This document shows, piece by piece, positions 1 to 55,263 of a DNA stretch of 55,263 nucleotides (its first letter is position 1; each line of letters starts with the position of its first letter). The DNA is from Lentisphaerota bacterium (GTDB taxonomy: Bacteria; Verrucomicrobiota; Kiritimatiellia; Kiritimatiellales; Pontiellaceae), in the NCBI GenBank assembly GCA_012729265.1, contig JAAYDL010000131.1, forward strand, positions 1 to 55,263, read 5' to 3'. Below the pieces are notes generated by a model. The model had not been told where the DNA came from and did no database searches. It worked only from the letters and a program-made list of their open reading frames with translations. The position numbers and the translations under genes are program-made.

Positions 1-445
1 CAACCAACCGTTTTTCAAACCGCTCCACGTTGCCCTTTCCCCGCAGCGCATTCCACAAACGCTCTACATCAAAAACGGCTTCCGAGAGCATGAGTTTCTT
101 AATCAGCGGGAACGGGGTTTTCAGCGAACCCACAATCAGCAGCCCCACCAGCAGAGGCACCATGCCCTCTTTCACCGCAACCCACTGCTTCGGCAGACTC
201 AGAATCCCGAAAACCCCCGTCAGCAGCACACTGATCAACCCAATAATTGAAAACACATCCGCCTTGCGTTCCTTCAGCAGCGTTTTCAATCCGTACACAA
301 TAGGAAATGCCACCGCAACCACCAGCGCCCATACCGGACCCAACCGCGCTTCCTTACTCAAAAAACTCAGCACACAAACCGGAATGACAATATTTACCAG
401 CGGACTTATCCACGGATTTTCGCGCATTGAATCAACGTTTCCCAT
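1..445 (-). CDS. VC0807-family integral membrane protein, partial (3' end outside window)
   Basis: The minus-strand frame opens at ATG 445 and runs without a stop to the window edge, giving about 148 residues. A good ribosome site (GGGAGG) lies just before the ATG. The protein starts with ENPWISPLVNIVIPV, then shows hydrophobic segments at roughly residues 14-30, 38-53, 66-84 and 95-110. This pattern, with FPIVYG, SVLLTGVFGIL and IPLL-like stretches, recalls the VC0807 / septation-protein-A-like family, whose members are about 200-230 residues with no established biochemical role. It therefore probably lacks only its last third here. It is the last gene read before the edge, downstream of the lipoprotein gene but beyond a terminator, so it has its own promoter or depends on read-through. 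Family assignment is from memory of the pattern; function unknown. Confidence 0.7.
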   Translation of the reverse strand, partial: MGNVDSMRENPWISPLVNIVIPVCVLSFLSKEARLGPVWALVVAVAFPIVYGLKTLLKERKADVFSIIGLISVLLTGVFGILSLPKQWVAVKEGMVPLLVGLLIVGSLKTPFPLIKKLMLSEAVFDVERLWNALRGKGNVERFEKRLV

Positions 446-498
446 TTTACCTCCCAAAAAGACCGCGCTTTACACGCGCATCAAACTGGACCCACATA

Positions 499-530
499 AA
501 AAAAAGACCCTGTTCATTCCAACAGGGTCC
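499..530 (-). terminator. Intrinsic terminator of the lipoprotein gene
   Basis: A 9-bp perfect stem (GACCCTGTT / AACAGGGTC) with a 6-base loop is followed, on the minus strand, by a run of eight T. It lies about 40 bases after the stop of the lipoprotein gene at 572, in the right orientation to end it. Confidence 0.85.
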
Positions 531-571
531 TTTGATCAGATCCCACAGCGGATGCGGGAAACAGAGCAATA

Positions 572-1216
572 TTACATGTTGCCCATATCGTTAAGCAGCG
601 ATTTGATCAATTCGTCAGCGGAAACGTTCTCATCTGATGAGCTGGAAGTTGCATTCTTTGCAGCAGCAGCAGAAATAATATCATTGAAGACAGCATCCTG
701 ATCAACATTCAAATCCGCAACACTGCCCAAATCCGCCTGATAATCAGCGGGATCAACGCGTTGCAGTTTGATGAAAGCAGCACGGAGCGTGTTGTATTGC
801 TTTTCATGAAAAGCAGCCAGTTTTTCTGCTTTATCGAGCGCCTCAACCATACTGTTTGCCTTAGCAGCATTGGACTGAGCCTCATCGCGTGCAGTTGCCA
901 AATCACGCGTCAACGTTCTTACCTGAGCATTCAGACCTTCAACCTCTTTTTCGGCATCAGAGGCCTTATCTTCTAAATTCATTTTGTCTGCCTTAAGGAG
1001 CGTTAACTGATTATCCAGCTCGTCGTTTCGCACACCAAGCTGACTAATCTCAGCGTCCCGTTCTGCGATCGCCTCCGCATGCACCGTTTCCAGCGCAGCG
1101 ATCTCAGCGTCCTTCTTAGCTGCCAACTCATCAAGATCTTTCTGCTTAACGCAGCCGGTCGATATCCCAATAGCACAGGCAGCCGCCATCGCTACTACAA
1201 CTGTTTTAATTTGCAT
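572..1216 (-). CDS. Coiled-coil lipoprotein (Lpp/OmpA-anchor-like), function unknown
   Basis: The start is ATG 1216, not an upstream codon in the same frame, because GGGAGGAAG sits immediately before it and a signal peptide begins there (MQIKTVVVAMAAACAIGIS). A lipobox-like ISTGC follows, so Cys22 is the likely lipidated residue. After it comes about 110 residues of heptad-rich, E/K/A-rich helix (DLDELAAKKDAEI... type), a clear coiled coil, then an acidic Ser-rich tail ending DELIKSLLNDMGNM. The 214-residue product is probably a periplasmic-side envelope spacer or tether. It is a single-gene unit: a promoter lies at 1265-1292 and a strong terminator at 499-530. The lipoprotein and coiled-coil calls are direct; the envelope role is inference. 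Confidence 0.8.
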   Translation of the reverse strand: MQIKTVVVAMAAACAIGISTGCVKQKDLDELAAKKDAEIAALETVHAEAIAERDAEISQLGVRNDELDNQLTLLKADKMNLEDKASDAEKEVEGLNAQVRTLTRDLATARDEAQSNAAKANSMVEALDKAEKLAAFHEKQYNTLRAAFIKLQRVDPADYQADLGSVADLNVDQDAVFNDIISAAAAKNATSSSSDENVSADELIKSLLNDMGNM

Positions 1217-1264
1217 TACTTCCTCCCATTGGTTGTTCAAATCACAAGTACCAGAAATGAGAGC

Positions 1265-1292
1265 AGTATAGGCATCGAATTGATAAATTCAA
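1265..1292 (-). promoter_or_regulatory. Sigma-70-type promoter of the lipoprotein gene
   Basis: On the minus strand TTGAAT is followed after 16 bases by TATACT (5 of 6 to consensus), about 50 bases upstream of the lipoprotein start. Prediction from consensus match and spacing only. Confidence 0.5.
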
Positions 1293-1356
1293 TACCTGTT
1301 GAACAAATTATTTCACCTTCGATTCAAGGCGGTTTCTCGAGCTAAAAGCAGATCCA

Positions 1357-1842
1357 TCACAGCTCAATAATTTTCAGCTGATCGGTCCCTAAATCAAGAA
1401 TGGCACAGGTTTGCGGATTGCCGCGACCAGCGGAACCGGGATTAATGCAGCGGGTTTCCCCTTCGGTATAGTCGTGAACGATGTGCGTATGGCCGCTGAA
1501 TACCAGACCATATTTCCCGGAGGAGACGGTTTCATAAAACCGCCGTTTATCGTCGCTGTGCAGCAGCGCGATGCGGCGACCTTCGAGTTCAATGTCACCG
1601 AATCGCCCGTGCAGATGAACGCCGACATTTTCAGAAAAGAACCGCCAATCGGCGGAATACATATCGACATTGCCGAGCACGGCATGAACAGGCGCATCGC
1701 CCGCCAGCACACTCAGCAGATCCACGCCGCCGATATCGCCACATAGAAATATCGCACCGACTTCTTCCTGCTGAAAAAAGCGGGCGGCGCGCTGGACGGC
1801 GGATAAATTACCGTGCGTGTCGGATAGAATTCCGATATTCAT
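1357..1842 (-). CDS. YfcE/MJ0936-type metallophosphoesterase (phosphodiesterase)
   Basis: A single-domain calcineurin-like phosphoesterase of 161 residues, the normal size of the YfcE family. The metal-binding motifs occur in order: SDTHGN near the N-terminus, GDIGG, GNVD, and GHTH followed by NPGSAGRGN near the C-terminus. The usual histidine motif between GNxD and GHTH (LxHGH in YfcE) reads LLHSDD here, a modest departure. Family members hydrolyse phosphodiesters in vitro with Mn2+; the physiological substrate is unknown. A GTG at 1848 is in frame, but ATG 1842 places the core strand (NIGILSDTH) at the usual distance from the start. It is divergent from argC, which starts about 120 bases away on the other strand. 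It is probably cytoplasmic, since no signal peptide is seen. Confidence 0.85.
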   Translation of the reverse strand: MNIGILSDTHGNLSAVQRAARFFQQEEVGAIFLCGDIGGVDLLSVLAGDAPVHAVLGNVDMYSADWRFFSENVGVHLHGRFGDIELEGRRIALLHSDDKRRFYETVSSGKYGLVFSGHTHIVHDYTEGETRCINPGSAGRGNPQTCAILDLGTDQLKIIEL

Positions 1843-1959
1843 GAGCACAATCGTGCCCGCCTGAAGAAAGAATTGGAATCAAAAAGGCAAATTTAAGGTC
1901 GATTCACACCGCGCGGTTGTTTAGGTTTCCGACCACTTTTGCAGAGGAGAGTCGAAAAA

Positions 1960-3009
1960 ATGATTAAAGCAAAAATTGTCGGTGCCGGTGGATACGGCGG
2001 AGTGGGCATTACGGAACTGTTACTCAAGCATCCCGAGGTCGAGATCGGCTGTCTGGTCAGCCTGTCGGATACCGGCCGCAGAATGAGCGATGTCTTCCCC
2101 CACCTGCGCGGATTCTGCGACGATGTCATAGTCTCTCCCGAAGACCCCAAAAACAAAGAACCATTCGACGTCGTCTTTTTCTCCACGCCCGACGGCGTCG
2201 GCATGCAGACCGCCGAGGAGGAAATTGCGCGCGGCGCCAAAGTGATCGACTACAGCGGCGACTTCCGTTTCGGCTCCGTCGAGCGCTATGCCGAATATGC
2301 TGAGTTCATCGGCCGCGATCCCGTGCATAAGGCACCCGCGCTGCTGAGTGAAACCATTTACGGTTTGCCAGAGCTTCATGAAATCACGACGGATCAAAAG
2401 ATCGTGGGCAACCCCGGCTGCTTTGCTGTGAGTTGTATTCTCGGTCTCGCGCCCGCCGTTGAGGCTAGTGTGATTGATCCGAAAAGTATTATCTGCGACG
2501 GAAAGACCGGCGTTTCCGGAGCAGGGAAAAAGCCCAACGCGACGTTCCACTACCCCAACCGCTACGACAACATGAACGCTTACAAACTGGCTGGGCACCA
2601 GCACGTGGTTGAGATTGAGCAGGAACTCGGGCTCCTCGGCGATAAGGATGTACAAATCACCTTCACCGCGCAGGTGGTTCCGGTCTGCCGCGGCATTATG
2701 AGCTCGCTCTACGCCTCACTCGACGGACAATCCGCCGACGCCATACTGGAACTCTACCGCGAGTTTTACCGCAATCAGCCGTTCGTCCGTGTGTTCGACG
2801 CCAAAACGCCCGTTAGCATTGCTGACGTACGCGGCACCAACTACTGCAACCTCACCGTCGATGTCGACCAGCGCAACAATCGTCTCCGCGTGATTTCGCA
2901 CATCGACAATCTGATGAAAGGTCAGGCGAGTAACGCGCTGCAGAACATGAACCTCATGTTCGGCTTCGATCAAGAGACCGCCCTTGCAGCTCCCGGCCAA
3001 TATCCCTGA
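1960..3009 (+). CDS. argC: N-acetyl-gamma-glutamyl-phosphate reductase
   Basis: This is the third step of arginine biosynthesis: NADPH-dependent reduction of N-acetylglutamyl-5-phosphate to the semialdehyde. The 349-residue protein has the Rossmann motif GAGGYGGVG at residues 7-15, the catalytic cysteine in GNPGC (Cys154), the loop KTGVSGAGKKP and a GHQHVVEIEQEL segment holding the expected histidine. ATG 1960 is chosen because GAGGAGA lies 10 bases before it; a TTG at 1939 is in frame but has no such site. No other arg gene is nearby, so it is a detached biosynthesis gene. An imperfect hairpin follows at 3049-3079. Confidence 0.95.
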   Translation: MIKAKIVGAGGYGGVGITELLLKHPEVEIGCLVSLSDTGRRMSDVFPHLRGFCDDVIVSPEDPKNKEPFDVVFFSTPDGVGMQTAEEEIARGAKVIDYSGDFRFGSVERYAEYAEFIGRDPVHKAPALLSETIYGLPELHEITTDQKIVGNPGCFAVSCILGLAPAVEASVIDPKSIICDGKTGVSGAGKKPNATFHYPNRYDNMNAYKLAGHQHVVEIEQELGLLGDKDVQITFTAQVVPVCRGIMSSLYASLDGQSADAILELYREFYRNQPFVRVFDAKTPVSIADVRGTNYCNLTVDVDQRNNRLRVISHIDNLMKGQASNALQNMNLMFGFDQETALAAPGQYP

Positions 3010-3048
3010 TTGCAGAAGCGAGACAGAACAACAGCGTCTACGTGCGTT

Positions 3049-3079
3049 AAGGGGTTCCATACACAAAATGGGGCCCCTT
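3049..3079 (+). terminator. Possible terminator after argC
   Basis: An imperfect stem (AAGGGG-TT-CCAT paired with ATGG-GG-CCCCTT, 7-base loop) lies 40 bases after the argC stop. The following T-run is weak (ATTTCAT), so function is uncertain. Confidence 0.4.
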
Positions 3080-3229
3080 ATTTCATAAACAGCGCATAAA
3101 TTTTAAACAGAAGGGAACAAAGAAGAAACGAACCGGGCGACCTTCGCGGTCTTGGTGTTGATAGCGTATCGCACTGGCTTTCTATTTACTGGCTTGACCT
3201 TATTCCGGGTTCAATCCTATTTTTTCAGG

Positions 3230-4843
3230 ATGAAAACAAAACTATACCTTACGTTATCGGCCCTCTCACTAATGACATCCACCTCAACCCTGCATGCGCA
3301 GCGGCCGCAGCGGCAGGCGGCCTACGACGGCACCGTCGATTCTTCCAAGATTCTGACGCCGGCTGCCCCTGAGACGCCTCGTATTAACGGCGCAAGTGTT
3401 TTCGGCGCGCGTCCGAACGCCCCGTTCCTCTTTACCATCCCGGCCTCCGGAAAGCGGCCGATGACCTTCAGCGCAGCCAATCTTCCGGAAGGTCTCAACC
3501 TCGACGCCGAAACAGGACGCATTACGGGCAAGGTTTCCACCGCCGGCGAATATGCCGTCAACTTGACCGCTAAAAACGAACTGGGCGAAAACACAAAAAC
3601 CCTGCGCATTGTGATCGGCGACAAGATTGCGCTTACGCCCCCGATGGGCTGGAGCAGCTGGAACTGCTGGGGCGAGACCGTGAGCCAGGAAAAGGTACTC
3701 AGTTCCGCCCGCGCGATGGTCGAAAAGGGCCTCAGCCAATATGGCTGGTCGCAAATCAACATCGACGACGGCTGGCAGGGCAAGCGCGGCGGACCGCTCA
3801 ACGCCATTCAGCCCAACAAAAAGTTTCCGGACATGAAGGCGCTCGGCGACGAGATCCACGATCTCGGCCTCAAGTTCGGCATCTATTCCGGCCCGTGGCG
3901 CGGCACCTATGCAGGCTACATCGGCACCTCGTCCGATAACGCCGACGGCACCTACGACTGGGTCGAAGCCGGACACATTACCGAATTCTATAAGCTCAAA
4001 ACGCCCAACGACGACCCCACGTGGATCAACTGGACGTTCGGCAAATATTCCTTCGTTGAACAGGATGCCCAGCAGTGGGCCGAATGGGGCGTGGACTATC
4101 TCAAGTATGACTGGTTCCCGAACGATCCGAAGACCACCCGCGAAATGAGCGAAGCGCTTCGTGCGACCGGGCGCGACATTGTTTTCAGCCTCTCCAACAC
4201 CGGCATCTACGACAACGCCCCCGACTATGTTGAACTCGCCAACCTGTGGCGCACCACCAACGACATCAACGACAGCTGGGACAGCGTCAGCCGCATCGGC
4301 TTCCTGCAGGACCGCTGGGCGGGCTTCACCGGGCCGGGCCACTGGAGCGATCCCGACATGCTCGTGGTCGGCATGGTCGGCTGGGGCCCCAACCTGCATC
4401 CGAGCAACCTGACGCCCGACGAACAATATACCCACATCAGCCTCTGGTGTATGCTCTCTGCGCCGATGCTCCTCGGTTGCGATCTTGCGCAAATGGACGA
4501 CTTCACCCTCTCACTGCTGACCAACGACGAAGTCCTGGCCATCAATCAGGATGTCCTCGGCAAGCAGGCCACTCAGATCAGCAACGACGGCGACCGTGTG
4601 GTGTATGCAAAAACACTGTCCGACGGCTCCTACGCCGTGGCCTTCTTCAACCGCGGCACGACCGAAACCACGATCAACCTGAAATGGGGCCCCTGGGGTA
4701 CGCTCGCCACGCCGGATGCTGCAGAGCGGTTCACCATACGCGACCTATGGCGCCAGAAGGATATCGGTGTATTCCGCGAAACCTTCAGCACGAAAGTTTC
4801 CCCGCACGGCGTCGTCCTCGTCCGGCTTATCCCGACGAAATAG
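3230..4843 (+). CDS. Exported GH27 alpha-galactosidase with N-terminal Ig-like domain
   Basis: A 537-residue secreted glycoside hydrolase. ATG 3230 is chosen because a signal peptide starts there (MKTKLYLTLSALSLM, probable cut after TLHA); in-frame codons upstream add unrelated residues. Residues 35-125 look like a He_PIG-type putative Ig domain (LPEGLNLDAETGRITG). The GH27 barrel begins with TPPMGWSSWNCWG near residue 136, followed by NIDDGW and by KYDWF, whose Asp (about 293) fits the nucleophile. HWSDPDML (about 372) holds the acid/base Asp. A short beta-sandwich C-terminal domain ends the protein. It should release terminal alpha-galactosyl residues from polysaccharides or oligosaccharides outside the cytoplasm. 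It is transcribed alone, with a terminator at 4855-4893. An alpha-N-acetylgalactosaminidase activity cannot be excluded. Confidence 0.92.
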   Translation: MKTKLYLTLSALSLMTSTSTLHAQRPQRQAAYDGTVDSSKILTPAAPETPRINGASVFGARPNAPFLFTIPASGKRPMTFSAANLPEGLNLDAETGRITGKVSTAGEYAVNLTAKNELGENTKTLRIVIGDKIALTPPMGWSSWNCWGETVSQEKVLSSARAMVEKGLSQYGWSQINIDDGWQGKRGGPLNAIQPNKKFPDMKALGDEIHDLGLKFGIYSGPWRGTYAGYIGTSSDNADGTYDWVEAGHITEFYKLKTPNDDPTWINWTFGKYSFVEQDAQQWAEWGVDYLKYDWFPNDPKTTREMSEALRATGRDIVFSLSNTGIYDNAPDYVELANLWRTTNDINDSWDSVSRIGFLQDRWAGFTGPGHWSDPDMLVVGMVGWGPNLHPSNLTPDEQYTHISLWCMLSAPMLLGCDLAQMDDFTLSLLTNDEVLAINQDVLGKQATQISNDGDRVVYAKTLSDGSYAVAFFNRGTTETTINLKWGPWGTLATPDAAERFTIRDLWRQKDIGVFRETFSTKVSPHGVVLVRLIPTK

Positions 4844-4854
4844 ACAGTTCACTT

Positions 4855-4893
4855 AAAGGGTGGGAACGGCGGAAGCCACCCCGCCCTTTTTTT
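4855..4893 (+). terminator. Intrinsic terminator after the alpha-galactosidase gene
   Basis: AAAGGGTGGG pairs with CCCCGCCCTTT (one G:U) and seven T follow, 12 bases after the stop. The inner part (GGGAACGGC...) resembles the dispersed family A repeat, so the terminator may have been built from a repeat copy. Confidence 0.75.
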
Positions 4894-4963
4894 GACTCTT
4901 CCGCCAAATCGGCGGGAGAAAAGTCGCGTTAAAAAATTTTCAACCCATCCGTCGAGTGAGGCG

Positions 4964-6199
4964 TTACGGATTTTCATCCGGATCGGGGATCGGCTGCTCG
5001 TCGCCGGTGCGGGAACCGGGTACACGACCGATAATCTCAGGAACGGCTCCGCCCGCGCGGATGACCTGAATGCGATCGCCGATCATCAGATCGAGTGCAC
5101 GCAGATGACTGAGGCTGTGCAGGCTCGCGCGTTTCAGCTCCGCGCCGTCCATGGTGACCGGATCAAAACCGGCCACCGGTGTAAGGCGCCCCGTTTCCCC
5201 TGTGGTCCAATCCACTCGCCGCAGATGCGTTTCCACCGGAACGGATTTATATTTCCGCGCCAGCGCTCCGTTGGGCCAACGCGCCGTGGCCCCCATTCGC
5301 TCAAACTCCGCGCAATCATTCAGCCGGATCACTACGCCATCGCTGGGATAGGGCAGCTCGGCGCGGCGTTGATTCATAAGCGCAACCGCATGGACCGCGT
5401 TTGATCCCGAAAGCAGTTGATGTGCAACCGGCGTTAAACCGCAGGATTGAGCCATCGCCAAGGCGTCCGCGTGGGTTGTCGGCATCGGTTCCGACTCCAG
5501 AACCTCAAAAACGGCGTACGCCAATCCGCGTTTGGCGACCGCGGCCAAATCTTTCATCCGCAGCGTACCCGCCGCCGTATTGCGCGGACTTTTCAGCTCG
5601 GCCTCTCCGTCCGCGACGCGTTGTTCGTTCAGCGCTTCGAATGCGGCAAACGGCATATACAGTTCGCCACGAACATCCAACCGCGTCGGCGCATTCGTCA
5701 GCGCCAAAGGAACGGCTCCGGAGGCGCGAACCTGCGCGGTGACATCTGAGCCCGTTATTCCGTCGCCCCGCGTCAACGCCTGCAACAAACGACCTTCTCG
5801 ATAGCGCAGCACCACGGTCAGCCCATCAATTTTCGGCTCCACGCAATAGATCCGGTCCGCACCGCAGGCCTCGATAAATTCCACCACGCCTTCATCGGAA
5901 TAGGCCTTTTTCAGGCTCAGCACCGGCTGAGTGTGTGCCGCCGGATTTTCCTGTTCGGGAACTGCAGCACCGACAGAGGAATAAGCAGGGAGATCGGGAT
6001 ATTCTGTCTTCAGCGATTGATATTGCGAGCGCAGCGCATCGTACGCCTCATTCGCCATGATCGGTTCACCGAGGTTATAATACGCATCGTCCGCTTCCCG
6101 CAGCACCGTCCGTATCTCCGCCGCCCGCTGCTCCACCAACTTCGGCGCAGCCAAACACGAACAACAGAGCATCAAACTACATAGAATCCATCGAGCCAT
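4964..6199 (-). CDS. Short NAD+-dependent DNA ligase with N-terminal signal-like peptide (LigB-like)
   Basis: This 411-residue protein contains the adenylation core of NAD+ DNA ligases. The Ia-like helices include DAYYNLGEPIMANEAYD (for NAD+ binding). The catalytic lysine is in EPKIDG (Lys123); TRGDGITGSDVT, VRGELYM, SPRNTAAGTLR, SDGVVIR (286-292) and ARKYK follow. An OB-fold-like segment (TGRLTPVAGF to AGGAVPEIIGRV) ends near residue 391. The zinc finger, helix-hairpin-helix array and BRCT domain of housekeeping LigA are absent. Residues 1-18 are hydrophobic and end in CLAAPK, looking like a signal peptide. E. coli LigB, as I recall, shares both traits. Nick sealing is therefore plausible, but the place of action is uncertain. 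It is a single gene with no obvious promoter or terminator seen. Confidence 0.88.
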   Translation of the reverse strand: MARWILCSLMLCCSCLAAPKLVEQRAAEIRTVLREADDAYYNLGEPIMANEAYDALRSQYQSLKTEYPDLPAYSSVGAAVPEQENPAAHTQPVLSLKKAYSDEGVVEFIEACGADRIYCVEPKIDGLTVVLRYREGRLLQALTRGDGITGSDVTAQVRASGAVPLALTNAPTRLDVRGELYMPFAAFEALNEQRVADGEAELKSPRNTAAGTLRMKDLAAVAKRGLAYAVFEVLESEPMPTTHADALAMAQSCGLTPVAHQLLSGSNAVHAVALMNQRRAELPYPSDGVVIRLNDCAEFERMGATARWPNGALARKYKSVPVETHLRRVDWTTGETGRLTPVAGFDPVTMDGAELKRASLHSLSHLRALDLMIGDRIQVIRAGGAVPEIIGRVPGSRTGDEQPIPDPDENP

Positions 6200-6500
6200 G
6201 ACTTCATGAAAACAAACTAATGCGAATCACAAAACCTTTTTCTTGATTTTTCTTCATCACATTGACGAGCAACGCAACATTCAACGCCACCACCGCACTG
6301 CGGAGTGTAAGAAAGAATGTGGTACGCGCTTCCCGTCTGCAGGAGCACATTTGCTCCTGAGCAATCCTGCCGAGCGAGTACAACGGAGCAGGGATGCTCC
6401 GTCTACGGTCAACCGCCAACCACCAACTTCCAACTGCTACCCTGAAGGTTTTTCAGTCTCCTCATCCTGATGAATAAAGACCTTGAACTCTTTCTTTAAA
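6200..6500. repeat. Intergenic stretch with family E-type palindromes
   Basis: No gene is seen between the ligase start and the hisF stop. Bases 6345-6405 contain short inverted repeats such as AGGAGCACATTTGCTCCT and GGAGCAGGGATGCTCC, ending CGTCTACGG. The same GGAGCAGGATGCTCC core recurs at 28385-28400. Confidence 0.5.
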
Positions 6501-7259
6501 TCAAATCCGTATCACAATACCCTTATCGCGCATATATTCCTTCACTTCTCGAATGCTGAATTCGCCGAAATGGAAGATGGACGCCGCCAACACCGCGTCC
6601 GCTTTGCCCACCGTTACGGCATCGACCAAATGATCCAGCGTGCCCGCGCCGCCGGACGCAATGACCGGCACATTGACTGCCTCCGAAACCGCGCGGGTCA
6701 GCTCCAGATCGTAGCCGTCTTTACACCCGTCACAATCCATACTCGTCAGCAGAATTTCGCCTGCGCCGCGCTGCGTGCCTTCAATCGCCCACTGGACCGC
6801 GTCCAGCTCCGTCGGATTCCGCCCGCCGTGTGTGTAAACGCCCCACGTGCCGTCGCCGTTGCGTCGCGCATCAATCGCCAGCACCGTGCATTGCGAACCG
6901 AACATATCGGAGCACTCATTCAAAATATCGGGATGATGGATCGCCGCCGTATTGAACGAAACCTTATCTGCCCCCGCTTTCAGTATCCGCCGTACGTCCG
7001 CCAAAGTTCGAATTCCTCCTCCGACGGTTAACGGCATAAATACCTGCTCTGCGCAACGGCGGACAATATCCACCATCGTATCGCGACCGTCACTCGTCGC
7101 CGTAATGTCCAAAAAGGTCAGCTCGTCCGCGCCCTGCTCTTGATACGCCTTGGCGCACTCCACCGGATCGCCCGCATCGCGCAGATCCACAAAATTCACG
7201 CCCTTCACCACGCGCCCGCCCGTCACATCCAGACAGGGTATAATTCGTTTTGCCAGCAT
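6501..7259 (-). CDS. hisF: Imidazole glycerol phosphate synthase, cyclase subunit
   Basis: HisF is the TIM-barrel half of imidazole glycerol phosphate synthase. It cyclises PRFAR with ammonia supplied by HisH to give IGP (histidine pathway) and AICAR. The 252-residue length is standard. The two catalytic aspartates are present: Asp11 in PCLDV and Asp130 in AIDAR. The phosphate loops GGGIRT and SGGAG are also present. The usual TSMDRDGTKDGYD loop reads [12 protein letters not shown], with Cys in place of Arg and Thr. GGTGAGG upstream supports ATG 7259. No hisH or hisA is nearby, so the complex must be assembled from another locus. It lies 35 bases after the ORF6N gene on the same strand and may share its transcript. 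Confidence 0.95.
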
Positions 7260-7294
7260 CTCTAAACCTCACCCGTTTCTTGTTGTATACTTTT

Positions 7295-7663
7295 TCACTT
7301 CCTCGCGAACGCGGAACCCCATCGGATTTTCGCAATATTCACCTCAACCGCCGACTTGCTCTTCAACACGCTCGACAACATCGCCACGCCCTGCTCAGTG
7401 AAAACACACGGAAGAGCGGCTGAATGTTTCATAGATTCTAACCGGTCACATTTTGTGACCAGTTCATTTTTTTCATCGGGCTCCAACCTGAACATAAAAT
7501 CTTCGGGAAACCGATTCGCGTTGCGTTTGACCGCCTGATTCAATGCTTTGGTCTCCACACCGTACAACTCAGCCAAATCCCGATCGAGCATAACCTTCTG
7601 GCCGCGAATCAGGATAATCCGCTGCTCAATACGCTCAATCGGAACTATGGAATCTTCACTCAT
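7295..7663 (-). CDS. ORF6N-domain protein with aberrant C-terminus
   Basis: Residues 8-105 match the ORF6N domain of phage and chromosomal DNA-binding proteins: IILIRGQKVMLDRDLAELYGV, then LNQAVKRNANRFPEDFMF, then FTEQGVAMLSSVL and SAVEVNIAKI. In relatives the VNI segment continues into MRAFVxLRE and a further 50-150 residues. Here it breaks off into WGSAFARK and stops, so the gene looks 3'-truncated by a deletion joining it to unrelated sequence. Its start overlaps the end of the upstream larC-like gene by 4 bases (ATGA). These proteins are thought to bind DNA or regulate phage-type genes; the role here is unknown. Confidence 0.75.
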   Translation of the reverse strand: MSEDSIVPIERIEQRIILIRGQKVMLDRDLAELYGVETKALNQAVKRNANRFPEDFMFRLEPDEKNELVTKCDRLESMKHSAALPCVFTEQGVAMLSSVLKSKSAVEVNIAKIRWGSAFARK

Positions 7664-7980
7664 TTCAAATCCGCATGATAGGCTGAAAGAGCCGCATCAT
7701 ACACATTCTTCACGCTCGTTCCACTCTCAGCCGCGCATTTTCTGCAATCTTCAATTTCGGGCGAGGCCGTTACCGGTTTCCCACCACGCGCCCCTACCTT
7801 GATTCGAACCGCTCCCGTACGCCGAAGGTCGTCGACCACAATCTCAAACGGATCAACCTGCAGCGACTTCAGCTCCTCGTTCAGCTCTTCCAGCGAAACA
7901 CCCAGCCCCGCCAGCGCCCCGAGAATCATATCCCCACTCGCCCCGCCGATACTCTCAAAATGCAATATACGGTTGTTCAT
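7660..7980 (-). CDS. LarC-like nickel-pincer cofactor protein, internally deleted
   Basis: The 106 residues combine the two ends of LarC, the enzyme that inserts nickel into the pincer cofactor of lactate racemase and related enzymes. Residues 1-55 are the N-terminus (LHFESIGGASGDMILGALAG, then LGVSLEELNEELKSL). Residues 56-106 are the extreme C-terminus (VRIKVGARGGKPV, then SPEIEDCRKCAAESG and VKNVYDAALSAY). The roughly 280 residues that normally lie between are missing without a frame break. The GGAGGAA ribosome site lies in the end of the PIN gene, whose TGA directly abuts this ATG. Either this is a decayed gene or a minimal protein kept for another reason. Nickel insertion is not expected from these ends alone. 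Confidence 0.7.
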   Translation of the reverse strand: MNNRILHFESIGGASGDMILGALAGLGVSLEELNEELKSLQVDPFEIVVDDLRRTGAVRIKVGARGGKPVTASPEIEDCRKCAAESGTSVKNVYDAALSAYHADLK

Positions 7981-8388
7981 TCATTCCTCCCGGAATTGCA
8001 CAACAAACTCCGCTGAACTCAAAACACGGCAACCCTTCGTCTGCTCCGCCGGAAAATGTTTAATATTCCCCGTTACCAACACCACGTTGGCCGACATGGC
8101 AATCTCAAGAAAAGGAACATCGCCGGGATCCGGCAGGTCGGCCACGACACAACTGGTGACATACTGCGAATTACGGCTCAAATATTCGAGTATGTCCTCC
8201 CGCGCCGAATCCGTAAAATAGCGCTTGAACGCATCCCGCCGCAACACATCGAAATATTCGGCCAGAATGCGATCATCCACCACCGCTCGAAGTGTGCCGG
8301 AACGAAGCAGATCGACGATACGACCCGGAAAACCGCAGGGATTGATCAGCCCCGAAACCAGCACATTCGTGTCGAGCACCGCATCCAT
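7981..8388 (-). CDS. PIN-domain toxin of a type II toxin-antitoxin pair (COG1569-type)
   Basis: A 135-residue PIN-domain protein with conserved acidic residues at the expected places: LDTNVLVSGL near the N-terminus, LAEYFDVLRR in the middle, and DPGDVPFLEIA with a later VLVTGNIKHFP. It matches the putative-toxin PIN family, which are Mg2+-dependent RNases. ATG 8388 overlaps the stop of the upstream antitoxin (TGATG); an in-frame GTG lies one codon earlier. It ends directly against the start of the larC-like gene. The overlap indicates translational coupling with the antitoxin, as is usual for toxin-antitoxin operons. RNase activity is inferred from family. Confidence 0.85.
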   Translation of the reverse strand: MDAVLDTNVLVSGLINPCGFPGRIVDLLRSGTLRAVVDDRILAEYFDVLRRDAFKRYFTDSAREDILEYLSRNSQYVTSCVVADLPDPGDVPFLEIAMSANVVLVTGNIKHFPAEQTKGCRVLSSAEFVVQFREE

Positions 8389-8663
8389 CACAGGCCCCGA
8401 CTCTCCCGACTGGCAAGAATCTCCGCCGCAATGGACTCATCATCCATCGGAAGTTCAACCGCCTTTTTGCGCGCCTGTTTGACAGCCGCAGAAAATAATG
8501 CACGGCGTACCTCATCCAACGAATCCTCAACGGCATCCGGAGAAATCTCGACCATTAAAGCAAACGGCTTTCCATCCTTCGTCACGATCACTTCCCGATC
8601 GCGACTCAGCACTTCCCGCAGCTCCCTCGTCTTTTTCAGATCCTTGACCGCCATATAGCTCAT
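8388..8663 (-). CDS. Phd/YefM-like antitoxin
   Basis: This 91-residue protein has the fold pattern of Phd/YefM antitoxins: MAVKDLKKTRELREVLSRDREVIVTKDGKPFALMVE is an N-terminal DNA-binding domain, followed by a charged C-terminal tail that would wrap the toxin. It precedes and overlaps the PIN toxin gene. AAGGAG lies 8 bases before ATG 8663. A promoter with a repeated TGACC element lies upstream, fitting autoregulation. Confidence 0.85.
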   Translation of the reverse strand: MSYMAVKDLKKTRELREVLSRDREVIVTKDGKPFALMVEISPDAVEDSLDEVRRALFSAAVKQARKKAVELPMDDESIAAEILASRESRGL

Positions 8664-8684
8664 AACAATCTCCTTGTTGTGACC

Positions 8685-8713
8685 TTATTATGACCCAAAT
8701 CGCCAAATGTAAA
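8685..8713 (-). promoter_or_regulatory. Toxin-antitoxin promoter with TGACC direct repeat
   Basis: On the minus strand TTTACA is followed after 17 bases by TAATAA, or after 15 by CATAAT. GGTCA occurs twice 11 bases apart (GGTCATAATAAGGTCA), overlapping the -10 region. This is one helical turn, as expected for a dimeric operator. Inferred from sequence only. Confidence 0.45.
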
Positions 8714-8783
8714 GGGACAACTGCAATACAAAAACTCAAACTTGAAAACGGCTTCGTGTCACCCATTTTCCCACTCGGCCCGT

Positions 8784-9959
8784 TTACTCCTCGTTTCCTT
8801 GAGCCTTTCTGCAAATCAGCTTTGCTTCCTCATCGTATACATAGTTTACGATTTCACCCGAAATGATCAGCTCGATGGCTTCTTCGATGACGGGCAACGG
8901 GGCGATAAACCATTCGCGGGGCGCATAGCGCTTTCCGGACTTGTCAAAAACATCCACTTCCAGACAAACCTTGCCAAAAAATCGATGGAGCAATAGCTCC
9001 AGCTTTTGCGGATTGAGATTGAAACACGCAAAGGTTTCGACGATGTGAACGGGAGCCATGAGATACGTTGGATCGTCGGTTGCGTTTTTGATTCGTTCCG
9101 CGACCGGCACGGAGCTGAAACCAATTTTATAGAGATCTTGGAGCGTGGCAATCTGCGGATCGGTACTCAGCGATCTTAATATGTAGATGTAACCGGTCTG
9201 GTCGTCTTCGTGAGTAATGTTGTTCAGATCATCCATCAAGCGGTCTTCGTGTTCGGTAATCCGCCGGCCGTCCTTGTACAGGTTGCGGGCAAGAGAACGC
9301 AGCAACAGATCGCCCTCCGTCCCGTTTTCGAAAATACAGCGCAACCGGGCATTCACCTTCTTGTTTTTCTTCTCCTTTTCGCCGACATCGGCAACATACA
9401 CCATTACCCCGCGCAGAATAAAAAACTGACCGGCCTGAATCTGCTGTTCATTCACAAACGGCCTCAGAATGCGTTTGCCGGATTGCAGATCAACGTGGCA
9501 CTGCTTGAACAACGGTTCAAACCGGCTGAAATCGTTGCAGGGCTGGCGCTGGGCCACATAGTCGGGCGCTTCAATATTCTGCGGCACGTTGCGGAGGGTA
9601 AAAATACTGTCCTCTTCGCTGTTTCCCAGTAGATTCAGATCATCATCGTTCAGAATATCGTCGATGGATTCTGGCTTTTTAACCGGAACCAAAAGGCCGA
9701 ACTCATCCAGATCAATCAACGCCTTGGCCTTCTCCGTATCCTTCCGAAGACTGGAAAGACGCATAGCCAGCTTGGCCTCCTGCATATTGGCAAGATCGTT
9801 CTCTGGCTCGCGGCCCTGATGCCGATAGAACTCCACGATCTCATAAAAGGATTCTATCAGCCGCTCATCCTCTGTCATGCTGTTCGACGACTTCGGTTTA
9901 ACAGTAAGCAGCCCCAGGTCATCATCCTCAATCAGTTCGCGCAGCTTGTCCGCATCCAT
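8784..9959 (-). CDS. T5orf172 (GIY-YIG family) nuclease-like protein, YeeC-like
   Basis: The 391-residue protein carries a C-terminal T5orf172 GIY-YIG-type domain: GYIYIL (256-261), LYKIG (276-280), Arg289, and a Glu in QKLELLLHRFF (about 321) that fits the metal-binding residue. The central part (150-250) contains a beta-rich region. The N-terminus has three short copies of an acidic motif: EDDDLGLL near 11, LDEFGLLVPVK near 84 and NDDDLNLLG near 104. These may be docking segments. It starts 2 bases after the helicase stop, so it is the last gene of the defence-type operon. By recollection, B. subtilis yeeC encodes a similar protein after a methylase and a helicase. Nuclease activity is inferred, with DNA cleavage during restriction as the simplest role. 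Confidence 0.8.
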   Translation of the reverse strand: MDADKLRELIEDDDLGLLTVKPKSSNSMTEDERLIESFYEIVEFYRHQGREPENDLANMQEAKLAMRLSSLRKDTEKAKALIDLDEFGLLVPVKKPESIDDILNDDDLNLLGNSEEDSIFTLRNVPQNIEAPDYVAQRQPCNDFSRFEPLFKQCHVDLQSGKRILRPFVNEQQIQAGQFFILRGVMVYVADVGEKEKKNKKVNARLRCIFENGTEGDLLLRSLARNLYKDGRRITEHEDRLMDDLNNITHEDDQTGYIYILRSLSTDPQIATLQDLYKIGFSSVPVAERIKNATDDPTYLMAPVHIVETFACFNLNPQKLELLLHRFFGKVCLEVDVFDKSGKRYAPREWFIAPLPVIEEAIELIISGEIVNYVYDEEAKLICRKAQGNEE

Positions 9960-9961
9960 TG

Positions 9962-11881
9962 CTAGAGCCCTTTCTGTCGACGCTGGTTCTTAATGTAGGC
10001 CAACACTTCTGCCATCCGCTTTTCCATCGGATCTAACGCGGTCAGAGAAGGCTCCCGCCCGCTGGTCTTGGCAAACAGCTTAATCTTCGGCCACATCAGA
10101 ACCGCTTCATCCTCCGTCACCTGACAGCGGGTTGACTCGATACACTCCATGATGGCCTTCAGGACATTCGGGGTAACCTGCTTAGAGAGAATCTCAAACG
10201 CCTTCTGGAACGGATTGATGCGGTCGATCAAATCGATATGCAGATCGTCTATGTTCACAAACTGATTCGCCATGCGGATAAAGCGCTTGTCGCCCGTCTC
10301 TTCAATCTGCGCATTCCTCAGCACAGAATCCGCCACCACATATTGCCGGATCTCCTCGCACTCCGTCTCGGACAGATCGGGGTATTTCGTGCGGATGATC
10401 TTCGGAATCAGGATTTTGTTAATCACCTCGGGATCGACATTGCCCGGCATTGCCTTTTGCATCGTATCGTCCTGAAGAATGGTCGCCTTCAGGTCGTTCA
10501 AGTCGGACTCCACAATATCCTTCACCCGTTGCGAGCTGGGCTCCTTCAACCCCCGGATTTTCAGCTCATCCGGCCCGCTGATGTCGTCATCTGACCGTTT
10601 TGTCTTAAACTTAAAGCTCGGGGCCAGCACCTGCTCCATCAGCAGGGAGCAGGTAATCGCTTTCAGCATATTGTTCACCGAAACCGTCAACAGCTCATCC
10701 GCCGCATCCGGCCGGGCGATCAGGTTGGTAAACTGCGCGTGGGTCTTGTTTTCGCTGTCGCGGGTGCAGCGTCCGATAATCTGCACCACCTCCGTCAGCG
10801 AGCCGCGATAGCCCACCGTCAGCGCGTGCTCGCAAAACACCCAGTCGAACCCTTCCTTGGCCATCCCCAGCGCAATAATCAGGTCAATATCTTCCGGCTT
10901 CCGAATATTGCGCAAATAGGTAATCACCTTGTCGCGGTCTGTCGGCGCATCCCAAACCAGATCGGCCACCTTCAGCCGCTTGCCATCGCTGCGCCGCTTC
11001 ACGGTAATAATCCCCGTTGTCGGATCCTGCCGTTCGACTGTGCCGATCGAATCGAGAATAAAATCCACCTCGTCATGCTTCTGCTTCGTGGACTCGCCCG
11101 AATTCACATTCGGGATATGCAGAATTGTCTTCTTGTCTGTATCAAGGATTATCCCAATCGCGGCGGTATATTTACCCTGATAGAAATGGTAGCCGATGCC
11201 CAGCGACTTCAAATAGCGATAGCCGTTCAGCTGCTCATAATAGTTGTAAACAACGTGGGTAAACTTTGCTTCATCCTCCGGCAAAAGCACCGGCACGCTG
11301 TCGCCCCGGAAATAAGAGCCGGTCATCGCAATAATATGGGCCGACGAATTCCGCAGAACATCGCGCAACACCTCGCCCAGCTGATTGCCCGTATCCGCCG
11401 ACACATGATGAAACTCGTCAATCGCCACCAGCACGTTGTTGAAAGCCGCCGTATCCAATGACTGGAAAGCAAACCGCAACGTCGCGTGGGTGCAAACCAG
11501 AATCCGGTCGTCGCTCTGCAAAAACTCCTGAAACTGCTTCACCTTCTGAGGCTCTCCGCCCGGAGAGCAGAGATCGCGTTTCGGGGAAACTTCCCAATCG
11601 GCATAGAACCCGTGCTCTGAAAGCTTCGTCGAAGCAAACGAAGAACCGATCGACCGCTCCGGCACCGCCACAATCGTTTTGGACACGCCCTGATTCAGCA
11701 TCTTGTCCAGCGCCAGAAACATCAGTGCCCTCGACTTACCGGACGCCGGGGGCGCCTTCACCAGCAGATACTGCGCATCCCGAGCCGCAAACGCCCGCGC
11801 CTGCATCTCCCGCATCCCCAGCGCATCGGTATTGGTGCTGCGGCCCGTCCGCCCGTAATTCACTTCCACTAAATTCGGCAT
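9962..11881 (-). CDS. Superfamily 2 DEAD/DEAH-type helicase of a restriction-like system, YeeB-like
   Basis: A 639-residue helicase. Motif I is APPASGKSR near residue 43 and motif Ia is VAVPERSIGSSF. Motif II is AIDEFHH, an unusual DEFH box, and motif III is MTGSYFRGD. The second RecA-like domain carries ALGMAKEGFDW and motif VI QIIGRCTRD. The C-terminal 250 residues are helical and unassigned. Its start overlaps the stop of the AlbA-type gene by one base (TAATG), and the GIY-YIG gene follows after 2 bases. ATP-driven DNA translocation in a restriction complex with the methylase and the GIY-YIG protein is the likely role, by analogy with other R-M helicases. Confidence 0.85.
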   Translation of the reverse strand: MPNLVEVNYGRTGRSTNTDALGMREMQARAFAARDAQYLLVKAPPASGKSRALMFLALDKMLNQGVSKTIVAVPERSIGSSFASTKLSEHGFYADWEVSPKRDLCSPGGEPQKVKQFQEFLQSDDRILVCTHATLRFAFQSLDTAAFNNVLVAIDEFHHVSADTGNQLGEVLRDVLRNSSAHIIAMTGSYFRGDSVPVLLPEDEAKFTHVVYNYYEQLNGYRYLKSLGIGYHFYQGKYTAAIGIILDTDKKTILHIPNVNSGESTKQKHDEVDFILDSIGTVERQDPTTGIITVKRRSDGKRLKVADLVWDAPTDRDKVITYLRNIRKPEDIDLIIALGMAKEGFDWVFCEHALTVGYRGSLTEVVQIIGRCTRDSENKTHAQFTNLIARPDAADELLTVSVNNMLKAITCSLLMEQVLAPSFKFKTKRSDDDISGPDELKIRGLKEPSSQRVKDIVESDLNDLKATILQDDTMQKAMPGNVDPEVINKILIPKIIRTKYPDLSETECEEIRQYVVADSVLRNAQIEETGDKRFIRMANQFVNIDDLHIDLIDRINPFQKAFEILSKQVTPNVLKAIMECIESTRCQVTEDEAVLMWPKIKLFAKTSGREPSLTALDPMEKRMAEVLAYIKNQRRQKGL

Positions 11882-13442
11882 TATCGGTTCTCCAGTAACT
11901 TCCGGCCTTTTTCGGTCAACCGGTATTTTTGAAGGCGACTGGTCGGCTTATCAGGCAGGGTATATTCAATCGCAGAGTCATTTAGAAGTTCGCTGACCGT
12001 CCGTTTAAAAGCTCCGGTTTTGCTTTTCAGCCCAAGTTTTTTAACCAGCTCATTCGCCGAAAGCGGTTCTTCTGCAAGAGCCAACAGCGCATCTCTTGAC
12101 TGGGCCCCTGACTGGGCCCCCGACTGGGCCCCTGACTGGGCCGGGACCGTCTTTGCTTGGCCGGTCATCTTCGCCCGTGGATGCACCGGCAGGCGGACCA
12201 GATAATAAGTCCGGTCTTCGTCGCTATCAAACTCGGGCGCAGGCGATCCATTGGCCGCCATTTCCCGCAAGATCTTCGGAATACCCGTCGATCGGCCTTC
12301 GGTCAAATCCAGCTCTTTCAGGAATTCGCCGATCCGCCGGTTCCGGTACCGGCGGCTCACCGCCCGCCCGGCCCGCAGATCATCCATGCGAATCGACCGG
12401 TCGGGGCCGGGGAAACTCAGAATCACCAAATCCTGCGGGGCAATCCGAACCTCGACCGGCTCGCGGATTTCATACGACCGGTGATAGACCGCGTTCACCA
12501 GTGCTTCTTCGACCGCCGCATACGGGAAATTCCAGAACCGTTCCGCTTCCGCCCTGTCGGAATGCTTTACAACGGTTTCCTTGAGGTAATTGCGTTGAAT
12601 ATAATCCAGCGCCTCGCGGGTCATCCGTGACAGCGGCCCGGAAAACGTCTTCTCCTCAAACCGGTCGCCGCCTGCGCCGTCCGGAAACCAGACCACATCA
12701 ATCTGCGTCGCCGGGAAAACCGGCGCGGATCGTCATTGAAAAACAGCAGCCCCGCATTTTTCGGGAAAACAGCCTCCGACGGCCCGCTAGCAATATTCAT
12801 CTGCCGCCCGAGCGCCTCCGGCGAAAGCGACTTTACGTCGTTGGCCAGCTCGCTGCCCACCTCCCGCAAAAACTCCTCCATCAAACGCGGCGAAAGATCG
12901 TAAATCGATGCCTGCTGATTGTAGCGGTCGTCAAAAGGCACCGTCGCCGCCAGACCGATCAGCTCCCGCTCGTCCGCGCCTTTGGCCCGTACCGTGCTCG
13001 ACTGCTTGCGGATGAAATAGCCCCATTCCGTTGCATCCTTCGCCAGACTCATCTTCGCCTTATACGGGCGCGTCTCACCGCCCGGCACCCAGATCACCAG
13101 AATCCATTTGCCATCCACCTCGCACGGCGTCGAAAGCGGATGATACATCGGCTGAATGGCGGAATGACCGAGATTGAGAAGCTCCTTCTGAATGGTATCG
13201 AGGGTGTCGGGCGAAAGACCGGCTGGCGGCAGAACCGGGCGACCGTTTTTCTCGGCTATGCCAATCACAATATAACCGCCGCCCAGATTATGAAAATCGT
13301 TCGCAAACGCGCAGATCGTATGGAGCACGGCTTCCGGGTTCCAGCCCGCCTTATACTCCAGCCGCTCCCACTCCACGGACTTCCCCCGCAGCACATCATC
13401 CATTGAAATCGGCAGGCTCAAATTTTTAATCGGCTTTTTCAT
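11881..13442 (-). pseudogene. AlbA_2/Schlafen-type ATP-binding protein, frameshifted
   Basis: Two frames together give one complete protein of about 520 residues. The first part (13442 down to about 12719) has the AlbA_2 domain: EWERLEYKAGW, FANDFHNLGGGYIVIGI and EWGYFIRKQSSTVRA. The second part (about 12715 to 11881) has a HATPase_c_4-like region (AVEEALVNAVYHRSYE, then GRSTGIPKILREM), a linker of four 12-base repeats, and a winged-helix end (LTEKGRKLLENR). The switch lies in a GGGAAAA run at 12713-12719; one extra A would restore the frame as RRFFPATQIDVVWFPDG. It may be a true mutation or a base-calling error. Such proteins bind nucleic acid or regulate transcription and are common in defence islands. 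It sits between the OLD-like ATPase and helicase genes. Confidence 0.8.
12098..12145 (-). repeat. 12-base tandem repeat encoding a GAQS linker
   Basis: Four copies of GACTGGGCCCCT (plus-strand reading, with small changes) encode about three and a half GAQS units between the ATPase-like and winged-helix parts of the AlbA-type protein. Copy number could change the linker by four residues per unit without shifting frame. Confidence 0.9.
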
Positions 13443-13486
13443 TTCAAACTCTCATTCAACCGCTAATGCACGCCAATTTGCGCGAA

Positions 13487-15100
13487 TTATTCAGACTCCA
13501 TTTCCGGTTTATATGCTTTATCCCAACATTGTTCCAATGCTTGGAAGATTACGGGCATCTCTGTTTCAAACTGGTTCTGAGCGATATTTTCAGCCATCCA
13601 TTTGGCCATTTTCTTTTTATCCGCAACAAACCTGCACGATTGTTTCAGCGTAGTCGGGTAATAATCTTCCAGTCCATTAACCGGAAGTGTGTGTATTTGT
13701 CCGTTGCGGTCAAGAAATCCATTTTCCCGTTTAAAATCTTCAAATCGAGGCTGTTTTGTTGGATCGGGCTTGTCACAAAGCAGAATAAGTTTGGTCTTAT
13801 AAATCGGACGGGCTTTGAGCGGCTTGAACACGCGGTTGAGCGCTTCCATATTCTGCCGTTGTTGCTCATCATCCCCGTTTGCAGGAAGAATCTGTATCTG
13901 AGCGCGTTCTGAATAAAAACGGTTGATTAATCCTGAGATGAAAACTTCTTCACTGGAGCCCTCAACGATCATGAAGTTGGCTGGAAGCAGAAGGTCGGCA
14001 GGATTTCCCCCGAGTAGTTGGTAAACGACATGTTGCCGCCCCGCATTAGCTACCGGCTCAATATTTGTACACTTATCCTCTTTGCAGACTTCAAAGATGG
14101 TTTGGTCGCTGTGTTCATCCGCAATAAACACCGAGGAATGGGTCGTTATAAAAACCTGATCGACGCCTGCTGTCAGATCAAGTAACGCCTGTTTCAATTG
14201 CCGCTGTCCGGTGGGGTGTAAATGAAGTTCAGCTTCATCAATAAAGAAAATGAAGCTTCGTCCCAGCGCTTCTTCCCGCCGGAAATCGGCGTGTGTTTTG
14301 ATGATCGCGAGCATTAAAGCCCGTTGCATTCCATCGCCTTTTTCTTCAGCAGTGGTTTTGACTCCGTCGTTCAGTCTGGTTTTGTAGTTCTTTAGTAACT
14401 CATCAAATTCGGGCTCTTCCACGTCAAAATCCACCTCGGAACAGTCTGGGAACTGTTGAGCCAAGTGATGCTGGACGCTGTCGCTAAGTTCTTTGAGTTT
14501 TTTCCGAACAGGAGACTCCGCCGATTGAAACAGCTTCTCAAAGGCGGCTTGAAAATCCTGATAGTCTTGGTTTTTCTCTAATACCTCGGCGACGACTCCT
14601 CCTAGCATTTGTCCGACTGGAGTTGTGCTTTTGTAGGAAGAAACGTCCTTTAGATTTTTTGTCGCCTCTACAAATTCAAAACGAGGGATGCAGTTGTTAA
14701 ACGTGCTGTCAGCACCGCAGGGTTGCTTCTTCCATTCATCCTTTTCTGGGTTGTAAAGCAGGCGGTTTTTCTCGTCCTGTGACGAGCGTTTTACCCGCAT
14801 AACATCAGATTCGCCGATTACGTTCCTTATTTTCTGCTGATTGTCTTCTTTGGAAATATTAGCGATGCCATCTTGGACCCCGGAAAACTCCACTTCTACA
14901 AACACTTCATCATCGGACAGGGCGTCTACATGCCGGATTTCTGCCAATGAACCTTTACCCGTATAAAACCATTCCACAGCCTCGAACAAATTGGTTTTCC
15001 CATGGTTATTCTGCCCGATGAGCACGTTGAACTTCGTTGGAGCAATCTCAACGTTTTTCAACGAACGGAAGTTTCGTACTGTAATTTTTGAAATCCTCAT
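13487..15100 (-). CDS. OLD-like AAA ATPase with TOPRIM segment
   Basis: A 537-residue ATP-dependent nuclease of overcoming-lysogenization-defect type. The N-terminal SMC-like ATPase has FRSLKNVEI, Walker A GQNNHGKTN (29-37), a signature-like EEKGDGMQRAL, Walker B FIFFIDEAELHLHP (near 285) and the H-loop ITTHSS. A short helical insertion (about 150-260) takes the place of a coiled coil. The TOPRIM part shows FMIVEGSSEEVFI (near 377) and LILLCDKPDP, with Glu and Asp in the usual places. GGGGGAAAG precedes ATG 15100. It lies in the middle of the defence-type operon, after the membrane-anchored unknown protein. OLD proteins are DNA nucleases that act in phage defence, alone or with partners. Which partner it uses here is unknown. 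Confidence 0.85.
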   Translation of the reverse strand: MRISKITVRNFRSLKNVEIAPTKFNVLIGQNNHGKTNLFEAVEWFYTGKGSLAEIRHVDALSDDEVFVEVEFSGVQDGIANISKEDNQQKIRNVIGESDVMRVKRSSQDEKNRLLYNPEKDEWKKQPCGADSTFNNCIPRFEFVEATKNLKDVSSYKSTTPVGQMLGGVVAEVLEKNQDYQDFQAAFEKLFQSAESPVRKKLKELSDSVQHHLAQQFPDCSEVDFDVEEPEFDELLKNYKTRLNDGVKTTAEEKGDGMQRALMLAIIKTHADFRREEALGRSFIFFIDEAELHLHPTGQRQLKQALLDLTAGVDQVFITTHSSVFIADEHSDQTIFEVCKEDKCTNIEPVANAGRQHVVYQLLGGNPADLLLPANFMIVEGSSEEVFISGLINRFYSERAQIQILPANGDDEQQRQNMEALNRVFKPLKARPIYKTKLILLCDKPDPTKQPRFEDFKRENGFLDRNGQIHTLPVNGLEDYYPTTLKQSCRFVADKKKMAKWMAENIAQNQFETEMPVIFQALEQCWDKAYKPEMESE

Positions 15101-15130
15101 TTTCTTTCCCCCGTTCGCGTTAATTGATGT

Positions 15131-16087
15131 TCATTCGCCGGTTTCGTTTTTCGCGAAATCAAATTTTAACGCGTTTTTTTCGTATTCCTTTAGTCGCTTA
15201 TACTTCTCCCCCTGAGGGGTCTCAACCGAGGCCTTTTCGTCGTGAACTTTGGTTACGACCTGTACTGTATATCCCGAATTTTGTTCAACACCGCACTCAT
15301 CGATTTTACGGGAAATAATCAAAACACAGTCAATGCAAGTCCCATTGATAAAAGAAACCCCGCCAGCTAAGACATCTGCCTTAAAAGCCGAATCGCTTAC
15401 CTTGAACGGAATCGATTCTCCCTTATAGATCCCGCGCCACTTGTATTTCCCTGCCTTGAGGACTGGGGCAATGATTTCAATCGTGGCATCTTCATCTATC
15501 ACTGGCTCAAGCTCATCCGACGTTAAAATGAACTTATGAAACTCAGCTCGCTTAACGGATTTTGGATCATCCGTTGGCTTGTTTTCTGAGTCCACCCCAA
15601 CCCAATCTACAGCAGTCACCTTTTGACAATTCAGCAGCCCTTCATAGAAATTCGATCTCCTTTTTCTCAGCTTGTGGCTATCCACAATCCCAGTGACGAT
15701 TTCTTCAGTCGGAGCGACGGACGTATCAGATGATTCTGATGCCCGCTTAAAACTTTCAACCTGATGGCGATAATATTCCTTTTGAAGAGCCATCAGCTCC
15801 CGATCAGTGTTCAGGTAATTGGAGATTACGTTAATCAGGATGCCGATAAACAATGATGCTAATAGCGGATGTTTTTTGACCTGTACCTTAAAAAAATCAA
15901 TCAGTCCGCCTTCAGCCAGAGCTTCCGAATCTAACTCAACTTGAATGCCGAGGATCTCAGCCAAATCCTGTGCAATAGCCAAAAGCTCTGCTTCACATTT
16001 ATTGCGAACAAACGCATCCATGAAGTGCGACTTGTCATCAAACAAGTAATGCAGCTCCAGCTTTTCGGCTATTTGAGTCATATCCAT
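15131..16087 (-). CDS. Unknown defence-island protein with one membrane segment
   Basis: I do not recognise a named family. The 318 residues divide into three parts. The N-terminal helical part (about 1-75) reads LELHYLFDDKSHFMDAFVRN then KCEAELLAIAQDLAEIL. One hydrophobic segment follows at about 76-96 (HPLLASLFIGILINVISNYL). The C-terminal part is beta-rich: EFHKFILTSDELEPV, then IEIIAPVLKAGKYKWRG, then SFINGTCIDCVLIISRKID. I have a loose memory of similar N-termini in uncharacterised proteins next to defence genes. It starts 150 bases after the methylase stop and ends 30 bases before the OLD-like ATPase start, so it belongs to the same operon. A membrane-tethered sensor or effector is possible, but this is speculation. 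Confidence 0.75.
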   Translation of the reverse strand: MDMTQIAEKLELHYLFDDKSHFMDAFVRNKCEAELLAIAQDLAEILGIQVELDSEALAEGGLIDFFKVQVKKHPLLASLFIGILINVISNYLNTDRELMALQKEYYRHQVESFKRASESSDTSVAPTEEIVTGIVDSHKLRKRRSNFYEGLLNCQKVTAVDWVGVDSENKPTDDPKSVKRAEFHKFILTSDELEPVIDEDATIEIIAPVLKAGKYKWRGIYKGESIPFKVSDSAFKADVLAGGVSFINGTCIDCVLIISRKIDECGVEQNSGYTVQVVTKVHDEKASVETPQGEKYKRLKEYEKNALKFDFAKNETGE

Positions 16088-16090
16088 TTT

Positions 16091-16236
16091 TGCGTTCCCT
16101 GCGTTCTTTTGCGGCTAATCAAATCTCCATTCACCGGCGGACAGTCAGGATGTCTGTCCTAAATTCATTTTTGTGTTTTCTTGTGCTTTTTGTGGCCATA
16201 AACATTTGCGTTAATTTGCGTCCATTCGCGGTTCAA
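16091..16236. repeat. Intergenic palindromic repeats (family D fragments)
   Basis: The 150 bases between the methylase and the next gene are almost wholly repeat. They contain TGCGTTCCCTGCGTTCTT with GCGGCTAA, a small palindrome GGACAGTCAGGATGTCTGTC, then two more blocks of the TTTGTG/TTGCG...GCGG type. Related fragments also lie in the two following operon junctions (about 15105-15140 and 13450-13485). Confidence 0.7.
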
Positions 16237-16238
16237 AT

Positions 16239-19124
16239 CTAAATCAGCGTTTCCTTTGCCGTCATCTCCTCATACAGCTTAAACAAATGCTCCAGGCGTT
16301 CTTCGTCGGAGGTGAAGGGTTTACTCCGGTAGATGCGGTCAACGGCGAGGTCGAGTTGGTGGTGCGCTTCACGGAGTCCGGCGGGCATTTTGTCGGGATC
16401 GTAAAGCTGCGCCATCGTCTTTTCCGAATGCTTTTCCCGCTCTTCCAATACATTCCCCACATGCATCGTGATCGCCTGCTTCTGCTCCGCCGTCAATTCC
16501 GGGATCGGAAAATTGTTGTAACAGATCTCGGCAGAATAACGTATACGCGTCTCTAACCCGCCAGCCACAGCGCGCACCCATACCCCGTGCATTTCTGAAG
16601 ATAAAAAACCGAAAATATAAGGTTTCGCATCGTAAATCACATGCATTGCATTGGTGGCAATGACCGAACGATCTACAAATCCCATTGGAATGTATTCACG
16701 CCGTTCTGATGTTGTCGATGGAACAATAATAGAGTCGGAATCTTTGTGCGCACGTTGCGCAAGTTTGTGAGGAATTGCTGCATAGGCTCGCGTGGTCTTT
16801 GCCGGGGATTGCATTCGAAAATCATAAACCGCTTCTACCCGCTCGTTAATCGGCGGGATATTTTTAGCCAAATTGAGCTGTTCATCTTCGATCCACAAGC
16901 ACCAGCGCTCAGATCCTCGGATAAATTCCTCGGCACCAACTAAACGGCGAATCAACGGGGCGCTCTCGGGATAATCGGAAATCAATTGTTTCTTTTCCGC
17001 AGGCGACATAATTAAGTGCCCCCCATCACGCGCCATATTCCCCATGACCATTTTGGGGATCTTAGAAATCGGCGAGGTTAGTTTATGAACGCAAATGTTT
17101 CCACCCTCCGTCAGGTATGGACTGATGTTCGATACTGTTTTCGAAAGACCATCTTTGAATATAGTTTTCACGCCAGCGGATGGATTTCGAACCCCGACGA
17201 TTACACAAGTAACGCCAGCTCCGCCTTTGGCATTGTTCGTCCATTTAAACGATTGGTGGGCAAAACTGATTTCGAGTCCGCGAGAAAAGATACGGGGCCA
17301 GAGATAGCCAACCTGTTCACCTTGCGAAATAGAATTCGTCGATACAAAAGCAAATTTTGCATTTGATCCCTGTATGTATTCCGCTCCTTTCAAAAACCAG
17401 CAGGCAACGTAATCTGAATCCTTGTACTCTTCGCGGTTTTCAAAAACAGCGGCCATATCCGCTTTTTGATCTGCGGTCTGGTTTCTGGCACCCAAATACG
17501 GCGGGTTCCCAAGAATATAAATTTCATCCCCTTCGTTTTTCGGACAGACGGTTTCCCAGTCGATCCGGCAGGCGTTTCCGCACACGATATTGGCCCCGTC
17601 TTTGAGCGGAAGGGAGGTGAGCGAGTTTCCAAAGCGTTTGGTAAATTCCAGATTCATCTGGTGCTCGGCCAGCCAAAGCGACAGCGTGGCCGTTTCACAA
17701 GCGAAGTCGGCAATTTCAATCCCGTAAAACTGGTCCACAGTGATCCGGGAAACCGGAAAGGCGTTCATCGCCTCGAACAGTTCCATCTCCAGCTTGCGCA
17801 GTTCCTTGTAGGCGATAATCAGAAAGTTGCCCGATCCGCAGGCCGGGTCGAATATCTTCACCTTGGCGATCCGATCATGCAGCGCATGCAGCGCTTTCAT
17901 CCGCACGTTTTTCTGGTTCAGGTTCCGCGCCCGTTCCAGCTCCTCCTTGAAATCGTTCAGGAAAAGCGGTTCGATCACTTTCATGATGTTGGTGACGCTG
18001 GTGTAGTGCTGCCCCAGATTGTGCCGTTCCTCGGGGTCGATAACGGCCTGGAACATCGAGCCGAAAATGTCGGGATTGATATCCTTCCAGTTCAAGGAGC
18101 CCGCCTCGATCAGCATCCGCCGCGCCTTCGCCGAAAACACCGGAATATCGTAATGCTTCCGGAACAATCCCCCATTGACGTAAGGAAGAGATTTAACCGC
18201 AAAAGAACGCACAGATCGCAAAGACTCCCCATCCGTGTAATCCGTGGTTAAATTCTTTTTTTGCGTTCCTTGCGCTCCTTCGCGGTGAATTCCTCTCTCC
18301 CTGTCCGGTGTATCGAGCCAGTCGAAGAGCTGCTTGAAAAAGGCATCCAGATCGGAGCCGTCCTCGGCGGTATGCGATGCAATGGCATTGGACACTGCGT
18401 TTTCGGTAAAAATGCCGGTATCCTCGGCAAATAGGCAGAACAACAGCCGCGCCAGAAAAACATTCATTGCATGGATATCGTGGCGCAGATAATCGGGATT
18501 ATCCTGTTTGATCGCGTCAAACAGCTTGGCCATCTTTTCGGCGGCCTTCACATCCGCCGGGTTTTCGTTCGACAGCTTCGTCTTTTCCATCCCCGCCCAC
18601 GGCAGGAAAAAGTCAAAATGCGTTTCCAACCCACAGAACTCGATATCCAGCGTGTCGCCGGTTTTGCGGTCAACCGCCAGCAAACGGTTGAACGTCTGTT
18701 TTTGTAGGGCTGGCATGGTTGCAGACCTGCCAGCCGCGGCCGGAAGGTTTTCAACCGTTCCCTCCCTACAATCGCCGACGACAATCAAAAAGCGCGGATC
18801 ATTCGTCTTGGCAGCCTTCGCCGTCTTCATTTTCTCGATTTCAACGTAGAGCGAGCGTCCCGCTTGCTTATTGTCGTTCGGCTCATCCTGATTAGGCAAG
18901 CGAGACGTTTGCTCTACATTTGGTCCAACGGTCCTGAACCACACCTTCTTTTTGAGCAAAACATCGCCCGGCGTTATCGCAAGATTCAACTGACCGGCCT
19001 TCAGCCGGGCAATCGTCGCCTTGGGCGTGCCATACGCCAGCAGCAGCTCAAAGATAAACTCATCCTTAGCTGGCGGAGATTCCACCAACTGCCTCACATT
19101 TTCCGCGACCTCAGCAAACTTCAT
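16239..19124 (-). CDS. Class I N6-adenine DNA methyltransferase (YeeA/MmeI-type) with three repeat insertions
   Basis: A 961-residue N6-adenine methylase. The N-terminus (FIFELLLAYGTPKATIARLK) resembles B. subtilis YeeA as I recall it. SAM motif I is FDPACGSGNFL (near 424) and catalytic motif IV is GNPPY (near 538). A target-recognition-like region follows and ends with LETRIRYSAEICYNNFPIPE. MFQAVIDPEERHNLGQHYTS lies before motif I. Three stretches look foreign and coincide with palindromic repeats: residues about 69-93, 118-142 and 279-311. Without them the protein would be about 880 residues. It is the first gene of the operon (AGGGTG before ATG 19124). It should methylate host DNA to protect it from a partner nuclease, perhaps the GIY-YIG protein with the helicase. 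Whether the interrupted protein is active cannot be told. Confidence 0.88.
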   Translation of the reverse strand: MKFAEVAENVRQLVESPPAKDEFIFELLLAYGTPKATIARLKAGQLNLAITPGDVLLKKKVWFRTVGPNVEQTSRLPNQDEPNDNKQAGRSLYVEIEKMKTAKAAKTNDPRFLIVVGDCREGTVENLPAAAGRSATMPALQKQTFNRLLAVDRKTGDTLDIEFCGLETHFDFFLPWAGMEKTKLSNENPADVKAAEKMAKLFDAIKQDNPDYLRHDIHAMNVFLARLLFCLFAEDTGIFTENAVSNAIASHTAEDGSDLDAFFKQLFDWLDTPDRERGIHREGAQGTQKKNLTTDYTDGESLRSVRSFAVKSLPYVNGGLFRKHYDIPVFSAKARRMLIEAGSLNWKDINPDIFGSMFQAVIDPEERHNLGQHYTSVTNIMKVIEPLFLNDFKEELERARNLNQKNVRMKALHALHDRIAKVKIFDPACGSGNFLIIAYKELRKLEMELFEAMNAFPVSRITVDQFYGIEIADFACETATLSLWLAEHQMNLEFTKRFGNSLTSLPLKDGANIVCGNACRIDWETVCPKNEGDEIYILGNPPYLGARNQTADQKADMAAVFENREEYKDSDYVACWFLKGAEYIQGSNAKFAFVSTNSISQGEQVGYLWPRIFSRGLEISFAHQSFKWTNNAKGGAGVTCVIVGVRNPSAGVKTIFKDGLSKTVSNISPYLTEGGNICVHKLTSPISKIPKMVMGNMARDGGHLIMSPAEKKQLISDYPESAPLIRRLVGAEEFIRGSERWCLWIEDEQLNLAKNIPPINERVEAVYDFRMQSPAKTTRAYAAIPHKLAQRAHKDSDSIIVPSTTSERREYIPMGFVDRSVIATNAMHVIYDAKPYIFGFLSSEMHGVWVRAVAGGLETRIRYSAEICYNNFPIPELTAEQKQAITMHVGNVLEEREKHSEKTMAQLYDPDKMPAGLREAHHQLDLAVDRIYRSKPFTSDEERLEHLFKLYEEMTAKETLI
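18193..18288. repeat. Family D palindrome inside the methyltransferase gene
   Basis: The arms TTAACCGCAAAAGAACGC and the reverse of GCGCTCCTTCGCGGTGAA pair imperfectly across 96 bases. The centre holds TCCGTGTAATCCGTGG as in family B. On the minus strand it is translated as a Gln/Thr/Lys-rich stretch including TTDYTDG, between DTPDRERG and SLPYVNGGLF. Confidence 0.8.
18702..18771. repeat. Family A palindrome inside the methyltransferase gene
   Basis: The 70-base element is bounded by TTGTAGGG and CCCTACAA and contains an internal CTGGCA...TGCCAG hairpin, as in the intergenic family A copies. It is translated as residues about 118-141 (REGTVENLPAAAGRSATMP). Confidence 0.85.
18845..18918. repeat. 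Third palindrome inside the methyltransferase gene
   Basis: Two 23-base arms (18845-18867 and 18896-18918) are inverted copies with 19 of 23 bases matching, of the type GTAGAGCnAnCGTCnCGCTTGC. The element is read in frame as residues about 69-93 (VEQTSRLPN ... KQAGRSLYV). Confidence 0.85.
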
Positions 19125-19953
19125 AATACACCCTGATCCCCAAGAACTTCGAAAAATCCATATTGGTTCAGGACTTTACTCGCATACTCAAGATGAGACA
19201 AAGCATTTTAGGCAAAATGAGCATAGGTTCAAATCTCGCGTGTACTGCTTCTGCTGCAGCGATAATGAATCCGCTCGCGCTCTTCTTTACGCGACGGGGA
19301 CGTCGCATCTACGACGATGTAATTGGCTCGCAGAGCCAACGCTACAACGATGATGGCTTCGTTTGCTCTCCTCTTCACGCGACGAGGATATCGCGTCGAT
19401 AATGCAACGTTGTAGAGTCGGCTCTGTGAGCCGAAATGCGGAGTACTGAGGATGTCGCATCGACGATGCAAACTAATAATGGCAGGCAGGGATGCCCGCG
19501 ATACAGCAAGGCAGGCAGGGATGCCCTCCCCACGTTTTGCATGTTCTGAATGTTCCTATTGCTCCGGAAACGAAATATTGAGATCAACCACAAAAGAGCG
19601 CAAGGAGCACAAAGACAAAAATGTCTACTTATTCGCGTTCTATATGTTCTTTCGCGGCTAACAAAAGCAACACGCGATTCGAGATATTTAATTGCCGGAT
19701 CTATAGTTTGCTTTTCCGGGGTTGCCTGCTCAGCGACGGGGCCGCCAAGATGGCTGCGATAGAGGAGCAAGGCAGCCAGGATGGCTGCGGTACGAGGGGA
19801 AGGCTCTGAAGCGTGATAGCGCCTCCGCTATGCCGGTGGCGTTTCCCGGGAATGGACCGAATGGGCCATACAATGCCTTTTTTCTGACTTCTTGCTTGAT
19901 GAAACAGCACCTTCAAGGGACTCTTTCTTCATTGATTACCAAAGGAAGCTTCC
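19125..19953. repeat. 830-base repeat field, no gene seen
   Basis: No convincing coding region is seen. The stretch holds family C units (GACGGGGACGTCGCATCTAC near 19295, further copies to 19465), GGCAGGCAGGGATGCC pairs at 19489-19530, a full family D copy at 19557-19660, and two CAGCCAGGATGGCTG-type palindromes at 19745-19795. A promoter for the following lipoprotein gene should lie near its end but none is clear. Confidence 0.75.
19557..19660. repeat. Family D dispersed repeat, copy 1
   Basis: Starts TATTGCTCCGGAAACGAAAT, continues through AGAGCGCAAGGAGCACAAAG, and ends in the inverted arm GCGTTCTATATGTTCTTTCG. It matches 48961-49060 along its whole length, with scattered differences. Confidence 0.85.
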
Positions 19954-20445
19954 ATGAATAAAATGTTTCTGTTGTTCGTCCTGATCATTACGGCTACAGG
20001 ATGCGGAGAAAAGAAGGAGCCGGATGCGGTTTCTCAGGAACCTGCCCCTGAAGGCAGCAAGCTCGTTCTTCTGGCGTATGAAGATACCGAGTTCAAGGAT
20101 GCGCTTATCCTGAAAATGAAGGAGTTGCTTGAGAAGGATGAAATTGTGGTAAGAATCGGGAAACATAACAGTGCAGGTCTCGCCGTTTCCAACCCCTCCG
20201 TCTTTGACGCCATATTTATTTCCAATTCGGGGGTTAATTCTCAGGTACGTCCCTGGATCACTGCATGGATTGAAGATCACAAGGCGTATAAGGATGTCAT
20301 TCTTCTTCACACCTCGCAGAACAGCGCATGGAGCGTAAACGCTCTGGTGGATACCGTTACATCAGCATCGGATATCAACAGCGTGGAGAAGCTCGCTGCT
20401 GAATATACAGATAAACTAAAGGCGATCTATTCAAAGAACCCCTAG
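19954..20445 (+). CDS. Lipoprotein with flavodoxin-like fold pattern, partner of a flavocytochrome reductase
   Basis: A 163-residue lipoprotein. The signal peptide MNKMFLLFVLIITATGC ends in a lipobox, with Cys17 the likely lipid site. After a Pro/Glu spacer the alternating pattern looks flavodoxin-like: KLVLLAYEDTEFKD, VVRIGKHN, FDAIFISNSGVNSQVRPWI and YKDVILLHTS. The flavin phosphate loop (T/SxTGxT) is not present, so FMN binding is doubtful. AAAGGA supports ATG 19954. The reductase gene follows after 13 bases, so the two are probably one unit, and the lipoprotein may be an exported accessory or electron partner. The fold is inferred from sequence pattern only. Confidence 0.7.
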   Translation: MNKMFLLFVLIITATGCGEKKEPDAVSQEPAPEGSKLVLLAYEDTEFKDALILKMKELLEKDEIVVRIGKHNSAGLAVSNPSVFDAIFISNSGVNSQVRPWITAWIEDHKAYKDVILLHTSQNSAWSVNALVDTVTSASDINSVEKLAAEYTDKLKAIYSKNP

Positions 20446-20458
20446 ACGGATACGCCAG

Positions 20459-21784
20459 ATGACAACCAGAAATAAATCGGGCGCATTCATCCTGATCCTG
20501 CTCTTTCTTCTGAGTCCGCTGCTGCCGCTGGTTGAGTATTTCAGCGGCAATTGGTACTCAATACTTCATAGCTATTCGATCGGTATGGTCTTCGGGATTT
20601 TTGCGTATGGCTATTTTCTCAACACCCTGATTCTTTCGACACGGCTCCCTGTATTTGACCGCATCTTCGGGCAAGACCGAGTCATGGTGCTGCACGGATA
20701 TCTTGCGATGCTAGCACTGCTTTTTGCAGGCATACATGCCGCGTATAAAATATCGTTTCATTTTGCGATTACGCGGCAGACGGTCTTGGGCATTGCGTCC
20801 CTTGCAATCTTTGCTGCGGTTATCGCGGTGACCCTTACGGCAATGGTCTCGGGAAGACTGCAGCGCATCTCCTTCATGCAGAAATTCAGAACGTGGCTCA
20901 CAGCAAAAACGATCTTCGATTATTCCAAACTGAAACTGTTTCACAACCTGACATCCGTTGCTGCGCTCCTTGCCGCGATCCATGTATTCATGGCCTACTC
21001 CACAAAGGAATCCCAAACCAGAATGGCCATCATGAATGTCTGGGCGGGACTGGCCCTCGCACTCTATATCTGGCACAAATTCATACGGCTGATTCTACTC
21101 CGCCGGAAAAGCTGGACGGTTGCGGAAGTCAACCGCTTGAGTCCCGGGATTGCTGAAATATCCATGGAGCGTAATGCAGGAAATTTCAAAGGTCAGAAAG
21201 CCGGTCAGTTTGCATACTTCCGGTTTCTCTCACCCGAATGCGGAATGGAAGAGCATCCCTTCACCATTGCATCCCGTCCGGGAAGCACATCCCTGTCGAT
21301 TATATTCAAAGAGCTGGGGGACTATACCGCCAAGCTGAAGAACATCAAACCGGGAACTACGGCACTGGTAAACGGGCCCTATGGCCTGTTCACACCGCTG
21401 CAGAAGAATCCTCTTCTTTTCATTGCCGGCGGCATCGGGATTACACCGTTCCGCGCAATACTGCAGGAGTGGAACCATTCAGGAATAGAGGCTCCGACCG
21501 TCCTGATCTGGTCGTGCCGAAACGCAGATCAGATGATCTATCGAGCGTTTTTTGAGGAATGCGATAAATTGCATGAGAATTTTACATTCATCCCGGTGCT
21601 GACCGGAGAGGGCGGGCAAGGCAGGATTGAGCAATCCTTGCTTGAAAAGCATATTGACAAGGCCACCTTGGATCAGACAGAGGTGTTTGTCTGCGGTCCC
21701 GACTCATTGAACAAAGCATGTGCAACAATGCTTACCTCGATCGGTATACACAAAAAGAATATTCGCTATGAGAAATTCGGCTGA
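20459..21784 (+). CDS. Ferric-reductase-like transmembrane flavocytochrome
   Basis: The 441-residue protein has about six membrane helices in residues 1-215, including two helices with paired histidines (HGYLAMLALLFAGIH and HNLTSVAALLAAIH). This spacing is typical of two b-hemes in ferric reductase/NADPH oxidase proteins. The C-terminal half is a ferredoxin-reductase module: EEHPFTIASRPG binds FAD, GGIGITPFRA binds NAD(P)H, and CGPDSLNKACATML lies near the end. No 2Fe-2S domain is present. It should move electrons from cytoplasmic NAD(P)H across the membrane to an outside acceptor such as iron, or the preceding lipoprotein. It follows that lipoprotein gene by 13 bases. The true acceptor is unknown. 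Confidence 0.85.
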   Translation: MTTRNKSGAFILILLFLLSPLLPLVEYFSGNWYSILHSYSIGMVFGIFAYGYFLNTLILSTRLPVFDRIFGQDRVMVLHGYLAMLALLFAGIHAAYKISFHFAITRQTVLGIASLAIFAAVIAVTLTAMVSGRLQRISFMQKFRTWLTAKTIFDYSKLKLFHNLTSVAALLAAIHVFMAYSTKESQTRMAIMNVWAGLALALYIWHKFIRLILLRRKSWTVAEVNRLSPGIAEISMERNAGNFKGQKAGQFAYFRFLSPECGMEEHPFTIASRPGSTSLSIIFKELGDYTAKLKNIKPGTTALVNGPYGLFTPLQKNPLLFIAGGIGITPFRAILQEWNHSGIEAPTVLIWSCRNADQMIYRAFFEECDKLHENFTFIPVLTGEGGQGRIEQSLLEKHIDKATLDQTEVFVCGPDSLNKACATMLTSIGIHKKNIRYEKFG

Positions 21785-21828
21785 TGCAGCTTGGAATGAG
21801 CAAAAGGGATCAGCAGAACGGGAAGATT

Positions 21829-21896
21829 GGGGCGGGCGAACAGGCAACCATCAATTGGTGTTGCGCCGGACGCGGCAGATTCGTAAGGTTCCGCCC
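21829..21896 (+). other. Possible structured leader upstream of purC
   Basis: GGGGCGG (21829) can pair with CCGCCC (21891-21896), enclosing two short hairpins (ACCA/TGGT and GCCG/CGGC) in a three-way-junction shape 30 bases before purC. It does not match any riboswitch consensus I know for purine genes. Confidence 0.25.
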
Positions 21897-21925
21897 AGTA
21901 AAACCAATTGAACGAGGAGAACCCC

Positions 21926-22816
21926 ATGAGCACTGCCGTAAAAATTGAACTTCCCGGTATTGAAAAGTTTAAATCAGGAAAGGTCCGCGAGGTCTATGAC
22001 CTGGGCGATCAATACCTGTTTGTTGCGTCCGACCGCATTTCCGCTTTCGACTGCGTAATGCCCAACGGTATTCCCGACAAGGGCCGCGTCCTGAACATGA
22101 TTTCCAAATTCTGGTTTAATCGCACTCGCAACGTAGTGAAAAACCACATGATTTCCACCGACGTCAACGACTTTCCGGCTGAGCTCAAGCAGCACGCTAA
22201 ACTATTGGAAGGCCGCTCTATGCTGGTTAAAAAGGCGGAACTGCTCCCGGTGGAATGTATCGTCCGCGGCTACCTGATCGGCTCCGGCTGGAAGGAATAT
22301 CAAAAATCCGGCACCATCGGCGGAATGAAGTTGCGATCCGGTTATGAAATGGCCGGCAAACTGGACGAACCGATCTTTACCCCATCCACCAAAGCCGATG
22401 AAGGCCACGACGAAAATATTTCCATTGACCGGATGAAAGAAATTATCGGCGAAGAGCTGGGCCAGAAACTGATCGATATCAGCCTCGAACTGTACAAAAC
22501 CGCCGCTGACTACGCGCTCACCAAGGGGATTATCATTGCCGACACCAAGTTTGAGTTCGGCATGATCGGCGATGAGCTGATCTTGATCGACGAAGTGCTC
22601 ACGCCCGACAGCTCGCGCTTCTGGCCGGCCGACACCTACAAACCCGGTTCCTCGCCCTTCTCATTCGACAAACAGTATGTACGCGACTATCTCGAAACGC
22701 TCGACTGGGACAAAACGCCTCCGGCGCCCGAACTCCCTGAAGAAGTCATCATGAAGACCCGTGAAAAATATCTTGAGGCCTACAAGCTCCTCACCGGCGA
22801 AGAGCTGAGCTGTTAG
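21926..22816 (+). CDS. purC: Phosphoribosylaminoimidazole-succinocarboxamide synthase
   Basis: PurC joins aspartate to CAIR with ATP, giving SAICAR in purine synthesis. The 296-residue protein carries the family signatures: SGKVREVYDLGD near the start, VASDRISAFDCVMP, VECIVRGYLIGSGWKEY, and DTKFEFG with LIDEVLTPDSSRFWP. This longer form resembles the eukaryote-like/type II bacterial PurC. ATG 21926 has GAGGAG upstream; a TTG at 21908 is in frame but adds only NEENP. It stands alone, between the reductase and the convergent rpoN. A family A repeat lies just after it. Confidence 0.95.
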   Translation: MSTAVKIELPGIEKFKSGKVREVYDLGDQYLFVASDRISAFDCVMPNGIPDKGRVLNMISKFWFNRTRNVVKNHMISTDVNDFPAELKQHAKLLEGRSMLVKKAELLPVECIVRGYLIGSGWKEYQKSGTIGGMKLRSGYEMAGKLDEPIFTPSTKADEGHDENISIDRMKEIIGEELGQKLIDISLELYKTAADYALTKGIIIADTKFEFGMIGDELILIDEVLTPDSSRFWPADTYKPGSSPFSFDKQYVRDYLETLDWDKTPPAPELPEEVIMKTREKYLEAYKLLTGEELSC

Positions 22817-22849
22817 AGCAATTCACGAATAATATGCCGCATCATACTT

Positions 22850-22920
22850 TTGTAGGGCTGGAACGGGCATTGCCCTTCCAGTCGTGGCGGGCAGTTGCCA
22901 CCGCGTAGCGGAGGCACTAC
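22850..22920. repeat. Family A palindromic repeat, variant copy between purC and rpoN
   Basis: TTGTAGGG is followed by a hairpin CTGGAACGGGCA/TGCCCTTCCAG, then GGCGGGCAGTTGCC. The right end is CGCGTAGCGGAGGCACTACC instead of CCCTACAA. It lies between two convergent genes and could serve as a shared terminator. Confidence 0.7.
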
Positions 22921-22928
22921 CGAAGCGC

Positions 22929-24356
22929 TCAATGCACCTTGCGCAGGTGGGAAGGCAGGATGCGGAGCTGATCGCGGTATTTGGCGACGGTGCGGCGCGC
23001 TATTTTCATCCCCTTATCCTCGAGCAACTTGACGAGATTGGCATCGGAATAGGGTTTCTTTTTATTCTCATCGCGGACGATTTCGGCCAGCGCGGCTTTA
23101 ACGCTCTCGTTGGAGATGGATTCCCCGCTGGCGGTCATTACGCCGGGATTAAAGAAATATTTCATACTCAGCAGACCGCGAGGTGTCTGCATATATTTTC
23201 CGGTTGTTGCCCGACTGATCGTGGTTTCGTGCACATCGAGCAGACCCGCAATCGTCTTCATATTCAGGGGCTTCAAACGGGAGACACCGTGGTCAAAAAA
23301 GTCGCGCTGAATCCGAACAATCTCGACCGCAATGCGGTAAATGGTATCTATGCGCTGATCGATGCTCTGAATAAACTGTTTGGACTTGTTGATCTTTTCG
23401 CGAATATAATTTTTTACCTCTTTGGTGGTATTAGGATCCTTGAGCATGTTCAGATATTTCTGACTGATAAAGAGTCGAGGATAAGGTTTTCGATTCTGTG
23501 TAACCACATACTCGCCGTCCTTTTTCTGAACGATGATCTCTGGAACAACGTACTCAATCCGTTCTTCGCTGAAATTACGCCCCGGCTTGGGGTCCAGGTT
23601 AGCCACCAGCGCAGCAAGCTCTTTGACACGCTCAAGCGTCAGCCCCATTGCCCGTGAGATTTCTGCATATTTATGCCGCCCCAACAGATCCAAATGATCC
23701 GCCACCAAATGGTATTCCTGCGTATTTTCTTTTCCGGCACGTTTCAGCTGAAGGAGCAGGCACTCGCGCAAATCGCGTGCACCCACACCCGCCGGTTCAA
23801 ACTCACGTATCACTGAAAGAATTTTATCGAGCGTCTCCACCGGAAAGTTGGGCAGCGCAAGCAGGTCTTCAACGTCGAGCTGGAGATAGCCGTCGTCATC
23901 AATATTGCCGATCACAATCTCTGCGATCTTGCGCTCATACTCACCCAGCGGAGAAAGAGCGAGCTGATCAAGCAACTGATCGTGCAACGAAGAGGATTCT
24001 GAAAGCGAATCCATCATGTACTGATATTTTTCCTCGGCATCGACTCCGCCGAACGACTGCGTACCCTCGTAGTGGCTATCGCCCCACTCCTCGCCGAGCG
24101 CCATCAGCTTTTCAAATTCATTGTCAAACTCGTCGCGCTCGACATCTTTAGTGCCCTGCTCGATTTCAATCTGTTCATCGGGCTGTTCCTGCGTGGCTTC
24201 GAGGGTCGGGTTTTCAGAAAGCTCCTGCTGGATCATCTGCTGCAGGTCGAGCAGCGGCATCTGTAGAATTTCCAATGACTGGAAAAGATGCGGAGCAAGC
24301 ACCTGCTGCATCTTCATTTCCTGTCTCAAAAACAATCCAGCCCTTGTCATGCGCAT
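22929..24356 (-). CDS. rpoN: RNA polymerase sigma-54 factor
   Basis: A complete 475-residue sigma-54. Region I is the Gln/Leu-rich start (LAPHLFQSLEILQMPLLDLQ) that binds activators. An acidic region II follows, then the core-binding domain (LHDQLLDQLALSPL ... EPAGVGARDLRECLLLQL). The helix-turn-helix (LDVHETTISRATTGKYMQTP) and the RpoN box ARRTVAKYRDQL near residue 455, which contacts the -24 element, complete the protein. It needs an AAA+ activator; none is encoded in this window. The usual downstream hpf/ptsN genes are absent, and it is convergent with purC. Confidence 0.96.
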   Translation of the reverse strand: MRMTRAGLFLRQEMKMQQVLAPHLFQSLEILQMPLLDLQQMIQQELSENPTLEATQEQPDEQIEIEQGTKDVERDEFDNEFEKLMALGEEWGDSHYEGTQSFGGVDAEEKYQYMMDSLSESSSLHDQLLDQLALSPLGEYERKIAEIVIGNIDDDGYLQLDVEDLLALPNFPVETLDKILSVIREFEPAGVGARDLRECLLLQLKRAGKENTQEYHLVADHLDLLGRHKYAEISRAMGLTLERVKELAALVANLDPKPGRNFSEERIEYVVPEIIVQKKDGEYVVTQNRKPYPRLFISQKYLNMLKDPNTTKEVKNYIREKINKSKQFIQSIDQRIDTIYRIAVEIVRIQRDFFDHGVSRLKPLNMKTIAGLLDVHETTISRATTGKYMQTPRGLLSMKYFFNPGVMTASGESISNESVKAALAEIVRDENKKKPYSDANLVKLLEDKGMKIARRTVAKYRDQLRILPSHLRKVH

Positions 24357-24471
24357 ATAATCATAAGATCAGGCGCATATCTCAAGACATCTTTAGCACA
24401 AATCGTTCCACCTCAATAATCGTCCATTCACGACCTTGCCTGCTCGCTTCACTTTAGCTAAAAATGCTCGT

Positions 24472-25335
24472 ATGAACAGAAACCCAAAACAAGCACTCAA
24501 CTTTCAGCACAACGAAATTACGGAATACCAGATCTACACGCATCTGGCCAAACTGACCAAAGACGAGAAAAACCGCCGAATCCTACAGCGCATTGGTGAA
24601 GACGAGCTGCGTCACTATAACGACTGGAAAGCCTTCACCGGAAAAGAAATTGGACCGCGCCGTTGGAGCGTTTTTAAATATGTCTGGATCGCCCGGCTGC
24701 TCGGCCTCACGTTTGCCATTAAACTCATGGAAAAAGGCGAAGAAGCCGCGCAGGAAAACTACAAAGCGGTGCTCGACGAATCGGGACTGCCGACTTCGAT
24801 CATTCAGGATGAAAACGATCACGAAAGGGAACTGATCGCCATGATCGACGAAGAGCGCCTGCGCTATGTCGGCTCCATTGTTCTCGGCCTGAACGACGCG
24901 CTCGTTGAACTGACCGGTGCACTCGCAGGACTGACCTTTGCACTGCAGAACACGCAACTCATCGCCCTGACTGGAAGCATTACCGGACTGGCTGCAGCGC
25001 TCTCCATGGGCGTTTCTGAATATCTTTCCACCAAGGCGGAAGAGACCGATCAGCATCCGGTAAAAGCGTCGATCTACACCGGGACCGCCTATGTACTCAC
25101 CGTGGTATTGCTGATCATCCCCTACTTGATCTTCTCCTCATACTACGTCTGTCTCGCCGTTACACTTTCCATCGCGCTGTTGATCATTGCTGCGTTTAAT
25201 TATTACATCTCCGTCGTCAACGAGGTTTCCTTCCGTAAGCGTTTCATGGAAATGGCAGGGCTCAGCCTCGGCGTATCGGCTATCAGCTTCCTGATCGGTG
25301 TGGTGCTCCGCATGTTTGCAGGTATTGAGATATAA
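24472..25335 (+). CDS. mbfA: Rubrerythrin-VIT1 fusion, MbfA-like iron exporter
   Basis: The 287-residue protein fuses an N-terminal ferritin-like domain to a VIT1/CCC1 membrane domain, the design of MbfA of alpha-proteobacteria, which exports iron. Di-iron ligand motifs are HNEITEYQIY, EDELRHYN and DENDHERELI. The membrane part starts YVGSIVLGLNDALVELTGALAG and continues with SMGVSEYLSTKAEE, where VIT1 proteins bind metal, followed by three hydrophobic helices. ATG 24472 is chosen over a TTG at 24436 because the ferritin-like helix starts immediately after. It is divergent from rpoN. The symbol is given by architecture; transport of Fe or Mn has not been tested here. Confidence 0.85.
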   Translation: MNRNPKQALNFQHNEITEYQIYTHLAKLTKDEKNRRILQRIGEDELRHYNDWKAFTGKEIGPRRWSVFKYVWIARLLGLTFAIKLMEKGEEAAQENYKAVLDESGLPTSIIQDENDHERELIAMIDEERLRYVGSIVLGLNDALVELTGALAGLTFALQNTQLIALTGSITGLAAALSMGVSEYLSTKAEETDQHPVKASIYTGTAYVLTVVLLIIPYLIFSSYYVCLAVTLSIALLIIAAFNYYISVVNEVSFRKRFMEMAGLSLGVSAISFLIGVVLRMFAGIEI

Positions 25336-25342
25336 ACGCGCC

Positions 25343-26050
25343 TTACTCTTCTTCCTCTGACCGGCGACCCAAAAGATCGGGTCGGCGCTCGGCCGTACGC
25401 TCCAGCGATTTGCGCCGACGCCACTCCTCAATCTTTGCGTGGTTTCCGCTGAAAAGAATTTCCGGAACCTTCATGCCGCGGAATTCCGGCGGTCGGGTGT
25501 ATTGCGGATATTCAAGCAGCCCCGACGAAAACGATTCATCCTCCGTGGCCATCTCTCCGCCGCCCAAAACGCCCGGTCGCAGCCGCACCACCGCATCAAT
25601 CACCACACTGGCGGCCAACACGCCGTTGGTCAGCACATAGTCGCCAATCGATATCTCTTCGTCGATCAGCGTCTCGCGCACCCGCTCGTCCACGCCCTCA
25701 TAGTGACCGCAGACAAAGATCAGATGGCTGTGCTGATCGGCCAAGCGCCGCGCATCCGCCTGCTGAAACGTCTTACCGCCCGGCGTCAGCAGAATCACGT
25801 GACTCTCGGGCGTCTGGATCGATTCAATCGCGGCAAAAAGCGGTTCCGGTTTCATCACCATACCCGGTCCGCCGCCGAACGGACGGTCATCGGTGGTGTT
25901 GTGCTTATCGGTGGTAAAATCGCGCGGATTCACCGTACGGAACTGGACCAGCCCGGCCTCCGCAGCCCGCTTCATCATACTCTCCCCCAGAAAACCGTCC
26001 AGCATCTGAGGAAAGAGCGTTACCACATCAATTTTCAGCGCCTCATTCAT
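25343..26050 (-). CDS. trmD: tRNA (guanine-N1)-methyltransferase
   Basis: TrmD makes m1G37 in tRNAs with a G36, preventing frameshifting. The 235-residue SPOUT protein shows [10 protein letters not shown] at the start, the motif [29 protein letters not shown] and the knot region [12 protein letters not shown]. It ends in an acidic EEEE tail. It follows ffh-rpsP-khpA, but a terminator at 26089-26117 separates it from them. The usual rimM gene between khpA and trmD is missing. The ribosome site before ATG 26050 is weak (AGAAAGAAAA). Confidence 0.95.
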
Positions 26051-26088
26051 ATTTTCTTTCTAACAGAAGTGCGCAAAGCCCCCAAAGC

Positions 26089-26117
26089 AAAAAGAGCGGG
26101 CCGGAGCTCGCTCTTTT
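26089..26117 (-). terminator. Terminator between khpA and trmD
   Basis: AAAAAGAGCG pairs with CGCTCTTTT, extended by GG/CT and C:G to a 4-base loop. On the minus strand a T-run follows. It would limit trmD expression relative to the ribosomal genes upstream. Confidence 0.8.
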
Positions 26118-26143
26118 CTTCGTATCTGAATTCGGAAAGAGGT

Positions 26144-26374
26144 TTAGTCAACCACTTCAATCATGGCCTTTCGGCCCTGTTTAGCGGCCATCGAATTCAG
26201 AAGGGTTCGAATGGCCCCGACCGTTTTCCCATTCTTCCCGATGATCTTGCCCACATCCTTGGCATTACAGCGCAATTCAAAGATGATGGTTTTTTCGCCG
26301 TTGACCTCAATCACCTGCACCTCATTCGGTGCATCGACCAACGATTTAATGATGCTCTCAAGTATCTGCTTCAT
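26144..26374 (-). CDS. khpA: KH-domain RNA-binding protein
   Basis: A 76-residue protein made of one KH domain, with the GxxG loop in KIIGKNGKTVGAIRTLL. It starts 2 bases after the rpsP stop, the conserved bacterial position of khpA/ylqC. In other bacteria KhpA pairs with KhpB to bind sRNAs and mRNAs and affects cell size. Confidence 0.93.
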   Translation of the reverse strand: MKQILESIIKSLVDAPNEVQVIEVNGEKTIIFELRCNAKDVGKIIGKNGKTVGAIRTLLNSMAAKQGRKAMIEVVD

Positions 26375-26376
26375 GC

Positions 26377-26820
26377 CTATGCTTTATCTTCTTCGGACGC
26401 AGCTTCGGCAGACTCTTCAGCTGCGGGAGCCTCTTCAGCAACTTCTTCAGCGGCTTCTGCTTCAGCGGCAGGAGCCTCTTCAGCAACTTCTTCCTCAACG
26501 ACTTCTTCAGCGGCTTCTGCTTCGGCAGCAGCGGCCACTTCTTCTTCCTTCACTTCGCCGGAAACAGCTTTTTCAACCGGAAGCTCTCGCGCTTTTTTGA
26601 TGAGGCTGTTGGCGGTATCGGAAGGCTGAGCTCCTGTGCCGAGCCAATAGTCAACGCGATCCAAGTTCAGCGAAAAGTTATTGCCTTCCTGTTTAGGGTC
26701 GTACCAACCCAACGTTTCAATGAACCGTCCAGTCGTCGCATAGCGTCCGTCCTGAACAATCACACGGTAGAATGCGGCATTGCGGCTGCCCATTCTGCGA
26801 AGTCGAATTTTTACTGCCAT
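26377..26820 (-). CDS. rpsP: 30S ribosomal protein bS16 with long acidic C-terminal tail
   Basis: Residues 1-82 are a normal bS16: MAVKIRLRRMGSRNAAFYR, VVxQDGR-like VIVQDGRYATTGRFIE and LGWYDPK. After about residue 83 comes a tail of some 60 residues made almost only of Ala and Glu (repeats of EEVAEEAPAAEAEAAE), ending SEEDKA. In DNA the tail is a set of imperfect CTTCTTCAGCGGCTTCTGCT repeats. Acidic extensions on ribosomal proteins are known in several phyla, but their function is not settled. It lies 45 bases after ffh and 2 before khpA, so it is cotranscribed. Confidence 0.94.
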   Translation of the reverse strand: MAVKIRLRRMGSRNAAFYRVIVQDGRYATTGRFIETLGWYDPKQEGNNFSLNLDRVDYWLGTGAQPSDTANSLIKKARELPVEKAVSGEVKEEEVAAAAEAEAAEEVVEEEVAEEAPAAEAEAAEEVAEEAPAAEESAEAASEEDKA

Positions 26821-26865
26821 ATCGTATTTTCTCCGTAGTATATCCCTGCATTTCGGGTAAAGGGG

Positions 26866-28209
26866 CTACTTTGTAGTGAACTTCTGGAGGTGCCGCAACC
26901 TTTTTTCCATTTTTTTGAACTGCTTCCCCATCTTCCCCATCTGGTCGAAGCGCTTCAGCAACTGATTGACATCCGCCAGCTTGCGCCCGCATCCCTGTGC
27001 AATGCGTAACCGACGGGGCCGATCGATGGATTTCGGATGCTTGCGTTCCCACACGGTCATGCTCTGAATAATGGACTCAAATTTCTTCATTTCCACCTCA
27101 GAGGCCTTGGCAATTGCCTCTTTCTGCTTATCGTCCATCTTCATCGTATTGCCCGGAAGCGAATCGAGCATGTTGGATATCGGGCCCATTTTCTTCATCA
27201 TCTGGATCTGACTCAGGAAGTCCTCCAGGTCGAGCTGGTTCTTCGCCAGCTTTTCCTGCATCTTCAGCGCGTCCTTCTCGTCAACTACCTCCTGCGCCTT
27301 TTCAACCAGACTCACCACGTCGCCCATTCCGAGAATACGCGAAGCCATGCGGTCCGGATAAAACGGCTGGAGGTCCTCCATCTTTTCACCGACACCGGTC
27401 ATCAAAATCGGACAGCCAGTCACCGCATGCACCGAAAGCGCTGCGCCGCCGCGCGCATCGCCGTCGAGCTTGGTCAGAATCATTCCGGTCAGACCCACTG
27501 CATCGCGGAAGGTTTCGGCCACATTCACCGACTCCTGACCAATCGCCGCGTCCAGCACCAGCACCTTATTATTCGGCTGCGTTTCCGCCTCAAATTCCTT
27601 CAGCTCCTGCACCAGCTCATCATCGATCTGGAAGCGGCCCCCGGTATCATAAATCACCACATCATAGCGTACCGCCTTCGAAAGCTGAGCTGCGCGCCGT
27701 CCCAGTTGTGGAACGCTCTCGCCCGGCTCCGGCCGCACAATATCGCACCCGACCTGTTCCGCGAGAATCGACAGCTGCTCCACGGCCGCCGGACGCCGAA
27801 TATCGCAGGCCACCAGCAACACGCGACGCCCCGATTTTTTCCACCGATACGCCAGTTTACCCGCCGAGGTCGTCTTCCCCGAACCATGCAGCCCCATCAG
27901 CATTACGGACGCGGGATTTCCGACCAGCTTAAACTCTTCGTGCGCACCACCGAACAGCGCGACCAGCTCGTCGTTCACAACCTTGACCACCTGCTGGCCC
28001 GGCGTCACACTCAGCAGCACTTCATCGCCGAGGCACTTATCCTGCACCTGATTAATAAAGTCGCGCGCCACCTTAAAATTGACGTCCGCCTCCAGCAGCG
28101 CCAGACGCACTTCGCGCAGCGCGTCCTTCACATTTTTCTCCGTCAGCTTACCATAGCCGCGCAGGTTCTTGAACGTTTTCTGTAGAGCAGTGGAAAGATT
28201 ATCAAACAT
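26866..28209 (-). CDS. ffh: Signal recognition particle protein Ffh (SRP54)
   Basis: The GTPase of the bacterial signal recognition particle, which targets nascent membrane proteins to FtsY. The 447 residues comprise an N domain, a G domain with MLMGLHGSGKTTSAGKLA (P-loop), YDTGGR in place of the usual DTAGR, and TKLDGDARGGAAL. A Met-rich M domain follows, with RIAQGCGRKLADVNQLLKRF where most have GSG. Despite these substitutions the protein is complete. It is the first gene of the ffh-rpsP-khpA cluster. Confidence 0.96.
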   Translation of the reverse strand: MFDNLSTALQKTFKNLRGYGKLTEKNVKDALREVRLALLEADVNFKVARDFINQVQDKCLGDEVLLSVTPGQQVVKVVNDELVALFGGAHEEFKLVGNPASVMLMGLHGSGKTTSAGKLAYRWKKSGRRVLLVACDIRRPAAVEQLSILAEQVGCDIVRPEPGESVPQLGRRAAQLSKAVRYDVVIYDTGGRFQIDDELVQELKEFEAETQPNNKVLVLDAAIGQESVNVAETFRDAVGLTGMILTKLDGDARGGAALSVHAVTGCPILMTGVGEKMEDLQPFYPDRMASRILGMGDVVSLVEKAQEVVDEKDALKMQEKLAKNQLDLEDFLSQIQMMKKMGPISNMLDSLPGNTMKMDDKQKEAIAKASEVEMKKFESIIQSMTVWERKHPKSIDRPRRLRIAQGCGRKLADVNQLLKRFDQMGKMGKQFKKMEKRLRHLQKFTTK

Positions 28210-28334
28210 AGATCTGTCAGTCAGTTTAGTGTTATCCGTTTACGAAAAGCCCCGCAGTTAACCGAAAAACGCCCGCCAACGCAAAGTCGATTTTCAGTTA
28301 TCCAATTAAAACGCCCCGACACAAGCAGCGGAAT

Positions 28335-28402
28335 TTCGTAGACGATGCATCCTGCTTCGTTATGCACCATCTCAGCGTGCACAATGGAGCAGGATGCTCC
28401 CA
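28335..28402. repeat. Family E palindrome upstream of ffh
   Basis: Contains GTAGACGATGCATCCTGC and GGAGCAGGATGCTCC, two related short palindromes also seen near 6380. It lies between the ffh start and the DUF3820 stop, where the ffh promoter is expected; none could be chosen. Confidence 0.5.
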
Positions 28403-28409
28403 TCACCAT

Positions 28410-28631
28410 TCAACGCAAACGATCAAAGAGATGCTCCAGCCCGTTGGCTTTAATGACATAGACGGTTTCAAGCTGCTGCCCGAGCTTGCCGCCGGGAAAG
28501 CCCTGCTGCCGGAACCAGACCACGTACGGCTCCGGCAGATCGATCAGCAGGCGGCCTTTATACTTTCCAAAAGGCATCCGCGCTTCGGCCAGGGCCCGCA
28601 TAAATTCAGGATCGGGAACCGCTTCTTCCAT
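28410..28631 (-). CDS. DUF3820 family small protein
   Basis: A 73-residue protein with the DUF3820 pattern: ARMPFGKYKGRLLIDLPEPY, VVWFRQQGFPGGKLGQQLE. Members occur widely as single small proteins; one Pseudomonas member has been called a putative quorum-sensing-regulated virulence factor, but no activity is established. Its start lies next to the CCCCGCTGC hairpin of a family A repeat, so its leader is made of repeat DNA. A good ribosome site is not obvious. Confidence 0.8.
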   Translation of the reverse strand: MEEAVPDPEFMRALAEARMPFGKYKGRLLIDLPEPYVVWFRQQGFPGGKLGQQLETVYVIKANGLEHLFDRLR

Positions 28632-28636
28632 AATAA

Positions 28637-28790
28637 ACCTCCCCGCTGCAATCAGCGGGGTATCTAATCTTGTAGGGCGGGAACGGCTGAAAGCCTTCCC
28701 GCCGCGGCTGAAAGGTCTACGACCATTTCAGCCCTACAATTGCTCGCAGCAAGCTGCGGGATATTAAACCCAACGCTTCGCAATAAATTC
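28637..28790. repeat. Family A composite repeat, full-length copy
   Basis: The order is CCTCCCCGCTGCAATCAGCG hairpin, TTGTAGGG, hairpin CGGGAACGGCTGAAAGCC TTCCCG, hairpin GGCTGAAAGGTC/GACCATTTCAGCC, CCCTACAA, then GCAGCAAGCTGCGGG and TAAACCCAACGCTTCG. The same order and right-hand tail occur at 54650-54800. Confidence 0.9.
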
Positions 28791-28803
28791 TGTACATTGA
28801 GTG

Positions 28804-28891
28804 GTTTATAGAACCACGGATGAACGCGAATAAACACGGATATTGATATGCATTGCGCATCCGTATCCATCTGCGTGAATCCGTGGTTCCA
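28804..28891. repeat. Family B palindromic repeat, copy 1
   Basis: An 88-base imperfect palindrome starting TATAGAACCACGGATGAACG and ending TGAATCCGTGGTTCC. It is the inverted equivalent of 51572-51654 and lies just after the galM stop. Confidence 0.9.
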
Positions 28892-28902
28892 AATACGGCG
28901 TA

Positions 28903-29940
28903 CTAGGCCTTCACCCCGAACTTAAAGATAGTGGTGTGGGTGTAGGTTTTGCCCGGATCCAGCTCGGTGCTGGGGAAACTCGGATTGTTCGGGCTGTCGG
29001 GATAATGCTGGGTTTCCAGACAGAATCCTTCCTGCTTGTTGTAGATCGCACCGTTTTTCCCTTCAATATTTTCCATAAAGTTGCCGGAATAAAACTGAAC
29101 GCCGGGCTCGGTGGTCCAGCATTCCAAGGTGCGCCCACTGCTCGGATCAAGCACAGAGGCCGCCAGCGTCAACTGGCCGGGAGCTGCCTGATTAATGCAG
29201 TAGTTGTGGTCATATCCCAGCCCCTGAACCTGATCAATGTTCTTGCCGATCGGGGTCGGCTCACGCAGATCCATCTCTGTGCCGGCCACATCGCGCAGCT
29301 CGCCGGTCGGAATGGCTCCATCATCGACGACCGTGTAACGCTCCGCATTGATCTGCATCAGGTGATCACGAACCGTTCCGCCGCCGGCCAGATTAAAGTA
29401 GCTGTGGTTGGTCAGATTGACGATGGTCTTTTTGTCGGTGACCGCTTTGTAGTCCATCTTCAGTTCGTTGTCGTCGGTCAGCGTATAGACCAATTCCGCC
29501 GTCAGCGTGCCGGGATAACCTTCATCTCCATCGGGGCTGACGAGCGTAAATTTCACCGCGTTATCTCCAACGACCTCTCCTTTCCAAACCTTTTTATCAA
29601 AGCCGACCAGTCCGCCGTGCAATGAGTTGGCGCCATCATTAGCCGCCACGAAATATTCTACTCCATCCACAGAAAAACGGCCTTTTCCCAGACGGTTTGC
29701 ATAGCGTCCGCAGCAGGCCCCAAAGAAAGGATTTTTTGTGCCCTGATAGCCCGCCATATCGTCGAATCCAAGAACGATGTCCGCCATCTGCCCCTTCGTA
29801 TCCGGGGCGTCGATCGAAACGATTGTTGCGCCATAGTTAATGGCTTTAATTTTGATGCCGTTTGCGTTTTCGAGGACATATGCGTCGATAGTATGTTTTC
29901 CGCAAACCGTTTGGCCGAAGGCCGCTTTTGCTACACTCAT
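28903..29940 (-). CDS. galM: Aldose 1-epimerase (mutarotase)
   Basis: GalM interconverts alpha and beta anomers of galactose and glucose, feeding the Leloir pathway. The 345-residue cytoplasmic-type protein has NPFFGACCGRYANRLGKGRF near the N-terminus, the catalytic His in NLTNHSYFNL and the catalytic Glu in FCLETQHYPDSPN. AAGGAAA supports ATG 29940. It stands alone; the exported alpha-galactosidase elsewhere in the window would supply galactose, but there is no operon link. No signal peptide is seen. Confidence 0.94.
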   Translation of the reverse strand: MSVAKAAFGQTVCGKHTIDAYVLENANGIKIKAINYGATIVSIDAPDTKGQMADIVLGFDDMAGYQGTKNPFFGACCGRYANRLGKGRFSVDGVEYFVAANDGANSLHGGLVGFDKKVWKGEVVGDNAVKFTLVSPDGDEGYPGTLTAELVYTLTDDNELKMDYKAVTDKKTIVNLTNHSYFNLAGGGTVRDHLMQINAERYTVVDDGAIPTGELRDVAGTEMDLREPTPIGKNIDQVQGLGYDHNYCINQAAPGQLTLAASVLDPSSGRTLECWTTEPGVQFYSGNFMENIEGKNGAIYNKQEGFCLETQHYPDSPNNPSFPSTELDPGKTYTHTTIFKFGVKA

Positions 29941-30133
29941 AGTTATTTCCTTTCTTTCTTATTAATTTGTGCTCGCTCAACTTTTATTCCCAGTCATTTA
30001 ACTGCCGGAAAACCACCTGTCCGAAAAGACGTCAGTCAAATACGAATCAAATAAATTTATGTGCAAATTCGGTTATTATTGATTCATTCGGTGTCTTTCC
30101 GCCCGACTCGATCAAACAACGATCAAACAAATC

Positions 30134-31600
30134 CTAAGCCCAATACGGTATATAGTGCATCGCCTTGTTCCCTGCATTAGGATCATATGGCTTAATAAGC
30201 GACTCCTGACATGTCTGTTTAATAATCCGGCTGACCATTGCGCTGTTTTTCATTGCAATTCCAAACCGTTCCCTCAGGGTTGTATTCGTCATATCCTCGC
30301 GGTTAACGTATTTTAAACAGCAATGCAGATAACAGGCCCTGATTCGATCACTGCTACTCATGTTTTTAAATTCCCGATGAGCAAAAAGAATTACCCGAGT
30401 GTGATATTCAGTCTGCTCAAAAACCGGGGCCGGAAGTTGAAAAAATTCCGTTTGGAGAACCACCTTATCGATACCACTGCCCCGCTCTTCACACACGCCG
30501 ATCCTTCTGAGAAAGGAAGCTAAACTTTCGTTGCGGCTTCGCGGAGGAGAGTCCAAAAACCGGCGTGTATCCACCAAAGGGACTCCGGGATTTGTAATTT
30601 CCATTCTGTCGGCAAAGATCTCAATCATCGGCCCGGTTCCTGTGATGGAAAAATCCTGATGAATTACAGCATTGGCAACCAGTTCGCGGACAGCAAGCTC
30701 GGGATACATCGGGACCGACTTCCTTAACGCTTGCTCAATTATTTCATTTTGAGGAAGAATGGATTTAATTGTCTCAATGAGTCCTTCAAATCCCGTCGCA
30801 TATCCTTTTGCTCCCTCGATTTCCCTGATGGTTTCGGTTCTATCATTGCTCCGATAAACGATGAGTCGAACCGATTTCCGCCTGAGATGACCAAAACTTT
30901 TAAGCTGCCGAGCAAACAATATGGCTCCCAAATTGGTGATACTCCAGTAACCGATATTGCTTTCGACAATAAGTTCATCTTCGGCCAACCGACTGAGAAT
31001 TCCTTCGCGGGCTTCGGGGAGAGGAAGCCCGGTTAGCTCAAAATAGGCAGGATAATCTATAAGCCGAAGGATCTCTTCGCCACTGAGGTGTTCGGATGCG
31101 ATTAATTCCTCGAATGGAGTCCGGTCGAATATTCTCCACAGCTCCCGCTCTCGTTCCTGAAAGTCCTTGAGTTTTTTCTTATAGGAGCCGACACGGATAT
31201 ATTCTATTTGATCAAAGGCCACTGGAGTATAAACAGCAGATCGAATTTCCAAAATAACAACCCACTTTTCGCTACACAAAAAACGATGAAACGAAAAGTG
31301 AATTTTTGGGGCCAGCTTCTGAAGCAGCCAGCTCTCTAACTCTTGCTGCTTATGTCTTTTCTCAGCAGGAACAAATGTGGTCCCAAGCACCTCATGAGTT
31401 TCATTTTCAACCCCCCAGATCATATAACCGCACTGTTTTCCTTGCAATGCAGCCGAATTTGCCAGCGCCGAAATACATTCTCCAATCTGTTCAGGATTGG
31501 CGTTATTATGCTTAAACTCTACCCATTCGGTCTCTTTCGGGAGCATCAACAACTCGCTTAACAGACCGTGGAGGTACTCAGATGTTCGTTCATTGGACAT
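30134..31600 (-). CDS. AlbA_2-domain ATP-binding protein (Schlafen-like), intact
   Basis: A 488-residue protein with an N-terminal AlbA_2 domain (ETEWVEFKHNNANPEQIGEC, GYMIWGVENETHEVLG, YIRVGSYKKKL). A HATPase_c_4-like domain follows (ELAVRELVANAVIHQDFSI, then NPGVPLVDTRRFLDSPPRSR and RRIGVCEERGSGIDKV), and a winged-helix-like end. It resembles the broken gene at 11881-13442 in plan, but the sequences differ. It lies 36 bases downstream of rng on the same strand, so it may be read from the mre operon, or be a recent arrival there. These proteins are often called transcriptional regulators or putative defence proteins; the role here is unknown. Confidence 0.85.
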   Translation of the reverse strand: MSNERTSEYLHGLLSELLMLPKETEWVEFKHNNANPEQIGECISALANSAALQGKQCGYMIWGVENETHEVLGTTFVPAEKRHKQQELESWLLQKLAPKIHFSFHRFLCSEKWVVILEIRSAVYTPVAFDQIEYIRVGSYKKKLKDFQERERELWRIFDRTPFEELIASEHLSGEEILRLIDYPAYFELTGLPLPEAREGILSRLAEDELIVESNIGYWSITNLGAILFARQLKSFGHLRRKSVRLIVYRSNDRTETIREIEGAKGYATGFEGLIETIKSILPQNEIIEQALRKSVPMYPELAVRELVANAVIHQDFSITGTGPMIEIFADRMEITNPGVPLVDTRRFLDSPPRSRNESLASFLRRIGVCEERGSGIDKVVLQTEFFQLPAPVFEQTEYHTRVILFAHREFKNMSSSDRIRACYLHCCLKYVNREDMTNTTLRERFGIAMKNSAMVSRIIKQTCQESLIKPYDPNAGNKAMHYIPYWA

Positions 31601-31636
31601 TTAATTAAACAGAATGAATTCTCCTGTTGTATTTGT

Positions 31637-33223
31637 CTAGCTCTCTACGCTGGAGAATAGTTCCCTGCCGTTATCATCGTTCGTGATGGTGAATTCTTCG
31701 ATGTGGAAATGGGCGTCGGAGACAAAGGTGAGATGGCCGCGGAATTTCTGTTCCATTTCGATCAGCGCCTGTTCATCTTCCTTGCGCAGACGGTCAAGCA
31801 CCTGTGGATTCACCGTTACGCGCATGGAGTGCGTACCGTTGCGGTCTTTTCGCATGCATTCGCTGACGCGGCGCTGGATTTCCACACTCATGGAGAGCGT
31901 CGATTTCACGCGTCCGCGACCTCGGCAGTAATGGCAGTCGGTATACGCAGAGGTGTATATACTTTCTTCGACGCGCTGGCGGGTCATTTCAAGCAGGCCC
32001 AACTGCGATATCTGCAGCACATTGGTGCGGGCTCGGTCTTTCTTGAGCGCATCTTTGAGCGCCCGATAAACCGTATTTTGGTCGCGCTTGGATTTCATAT
32101 CTATGAAGTCGACAATCACCAGACCACCGACGTTACGCAGGCGCAGCTGGCGGGCCACCTCTTCCGCAGATTCCAGATTCACTTCGAGAATGGATTCATC
32201 CTGCGACTTGCTGCCTTTATGCCGTCCCGTGTTGACATCGATGGCAACGAGCGCCTCGGTTTCGTCAAAGATCAGGTAGGCCCCGGACTTCATCCAAACC
32301 TTACGGCGGTACACCGATTCAATCTGCTTTTCGACATCGAAATAATCGAAGATCGGCTCCTCGCCACCGTAGAGCTGCACCCAATTGCGTGAGCGGCGCG
32401 AAAACTTGGCAATGATTTGGCGGGTTGCTTCATACATATCGCGATTGTCGATATAGATGCGGTCAATGTCTTCGGTCAGATAGTCGCGCACCACACGTTC
32501 AGCGAGCTTGGGCTCGGAGTACAGGCAGCATGGCGCGGGTGTTTCTCTGATACCGGTTTCAATGTCTTTCCAGATTTCAAACAGCGTACGCGCATCCCGC
32601 GCAAAACTGACCTTGCGCGTACCGGAACCAGCCGTGCGGACAATCAGTCCAATGTTTTCGGGAACCGGCAGACGGACCAGAATTTTTTTCAGGCGGTTGC
32701 GCTCCTTCACATCATCAATTTTGCGGGAAATCCCTTTCAGGTGCGTCCCGGGCATCATCACCAGAAAACGCCCGGGAATACTGAGGTTGGCGGTTACGCG
32801 CGGACCCTTGGTTCCGATGGCATCTTTGGTGACCTGAACAATGATTTCAGAACCGACCGGGAAAATTTTTTCCATCTCACCCGGCTTATATTTTTTGCGC
32901 CGCGTGGTCGAGTTTTTCGCGCGGATTCCCTCTTCGCGTTCCAGACGCGCCGCATCTTCCGGAATCATATCCCAATAGTGAATAAACGCATTTTTACGCA
33001 GACCAATATCCACAAAGGCTGCCTGAAGCCCATCCTCCAGATTCTGAATCTTTCCTTTAAAAATGCTCCCTACACTGCGATGATCTTCCTGACGTTCGAT
33101 GTGAAAATTATCCAATCGCCCATCCTCTAAAACCGCAACGCGCGTTTCGAGCGACTCAATATTAATAATGATTTCCTTTTTCTCACGCTTAACCGAACCA
33201 AAAGGTTTAATTTTTTTAAACAT
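31637..33223 (-). CDS. rng: Ribonuclease G/E family endoribonuclease
   Basis: The 528 residues fit the RNase G length, without the RNase E scaffold tail. The S1 domain begins near GSIFKGKIQNLEDGLQAAFV and is followed by a linker rich in basic residues. The catalytic DNase I-like subdomain has the metal-binding aspartates in LVAIDVNTGRHKG and VIVDFIDM. The Zn-link cysteines occur in CHYCRGRGR. It cleaves single-stranded AU-rich RNA, maturing 16S rRNA and decaying mRNAs. It is last in the mreBCD-mrdA-rodA row, 11 bases after rodA, a position rng also takes in proteobacteria. AAGGAAT precedes ATG 33223. Confidence 0.94.
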   Translation of the reverse strand: MFKKIKPFGSVKREKKEIIINIESLETRVAVLEDGRLDNFHIERQEDHRSVGSIFKGKIQNLEDGLQAAFVDIGLRKNAFIHYWDMIPEDAARLEREEGIRAKNSTTRRKKYKPGEMEKIFPVGSEIIVQVTKDAIGTKGPRVTANLSIPGRFLVMMPGTHLKGISRKIDDVKERNRLKKILVRLPVPENIGLIVRTAGSGTRKVSFARDARTLFEIWKDIETGIRETPAPCCLYSEPKLAERVVRDYLTEDIDRIYIDNRDMYEATRQIIAKFSRRSRNWVQLYGGEEPIFDYFDVEKQIESVYRRKVWMKSGAYLIFDETEALVAIDVNTGRHKGSKSQDESILEVNLESAEEVARQLRLRNVGGLVIVDFIDMKSKRDQNTVYRALKDALKKDRARTNVLQISQLGLLEMTRQRVEESIYTSAYTDCHYCRGRGRVKSTLSMSVEIQRRVSECMRKDRNGTHSMRVTVNPQVLDRLRKEDEQALIEMEQKFRGHLTFVSDAHFHIEEFTITNDDNGRELFSSVES

Positions 33224-33234
33224 ATTACTATTCC

Positions 33235-34413
33235 TTATCTAATTCTTCTCCGCTGATACACGCTTTGTACCAGCCCGAGTGCGATCATGATGCTGATCAT
33301 GAAGGATCCGCCGTAACTCATCAGGGGTAATGGCAGTCCTGTGATCGGCAGAATACCGATCGTCATCGCAATATTTACAAACACATGGCAGAACAACATC
33401 ACACTGATTCCCAGTGCCATGAGCCGCCCAAACTCGTCGCGGGCTTGTACAGAAGCCCAGATACATCTTCCTAACAACAAAAGGTAGAGGAGCAACACGC
33501 TCATTCCACCCAAAAATCCAGTCTCTTCAGCGATCACGCAAAAAATAAAATCGGTCGGGGCCACCGTCCGCGGAAGGAAGCCGAGAATATTCTGTGCGCC
33601 CTTTAAATAGCCCTTACCGAAGGACCCTCCCGAGCCGACCGCCACCTGCGACTGCAGCTTATTCCAGCCCGCACCATCCAGATCGTGGTCCTTCGACAGA
33701 AAAACCTTCACACGGTTTTTCTGATAGTCAGCCAGAAACGGCATACGCGGCAGCACCAGCCTCGGCTGCTCCGCCTTCGGCAGGGCACGAATGGCGGGTG
33801 TGGTTTCATATTTAATCCATAAACAGAGTGTAACCGCCAGGATCCCCACCGAGGCTGTGGTGATCAGCAGCATACGCCGCTGAACTCCGCGGTAGAGCAT
33901 AATAACCAGTGTGATCGGAGCGAGCGTCAGCGAAGTGCTCAGATCCGGCTCGGCCGCAATCAACAAAAACGGAACCCCCACAATCGCTCCCGCACAGAAA
34001 AATGTTTTCCACTCATCCATATCTCGATCCGGAGCGGAGAGATAAGAGGAAAGGCTGATGATTACCGCAATCTTTGCCAACTCTGAGGGTTGAATATTAA
34101 AGCCCGGCATTGGGATCCAACGGTGCGCCCCATTCAGTTCCGGGAATGCAAAAACCAGCAGCAGCAACACCATCGCACCGCCATAGAAAAACCAGGAGAG
34201 CTTCGAAAAACGCGTATAGTCATACCAGACCAGCGCAAAATAAATCCCAAACCCGACTATGCCGAAAATCAACTGCATCACCCACTTGGTGCCGTTCGAG
34301 TCCGTATCCGACTTAAACTGAGCGCTGTAAACAAAGAATACGCTCAGCGTGATCAACGCCAGAATCGTCCCCAGCATCACCCAGTCCAATCGTTTGAAGC
34401 GGATAATATTCAT
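33235..34413 (-). CDS. rodA: Rod-shape glycosyltransferase RodA
   Basis: A SEDS-family peptidoglycan polymerase of 392 residues with about ten membrane helices. Typical segments are PSELAKIAVIISLSSYL, AAEPDLSTSLTLAP, a long periplasmic loop with VFLSKDHDLDGAGWNKLQSQ and VAVGSGGSFGKGYLKGAQ, DFIFCVIAEETGFLGG and LPLMSYGGSFM. It polymerises glycan strands during elongation with PBP2, encoded just upstream. The start overlaps the PBP2 stop by 4 bases (ATGA) with GGGAGGTG as ribosome site. Confidence 0.95.
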   Translation of the reverse strand: MNIIRFKRLDWVMLGTILALITLSVFFVYSAQFKSDTDSNGTKWVMQLIFGIVGFGIYFALVWYDYTRFSKLSWFFYGGAMVLLLLVFAFPELNGAHRWIPMPGFNIQPSELAKIAVIISLSSYLSAPDRDMDEWKTFFCAGAIVGVPFLLIAAEPDLSTSLTLAPITLVIMLYRGVQRRMLLITTASVGILAVTLCLWIKYETTPAIRALPKAEQPRLVLPRMPFLADYQKNRVKVFLSKDHDLDGAGWNKLQSQVAVGSGGSFGKGYLKGAQNILGFLPRTVAPTDFIFCVIAEETGFLGGMSVLLLYLLLLGRCIWASVQARDEFGRLMALGISVMLFCHVFVNIAMTIGILPITGLPLPLMSYGGSFMISIMIALGLVQSVYQRRRIR

Positions 34414-36575
34414 TCCGCACCTCCCGAAGCGATGGTGCCGTCATATTCAAAAATATCCTGATAGAGCTCGTGAAGACGCGGAGCCACGGTGGTTCCGCCG
34501 TACGTGCCGTCCTCCACAATAAAGGCAATCGCGTAGCGCGGGTTATCGAACGGCGCATAGGAAATCATCCACGTATTCTTTTTCCCCTCTTCCTTCGGAC
34601 CGTATTCCGCCGTGCCGGTTTTTCCGGCAATTTTAATATCGCCCACCTGTACTACTTTGGCGGACTCTTCTCCGCCCATCACCACATCATACATTCCGCC
34701 GCGTACAAGCTCGAGCGCCTCTGGGGGAATATCAATTTTTCGAATCCGCTGGGTTGGAATCGTCTGATAAGGAAAATCCGGCCCCAAGCGATACCGATGA
34801 ATCAGGCGAGGGCGATAAAGACTGCCTCCGTTCGCAATGGCTGAAGCCACCATCGCCATCTGAAGCGGAGCCACAACTAGATCACCTTGACCAATCGACA
34901 GATTGCAGACACCCGCCTTTCCGACTGCCGTTTCCGGAAGGTTCCCATATTGTTCCCCGTTGGCAATAAAGCCGCCGTCTAAATGGTCCAGATCGGGGAA
35001 AAGACCTGTGACCTGCCCGATCCCAAAATCCCGAGCCATTCGATACATCGGCTCATACCCAATATCCAACGCCATTTGATACATGTAGACATTACACGAT
35101 TTTTCCAACGTCTGACGCATAGTCAGGTTGTTCCCGTGCCCATAGTGGGCATGACAATTCATCCGCCGCCCGCCGACCATATAATAGCCGGGACAATCGT
35201 GCGTGACCGTTGCGTATTCCGGATATTCGCGCAGGACTCCGAGGCAGATAACCGGTTTAAACGTACTGCCCGGTGCATAACGCCCATAAACCGCACGGTT
35301 AAACGTCGGAGCGGTTTCATCGGTCATGAGCGACTGGCGATAGGTATTACTCTCAATGTAGCGGTTGGGATCAAATCCGGGAGAACTGGTCATCGCCAAC
35401 ACATCGCCGTTATTCGGATCCAGCACCACCACGGCACCGCGAACCGGCCCTTCAAACGGGTCGGTGTCCAAATGCATCGACAACGCATCCCAGGCAAACT
35501 TCTGAATATGGGCATCAATCGTCAGTTGAAGATCGCCGCCCGGCTTCGGCGGATCAAACTCCAAATCCTGATGGTGATATCCAGAGACATCGATCTGCAC
35601 CAGCTTATAGCCCGGCTCGCCTTTGAGCAGCTTGTTGTATTTATCTTCGAGCCCCTTTTTCCCTTCGATGCCGCGGATATCAAAATCGAACGACTCATCG
35701 TCCGACGGTTCATCATCTGCTTTCATCGTGAAGCCGAGCAGGTGCCCCAGCGTGGTCGCAAGGGTTTCATCATAATGGCGCGCCGGCTGATAATAAATAT
35801 CTGTTCCGATCAGATCCGAGCAGGCATCGGCCCACTTGGCCATGGTTTCTTCACTGATGTTTTCCCACGCCATCAACGGCAGCGGACGGCGGGCAAAAAT
35901 ATGATTTTTAATATCCTGAAGCGATATCTCGCGCGGAATACCAATGCGCTCCGAGATTTCATAGACCAGTTCGAGTGTATTGGCCGCCGTCGACGTCGGG
36001 CGGCGTTTCAGCTCGGCAGTCAGGATAGCGATGGAATAGCCTTTCACCGGATGATCCACGTCGATTCCGGGGAGAGACTTGCGAAGGAGCTCCCCTTTTC
36101 CCGGAGCAGTTTTATCCTGCACAAATTTGAGCATCGCCTGCTTTTCTTCCGCTGAAATCTTTTTCCATGCGGTGAGCGGAAAATCCGAACTGAACTTAAC
36201 GTGTGCGCAGATATCCTGATACGTAATGTCGGGTTCGCGATCAATCGCCGTCGCAATTTCATGCACCAGCTCCAGCGTATTCGCCACGACCGAGCGCGGA
36301 GCACGCAATTCGGAGGTATAGATAGCGATGCAGTAGTTGGGGACACTGTCGGCCATGCATACGCCGTTGGCGTCATAAATGCGTCCGCGCACGGCGGGCA
36401 GACGTACGCGCCGCACGCTCTGGCGGCGGAAAACTTCATCAAATCCGCTGTTTTGGCGTACCTGCAGATCCCAAAGTTCCGCCCCGAGCACCGCAATACC
36501 AAGCAGCATGACGGCAAACACCGACCAAATCACCACTACACTGGTGGTTTTCTTTTTGCGCACCTTTACAGCCAT
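34410..36575 (-). CDS. mrdA: Penicillin-binding protein 2 (elongasome transpeptidase) with duplicated pedestal segment
   Basis: A class B PBP, 721 residues, about 90 more than E. coli PBP2. ATG 36575 is chosen because GGAGGG precedes it and it starts just before a single membrane helix (VVVIWSVFAVMLLGIAV). The transpeptidase motifs are present: STFK (in YAPGSTFKPVI), SCN (in LEKSCNVYMYQ) and KTGT (in AGKTGTAEYG). The N-terminal part contains two related segments about 100 residues apart: IAIYTSEL ... ANTLELVHEI (83-106) with PLTAWKKISAEE, and IAILTAEL ... ANTLELVYEI (182-206) with PLMAWENISEE. It crosslinks peptidoglycan in the elongasome with RodA and MreC. It overlaps mreD and rodA, showing translational coupling. 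Confidence 0.94.
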   Translation of the reverse strand: MAVKVRKKKTTSVVVIWSVFAVMLLGIAVLGAELWDLQVRQNSGFDEVFRRQSVRRVRLPAVRGRIYDANGVCMADSVPNYCIAIYTSELRAPRSVVANTLELVHEIATAIDREPDITYQDICAHVKFSSDFPLTAWKKISAEEKQAMLKFVQDKTAPGKGELLRKSLPGIDVDHPVKGYSIAILTAELKRRPTSTAANTLELVYEISERIGIPREISLQDIKNHIFARRPLPLMAWENISEETMAKWADACSDLIGTDIYYQPARHYDETLATTLGHLLGFTMKADDEPSDDESFDFDIRGIEGKKGLEDKYNKLLKGEPGYKLVQIDVSGYHHQDLEFDPPKPGGDLQLTIDAHIQKFAWDALSMHLDTDPFEGPVRGAVVVLDPNNGDVLAMTSSPGFDPNRYIESNTYRQSLMTDETAPTFNRAVYGRYAPGSTFKPVICLGVLREYPEYATVTHDCPGYYMVGGRRMNCHAHYGHGNNLTMRQTLEKSCNVYMYQMALDIGYEPMYRMARDFGIGQVTGLFPDLDHLDGGFIANGEQYGNLPETAVGKAGVCNLSIGQGDLVVAPLQMAMVASAIANGGSLYRPRLIHRYRLGPDFPYQTIPTQRIRKIDIPPEALELVRGGMYDVVMGGEESAKVVQVGDIKIAGKTGTAEYGPKEEGKKNTWMISYAPFDNPRYAIAFIVEDGTYGGTTVAPRLHELYQDIFEYDGTIASGGAE

Positions 36576-37078
36576 CGCCGCGCCTCCCTCCATTTAGGAA
36601 TAAGCGCTTCAGTACGCAGAAGCACACGCGCAACGACCGGCTGTGTAACGAGACCGAGCAGTAAGGCCCCAAACAGTCGGATAAAAACAAGGCGAGGCTC
36701 CACGCTGAGCTGCCCGAGGGCAGAGTGGAAAACCCCAATTGCAAAAGCGGTGCAGAATCCCATCAATGCGCCGACCACCATCTGCGTAACGAGACTGTCC
36801 GTAAAAATTTCGCTGCGGACTCGATAAATCAACAGACTCAGTGCCGGAAAACTCAGGAGCGCCGGGCCAAACGATCCCCCGCTCAATCCATCCTGCAGCA
36901 GCGCCGCAAAAAAGACCGCAATCCATAAATCCGGCGTCCCTTTGTGCAATGCATGAAACAACGCCATCGCCCCGAGAATCGGCGGTTTCATTCCGCCCAA
37001 AAGCGAAATCCCCGGCAGCAGTTGCTGAAGCAAAGCACCCAGCAAAATCAAAAACAGCATGAGCGCGCGCCGCTTCAT
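36566..37078 (-). CDS. mreD: Rod-shape-determining membrane protein MreD
   Basis: A 170-residue, very hydrophobic protein with about five helices, in the MreD position after mreC. It overlaps mreC by 4 bases and mrdA by 10. The pattern GGMKPPILGAMALFHAL, LLQDGLSGGSFGPALLSF and VVGALMGFCTAF fits the family. MreD is a membrane partner of MreC in the elongasome. Identification rests partly on gene order, as the family is poorly conserved. Confidence 0.9.
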   Translation of the reverse strand: MKRRALMLFLILLGALLQQLLPGISLLGGMKPPILGAMALFHALHKGTPDLWIAVFFAALLQDGLSGGSFGPALLSFPALSLLIYRVRSEIFTDSLVTQMVVGALMGFCTAFAIGVFHSALGQLSVEPRLVFIRLFGALLLGLVTQPVVARVLLRTEALIPKWREARRWL

Positions 37079-37902
37079 TCCGCAACCTCCCGCTCAACAC
37101 TCGGCACCACAAAGAGATAATCGAGCAACCCGATGGTGGGCAGCGGAGTAATCTCCGCCTGCTGAAACAATCCGGAATCATCGCGCTTGATGTGGGTAAT
37201 ATAACCGATATGGAGGCCCTGCGGAAACGCACCAAGCCCCGAGGTTACCACTTCGTCATTAACCCGTATTTCCTTGTCCTTATTAATAAATTCAATGATC
37301 GCCTTCGGCTCACCCTTCAGGGTTGTGCCGGCACCCCGGACCAATCCGAACACATCCATCCGCTCAATTTTTGCAGAGACCTGACAGGTCGGGTCCGAGA
37401 GCAACAGCACGTCGGCCGTGTGCGCAGTGACTTCGGTGGTTCGCCCCACAAGGCCGTCGGGACTGATCACCGCCTGCCCCTCACGAACACCGTCCTGTTT
37501 ACCCTTGCCCAGCCGAATCGTATTCCACCAGCCGCTGATATCCCGCCCGATCACATCGCAGGCAATAATCTGTCCGGACTGCTCTTCGTAAAAACCAAGC
37601 GCTTTGCGCAGGCGCACATTTTCTTCTTCAGCGGCACGCCAACGGCTCAGCTCAGCGTTGACCCGAACCAATTCACGCGAAAGATCGCGGTTTTTCTCAA
37701 GCATTCCGCCAAAGCCGCAAACCGCCGACCACGCCTCGGAAATGCGCCGAAGAATGCCGGTCGAACCCCGCTGTGCTGGTGCCATAGCGTCGCGAACCGC
37801 GCCTTTACCCATCAGGGTAAGCGAGGAGAGCGGAACAAGCACCACGACCAGCAACAGAACTGCTGCCGCAGCATAGACTCTTTTTTTATTCCTTAAAGCC
37901 AT
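37075..37902 (-). CDS. mreC: Rod-shape-determining protein MreC
   Basis: A 275-residue protein with one N-terminal membrane helix (VYAAAAVLLLVVVLVPLSSL), a coiled coil near residues 65-105 (LSRELVRVNAELSRWRAAEE), then a beta-rich periplasmic part with the typical VIGRD segment, INKDKEIRVNDEVVTSGLGA and FPQGLHIGYI. MreC organises PBP2 and RodA outside the membrane. GAGGTAGGG precedes ATG 37902, 57 bases after mreB. Confidence 0.94.
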   Translation of the reverse strand: MALRNKKRVYAAAAVLLLVVVLVPLSSLTLMGKGAVRDAMAPAQRGSTGILRRISEAWSAVCGFGGMLEKNRDLSRELVRVNAELSRWRAAEEENVRLRKALGFYEEQSGQIIACDVIGRDISGWWNTIRLGKGKQDGVREGQAVISPDGLVGRTTEVTAHTADVLLLSDPTCQVSAKIERMDVFGLVRGAGTTLKGEPKAIIEFINKDKEIRVNDEVVTSGLGAFPQGLHIGYITHIKRDDSGLFQQAEITPLPTIGLLDYLFVVPSVEREVAE

Positions 37903-37958
37903 CCATCCCTACCTCGGGAAGGACAGGCGCACCCAAAGCGTGCGGATATAACCTAGAA

Positions 37959-39002
<1,044 letters not shown>

Positions 39003-39232
39003 TTAAAAAAATGAGTTCACTGAAACTGCTGGACTGTCTGACAAATCCCCCGGTTGGTCAAGGGCAAATGAACTTGGTAAAAAGCTTTTCATGACGATAG
39101 CGGAACGGAAATGAGAAGCAGAGATCGCCATAAAAAACAGACTATGCCGCAAAAACCGGATTCTTGTTTTGAAAACTCTTCTGCTCCTTCGTGAAAAAAA
39201 TCGAATCAACGCATCGATCCAATCGTCCCGCA

Positions 39233-39262
39233 TCATTTTGTCCTGAATAATTTTGTCGTCAC
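39233..39262. repeat. Paired ATTTTGTC motif, copy 1
   Basis: ATCATTTTGTC and AATAATTTTGTC occur head-to-tail. The same pairing returns at 39699-39722. Confidence 0.5.
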
Positions 39263-39379
39263 GGCCGGTGTATCTCGACAACGATGTCCACTGCTTAAAG
39301 TCCGCAAAAAATATCAAGAAATCTGAGTCCAGCGCGTTTATCTTGGACCGCACATGAAAAAAGAGACCCATACATCGTA

Positions 39380-39592
39380 TCAGGAGCGGAATCATTCACC
39401 CGGGCGTTTAAAGATCAGTTCGGCAGCTTCAATAAACTCAGCGAAACCTATGCCGCGCTGTGCGGACGCTGGGCGCCGGCCAACGGCTGCGAGATCCGAT
39501 CTCTCCCCTCTTATGAAGTCTACCTGAATGCGCCCGACGAAACACCGGAAGATGAACTGCTCACCGATATCTATGTCCCGATCGAAAAATAG
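39380..39592 (+). pseudogene. Remnant of an AraC-type regulator with GyrI-like domain
   Basis: One open frame reads SGAESFTRAFKDQFG, the last helix of an AraC helix-turn-helix, directly joined to SFNKLSETYAALCGRW, ANGCEIRSLPSYEVYLN, and DETPEDELLTDIYVPIEK, the end of a GyrI-like ligand-binding domain. The start of the gene and about 100 residues between the two parts are missing. It ends at TAG 39590-39592, followed by a hairpin. It is a clear deletion remnant of an effector-sensing regulator. Confidence 0.75.
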
Positions 39593-39660
39593 ACATAGCG
39601 CCTCGGCAAATCCTTAGGATTTGCCGAGGCAGTTATCGTTATTGGTTATTCGATAAAATA

Positions 39661-39723
39661 ATTTCGGACAGAATGATTCAACCGCCCAGTTAGCATAATT
39701 ATTTTGTCCACAATCATTTTGTC
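39661..39723. repeat. Paired ATTTTGTC motif, copy 2, with an inverted copy
   Basis: GGACAGAATGATT is followed by TAATTATTTTGTC and AATCATTTTGTC, i.e. an inverted copy then two direct copies. With copy 1 this brackets the AraC-GyrI remnant. Confidence 0.5.
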
Positions 39724-39863
39724 GAATCTACTGTTTCATAAACTCAAAATTTATCCTTCACCTATATTCAACACATATGCATTTTATCTTATTTTTTCTT
39801 CCTTGATTAACCGCAAACGATATGCATTATATTTGATTTGCATATTTAACCAAGGGGGAAGAA

Positions 39864-41288
39864 ATGAGCATTTATCGTTCTGTCTGCATACTTTTTGCCA
39901 CAATTGTTGCCCTGCCCGCTGCAGCATCCGCGCTCTACAGCAAGGTTGCCGGCATCGACGATGTTCAAATCCGGCGGGTGCTGCTCCGCCCGGATAAGGA
40001 GCCGTCGCTCGCCGTAGCCTCTGAAAGCGCTGTTTATCTCGGCGATCCCGGATCGTTCCGAAAGGTTTTGGTGCTCAAAGATGAAGAGCTCAACCATCTC
40101 TCCGCCGACAACGAGGTGCTGTATGCCGCAGGCAGCCGAAACGGCTACCGAATTGAAAGCTCCGCAAAACGCATCTTTTCCGCCGACGAGGAAGAAACCA
40201 TCCACTTTATCCTCCCGCATCGGAACCGCCTCTACATCGGCACCAGCCGGCGGCTCGTTTATGCCGAAAAGAAACTGCTCAATTGGCAAGCACTCCCCGC
40301 ACTCGCTTCCACCGCCGTTTATTCCATGCAGCCCGCGGGCGACAACCTCTACATCGTCGGCGAAGACGGCGTCTATCGGCTCGACGCCGCCGGCCCGCTT
40401 CAAAAAATCTTCTCCACCCGAATAAGCAGCGACGGCCTGCGCGCCCGCTGTATTAAAGCCGACATTCAACAACCCGATCACCTATGGCTCTGCACCAACA
40501 ACGGACTGTATGCCTCCATCGACGGCGGCGCATCATGGCAGAAAATCTTTATCGATGGACTCGGCAGCGCCTCGGTCAACTATCTCGCACAAAATCCCGC
40601 CTCGCCGGAAACACTCTATCTATGCAGCGATGCCGGGCTCTTTAAAATCGAAGCGACTACCGGCAAATCGGAAATTCTGTATCAGGGCATCTCCACCTCC
40701 AGAATCCAATGGATCGACTTCAGTGCCGCCGGCGAAATCTATCTGGCCACCGATCAAGGCCTCTTTAAAAGTGATCCTACGCCGACCGAAACATCTGCCC
40801 CTGCCATCGGCATCAACCAACTGCTGATCGGCGAACCCACCATTCGGGAAGTACAGGAAGCCGCGCTCCTTTATAACTCCGTCCACCCGACCAAAACGCA
40901 GAAATGGAAAAAGAAACTCAAATATCGCGCGCTCCTGCCCAAATTCAGCGTCGACTACGACAAAACCATCGGCTCCAGCTTTTCGCAGGCCGGACACTAT
41001 TACGCCACCGGTCCCTACGACTGGGGCGTCTCGCTGACCTGGGACATGGGCGATCTCCTCTGGAACTCTTACGAGGACGATATCGACAACCGCACCAAAC
41101 TCACCACCCAGCTCCGCATGGATATCCTCGACGAAGTCAACCGGCTCTACTTCGAGCGCCTCCGCCTCAAACACGAAATTGCGCAGGCCGATCCCGCAGT
41201 GCCAGACACCTTCGGAAAAATCCTGCGCCTCGCCGAACTCACCGCCACCCTCGACGGCTACACCGGCGGACTCTACAGCGCTCCATAA
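39864..41288 (+). CDS. Exported beta-propeller protein with a C-terminal outer-membrane-type domain, function unknown
   Basis: The 474-residue protein has a signal peptide (cut probably after AAASA). Residues 30-320 show short repeats of a two-component-regulator/sortilin-like propeller: LWLCTNNGLYASIDGGASWQ, LYLCSDAGLFKIE and IYLATDQGLFKSDP, each with a GLF/GLY turn. The C-terminal 150 residues change style: VQEAALLYNS, KYRALLPKFSVDYDK, YDWGVSLTWDMGDLLWN, then QLRMDILDEVNRLYFERLRL. The latter recalls segments in outer-membrane proteins of delta-proteobacteria-like bacteria. GGGGGAAG precedes ATG 39864. A family A repeat starts directly at the stop. It is probably envelope-bound; no substrate or partner is evident. 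Confidence 0.7.
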   Translation: MSIYRSVCILFATIVALPAAASALYSKVAGIDDVQIRRVLLRPDKEPSLAVASESAVYLGDPGSFRKVLVLKDEELNHLSADNEVLYAAGSRNGYRIESSAKRIFSADEEETIHFILPHRNRLYIGTSRRLVYAEKKLLNWQALPALASTAVYSMQPAGDNLYIVGEDGVYRLDAAGPLQKIFSTRISSDGLRARCIKADIQQPDHLWLCTNNGLYASIDGGASWQKIFIDGLGSASVNYLAQNPASPETLYLCSDAGLFKIEATTGKSEILYQGISTSRIQWIDFSAAGEIYLATDQGLFKSDPTPTETSAPAIGINQLLIGEPTIREVQEAALLYNSVHPTKTQKWKKKLKYRALLPKFSVDYDKTIGSSFSQAGHYYATGPYDWGVSLTWDMGDLLWNSYEDDIDNRTKLTTQLRMDILDEVNRLYFERLRLKHEIAQADPAVPDTFGKILRLAELTATLDGYTGGLYSAP

Positions 41289-41450
41289 ACCTCCCCACTG
41301 CAAGCAGCGGGGTATCTTCTTTGTAGGGCGGGAACGGCTGAAAGCCTTCCCGCCGCGGCTGGACGCGCAGCGAGGCTGAACACTTGGAAGCCAACGTCTG
41401 CGACCATTCCAGCCCTACAATTTTCGTAGAAGCGCACGTCCCCGTCGCTT
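41286..41450. repeat. Family A repeat (variant) followed by one family C unit
   Basis: It starts with the CCTCCCCACTGCAAGCAGCG hairpin at the stop codon. TTGTAGGGCGGGAACGGCTG and CCAGCCCTACAA enclose a longer, altered middle than in other copies (it includes CGCGCAGCGAGGCTGAACAC). A family C unit TCGTAGAAGCGCACGTCCCC lies at 41424-41450 and is cut from the main array by the IS element. Confidence 0.85.
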
Positions 41451-41452
41451 AA

Positions 41453-43493
41453 CCCAAGTTTCTTATTGGAAGCTGTAACTCATTGAAACACAACGGCTGC
41501 GTTTCTGGAGGCACTACAAAACGCTACATGGTCACCTCGCTTCGGACGGGGGTGTAAGCGGTTTTCGAGTCGATGCCGAGCGCGGTGTAGATCCGGGCCT
41601 GTTCGGCATCGGGGTTGCTGGGTTTGCGCAGGGTGACGATGCGTCCGTCTCGAAGAGGGAGGCGGGTGCTGACGAGACTGTGGGTGCGAAGAATCCGGCG
41701 GATGGTGCTCCATTCGCGGTGATCGTCGCTGGCTTCGAGTTTTTTCCGGATCCAGTTGAGCAGGTGGTAGGCGAGGACGCTGATAAAGATGTGGCCGTCG
41801 ACGCGGCCTTCGAGCTGGTGGTGGTTGGGACGCAGGCCGAGGGCGCTTTTGAGCATACGGAAGCCGGTTTCGGCTTTGAGCAGGCTCATATAGAGTTCCC
41901 AAAGGGTGACGGCGTCGATGGATTGATCGGTTTTTAAGACATAGCTGCCGCAAAGGGCGAGGGCGTCTTCCATTTTTTGGTCGTCGCGCTCGAGGTGCAG
42001 TTGAGTGCCGCGGCGTTCGAGGGTGTAGAACCGATTTACGTGCGGATGCTTTTTCTGGAGGCGACCGATTTTCTGATCGATGAGGTGCGGCTTTTTGAGG
42101 CGGCCTTTTTCGATACGGTCTTTGAGGGCGGCGGCATCGGTGAGGAAGCGGGCTTCGGCGGAAGAAATCATGGCGGTTTCTTTAAGGCGGCGTTGCTGGC
42201 TTCGGCAGAGGATGAGCTGCTGGCTGGGATCGTCGGGATCGATGATGGTTTTGACTTCGACCTGCTGATCGGCCGGACGTCCGGGGATCGGAACGAAATC
42301 CTCTTGAGCAAAAGCGTCGGCATATTTTATCCGGCTCCCGCGCGTGATGTTGATGAGGTAGGCATAGCCGAGTTTTTTGAGTAAAGCAATGTTCTCGGCC
42401 GAAGCGAATCCGGCATCGAGCACGACCACGGGCTTTTCGCCGACTTCGAGCCGGTCGAACCGGGATAGCATGTATTTCAGCGTGGTGGTGTCGGCCATGT
42501 TTCCTGCAAACACTTCATGCGCAAGCGCGTTGCCCTGTTCATCAAAGGCCATGCCGACGGATACCTGTCGGCAGTCGTTGCGTTTCTGTTTGTTTTTGCC
42601 GTGCTTTGCCTTGGGATTGGATCCGCAAACGCCTTCGAAATGGGTGTTGGTCACGTCGTACAAGACCAGCTTGCGACGGGATGAAAAGAGCGTCTGCTCA
42701 TGGTCGCGCAGCTTTTTTTCGATGGTTTCGCGATGCCCGAGCAACGCGTCACTGGTACGGTAGAGTCGATCCTTCATGGTCTTGGTCACCCGCAGATCCA
42801 GCAGTTCTGGAAGCGCCGTCCTCTCCGCCCACTCGATCAGCGCCCACTCGCTCAGGGGCTCGATCAGACGGTTGACCACCATCAATTGCGCTGTTGCGAT
42901 CTGCTTTTTCGGCAGATCAAGCTCCTCAAGCAGATGGGTCAAGCCGAGCGCATTCCATGCTTCCAAGGCGACCAGTTCCGGGCCGAATTCCACCACATTT
43001 TCCGTTTCCACCTGATCGAGCAATACGCCGTCGAGAACCGGACGTTGGCTTGTCGGCCGTGTAGATTTTGAGCGTTCGGCCAGCGATACGATTCGCGCCA
43101 CCCAGGCCGCTCCCTCCTTCGAAAGCTGATCCTCAAACAGATCGACTTCGCCCCGCAGGCGGAGCTCAGCCATGCGAGCAATCGTTTTTAATTCATCCGC
43201 AGGGAGTTGCGCATCTCCAAGCGATGCGACAACGCGCTGGCGAGGTTGTCCTTCTGAATTGCGATACGACTCAATCAGTTGAACAATCGGCGTGTTTTTT
43301 ATCGTTTTAGTCCTGAAATACATAGGCGCATCCTATCACAGGAAATGAAAAAATCAACCCGACGAAATACGAATTAGGCACTACAACGCGACTTTCAAAA
43401 ACTCACCCATTGAAGATGTAGGACTTACAGATATTGAAGGGTCAAAAAAAGACGAAAAAAGGCGTTTTCAAATGGCCATTTGAGAAACTCGGG
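41453..43493 (-). mobile_element. IS1634-type insertion sequence, about 2.04 kb
   Basis: The terminal inverted repeats are CCCAAGTTTCT (41453-41463) and AGAAACTCGGG (43483-43493), 10 of 11 bases matching. TTAA flanks both (41449-41452 and 43494-43497), a probable 4-base target duplication. Joining the flanks gives GTCGCTTAACTCAAC, nearly the same as GTCGCTTATCTCAAC inside the neighbouring family C array. The element therefore inserted within that array. One transposase gene fills it. Confidence 0.8.
41524..43323 (-). CDS. IS1634/IS4-group DDE transposase
   Basis: A 599-residue DDE transposase. The N-terminus (MYFRTKTIKNTPIVQLIESY) is typical of IS1634 members. Catalytic residues fit YDVTNTHFEG (Asp near 221), VVLDAGFAS (Asp near 299) and LLKAETGFRMLKSALGLRP (Glu near 483, the YREK-like region). 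The gene looks intact, so the element may be able to move. It is transcribed from inside the element on the minus strand. Confidence 0.92.
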   Translation of the reverse strand: MYFRTKTIKNTPIVQLIESYRNSEGQPRQRVVASLGDAQLPADELKTIARMAELRLRGEVDLFEDQLSKEGAAWVARIVSLAERSKSTRPTSQRPVLDGVLLDQVETENVVEFGPELVALEAWNALGLTHLLEELDLPKKQIATAQLMVVNRLIEPLSEWALIEWAERTALPELLDLRVTKTMKDRLYRTSDALLGHRETIEKKLRDHEQTLFSSRRKLVLYDVTNTHFEGVCGSNPKAKHGKNKQKRNDCRQVSVGMAFDEQGNALAHEVFAGNMADTTTLKYMLSRFDRLEVGEKPVVVLDAGFASAENIALLKKLGYAYLINITRGSRIKYADAFAQEDFVPIPGRPADQQVEVKTIIDPDDPSQQLILCRSQQRRLKETAMISSAEARFLTDAAALKDRIEKGRLKKPHLIDQKIGRLQKKHPHVNRFYTLERRGTQLHLERDDQKMEDALALCGSYVLKTDQSIDAVTLWELYMSLLKAETGFRMLKSALGLRPNHHQLEGRVDGHIFISVLAYHLLNWIRKKLEASDDHREWSTIRRILRTHSLVSTRLPLRDGRIVTLRKPSNPDAEQARIYTALGIDSKTAYTPVRSEVTM

Positions 43494-43501
43494 TTAACTC
43501 A

Positions 43502-43680
43502 ACATGCGACGACGACGTCGCATCTACGACAGTTCAACAGCATGCGACGAGGACGTCGCATCTACAAAGCACACTCCTCGTAGAATCGCACGACGTCCCC
43601 GTCGCTTGCCCCATCGTAGAAGCCGACGTCCCCGTCGCTTATCTCAACCTCGTAGAAGCCGACGTCCCCGTCGCTTATTG
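43502..43680. repeat. Family C repeat array
   Basis: Two units of the form GCGACGAGGACGTCGCATCT are followed by three inverted units TCGTAGAAGCCGACGTCCCC ending GTCGCTT, with a period of 36-37 bases. Single units lie at 41424-41450 and in the field after 19290. Confidence 0.85.
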
Positions 43681-43866
43681 CAGCCTAGCGATCCATGAAA
43701 AAACAAAAAAGGCTCTACGTATATTTTTATGGTAAATGTGGTTTTCCGACAGGATAACAAGATCATCGGGGTAATGCTTCCAAAGGAGTTCTCCTCTTCC
43801 CATCGATCTCTCATCTCCATCATGAACTTCCGCTATCCATTGTAATTTAATGCCATAAAAAACCAT
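43675..43866 (-). CDS. Doubtful small ORF, 63 residues
   Basis: An open frame with AGGAGG almost touching its ATG. The product (MVFYGIKLQWIAEVHDGDER ... ARLQ) matches nothing I recognise. Its end runs into the family C array. The ribosome site is too close to the start for efficient use, so it may be a fragment. Confidence 0.25.
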   Translation of the reverse strand: MVFYGIKLQWIAEVHDGDERSMGRGELLWKHYPDDLVILSENHIYHKNIRRAFFVFSWIARLQ

Positions 43867-43896
43867 TCCTCCTGTGATGCACAGGATTTGATCTGA

Positions 43897-44019
43897 TTAA
43901 AAAAGCTCGGCTGGCACGTCATCACCATCTGGGAGTGTGAGCTTCAGGACATGGAAAAGGTGAGTGCGAGATTAGACAGTATATTGTCCGGAACTATAGC
44001 AACGGGAGTGAATAGCTAG
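43897..44019 (+). pseudogene. 3' remnant of a very-short-patch repair endonuclease (vsr)
   Basis: A stop at 43894-43896 is followed by the frame LKKLGWHVITIWECELQD then MEKVSARLDSILSG and a stop at 44017-44019. LGWxVxxIWECEL is the C-terminal signature of Vsr nucleases, which nick T:G mismatches arising at methylated cytosine sites. The N-terminal two thirds are gone. It meets the end of a dcm remnant tail to tail, overlapping by 26 bases. Confidence 0.75.
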
Positions 44020-44245
44020 GTTCAACCCATTCATATTCTATTCCCGCAAAGGTTTTCAGAATCGCCTCAAAAATGACCTTAGCCCCTTTTGGAGGAACTG
44101 CCATTCCAATCTGTTTTCGAATCTGCTCTTTCGGCCCCGTGAAATCAAATTCATCAGGAAAGCCTTGAAGTCGTGCACGCTCACGATTTGTCAACTCTCG
44201 ATGCTCGTTCCAGTGGTAACCGTGTGTCCAGCAGCCAACGTCCAT
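43994..44245 (-). pseudogene. 3' remnant of a C5-cytosine DNA methyltransferase (dcm-type)
   Basis: The frame encodes WTHGYHWNEHRELTNRERAR, LQGFPDEFDFTG and QIRKQIGMAVPPKGAKVIF, the target-domain end and motifs IX-X of C5-cytosine methylases. An ATG at 44245 could start it, but the catalytic PCQ and ENV motifs and about 250 residues are missing. The frame continues upstream into the end of the helicase gene, so the junction is a deletion. With the vsr remnant it is what is left of a dcm-vsr pair. Confidence 0.75.
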
Positions 44246-44253
44246 CAAAAATC

Positions 44254-47200
44254 TTACGGGCGGGCTTGCTCGAAAAACGCTGCTGGCATTTGATGCTTTA
44301 ATGCCCAAACCATACTGATCGGGCGATCCCCCTCATAGGAGATCAGGTCAGAGACCGGGCCTAAATAGATAAACGGAGCAGCCTCACCTTCGATTTGTTT
44401 CTCGACGCGTCCAAAAAATAAAACCGTATAGTCTCGTTCCTTGAAGTGAATATAATTCTGCCCTGTAGTTGTTTTCTGCGTCACTGTCGACTGGCTCTCC
44501 CAATGCAATTGATTTCGGCTAATCGGATAGTCCTTATACAACGTCGTTGGAGAGAAATCCTGTTCGACCTTTCGAAAAGTCACAAGGTGAGCATACACCT
44601 TGAGTTCTCTATTGCAAAAAACACCAACTCCTGTTGGGCCTGGCTTTTCTATACTGTTCAGCCCCAAAGCCGCTTTTATTTCATGCGAACTATAGGCAGC
44701 ATGGAGTTTTAAATCGCAAGAGAACGGAAGTTCGACTTCAGCAAATGGATACTGCTGATTTCTGCGGCACCATTGTGCAATCTCCGCAGCGTCTTGGACC
44801 GCAGTTGTATTTCGGCACCATTTCTCGAATGAATCGGAACAACTTGAAACCCCAACGGCTTCACCTTTCTGCCCCCAAAATAAATAATGGAGTGAGGTGC
44901 TTTTTGCGTGTCCATACCTCTCTTCTGGATCGCGCACGGCGTTGTTCTTAGCGATATCCTCTACAGCATCAAGAAGTTGCGGGTCTGTTCTCAGAATCAA
45001 CCTCGTTAGAGTTTTTCTTGCGGATATTCTATCAGGATCTACGGGAGGAGGCAAATTTTTGGCTTCGGCTTTCCACTCCGACCATGTTTTATTTTTTAAA
45101 ACAGCAATTGGCGATAATCCGGTTTCGTCGATAAAATTACCAAACGTAAGAGGCTGGGCAGAGTAACTCTCCCACGTTTGAATTGCCTCGGGAATAAAGT
45201 TATTTAGATTATTCAGCACATCCTTAATCTTCTTCAGGATTCGCTCTCGGGCAATCCGCTCAAGGATAATGCTGCAACCCACAGGCAAATTGGGGAAATC
45301 GTTTTCAATTTCACGATCTATCCGCTGCCTGTTCCTTGAAAGAAGTGCCGTGAATTTTGTATCTAACCGATATTTACGATGCGTCTGACCCACAAAATCA
45401 AGAACGGTTAAACAATCTTTGCCAGGAGCATGTCTCAATCCCCGCCCCAACTGTTGAAGAAATACAGTAAGGCTCTCGGTTGGTCTCAAAAACAGGGCCA
45501 TATTGATTTCAGGAACATCAACGCCTTCGCTTAGCACATCGACAGTAAAAAGAAAAGATAACTTGCCTTCTCGAAAGTCGCGCAACCGCCGAGCACGCTC
45601 CTCACTTCCTGTCGTCCCCAGAATCACCGCCGCTGAAATATCAACCTCATTAAAGCACTGCGACATATAACGCGCATGCTCTTGCCCCGCACAGAACCCA
45701 ACACCTCTGACGTCAGTTAAATCGGGTTGGTATTTATGAATTGCCTGTATAATTAAGTCGACACGCTGCTTAGCACGAAAATCGTCACCTGTATAAACAT
45801 TTTCCAGTTCACGCTGGTCGTACCGTCCATTCCGCCAAAAACGCTCATCATCCAAATTTATGCAGTCCGACACTCCAAAATAATGGAATGGACAAAGCAA
45901 TTTTTCTTCCAAAGCCTCTGGCAACCGAATCTCCGCAGCATAGTGCCCTCCAAAATCGGGAGAAATTAGCGACCCATCCATGCGTTCTGGTGTCGCCGTT
46001 AACCCAACTAAAATCTCAGGCTCCAAATGATCAAAAATAGGCCGATAACTCGATGCCGTACCGTGATGGGCTTCATCAACAATCACAAAGCGAAAATGAT
46101 CTTTTCCAAAACGGGTCCAAAGCTTCTTAGCTCCCAAGCTTTTAACAGACGAAAACACATGATTCCAATCCGTTGGCTCCAACCCATCAACTAGCAGCTC
46201 TCCAAAGTTCTGATCTCTCAGAACCGTGCGAAAACATCCCAAAGCCTGTTCGAGAATCTCCTTTCGGTGAACCACAAACAACAGACGCTCTTTTTTCCCG
46301 GCTTGCTCAGTGTACCGCTTATAGTCCAATGCTGAGACAACCGTCTTTCCAGTTCCGGTCGCAGCAACTACAAGATTCCGCATAAAACCATTTTGGCGCG
46401 CAGCAGCCAACGCCTCTAAAATTCGCTCCTGAAACGGGCGCGGCGTAATCTCGGCAAAAAACTGAGCCCCGCCAAGCCCCCTCTGCTTGTAGCTATTTAT
46501 AGCGTTTCTGAACCTATTAAAATCCTGTTCCACTGCAAACGGCTCAAATTCCGGATTCTCCCAGTACGCGGAAAAATCCGCCACGAAGCGCTCAAGAATA
46601 TGCGGCATGTCTTGCGCAGTAACCTTAACCGTCCACTCCAATCCCTGGGTCATCGCAGAATGCGACATATTCGCTGACCCGATATACGCCGTAGAAAAGC
46701 CGCTATTTCGAACAAAATGGTACGCCTTTGCGTGTAATCGCGTTCCTCCCGTATCATAAGAGACTTTAATCCTGATATTGTCCTGCTGCGACAACCATTC
46801 CAAAGCTGCAGGATCACTGGCCCCCATATAACTGGTTGAAATAATACGAACAGGAATTCTCGCTTCGGAAAGCCGCTCAAATGCAGGAATCAAAAGTCGG
46901 AGTCCCGACCACTTAATGAACGAGATTAAAATATCGACTCTATCAGCAGTGAGCATCTCAGCCCGAAGTTCGTGCTCCAAGGGTGGATCAATTCCATGCC
47001 CCGTCAAAAGAGCGCTTATTGAAAGTGGCGTTTTGGGCCGCGCCAAAGGATCCGTTGAATCCCTTACTTGCAGCAGCATATTCTTATCATTCGCCAACAC
47101 CGTGTGCCGTTGCACATAATCAAGCCCGTCGGTTGCGGACAATAATTCAAGCAATCGGTTTATGATATCAACACGCTGATTCTTTTTGGCGACGTGAAGT

Positions 47201-47361
47201 GCTTTACCAAGAACCTTTGCTAAAAACTGGGCATAAACTTGAGGGGCTTCTTCATCATCAATCTTCCGCAATATCGGCTTCAGGTCTGGATAACTATCCA
47301 GTAACTCCTGAAGCTCTGCATCTAGAACCTGCTCATAAATACCAACGGACAAGCTACCCAT
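44254..47361 (-). CDS. PLD-nuclease/superfamily 2 helicase with DUF3427 domain
   Basis: A 1035-residue three-part protein. The phospholipase D-like nuclease part has HAKAYHF (near 208) and IGSANMSHSAM. The helicase has Walker A AATGTGKTVV (near 333), DEAH in VIVDEAHHGTASSY (near 425), GLTATPERMDG, VDVLSEGVDVPEINMAL and QLGRGLRHAPGKDCL. The C-terminal DUF3427 part includes YTVLFFGRVEK and ISMVWALKHQMP. Such proteins occur in defence islands and are thought to be single-polypeptide restriction enzymes. The start is ATG 47361, because it overlaps the true end of the NUDIX gene (ATGGGTAG); an ATG further upstream lies inside that gene. The 3' end abuts a dcm remnant. DNA cleavage is inferred from domains. 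Confidence 0.88.
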   Translation of the reverse strand: MGSLSVGIYEQVLDAELQELLDSYPDLKPILRKIDDEEAPQVYAQFLAKVLGKALHVAKKNQRVDIINRLLELLSATDGLDYVQRHTVLANDKNMLLQVRDSTDPLARPKTPLSISALLTGHGIDPPLEHELRAEMLTADRVDILISFIKWSGLRLLIPAFERLSEARIPVRIISTSYMGASDPAALEWLSQQDNIRIKVSYDTGGTRLHAKAYHFVRNSGFSTAYIGSANMSHSAMTQGLEWTVKVTAQDMPHILERFVADFSAYWENPEFEPFAVEQDFNRFRNAINSYKQRGLGGAQFFAEITPRPFQERILEALAAARQNGFMRNLVVAATGTGKTVVSALDYKRYTEQAGKKERLLFVVHRKEILEQALGCFRTVLRDQNFGELLVDGLEPTDWNHVFSSVKSLGAKKLWTRFGKDHFRFVIVDEAHHGTASSYRPIFDHLEPEILVGLTATPERMDGSLISPDFGGHYAAEIRLPEALEEKLLCPFHYFGVSDCINLDDERFWRNGRYDQRELENVYTGDDFRAKQRVDLIIQAIHKYQPDLTDVRGVGFCAGQEHARYMSQCFNEVDISAAVILGTTGSEERARRLRDFREGKLSFLFTVDVLSEGVDVPEINMALFLRPTESLTVFLQQLGRGLRHAPGKDCLTVLDFVGQTHRKYRLDTKFTALLSRNRQRIDREIENDFPNLPVGCSIILERIARERILKKIKDVLNNLNNFIPEAIQTWESYSAQPLTFGNFIDETGLSPIAVLKNKTWSEWKAEAKNLPPPVDPDRISARKTLTRLILRTDPQLLDAVEDIAKNNAVRDPEERYGHAKSTSLHYLFWGQKGEAVGVSSCSDSFEKWCRNTTAVQDAAEIAQWCRRNQQYPFAEVELPFSCDLKLHAAYSSHEIKAALGLNSIEKPGPTGVGVFCNRELKVYAHLVTFRKVEQDFSPTTLYKDYPISRNQLHWESQSTVTQKTTTGQNYIHFKERDYTVLFFGRVEKQIEGEAAPFIYLGPVSDLISYEGDRPISMVWALKHQMPAAFFEQARP

Positions 47362-47790
47362 AAACACAGACCTCGCTAACCAAATTTTTAACAATTGGAA
47401 TATCTGCAGGAGCCCACAACAGTTCTTCCCATTTCAAGGGGTCGCCCCAGCAAAAACCGTTTTGCTCAGTAAACTCAAAATCCTGACGTTCAACGAATTT
47501 ATAAAAAAAGGAGTTAAACAGATTGTGCCAAAATCGTACTGATGTAAAGAATCCAGTATCTGTTCCAATTTACCCACACACAAAGACAACTCCTCCTTAA
47601 TTTCACGTCGCAAAGCTTTTTCTTGGACTTCCCTGAACTCGACTTTTCCTCCGGGAAATTCCCAAAGCAATGCCAAACGCTTATGAGCTGAACGTTGTAC
47701 CGCGAACAAACAACCTCTTTTGTCGACCATTACAAGACACACAACAGGCATGTGTTCATTTTTCAACGGAATTGCAAGGCCTTTAGTCAT
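47354..47790 (-). pseudogene. NUDIX hydrolase (MutT-like), frameshifted near its end
   Basis: The first frame (47790 to about 47509) holds the NUDIX box GGKVEFREVQEKALRREIKE and EEL, preceded by LLWEFPGG, as in MutT-type 8-oxo-dGTPases. It then turns into unrelated residues and stops at 47434. In the next frame the expected end is intact: FYKFVERQDFEFTEQNGF, then WGDPLKWEELLWAPADIP and a stop at 47354-47356. The switch is in a run of seven A (47503-47509). The complete gene overlaps the helicase start. Cause: mutation, base-calling error, or programmed slippage. It would remove damaged or modified nucleotides; NUDIX genes beside DUF3427 helicases are, as I recall, common. Confidence 0.8.
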
Positions 47791-47791
47791 T

Positions 47792-48001
47792 TTACGCTTG
47801 CCTTCTAGCTTCTCTCGCCTGAACGGCTTTCAGGGCGCGCTGACGGCGGCCTTCGGCATCGAGTTTTGTCTGGCCCCCGGTTATGCGGCCTAGAAGTGCG
47901 GCGACCTTTGAACGTAGTTTCGGAGAGCGCTCAATATGACTAAGAATTTCCTTATCGGATATGTCGTATCTGTTCTGGCATTTGGGGCAGGTGGTCTTCA
48001 C
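47792..48001 (-). CDS. Small CxxC zinc-ribbon-like protein
   Basis: A 69-residue basic protein starting MKTTCPKCQNRYDISDKEIL, with a single CPKC knuckle, then a helical Arg/Lys-rich end (RRQRALKAVQAREARRQ). Only one pair of cysteines is present, so zinc would need a dimer or a partner. The start is GTG 48001; the ribosome site GGAG lies inside a perfect 13-bp hairpin (48002-48038). It is next to the NUDIX gene (1 base between) and may belong to that unit. Function unknown. Confidence 0.6.
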   Translation of the reverse strand: MKTTCPKCQNRYDISDKEILSHIERSPKLRSKVAALLGRITGGQTKLDAEGRRQRALKAVQAREARRQA

Positions 48002-48038
48002 GGCAAAGCTCCTTCAATATTCCACAAGGAGCTTTGCC
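48002..48038 (-). promoter_or_regulatory. Perfect 13-bp inverted repeat covering a ribosome-binding site
   Basis: GGCAAAGCTCCTT and AAGGAGCTTTGCC flank an 11-base loop. On the minus strand the second arm read contains the GGAG of the zinc-ribbon gene and ends at its GTG. Folding would hide the ribosome site. No T-run follows, so it is not a standard terminator. Confidence 0.6.
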
Positions 48039-48052
48039 TAGATCGAACTATT

Positions 48053-48733
48053 TTACAATCCAAAGCTTTTCGCATTTTGCTCAGATTTTTCCGGTCCCAG
48101 CGCGTCAATGCAGCAGATGGCAATTGCTACTTCCTTTTCAAAGCTCTCCCGGCTGATGCTGTTAAGAGAGGTATATTCTAGGCTCATGAAAGCCTCGACC
48201 CAACGGGGATTAACGTTTTCCCTCCCGAGCTTACGGGCAATCTCCGTAATCAGATCGGAATAGGGTGACCAGCGGGACACTGAGGAATCGGCAATCCATT
48301 CATTTATTCCGCCTTTAAATTGCTGTAGGTTATCGATCAACTTGTCATCTGCGTTGTATCGGGCGATACAAATCGGCTCCCCCATGGTCTGCGGCGCACA
48401 GGAATCATTCGCCTTGGTAATTCTTGTTACCACACCACCAACTTCTGATTTCACGAGTGCGGAGCATCCGCCGCCGACATCCACCTCTTCCCAGCTGTTC
48501 TTTTCACACCATTCGACGAGATAGGCGTTCTGAAAAGCTGCAAACTCAACGTCCTCCCAGATATCCTCATCCAGTGATTCGCCGTCAGACCGATCGAGAT
48601 CACTGATCCGATCCGGATAGATATATGCATCGTCGCCGGTATAGATTTCGGCGGTATAGTCATATTCAATTCCCCGGAATTCAAATGTTCCACTGAACTG
48701 CTTCTTTATCGTTCTTTCTCTTTCTCCGGCGGT
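48053..48733 (-). pseudogene. 5'-truncated gene of unknown family
   Basis: A 226-codon open frame lacks an ATG; the first plausible start (GTG 48484) cuts it in half. The upstream half looks coding (EFRGIEYDYTAEIYTGDDAY, DGESLDEDIWEDVEFAAFQN, YLVEWCEKNSWEE). The rest includes GGINEWIADSSVSRWSPYSD and VNPRWVEAFMSLEYTSLNSI. No family is recognised. The frame begins at a stop that coincides with one arm of a TCTAGGGCC/GGGCCTAGA inverted repeat, so its 5' end was probably lost there. Confidence 0.5.
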
Positions 48734-48777
48734 CTAGGGCCTGCCGGATTGCCCTATTCGCATTATCTTGGGCCTAG
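48733..48777. repeat. TCTAGG inverted repeat at the broken gene end
   Basis: TCTAGGGCC (48733-48741) and GGGCCTAGA (48769-48777) are inverted with 8 of 9 bases matching, 27 bases apart. This marks the boundary of the truncated gene. Confidence 0.5.
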
Positions 48778-48960
48778 ATAAATTGTCCAGTGTTTATGGT
48801 GAAAATAATTCACTCCACTGCATCCAGTTGAACCGTCGTTTTCATGCGCACATTTTATGCGCAGCGGACCAACCGTCTACAGACTAAGAATCTCATCGGA
48901 ATGGTTTTTGTCAGCGGGAACTTGGGCAGATATGAGAGCAGCCTGGACGCTGCGGTAGGA

Positions 48961-49060
48961 TATTGCTCCGGCAACTAAATATTGAGATTAACCACGATAG
49001 AGCGCAAGGACCACAAAGACAAAAACCTGCTTTTTCGCGCTCTATGTGTTTTTTTGCGGT
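48961..49060. repeat. Family D dispersed repeat, copy 2
   Basis: TATTGCTCCGGCAACTAAAT, then AGAGCGCAAGGACCACAAAG, then the inverted arm CGCGCTCTATGTGTTTTTTT. It matches 19557-19660 throughout. Confidence 0.85.
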
Positions 49061-49165
49061 CAAAATTCCGGAGTAAGTTTACCCTGCCTGTCCTGTTATC
49101 CTGTCGAAAAACCACCGTTCACCCAAATAATCCACGCTGAGCCGCGAAAAAGGAGAAAAAAGCAA

Positions 49166-49193
49166 TTGCCATATTCCCCTGACACGGGACAAT
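49166..49193 (+). promoter_or_regulatory. Possible pheS promoter
   Basis: TTGCCA (5 of 6) is followed after 16 bases by GACAAT (4 of 6), about 40 bases before the start codon. Weak -10, so tentative. Confidence 0.35.
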
Positions 49194-49234
49194 AGGGCGC
49201 TGTTTATCGATTTGGCGAAACGGAGTACAAAAAA

Positions 49235-50245
49235 ATGAATCTACAGGATTTGATCGCTCTCAAAGAAAAAGCACTCAACGAAGCGCAAACGGCCGCCGAT
49301 GCCGCGGCGCTCGAAGCCGTGCGCATCGCTTATCTGGGCCGAAAAGGCAAACTCCCGGAAATTATGCAGGAGCTGCGTAATGTTTCTCCGGAGGAACGCC
49401 CTATGTTCGGCAAGACAGCCAACGAGCTTAAAAACGAGCTGACCGATATTATTAAAGCCAAACAGAGCAGCTTTTCCGACGGCAGAGCCGCCGCAGCGGG
49501 TTTTGACCTCACCCAACCCGGTCAGTGGCAGGGCCTCGGCACGCGCCATCCGATCACACAGATTACTGACCGCATTACCCAGATCTTTCAAACGCTCGGC
49601 TTCACCGTTGCGGACGGCCCGGATGTGGAAACGGTCTGGAACAACTTTGATGCGCTCAACACGCCGGCAGACCATCCGTCGCGCGATGAGCAGGACACCT
49701 TTTATCTGAAAAACGGAGACCTCATGCGCTGCCACACCTCGCCGGTGCAGGTGCGCTATATGATGGCACACAAACCGCCGGTGCGCATTATTTCCCCCGG
49801 CCGCTGCTACCGCCGCGATACGCCGGACGCCACACACAGTGCGAACTTCCATCAGGTGGAAGGGCTCTTTGTGGATGAACATGTTTCGCTGGCCGACCTC
49901 AAGGGCACCCTCTCCTACTTTGCCCGCGAGCTGATGGGCCCGAACGTGAAGGTTCGTTTCCGTCCCCACTTTTTCCCGTTCACGGAACCCAGCGTCGAAG
50001 TCGATTTCACCTGCCACGTCTGCCAGGGAAAAGGCTGCCGCGTCTGTAAAAACAGTGGATGGATTGAGATTCTCGGCGCGGGCATGGTGGATCCTAACGT
50101 TTTCAGCGCCGTTGGATATGACAGCAGCACACTGAGCGGCTTTGCCTTCGGCATGGGTATTGAACGGATCACCATGATCCTTTACGGGATTCACGACATC
50201 CGGAATCTATACGAAAACGACGTACGGTTTCTTTCGCAATTCTAG
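49235..50245 (+). CDS. pheS: Phenylalanyl-tRNA synthetase alpha subunit
   Basis: PheS charges tRNA-Phe as part of an alpha2-beta2 enzyme. The 336 residues contain the N-terminal coiled coil, motif 1 region (RHPITQITDRITQIFQTLGF), motif 2 region with FHQVEGLFVDEHV and FRPHFFPFTEPSVEVDF, and motif 3 GFAFGMGIERITMILYG. The GCGMV-type loop reads LGAGMVDPNV. CGGAGTAC precedes ATG 49235. The partner pheT is not downstream; a phosphofructokinase gene is, 13 bases on. The beta subunit must be encoded elsewhere. Confidence 0.96.
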   Translation: MNLQDLIALKEKALNEAQTAADAAALEAVRIAYLGRKGKLPEIMQELRNVSPEERPMFGKTANELKNELTDIIKAKQSSFSDGRAAAAGFDLTQPGQWQGLGTRHPITQITDRITQIFQTLGFTVADGPDVETVWNNFDALNTPADHPSRDEQDTFYLKNGDLMRCHTSPVQVRYMMAHKPPVRIISPGRCYRRDTPDATHSANFHQVEGLFVDEHVSLADLKGTLSYFARELMGPNVKVRFRPHFFPFTEPSVEVDFTCHVCQGKGCRVCKNSGWIEILGAGMVDPNVFSAVGYDSSTLSGFAFGMGIERITMILYGIHDIRNLYENDVRFLSQF

Positions 50246-50258
50246 GAGAGACGAAATT

Positions 50259-51557
50259 ATGAATGAGCTGAAGATCATCAAGGCCGAAGAACTTGGGCCG
50301 GCCCAATACGACTCGCCGCTGAAAGGCCAGATCAGCCGCTTCTATAATGGCGAGGGCATCTCGGCCGGCGACCGGACCAAGGATTTCGTGCAGTATGAAA
50401 AGATTGCCGACATTGAATTTTTCGAGCTGGGGGGACCGCGCGAAAAGCTCTTCTTCAACCCGAAAGAGGTCACCGTCGGCATCGTCACCTGCGGAGGATT
50501 GTGCCCGGGCCTGAACGACGTCATCCGGGCCCTCACCTTCTGCAGTTTGAACAGCTATGGCGTCAAGCGCGTCCTCGGCTTCAAATACGGCTACGAAGGC
50601 CTCGTCGCCAAGTACTACCACTATCCGATCGAACTCACCACCGACAACACCGACGACATCCACGAAAAGGGCGGAACCATCCTCCGCTCCTCTCGGGGCC
50701 AGCAGGACACCGAAGAAATCATCAATACCCTGCTCCACTACGGCGTCAACATTCTCTTCACGATCGGGGGCGACGGCACGCAGCGTGGGTCGCGCGACAT
50801 TGTCGAGGGTCTGAAGGCCCGCAACCTGCCGATCGCCGTCGTCGGGATTCCCAAAACGATCGACAACGACATCAGTCTGATCCAGCGCTCATTCGGCTTC
50901 GAGACCGCCGTGGAAGCCACCTGGGACCTCATTACCAACGCCCACGCCGAGGCCAAGGCGTTCAGGAACGGCGTCGGACTGGTCAAGCTGATGGGGCGCC
51001 AATCGGGCTGGATCGCCGCCAGCGCCGCGCTCGCGAACTGCAACGTCAACTTTTGTCTGGTCCCCGAAGTACCGTTCGACCTGCACGGCCCGAACGGCTT
51101 CCTCTTCCATCTGAAACAACGCCTGAAACGGAAGGAACATGCCGTCGTCGTCGTGGCCGAAGGCGCGGGACAATACCTGTTCGAACAGCGCACGGATACG
51201 GACAAGTCCGGAAACAAGCGGCTGCAGGATGTCGGCGACCTGCTCAACGACGAAATCGACCGCTATTTCAAAAGCGAAAAGATGGAGGTCAACATTAAGT
51301 ATTTCGACCCCAGCTACAACATACGGAGCCGTCGCGCCAATGCCAACGACTCGATGTACTGCCTGCGACTGGGCAACAATGCCGTGCATGCGGCGATGGC
51401 CGGAAAGACCAACATGATCGTCGGCCTGCACCATGACCGGCTGATTCACGTCCCGATTTCGATGATCGGTCCTCGCAAAACCATCGATCCACAAAGCTGG
51501 TTCTGGCAAACCGTGCTTCAGACGACGCTCCAGCCGGCGAACATGATCAACGCGTGA
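50259..51557 (+). CDS. 6-phosphofructokinase, ATP-type of the PPi-related clade
   Basis: A 432-residue phosphofructokinase of the long type. GGDGTQRG (near 169) has the Gly that favours ATP over pyrophosphate, while PKTIDND has the Lys typical of the PPi-dependent clade, a mixture seen in plant and trypanosome ATP enzymes. Other motifs are TCGGLCPGLNDVIR (N-terminal phosphate loop), GRQSGWIA and PEVPFDL. It phosphorylates fructose 6-phosphate in glycolysis. It follows pheS by 13 bases with AGGAGAG as ribosome site, so the two are probably cotranscribed. Donor choice cannot be settled from sequence alone. Confidence 0.93.
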   Translation: MNELKIIKAEELGPAQYDSPLKGQISRFYNGEGISAGDRTKDFVQYEKIADIEFFELGGPREKLFFNPKEVTVGIVTCGGLCPGLNDVIRALTFCSLNSYGVKRVLGFKYGYEGLVAKYYHYPIELTTDNTDDIHEKGGTILRSSRGQQDTEEIINTLLHYGVNILFTIGGDGTQRGSRDIVEGLKARNLPIAVVGIPKTIDNDISLIQRSFGFETAVEATWDLITNAHAEAKAFRNGVGLVKLMGRQSGWIAASAALANCNVNFCLVPEVPFDLHGPNGFLFHLKQRLKRKEHAVVVVAEGAGQYLFEQRTDTDKSGNKRLQDVGDLLNDEIDRYFKSEKMEVNIKYFDPSYNIRSRRANANDSMYCLRLGNNAVHAAMAGKTNMIVGLHHDRLIHVPISMIGPRKTIDPQSWFWQTVLQTTLQPANMINA

Positions 51558-51571
51558 TGCACAATCCATTT

Positions 51572-51654
51572 GGAACCACGGATTCACACGAATGAACACG
51601 GATGCAGGAACCGCTATTAAATCCGTGTTTATCCGCGTTCATCCGTGGTTCTAT
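51572..51654. repeat. Family B palindromic repeat, copy 2
   Basis: GGAACCACGGATTCACACGA ... GTTCATCCGTGGTTCTATA is an imperfect palindrome lying after the phosphofructokinase stop. Its reverse complement matches 28804-28891 at both ends. Confidence 0.9.
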
Positions 51655-51679
51655 ATATAAAGCATAGAGAATTAGTACG

Positions 51680-53065
51680 ATGCTCCGCACGGCGATTCAC
51701 TGGTTTCGAAGGGACTTACGGATTTCCGACAATCCGGCCCTAACGGAAGCAGCGGCGTGCGGACGGGTTTTACCGATCTTCATTTTTGATCCTGCGCAGG
51801 AGATCGGCGCGGCCGGTCGCTGGTGGCTGCATCACTCGCTCACCGCACTCAATCTTCAGCTCGGCGGAGCACTCCGGCTGTTCATCGGCGATCCGCAGGA
51901 AATCCTTCCCGCGCTGACCCAACAGCACCAGATCGAGCGAATCTTCTGGAATCGGATACTGGAACCGCAGCAGATCCGCAGCGACGCTGCACTCAAAAAA
52001 CAACTGCAAACCGCAGGCGTTGAAGTCCGCAGCTTTAACGGCGCGCACCTGTGGGAGCCGTGGGAAGCGCTCAAGCTCGATGGAACGCCCTACCGCGTTT
52101 TCACCCCGTTCTACAAAACCTGCCTCACCCTCTCCCCCCCGCACCCCCCCTCTCCTCCTCCGCCGCACACGGAATGGGCCGAAGGAAATTTCGGCGGCGC
52201 TCCGCTTGAGCAGCTCGGGCTCCTGCCTAACGTGCGCTGGGACAAAAAACTGGAGCCCCACTGGAAGCACGGCGAGTCCGCTGCACTCGATCAGCTCAAC
52301 CTTTTTCTGAAACAGGGACTGCATGGCTATAAAACCGGGCGCGACTTTCCGGCCCGCACCAATGTTTCCCGTCTCTCTCCTTATCTCCATTGGGGCGAAA
52401 TATCGCCGCATCAGGCGTGGCACGCCGTCGGGAAGAGCCTCGAAGATGCGAACCACTTTCGGCGACAGCTCGCGTGGCGGGAGTTTTCTTATTACCTGCT
52501 CTATCACTTTCCCGACCTGCACGAGCAAAACTTTAACCGCAAGTTTGATCGATTTGCTTGGGACTCTAATTCGGAACTGCTGCTGAAGTGGCAACGTGGA
52601 CAAACCGGAATCCCCTTCGTCGATGCCGGAATGCGCGAACTTTGGCAGACCGGATCGATGCATAACCGCGTGCGCATGGTCACGGCCTCGTTCCTGACCA
52701 AAAACCTACTCCAGCATTGGCATCACGGCCGCGATTGGTTTGCCGACAGTCTCGTCGACGCCGATCTCGCCAACAACTGTTCCGGCTGGCAGTGGGTGGC
52801 GGGATGCGGGGCCGACGCCGCGCCCTACTTCCGCATCTTCAATCCGGTATCGCAAGGGAAAAAGTTTGATCCGGACGGAGCCTACACGCGCCGCTTTGTT
52901 CCGGAACTCGCCGATCTTCCCAATAAATATCTCTTCAATCCGTGGGAAGCGCCGGACGAATTACTGCGTCAATACGAAGTCATACTGGGCAAAACCTATC
53001 CCCGCCCCATCGTCGATCTTAAAAACTCCCGTCAGCGCGCGCTCGACACCTACAGAGTTTTGTAA
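51680..53065 (+). CDS. phrB: Deoxyribodipyrimidine photolyase
   Basis: The enzyme uses blue light and FADH- to split UV cyclobutane dimers. The 461 residues have the N-terminal antenna domain (IHWFRRDLRISDNPAL), a Pro-rich linker near 155, and the helical FAD-binding domain: RLSPYLHWGEISPHQ, REFSYYLLYHFP, GIPFVDAGMRELWQTGSMHN, RVRMVTASFL, and NNCSGWQWVAGCGADAAPYF. This is the CPD class I pattern. The gene stands between a family B repeat and the DUF4836-like gene, 33 bases before the latter's start. Whether the antenna binds folate or another cofactor is not visible. Confidence 0.95.
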   Translation: MLRTAIHWFRRDLRISDNPALTEAAACGRVLPIFIFDPAQEIGAAGRWWLHHSLTALNLQLGGALRLFIGDPQEILPALTQQHQIERIFWNRILEPQQIRSDAALKKQLQTAGVEVRSFNGAHLWEPWEALKLDGTPYRVFTPFYKTCLTLSPPHPPSPPPPHTEWAEGNFGGAPLEQLGLLPNVRWDKKLEPHWKHGESAALDQLNLFLKQGLHGYKTGRDFPARTNVSRLSPYLHWGEISPHQAWHAVGKSLEDANHFRRQLAWREFSYYLLYHFPDLHEQNFNRKFDRFAWDSNSELLLKWQRGQTGIPFVDAGMRELWQTGSMHNRVRMVTASFLTKNLLQHWHHGRDWFADSLVDADLANNCSGWQWVAGCGADAAPYFRIFNPVSQGKKFDPDGAYTRRFVPELADLPNKYLFNPWEAPDELLRQYEVILGKTYPRPIVDLKNSRQRALDTYRVL

Positions 53066-53098
53066 TATCAAGGATTCTCTAACAAAAGGGACGTTATC

Positions 53099-54649
53099 AT
53101 GAAAAAACTCGTTGGCTTCGTTCTTCTCACCATCATCGCCATTGTGGTGCTGAACACATTCATCTCCCTCCCCAAAAACAGTCGATATATCCCGGAAAAT
53201 TCTGCGGCTTTGATCCGCTTTGATATTGCTTCGCTGGTCATGAAAGCCGACTACAAAGAGCTGCTGGAAAACAAAACCATCGCGGACGCACTCGAAGAGC
53301 TAGGAACGCCGTTTACCGACTGGGCTGAAAAACCCTCGAGCACGGGCATCGATTGGCGCGGAACCGCCTATTTTGCTCTCACTCTTCCGGAAGAGGAATA
53401 CGGCGATCCCACTTTCAGCCTCATCATTCCCGTCAAAAACAGCAAAAAACTTGAATCCGCGCTGACGGATTTATGGAAAGAAGAGAACGATGAATCCATA
53501 AAGCTGCTCAACGCGAATGGTTACACCCGGATTGAAATGGAGGAGGAGAGCGAAGTTCAAATCGGGTTTAATAAAAAGGCGTTGATCATCGCCTTTTCTG
53601 ACTTTGACCCCGTTGATCCCAAATTTATCGACAACCTCTTTGTGCAGAAAAAAGCACCGAAGCAGCCGGGTCTCCGTCCGTTTCTCCGCAGCAATGATGA
53701 TATCGCTGGGTGGATTAACTATAAGGCGCTGAAAAATGTGGCTACCGGTCTAAAGGTTGCTCTTTCTGGGGGCAACTCGGATGCCGTAACGCTGGCGCTG
53801 AATTTTGAAAAAGGGAAGATTGAAGGATCAGCCACGGCATACTATGCGGATGGCTCGCGCAAAAAAATGGCCGGAAAAGGTATCTCTTCTTCTCTCACAA
53901 AAGCACTCCCGCGCGACGCTCTTGCCTACGCGGCCGTCAGCGTCGATATGAAAAACTGTACCGATGAGTTACTCTCCAATCTCGAATACGTTGGCCTCTC
54001 CAAGGACATGCTCGACGAAGGACTCCGCAGCATGATCGGACTCTCTGTCAGCGAAACACAGGAACTCTTTTCCGGCGATGTGGCACTGGCATTTAAAGAC
54101 GTAAAGCTGGTGGAGCACACATTGGATTACGGGGAAGGCAGCACTGTCTATAAAACGCCAGTCCCCTCATTTATTATCGCCGCCGATATCGACAGCGACG
54201 ACCACTGTAAAAAGCTCCTCAGCACGCTGGAGGAAAACGGCACCCTCGAAATGCTTAACCAAAGCGATGTTGAACTGTTTGAGCGCAAAGGAACGATGTA
54301 TTGCGGTATCGGCGACTTCATGGACAACGTGAAGGAGAAAGGCAAAGCCGAGAAAGCCGTTAATGGAAAGATCAAGCGTCTGCTCAAAAAGCACCATGCT
54401 GCGATCTATGTGGATTTGGAGCGCACTGCAGATCTCATCGAAAAATTCGATTTACTGAATGAAAAGCCGCTCCGCCTAGTCAGAACCTTCAAATCAGCAG
54501 AACTGACGGGCGACTTTAAACGCAAAACAGAAGAAGCGGTCTTATTGATTGAAATGGCCGACAAAAAGCAGAACAGCCTGAAGACCATTATCGAACAGGC
54601 ACTGGATCTGTTTTTGGTACGGATTTACGTCCTGTCTGCCCCACAATAA
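53099..54649 (+). CDS. DUF4836-like exported or membrane-anchored protein
   Basis: A 516-residue protein with an N-terminal hydrophobic helix (GFVLLTIIAIVVLNTFI), either an uncleaved anchor or a signal peptide. Then comes YIPENSAALIRFDIASLVMK, like the N-terminus of DUF4836 proteins, which are common in Bacteroidetes and have no known role. The rest alternates strands and helices without catalytic motifs (NDDIAGWINYKALKNVATGL, LPRDALAYAAVSVDMKNC). It follows the photolyase by 33 bases and may share its transcript. The family assignment is moderate. Confidence 0.7.
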   Translation: MKKLVGFVLLTIIAIVVLNTFISLPKNSRYIPENSAALIRFDIASLVMKADYKELLENKTIADALEELGTPFTDWAEKPSSTGIDWRGTAYFALTLPEEEYGDPTFSLIIPVKNSKKLESALTDLWKEENDESIKLLNANGYTRIEMEEESEVQIGFNKKALIIAFSDFDPVDPKFIDNLFVQKKAPKQPGLRPFLRSNDDIAGWINYKALKNVATGLKVALSGGNSDAVTLALNFEKGKIEGSATAYYADGSRKKMAGKGISSSLTKALPRDALAYAAVSVDMKNCTDELLSNLEYVGLSKDMLDEGLRSMIGLSVSETQELFSGDVALAFKDVKLVEHTLDYGEGSTVYKTPVPSFIIAADIDSDDHCKKLLSTLEENGTLEMLNQSDVELFERKGTMYCGIGDFMDNVKEKGKAEKAVNGKIKRLLKKHHAAIYVDLERTADLIEKFDLLNEKPLRLVRTFKSAELTGDFKRKTEEAVLLIEMADKKQNSLKTIIEQALDLFLVRIYVLSAPQ

Positions 54650-54800
54650 ACCTCCCCGCTGCAACCAGCGGGGAATCTTCTTTGTAGGGCGGGAACGGCT
54701 GAAAGCCTTCCCGCCACGGCTGGAAGGTCTGCGACCATTCCAGCCCTACAATTTTAGCAGCAAGCTACGGGCTATTTAACCCAACGCTTCGTAACAAAAT
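54650..54800. repeat. Family A composite repeat, full-length copy
   Basis: It begins with the hairpin CCCCGCTGCAACCAGCGGGG right after the stop, then TTGTAGGG ... CCCTACAA with two inner hairpins, then GCAGCAAGCTACGGG and TTAACCCAACGCTTCG, the same as 28637-28790. The first hairpin may serve as terminator for the upstream gene. Confidence 0.9.
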
Positions 54801-54802
54801 CC

Positions 54803-55263
54803 TTACCGGCACGAAACCGCGCGAAAGGCTTCGGGCAGTTTATCGATGATGTCCGTAGCGATCATGGACGCCTGTGATTTTTCGGCGGCCGCGAGGTCGC
54901 CGGCATGGCCGTGCAGCCACACCGCAGCACAGGCCGCTTCACAAGGGTCCATTCCCTGAGCCGCCAATCCGGCGAGCAGTCCGGCCAGCACATCGCCCGA
55001 CCCGCCGGTAGCCATGCCGGGATTTCCGGTCATATTGATTCCCGCCGGACGATCCGGCGCCGCCACAATCGTTCCCGCACCCTTCAGCACCACCGTTGCC
55101 CGCAGGCGCGCAGCCGCCATTTTGGCCAGCGTTAGACGATCCTCCTGCACCTCGTCTACCTTGAGATCAAACAGCGCCGCAAATTCTCCGGGGTGCGGCG
55201 TCAGAATGACCGGGCACGAAGCGGCGGCAATCGCGTCAATATGATCCGCCAGCACCGTAATGG
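54803..55263 (-). CDS. nnrD: ADP-dependent NAD(P)H-hydrate dehydratase, partial (5' end outside window)
   Basis: The C-terminal part of NnrD, which repairs hydrated NAD(P)H using ADP. The frame runs from the window edge and includes ILTPHPGEFAALF, VVLKGAGTIVAAPD and the strongly conserved GNPGMATGGSGDVLAGLLAG, holding the catalytic Asp. About 150 residues are visible. In many bacteria it is fused to the NnrE epimerase at the N-terminus; this cannot be seen here. An ATG-less start within the window (GTG 55255) is internal and not the real start. Confidence 0.92.
   Translation of the reverse strand, partial: ITVLADHIDAIAAASCPVILTPHPGEFAALFDLKVDEVQEDRLTLAKMAAARLRATVVLKGAGTIVAAPDRPAGINMTGNPGMATGGSGDVLAGLLAGLAAQGMDPCEAACAAVWLHGHAGDLAAAEKSQASMIATDIIDKLPEAFRAVSCR

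Follow-up and report, generated by a model that had tools for sequence, protein, structure and literature searches.

Inteins reside in frame at fixed places of conserved genes, are patchily present, and form lineages that are tied to their host genes. Short repeats are also known within coding sequences. Passages of Di Nocera et al. 2013 (PMC3733652) describe GTAG REP sequences in frame in ORFs, including those of Opitutus terrae, a member of the PVC superphylum, in which the single gene uvrA carries two REP inserts. According to the same passages, each dimer or group adds 20–30 amino acids, and the host genes often function in DNA replication or repair. The available text of PMC6006769 reports REPs inserted inside tnpA-REP genes of subclass 2.4 with the frame kept. 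Rickettsia palindromic elements (RPEs) are translated in frame in many genes, as stated in part of PMC10969869. Here, we analyzed a stretch of 55,263 nucleotides (the window) from a Lentisphaerota bacterium of the order Kiritimatiellales, together with the genomes of its relatives.

Repeat inserts in an MmeI-type methyltransferase gene

The host gene (positions 16239–19124, minus strand) is a single unbroken reading frame of 961 amino acids encoding an MmeI-type IIG restriction-modification/methyltransferase protein (PDB 5hr4 MmeI, E 2.8e-188), whose Pfam matches cover the full MmeI set of five domains (MmeI N, hel, MTase, TRD and C). The consensus contains no obvious D-ExK, which we take to be the active endonuclease motif of MmeI-type IIG enzymes. 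Downstream on the minus strand are the genes for a PADLOC candidate defence protein, PDC-S42 (15131–16087), and an OLD-like/AAA_15 ATPase (13487–15100).

The sequence-only reading had proposed three in-frame inserts in this gene, adding about 80 residues, and its coordinates, frames, peptides and residue count were all correct. Insert C (18845–18918, minus strand; residues ~69–93) is a GTAG-REP inverted dimer (VEQTSRLPNQDEPNDNKQAGRSLYV) with half-sites at 18897–18917 (minus) and 18846–18866 (plus). Insert B comprises 81 extra bp (18696–18776, minus strand; residues 117–143) with a GTAG-REP dimer as its core (18702–18771, minus strand; TTGTAGGG...CCCTACAA). In both inserts, GTAG stands at the foot of the stem-loop and CTAC at the opposite end of the dimer. 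Insert A (18193–18288, minus strand; residues ~279–311) is a palindrome whose arms, with a 9-bp period, flank a second motif (CCACGGATTACACGGATGG). Inspection of its sequence found no GTAG foot, and it is a third, unrelated kind of repeat. As single-stranded DNA, inserts C, B and A folded better than shuffled sequences (z −3.8, −3.4 and −4.2, respectively). Judged from their sequences, C and B are inverted dimers of GTAG REPs and are unlikely to be Rickettsia-type elements.

The protein was aligned with 81 homologues (83 matches, from which two duplicates were removed), and a homologue was scored as an insert carrier when at least half of the tested stretch was filled. The stretches suspected of being additions were missing in nearly all of them: insert C (residues 69–86 tested) in 80 of 81, with one carrier; insert B (residues 117–143) in all 81; and insert A (residues 279–300) in 79, with two carriers. 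The only aligned homologue with insert C, L064 (= L145, genome G037), belongs to the same order and has a different pair of repeats at site A, where L128 is the other homologue with extra residues. A fragment not included among the 81, L208, also has one of the REP inserts. The AlphaFold (AF2) model was well folded with high confidence outside the inserts, and the low-confidence segments 74–90, 121–141 and 280–306, corresponding to C, B and A, were modelled as loops.

Three inserts in one gene, with a REP insert shared only by L064 among the aligned homologues and by the fragment L208, might be expected of a decaying pseudogene in which the inserts have merely not broken the frame yet. However, no stop occurs over 961 codons, the conserved columns of the alignment are intact, and the fold outside the inserts is confidently predicted. 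The comparison of the whole gene with that of L064 gave pN 0.21 and pS 0.66, which indicates purifying selection since the two split, and we regard decay as unlikely. The silent divergence between the C inserts of the two genes was 4 of 16.5 sites, as compared with 39.5 of 61.3 in the flanks (p ~0.005, from rounded counts). This pattern is easier to reconcile with gene conversion, or with insertions that were separate or recent, than with one quiet old insertion.

Repeat families in the genome and their RAYT genes

The genome of the organism (G000) is a draft of 385 contigs. The B half-site had 43 exact matches in it and the C half-site 16 matches at up to one mismatch, with none for either reversed control pattern, and 14 other full-length copies of B could be aligned in register. 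The copies anticipated elsewhere in the genome were thus found for B and C; insert A was represented by partial arms only (20 further matches). In the window, the C half-site matched twice against 0.00 expected in shuffles, although the half-site patterns were derived from the copies seen first, so that these two matches are not independent evidence. Among 43 genomes of the order, the C half-site occurred in 28 and the B half-site in 22, with one and three reversed-pattern matches, respectively, across all 43. A trial pattern for insert A had 48 matches in 25 of the 43 genomes and seven control matches; it had none in the organism's own genome and therefore does not describe the methyltransferase insert, and these data give at most hints that A-like motifs are widespread in the order. 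Other repeats of the window, with no strand assigned, are B-family copies outside genes within larger composite elements (54645–54806, with others at 28628–28795 and 41285–41456), and three direct repeats of a D-type GTAG REP of the AAGCGACGTCCCCGTCGCTT class (43581–43685), the kind that flanks a REP-associated tyrosine transposase (RAYT) in the CmoB frame of the same genome.

To explain the inserts, the sequence-only reading had offered either an unusual tolerance or a coding-compatible frame within the repeats. Outside genes lay 28 of the 29 B loci fetched, some of which overlap. Among 66 repeat regions from a 10% sample of the genome plus the window, 49 were noncoding on both sides and only four had same-frame coding sequence on both sides. 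An unusual general tolerance was not supported, and the same counts led us to reject the idea that the repeats generally prefer coding sequence. A compatible frame within the repeats found support only in part: four of six frames were free of stops in the B copies compared, two of six in C and one of six in A. Other in-frame C dimers of this genome are located in the XseA gene and in a Ser/Thr kinase gene, the latter in a different reading frame from the methyltransferase copy.

Both REP families were observed beside RAYT genes in congeners. C-type dimers (up to three mismatches) flank the XseA RAYT on both sides in G010, G014, G026 and G027. In G017, a RAYT that passes the NCBIfam RAYT cut-off has a B-type dimer on each side, and in G014 B half-sites lie to either side of a RAYT frame that is incomplete. 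Overall, RAYT was present at only two of 49 B loci and at none of the 43 C loci fetched (13 from the organism's own genome and 30 from relatives; L051–L063 and L203–L232), and in the organism's own genome no RAYT flanked by C- or B-type REPs was found.

The inserts had been likened to Rickettsia palindromic elements, and the likeness stands as far as three distinct kinds of repeat lie in frame and are presumably translated. Selfish DNA of that type, with a built-in coding frame and no relation to REP/RAYT, would account for palindromes of several families that reside in frame in disordered loops, and insert A, having no RAYT link, could be of this kind. C and B, in contrast, are GTAG REP dimers with GTAG/CTAC ends and with cognate RAYTs adjoining the same REPs in congeners, and C is read in differing frames in different genes. 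In addition, passages of PMC3733652 class the Rickettsia repeats that lie within genes as CGTC-type or RPE-1, whereas C and B are GTAG-type. For C and B this identity was rejected, and the explanation as a whole is quite unlikely. We consider it very probable that C and B are REPIN-like, non-autonomous REP dimers placed by two RAYT families in loops of the methyltransferase, with A as a third, unrelated repeat. RAYT transposases of the two families would have carried out the insertions, and each insert would owe its survival to its position in a loop, an unchanged frame and the absence of stops, resulting in a protein with three predicted-disordered loops of ~22–33 residues each. The inserts are presumably translated and the enzyme function presumably retained.

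RAYT cassettes inside host genes

In the order of the window, 43 of 67 RAYT frames, distributed in 25 of the 43 genomes, were two-sided, with at least 100 same-frame residues on each side; 12 were one-sided. The HxH motif was present in all 67 frames and the tyrosine of YIxxNP, presumably the catalytic residue of RAYT, in 65. When six embedded frames were scanned with NCBIfam NF047646 (cut-off 80 bits), L339 scored 86.7 bits and the other five 59–75 bits. The host genes include basic housekeeping genes and encode PriA, XseA, a CCA-adding-type enzyme, a B12-radical-SAM protein, HypF and others. The embedded RAYTs have no stop of their own and seldom an ATG. They evolve under purifying selection, and in the tree those from one host gene cluster together. 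At the XseA and PriA sites, three states were found among relatives: empty, with REPs only, and with RAYT. The PriA states were read by eye, and the XseA tree was made without G012 and G022, which by sequence are empty and RAYT-containing, respectively. XseA of the organism's own genome has a REP dimer only, which could be a remnant of recombination between flanking repeats or an independent REP insertion. Outside the order, 29 of 134 among the matches listed lie in frames of at least 400 amino acids. Pfam analysis of ten such long frames showed a host family together with Y1_Tnp in seven, of which L342, L343 and L347 have host domains on both sides; no Y1_Tnp match at 1e-5 was obtained for L356, L360 and L362.

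Whole cassettes placed like inteins in conserved host genes, and grouped by host gene, might suggest that the repeats are excised from RNA or protein and that the mature enzyme lacks them. However, a Pfam scan of 40 proteins, not all of them with RAYT, gave no match to an intein or Hint family, and REP dimers are too short to hold a splicing domain, so that excision is very unlikely. An assembly or binning artefact can practically be dismissed: repeats do break contigs, and six of the 12 one-sided frames reach the end of the fetched DNA, but two-sided frames occur in 25 of the 43 genomes, including G028 and G031, listed with five and seven contigs, and a single place repeatedly shows the empty, REP-only and RAYT states.

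In this order, the family C clade of RAYTs resides mostly inside host genes, as in-frame cassettes composed of REPs, a RAYT without its own stop, and REPs. At the level of these whole cassettes, as far as their sequences tell, a coding-compatible design does exist. It is likely that this clade has turned intein-like without splicing: its lineages would reside in frame in particular host genes, having lost their own stop and mostly the ATG, would be produced solely in fusion with the host protein, stay under joint purifying selection with the host, and repeatedly move into and out of the same place. In-frame REP dimers would be their footprints, and the methyltransferase inserts the small change of the system.

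Significance and comparison with known systems

These observations bear on two questions, the mobilization of REP elements and the persistence of RAYTs in genomes. If needed proteins contain RAYTs as fused parts, the host loses a key enzyme whenever the transposase acquires a frameshift or stop, which would be a simple and testable reason for persistence. The PriA and XseA sites, with their three states, would allow insertion, excision and tolerance to be measured directly. A group may have been concealed in RAYT surveys by filters on length and gene fusion, and the results suggest translated REPs as the source of some odd repeat peptides in databases.

The embedded cassettes share with inteins the fixed in-frame places, the patchy presence and the host-gene-bound lineages. 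They differ in having an HUH transposase as the mobile enzyme and in REP-only states that stay in frame, and a splicing domain was not found in the 40 scanned proteins. With RPEs, the inserts share in-frame insertion into protein-coding genes. The lineage is different and so, apparently, is the sequence class, C and B being GTAG-type and the RPE class being described as CGTC-type RPE-4/6, or RPE-1, and the available text of PMC10969869 describes no RAYT link for RPEs. With REPINs/RAYTs and TnpA-REP REPtrons, as presented in passages of PMC6006769, PMC8266576 and PMC3116915, the present system shares dispersed REP dimers and an HUH transposase that has its own REPs on either side. REPtrons, in those of PMC6006769 and PMC8266576, are free-standing genes, whereas the RAYTs here are embedded in host genes. 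A further likeness is to the intragenic GTAG REPs, which passages of PMC3733652 likewise describe as hairpins tagged with GTAG that lie in frame in ORFs, often as head-to-head dimers. In-frame REPs themselves were thus already known. Here, one restriction-modification gene combines two unlike REP families with a third type of repeat, and host genes also contain whole RAYT genes in frame. Those passages do not mention such embedded RAYTs; the RAYT clade of family C living in host genes is what is new.

Three in-frame inserts in a methyltransferase gene

Contig 72 of a draft genome (3.41 Mb, 385 contigs, 94% complete) makes up the window. Its minus strand encodes an MmeI-type methyltransferase of 961 amino acids with all five MmeI domains (16239–19124); the genes after it encode a candidate defence protein, PDC-S42, and an OLD-like ATPase. 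The sequence-only reading had placed three extra in-frame repeats in this gene, and this was borne out. Insert C (18845–18918), insert B (18702–18771) and insert A (18193–18288) lie within the 961-residue frame, and each coincides with a stretch that is extra as compared with the homologues. The gene product was aligned to 81 homologues (83 matches minus two duplicates), and an insert was counted as carried if at least half filled. C was carried by one homologue, B by none and A by two. In an AlphaFold model (mean pLDDT 83.6, pTM 0.72; 49 of the available sequences used), the segments 74–90, 121–141 and 280–306, corresponding to the three inserts, had pLDDT below 50, and beyond them this was seen in just three segments of 5–6 residues. 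All three inserts sit between secondary-structure elements, N-terminal of the methyltransferase domain (Pfam: 405 onward).

The nearest named homologue, L064, is from a MAG called Pontiellaceae and is identical in DNA to L145 of G037, a genome of the same order. It carries C at the identical site, and a contig-end fragment of G014 (L208) also has a C-type REP there, while L147 of the window's genus (G015) lacks it. The DNA identity between the query and L064 was 83% in insert C, 72% in residues 1–66 and 71% in residues 94–116. Silent differences amounted to 4 of 16.5 sites in the insert and 39.5 of 61.3 in the flanks (p ~0.005, from rounded counts). This deficit of silent differences relative to the flanks points to several insertions or a later insertion of C at a single spot, or to conversion that keeps the copies similar. 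At the site of insert A (L064 ~1000–1140), the frame of L064 includes repeats of two other types (GAATATCGAACAAGGAATATCGAA, TTAACCACGGAAGACACTG).

Repeat families and their occurrence within genes

C and B each open with GTAG, close with CTAC and are built from two halves in inverted orientation, as in a GTAG-type REP dimer. Insert A lacks the GTAG foot, and its arms have a 9-bp period around a second motif in the centre; it is a kind of repeat different from C and B. Fifteen B copies of 69–71 bp, including insert B, were alignable in register. The C half-site (up to one mismatch) had 16 matches in the own genome and was present in 28 of the 43 genomes of the order; its reversed control pattern had 0 matches in the own genome and one in all 43. 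For the exact B half-site, the values were 43 matches and 22 of 43 genomes, with 0 and 3 for the reversed control. Matching copies of C and B are thus present elsewhere in the genome. The window also contains composites of ~160–170 bp at 28628–28795, 41285–41456 and 54645–54806, in which outer sequence with CCCCGCTGCA surrounds a B REP dimer, and a repetitive stretch at 26387–26541 with units resembling TCTTCAGC.

A systematic sample of every tenth contig (38 stretches of up to 20 kb, 330,636 bases) together with the window gave 66 repeat regions, called by script. Forty-nine were noncoding on both sides and 7 were coding on one side; in 4 the surrounding coding sequence was in a single frame, in 3 the two sides were in different frames, and 3 were at edges. 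Among the 29 B loci that were fetched, some of which overlap, the methyltransferase copy alone was inside a gene. Among 13 own-genome C loci, in-frame copies occurred in three genes, for the methyltransferase, XseA and a protein kinase; the Ser/Thr kinase domain (L059, G000:C236) holds its C-type REP dimer in a different reading frame (KCSASVPLASDSPSASETHALL). Besides insert A, two of the 21 A matches were in frame, one in L002 (G000:C275), which Pfam identifies as a kinase/FGE protein, and one in a similar frame (L003, G000:C182); in both, the A-type repeats lie within a linker (TTKYTKD...ELTAKERKEHKK). By these locus counts, copies are seldom inside genes, and a methyltransferase gene with three of them is an outlier. 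A general tolerance was not supported, as in-gene copies were rare, and a built-in coding frame was supported in part: the frames free of stops in these copies numbered four of six in B, two of six in C and one of six in A. For the short elements, it is a sufficient explanation that insertions in open frames survive.

REP-associated tyrosine transposases within host genes

XseA, the exonuclease VII large subunit, was matched in 42 of 43 genomes, and all 42 frames were read. The variable place lies before the VGRGGGS motif. It was empty in 27 (10–13 residues), held a REP dimer or remnant in 6 (own genome, G015, G018, G021, G025, and G037 with a 15-residue remnant), and held a REP-associated tyrosine transposase (RAYT) with adjoining REP-like sequence in 9, the frame being open throughout. 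Six complete XseA-RAYT frames had 636–683 aa; contig ends cut those of G014, G022 and G023. In a tree of 40 frames, the empty state required 7 changes, 5 of them forced by well-supported branches; it was nevertheless clustered more strongly than in the shuffles, which required 11.8 changes on average. The XseA of G002, scored empty and sister of REP-bearing G021, retains KRNVKQ, three codons above the usual empty site, and looks as if a REP was lost. The own XseA (L233, G000:C141) has an in-frame C-type REP dimer (VDQASRLTRGKRDACSTLP) at the place that in relatives is empty or taken by a whole RAYT.

A search of the 43 genomes with the XseA RAYT (E 1e-15) gave 67 matches in 31 genomes. At least 100 further residues were present on both sides in 43 frames (25 genomes), further protein on one side in 12 (6 reaching the end of the fetched DNA), and 12 stood alone. 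Hosts, labelled by scanning representatives and assigning the others by flank similarity, were PriA (17 frames), CCA-adding/poly(A)-polymerase type (10), XseA (9), B12-radical-SAM DUF4080 (9, at two sites), HypF (2), mevalonate diphosphate decarboxylase-like (2), the TatD 3' end (2), and CmoB, Fic and HsdR (1 each); one frame (L337) had a host without label. In the own genome, three RAYTs of the XseA-RAYT clade are all within genes, with zero free-standing, and lie in frame in a radical-SAM protein (L339, G000:C212), PriA (L338, G000:C178) and CmoB (L340, G000:C119); more distant Y1 transposases, some free-standing, are also present. Each of these three RAYTs has its own REP-like arrays in the frame, predicted to be translated.

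PriA shows three states like XseA. Among 30 loci read, a RAYT was present in 14 by script; reading by eye gave REP-like sequence only in 5 (G003, G036, G021, G016, G009) and neither in 6 (G012, G002, G020, G005, G006, G041), and 5 were unreadable at the site. The RAYT flanks form direct repeats, with alignments of 58–258 nt at 68–98% identity in 12 of 14 loci and 19–20 nt in the other two, so that a REP dimer in frame could remain after the two repeats recombine. In congeners, both C and B adjoin RAYTs. C dimers lie on both sides of the XseA-embedded RAYT in G010, G014, G026 and G027. A RAYT has a B dimer on either side in G017, and B half-sites flank an incomplete RAYT frame on both sides in G014.

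The RAYT tree was grouped by host gene, requiring 11 changes among 12 labels, which is the minimum (shuffles 43.7; 0 of 200 as low). PriA RAYTs form two lineages and XseA RAYTs another two, unresolved in the tree; the HypF and Fic copies fall within the radical-SAM clade. With the grouping not one lineage per gene and with a mixed-host clade, RAYTs do move between genes. All 67 RAYTs have HxH, and the embedded RAYTs have no stop. Within 25 codons before the conserved start region, identifiable in 51 of 55 embedded RAYTs, an in-frame ATG was found in 8 of 51, and ATG, GTG or TTG in 26. With silent sites near saturation, dN/dS was 0.05–0.20 for the RAYT part in the 10 of 11 pairs where it was computable and 0.06–0.21 for the host part in the 7 computed. 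In two XseA pairs, the RAYT was more diverged than the host part at silent sites, which disfavours simple joint descent there.

Phylum-wide, 76 of 240 genomes had a RAYT match. Frames of at least 400 aa held 29 of 134 matches outside the order, among the matches listed, versus 53 of 67 inside. Pfam found a host family with Y1_Tnp in 7 of the 10 long frames scanned outside the order, and host domains flank the RAYT on both sides in an Eco57I methylase (L342), a valyl-tRNA synthetase (L343) and an MmeI-type enzyme of the same family as the finding (L347, G191), where the in-frame RAYT lies between REP-like arrays. In the own genome, a Y1-transposase-like protein (L163, G000:C247, 1018–2037) holds two in-frame repeats (EKGNHEKGNQKGNHEG), with neighbours that we take to resemble CRISPR-type genes, and arrays of other repeats (e.g. 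SPEGIPMHSHGQRPRKRKPRWGLYGF) flank an IS200-like transposase (L157, G000:C204, ~1–330 and ~700–1330).

Placement of the repeats and known REP systems

As expected for the RAYT family, the RAYTs described here would move the REP dimers through action on their hairpins. Insertions that hit loops and keep the frame would survive, whole cassettes would persist through the coupling of their frame to a gene that the host needs, and REP-only sites would be footprints or separate landings. The best explanation, which we regard as very probable, is that REP dimers C and B were placed by RAYTs and that insertions in loops and in frame survived; its G014 witness for family B is an incomplete frame.

PMC8266576 describes REP spread as poorly understood, with TnpA-REP mobilisation a possibility, and a word search of PMC8049555 and PMC3116915 for in-frame insertion brought up nothing relevant. 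In the literature searched, which includes few subscription journals or preprints, we recognised no report of an entire RAYT within a host gene. The lineages of host-gene-bound RAYTs, for which we found no earlier description, were exposed by following the finding outward. PMC3733652 reports RAYT genes flanked by REPs as well as REPs that lie in frame within genes; in Opitutus terrae, each of the two uvrA genes has a double insert. The finding in the window is upheld, and the methyltransferase gene is a new case of such in-frame REPs.
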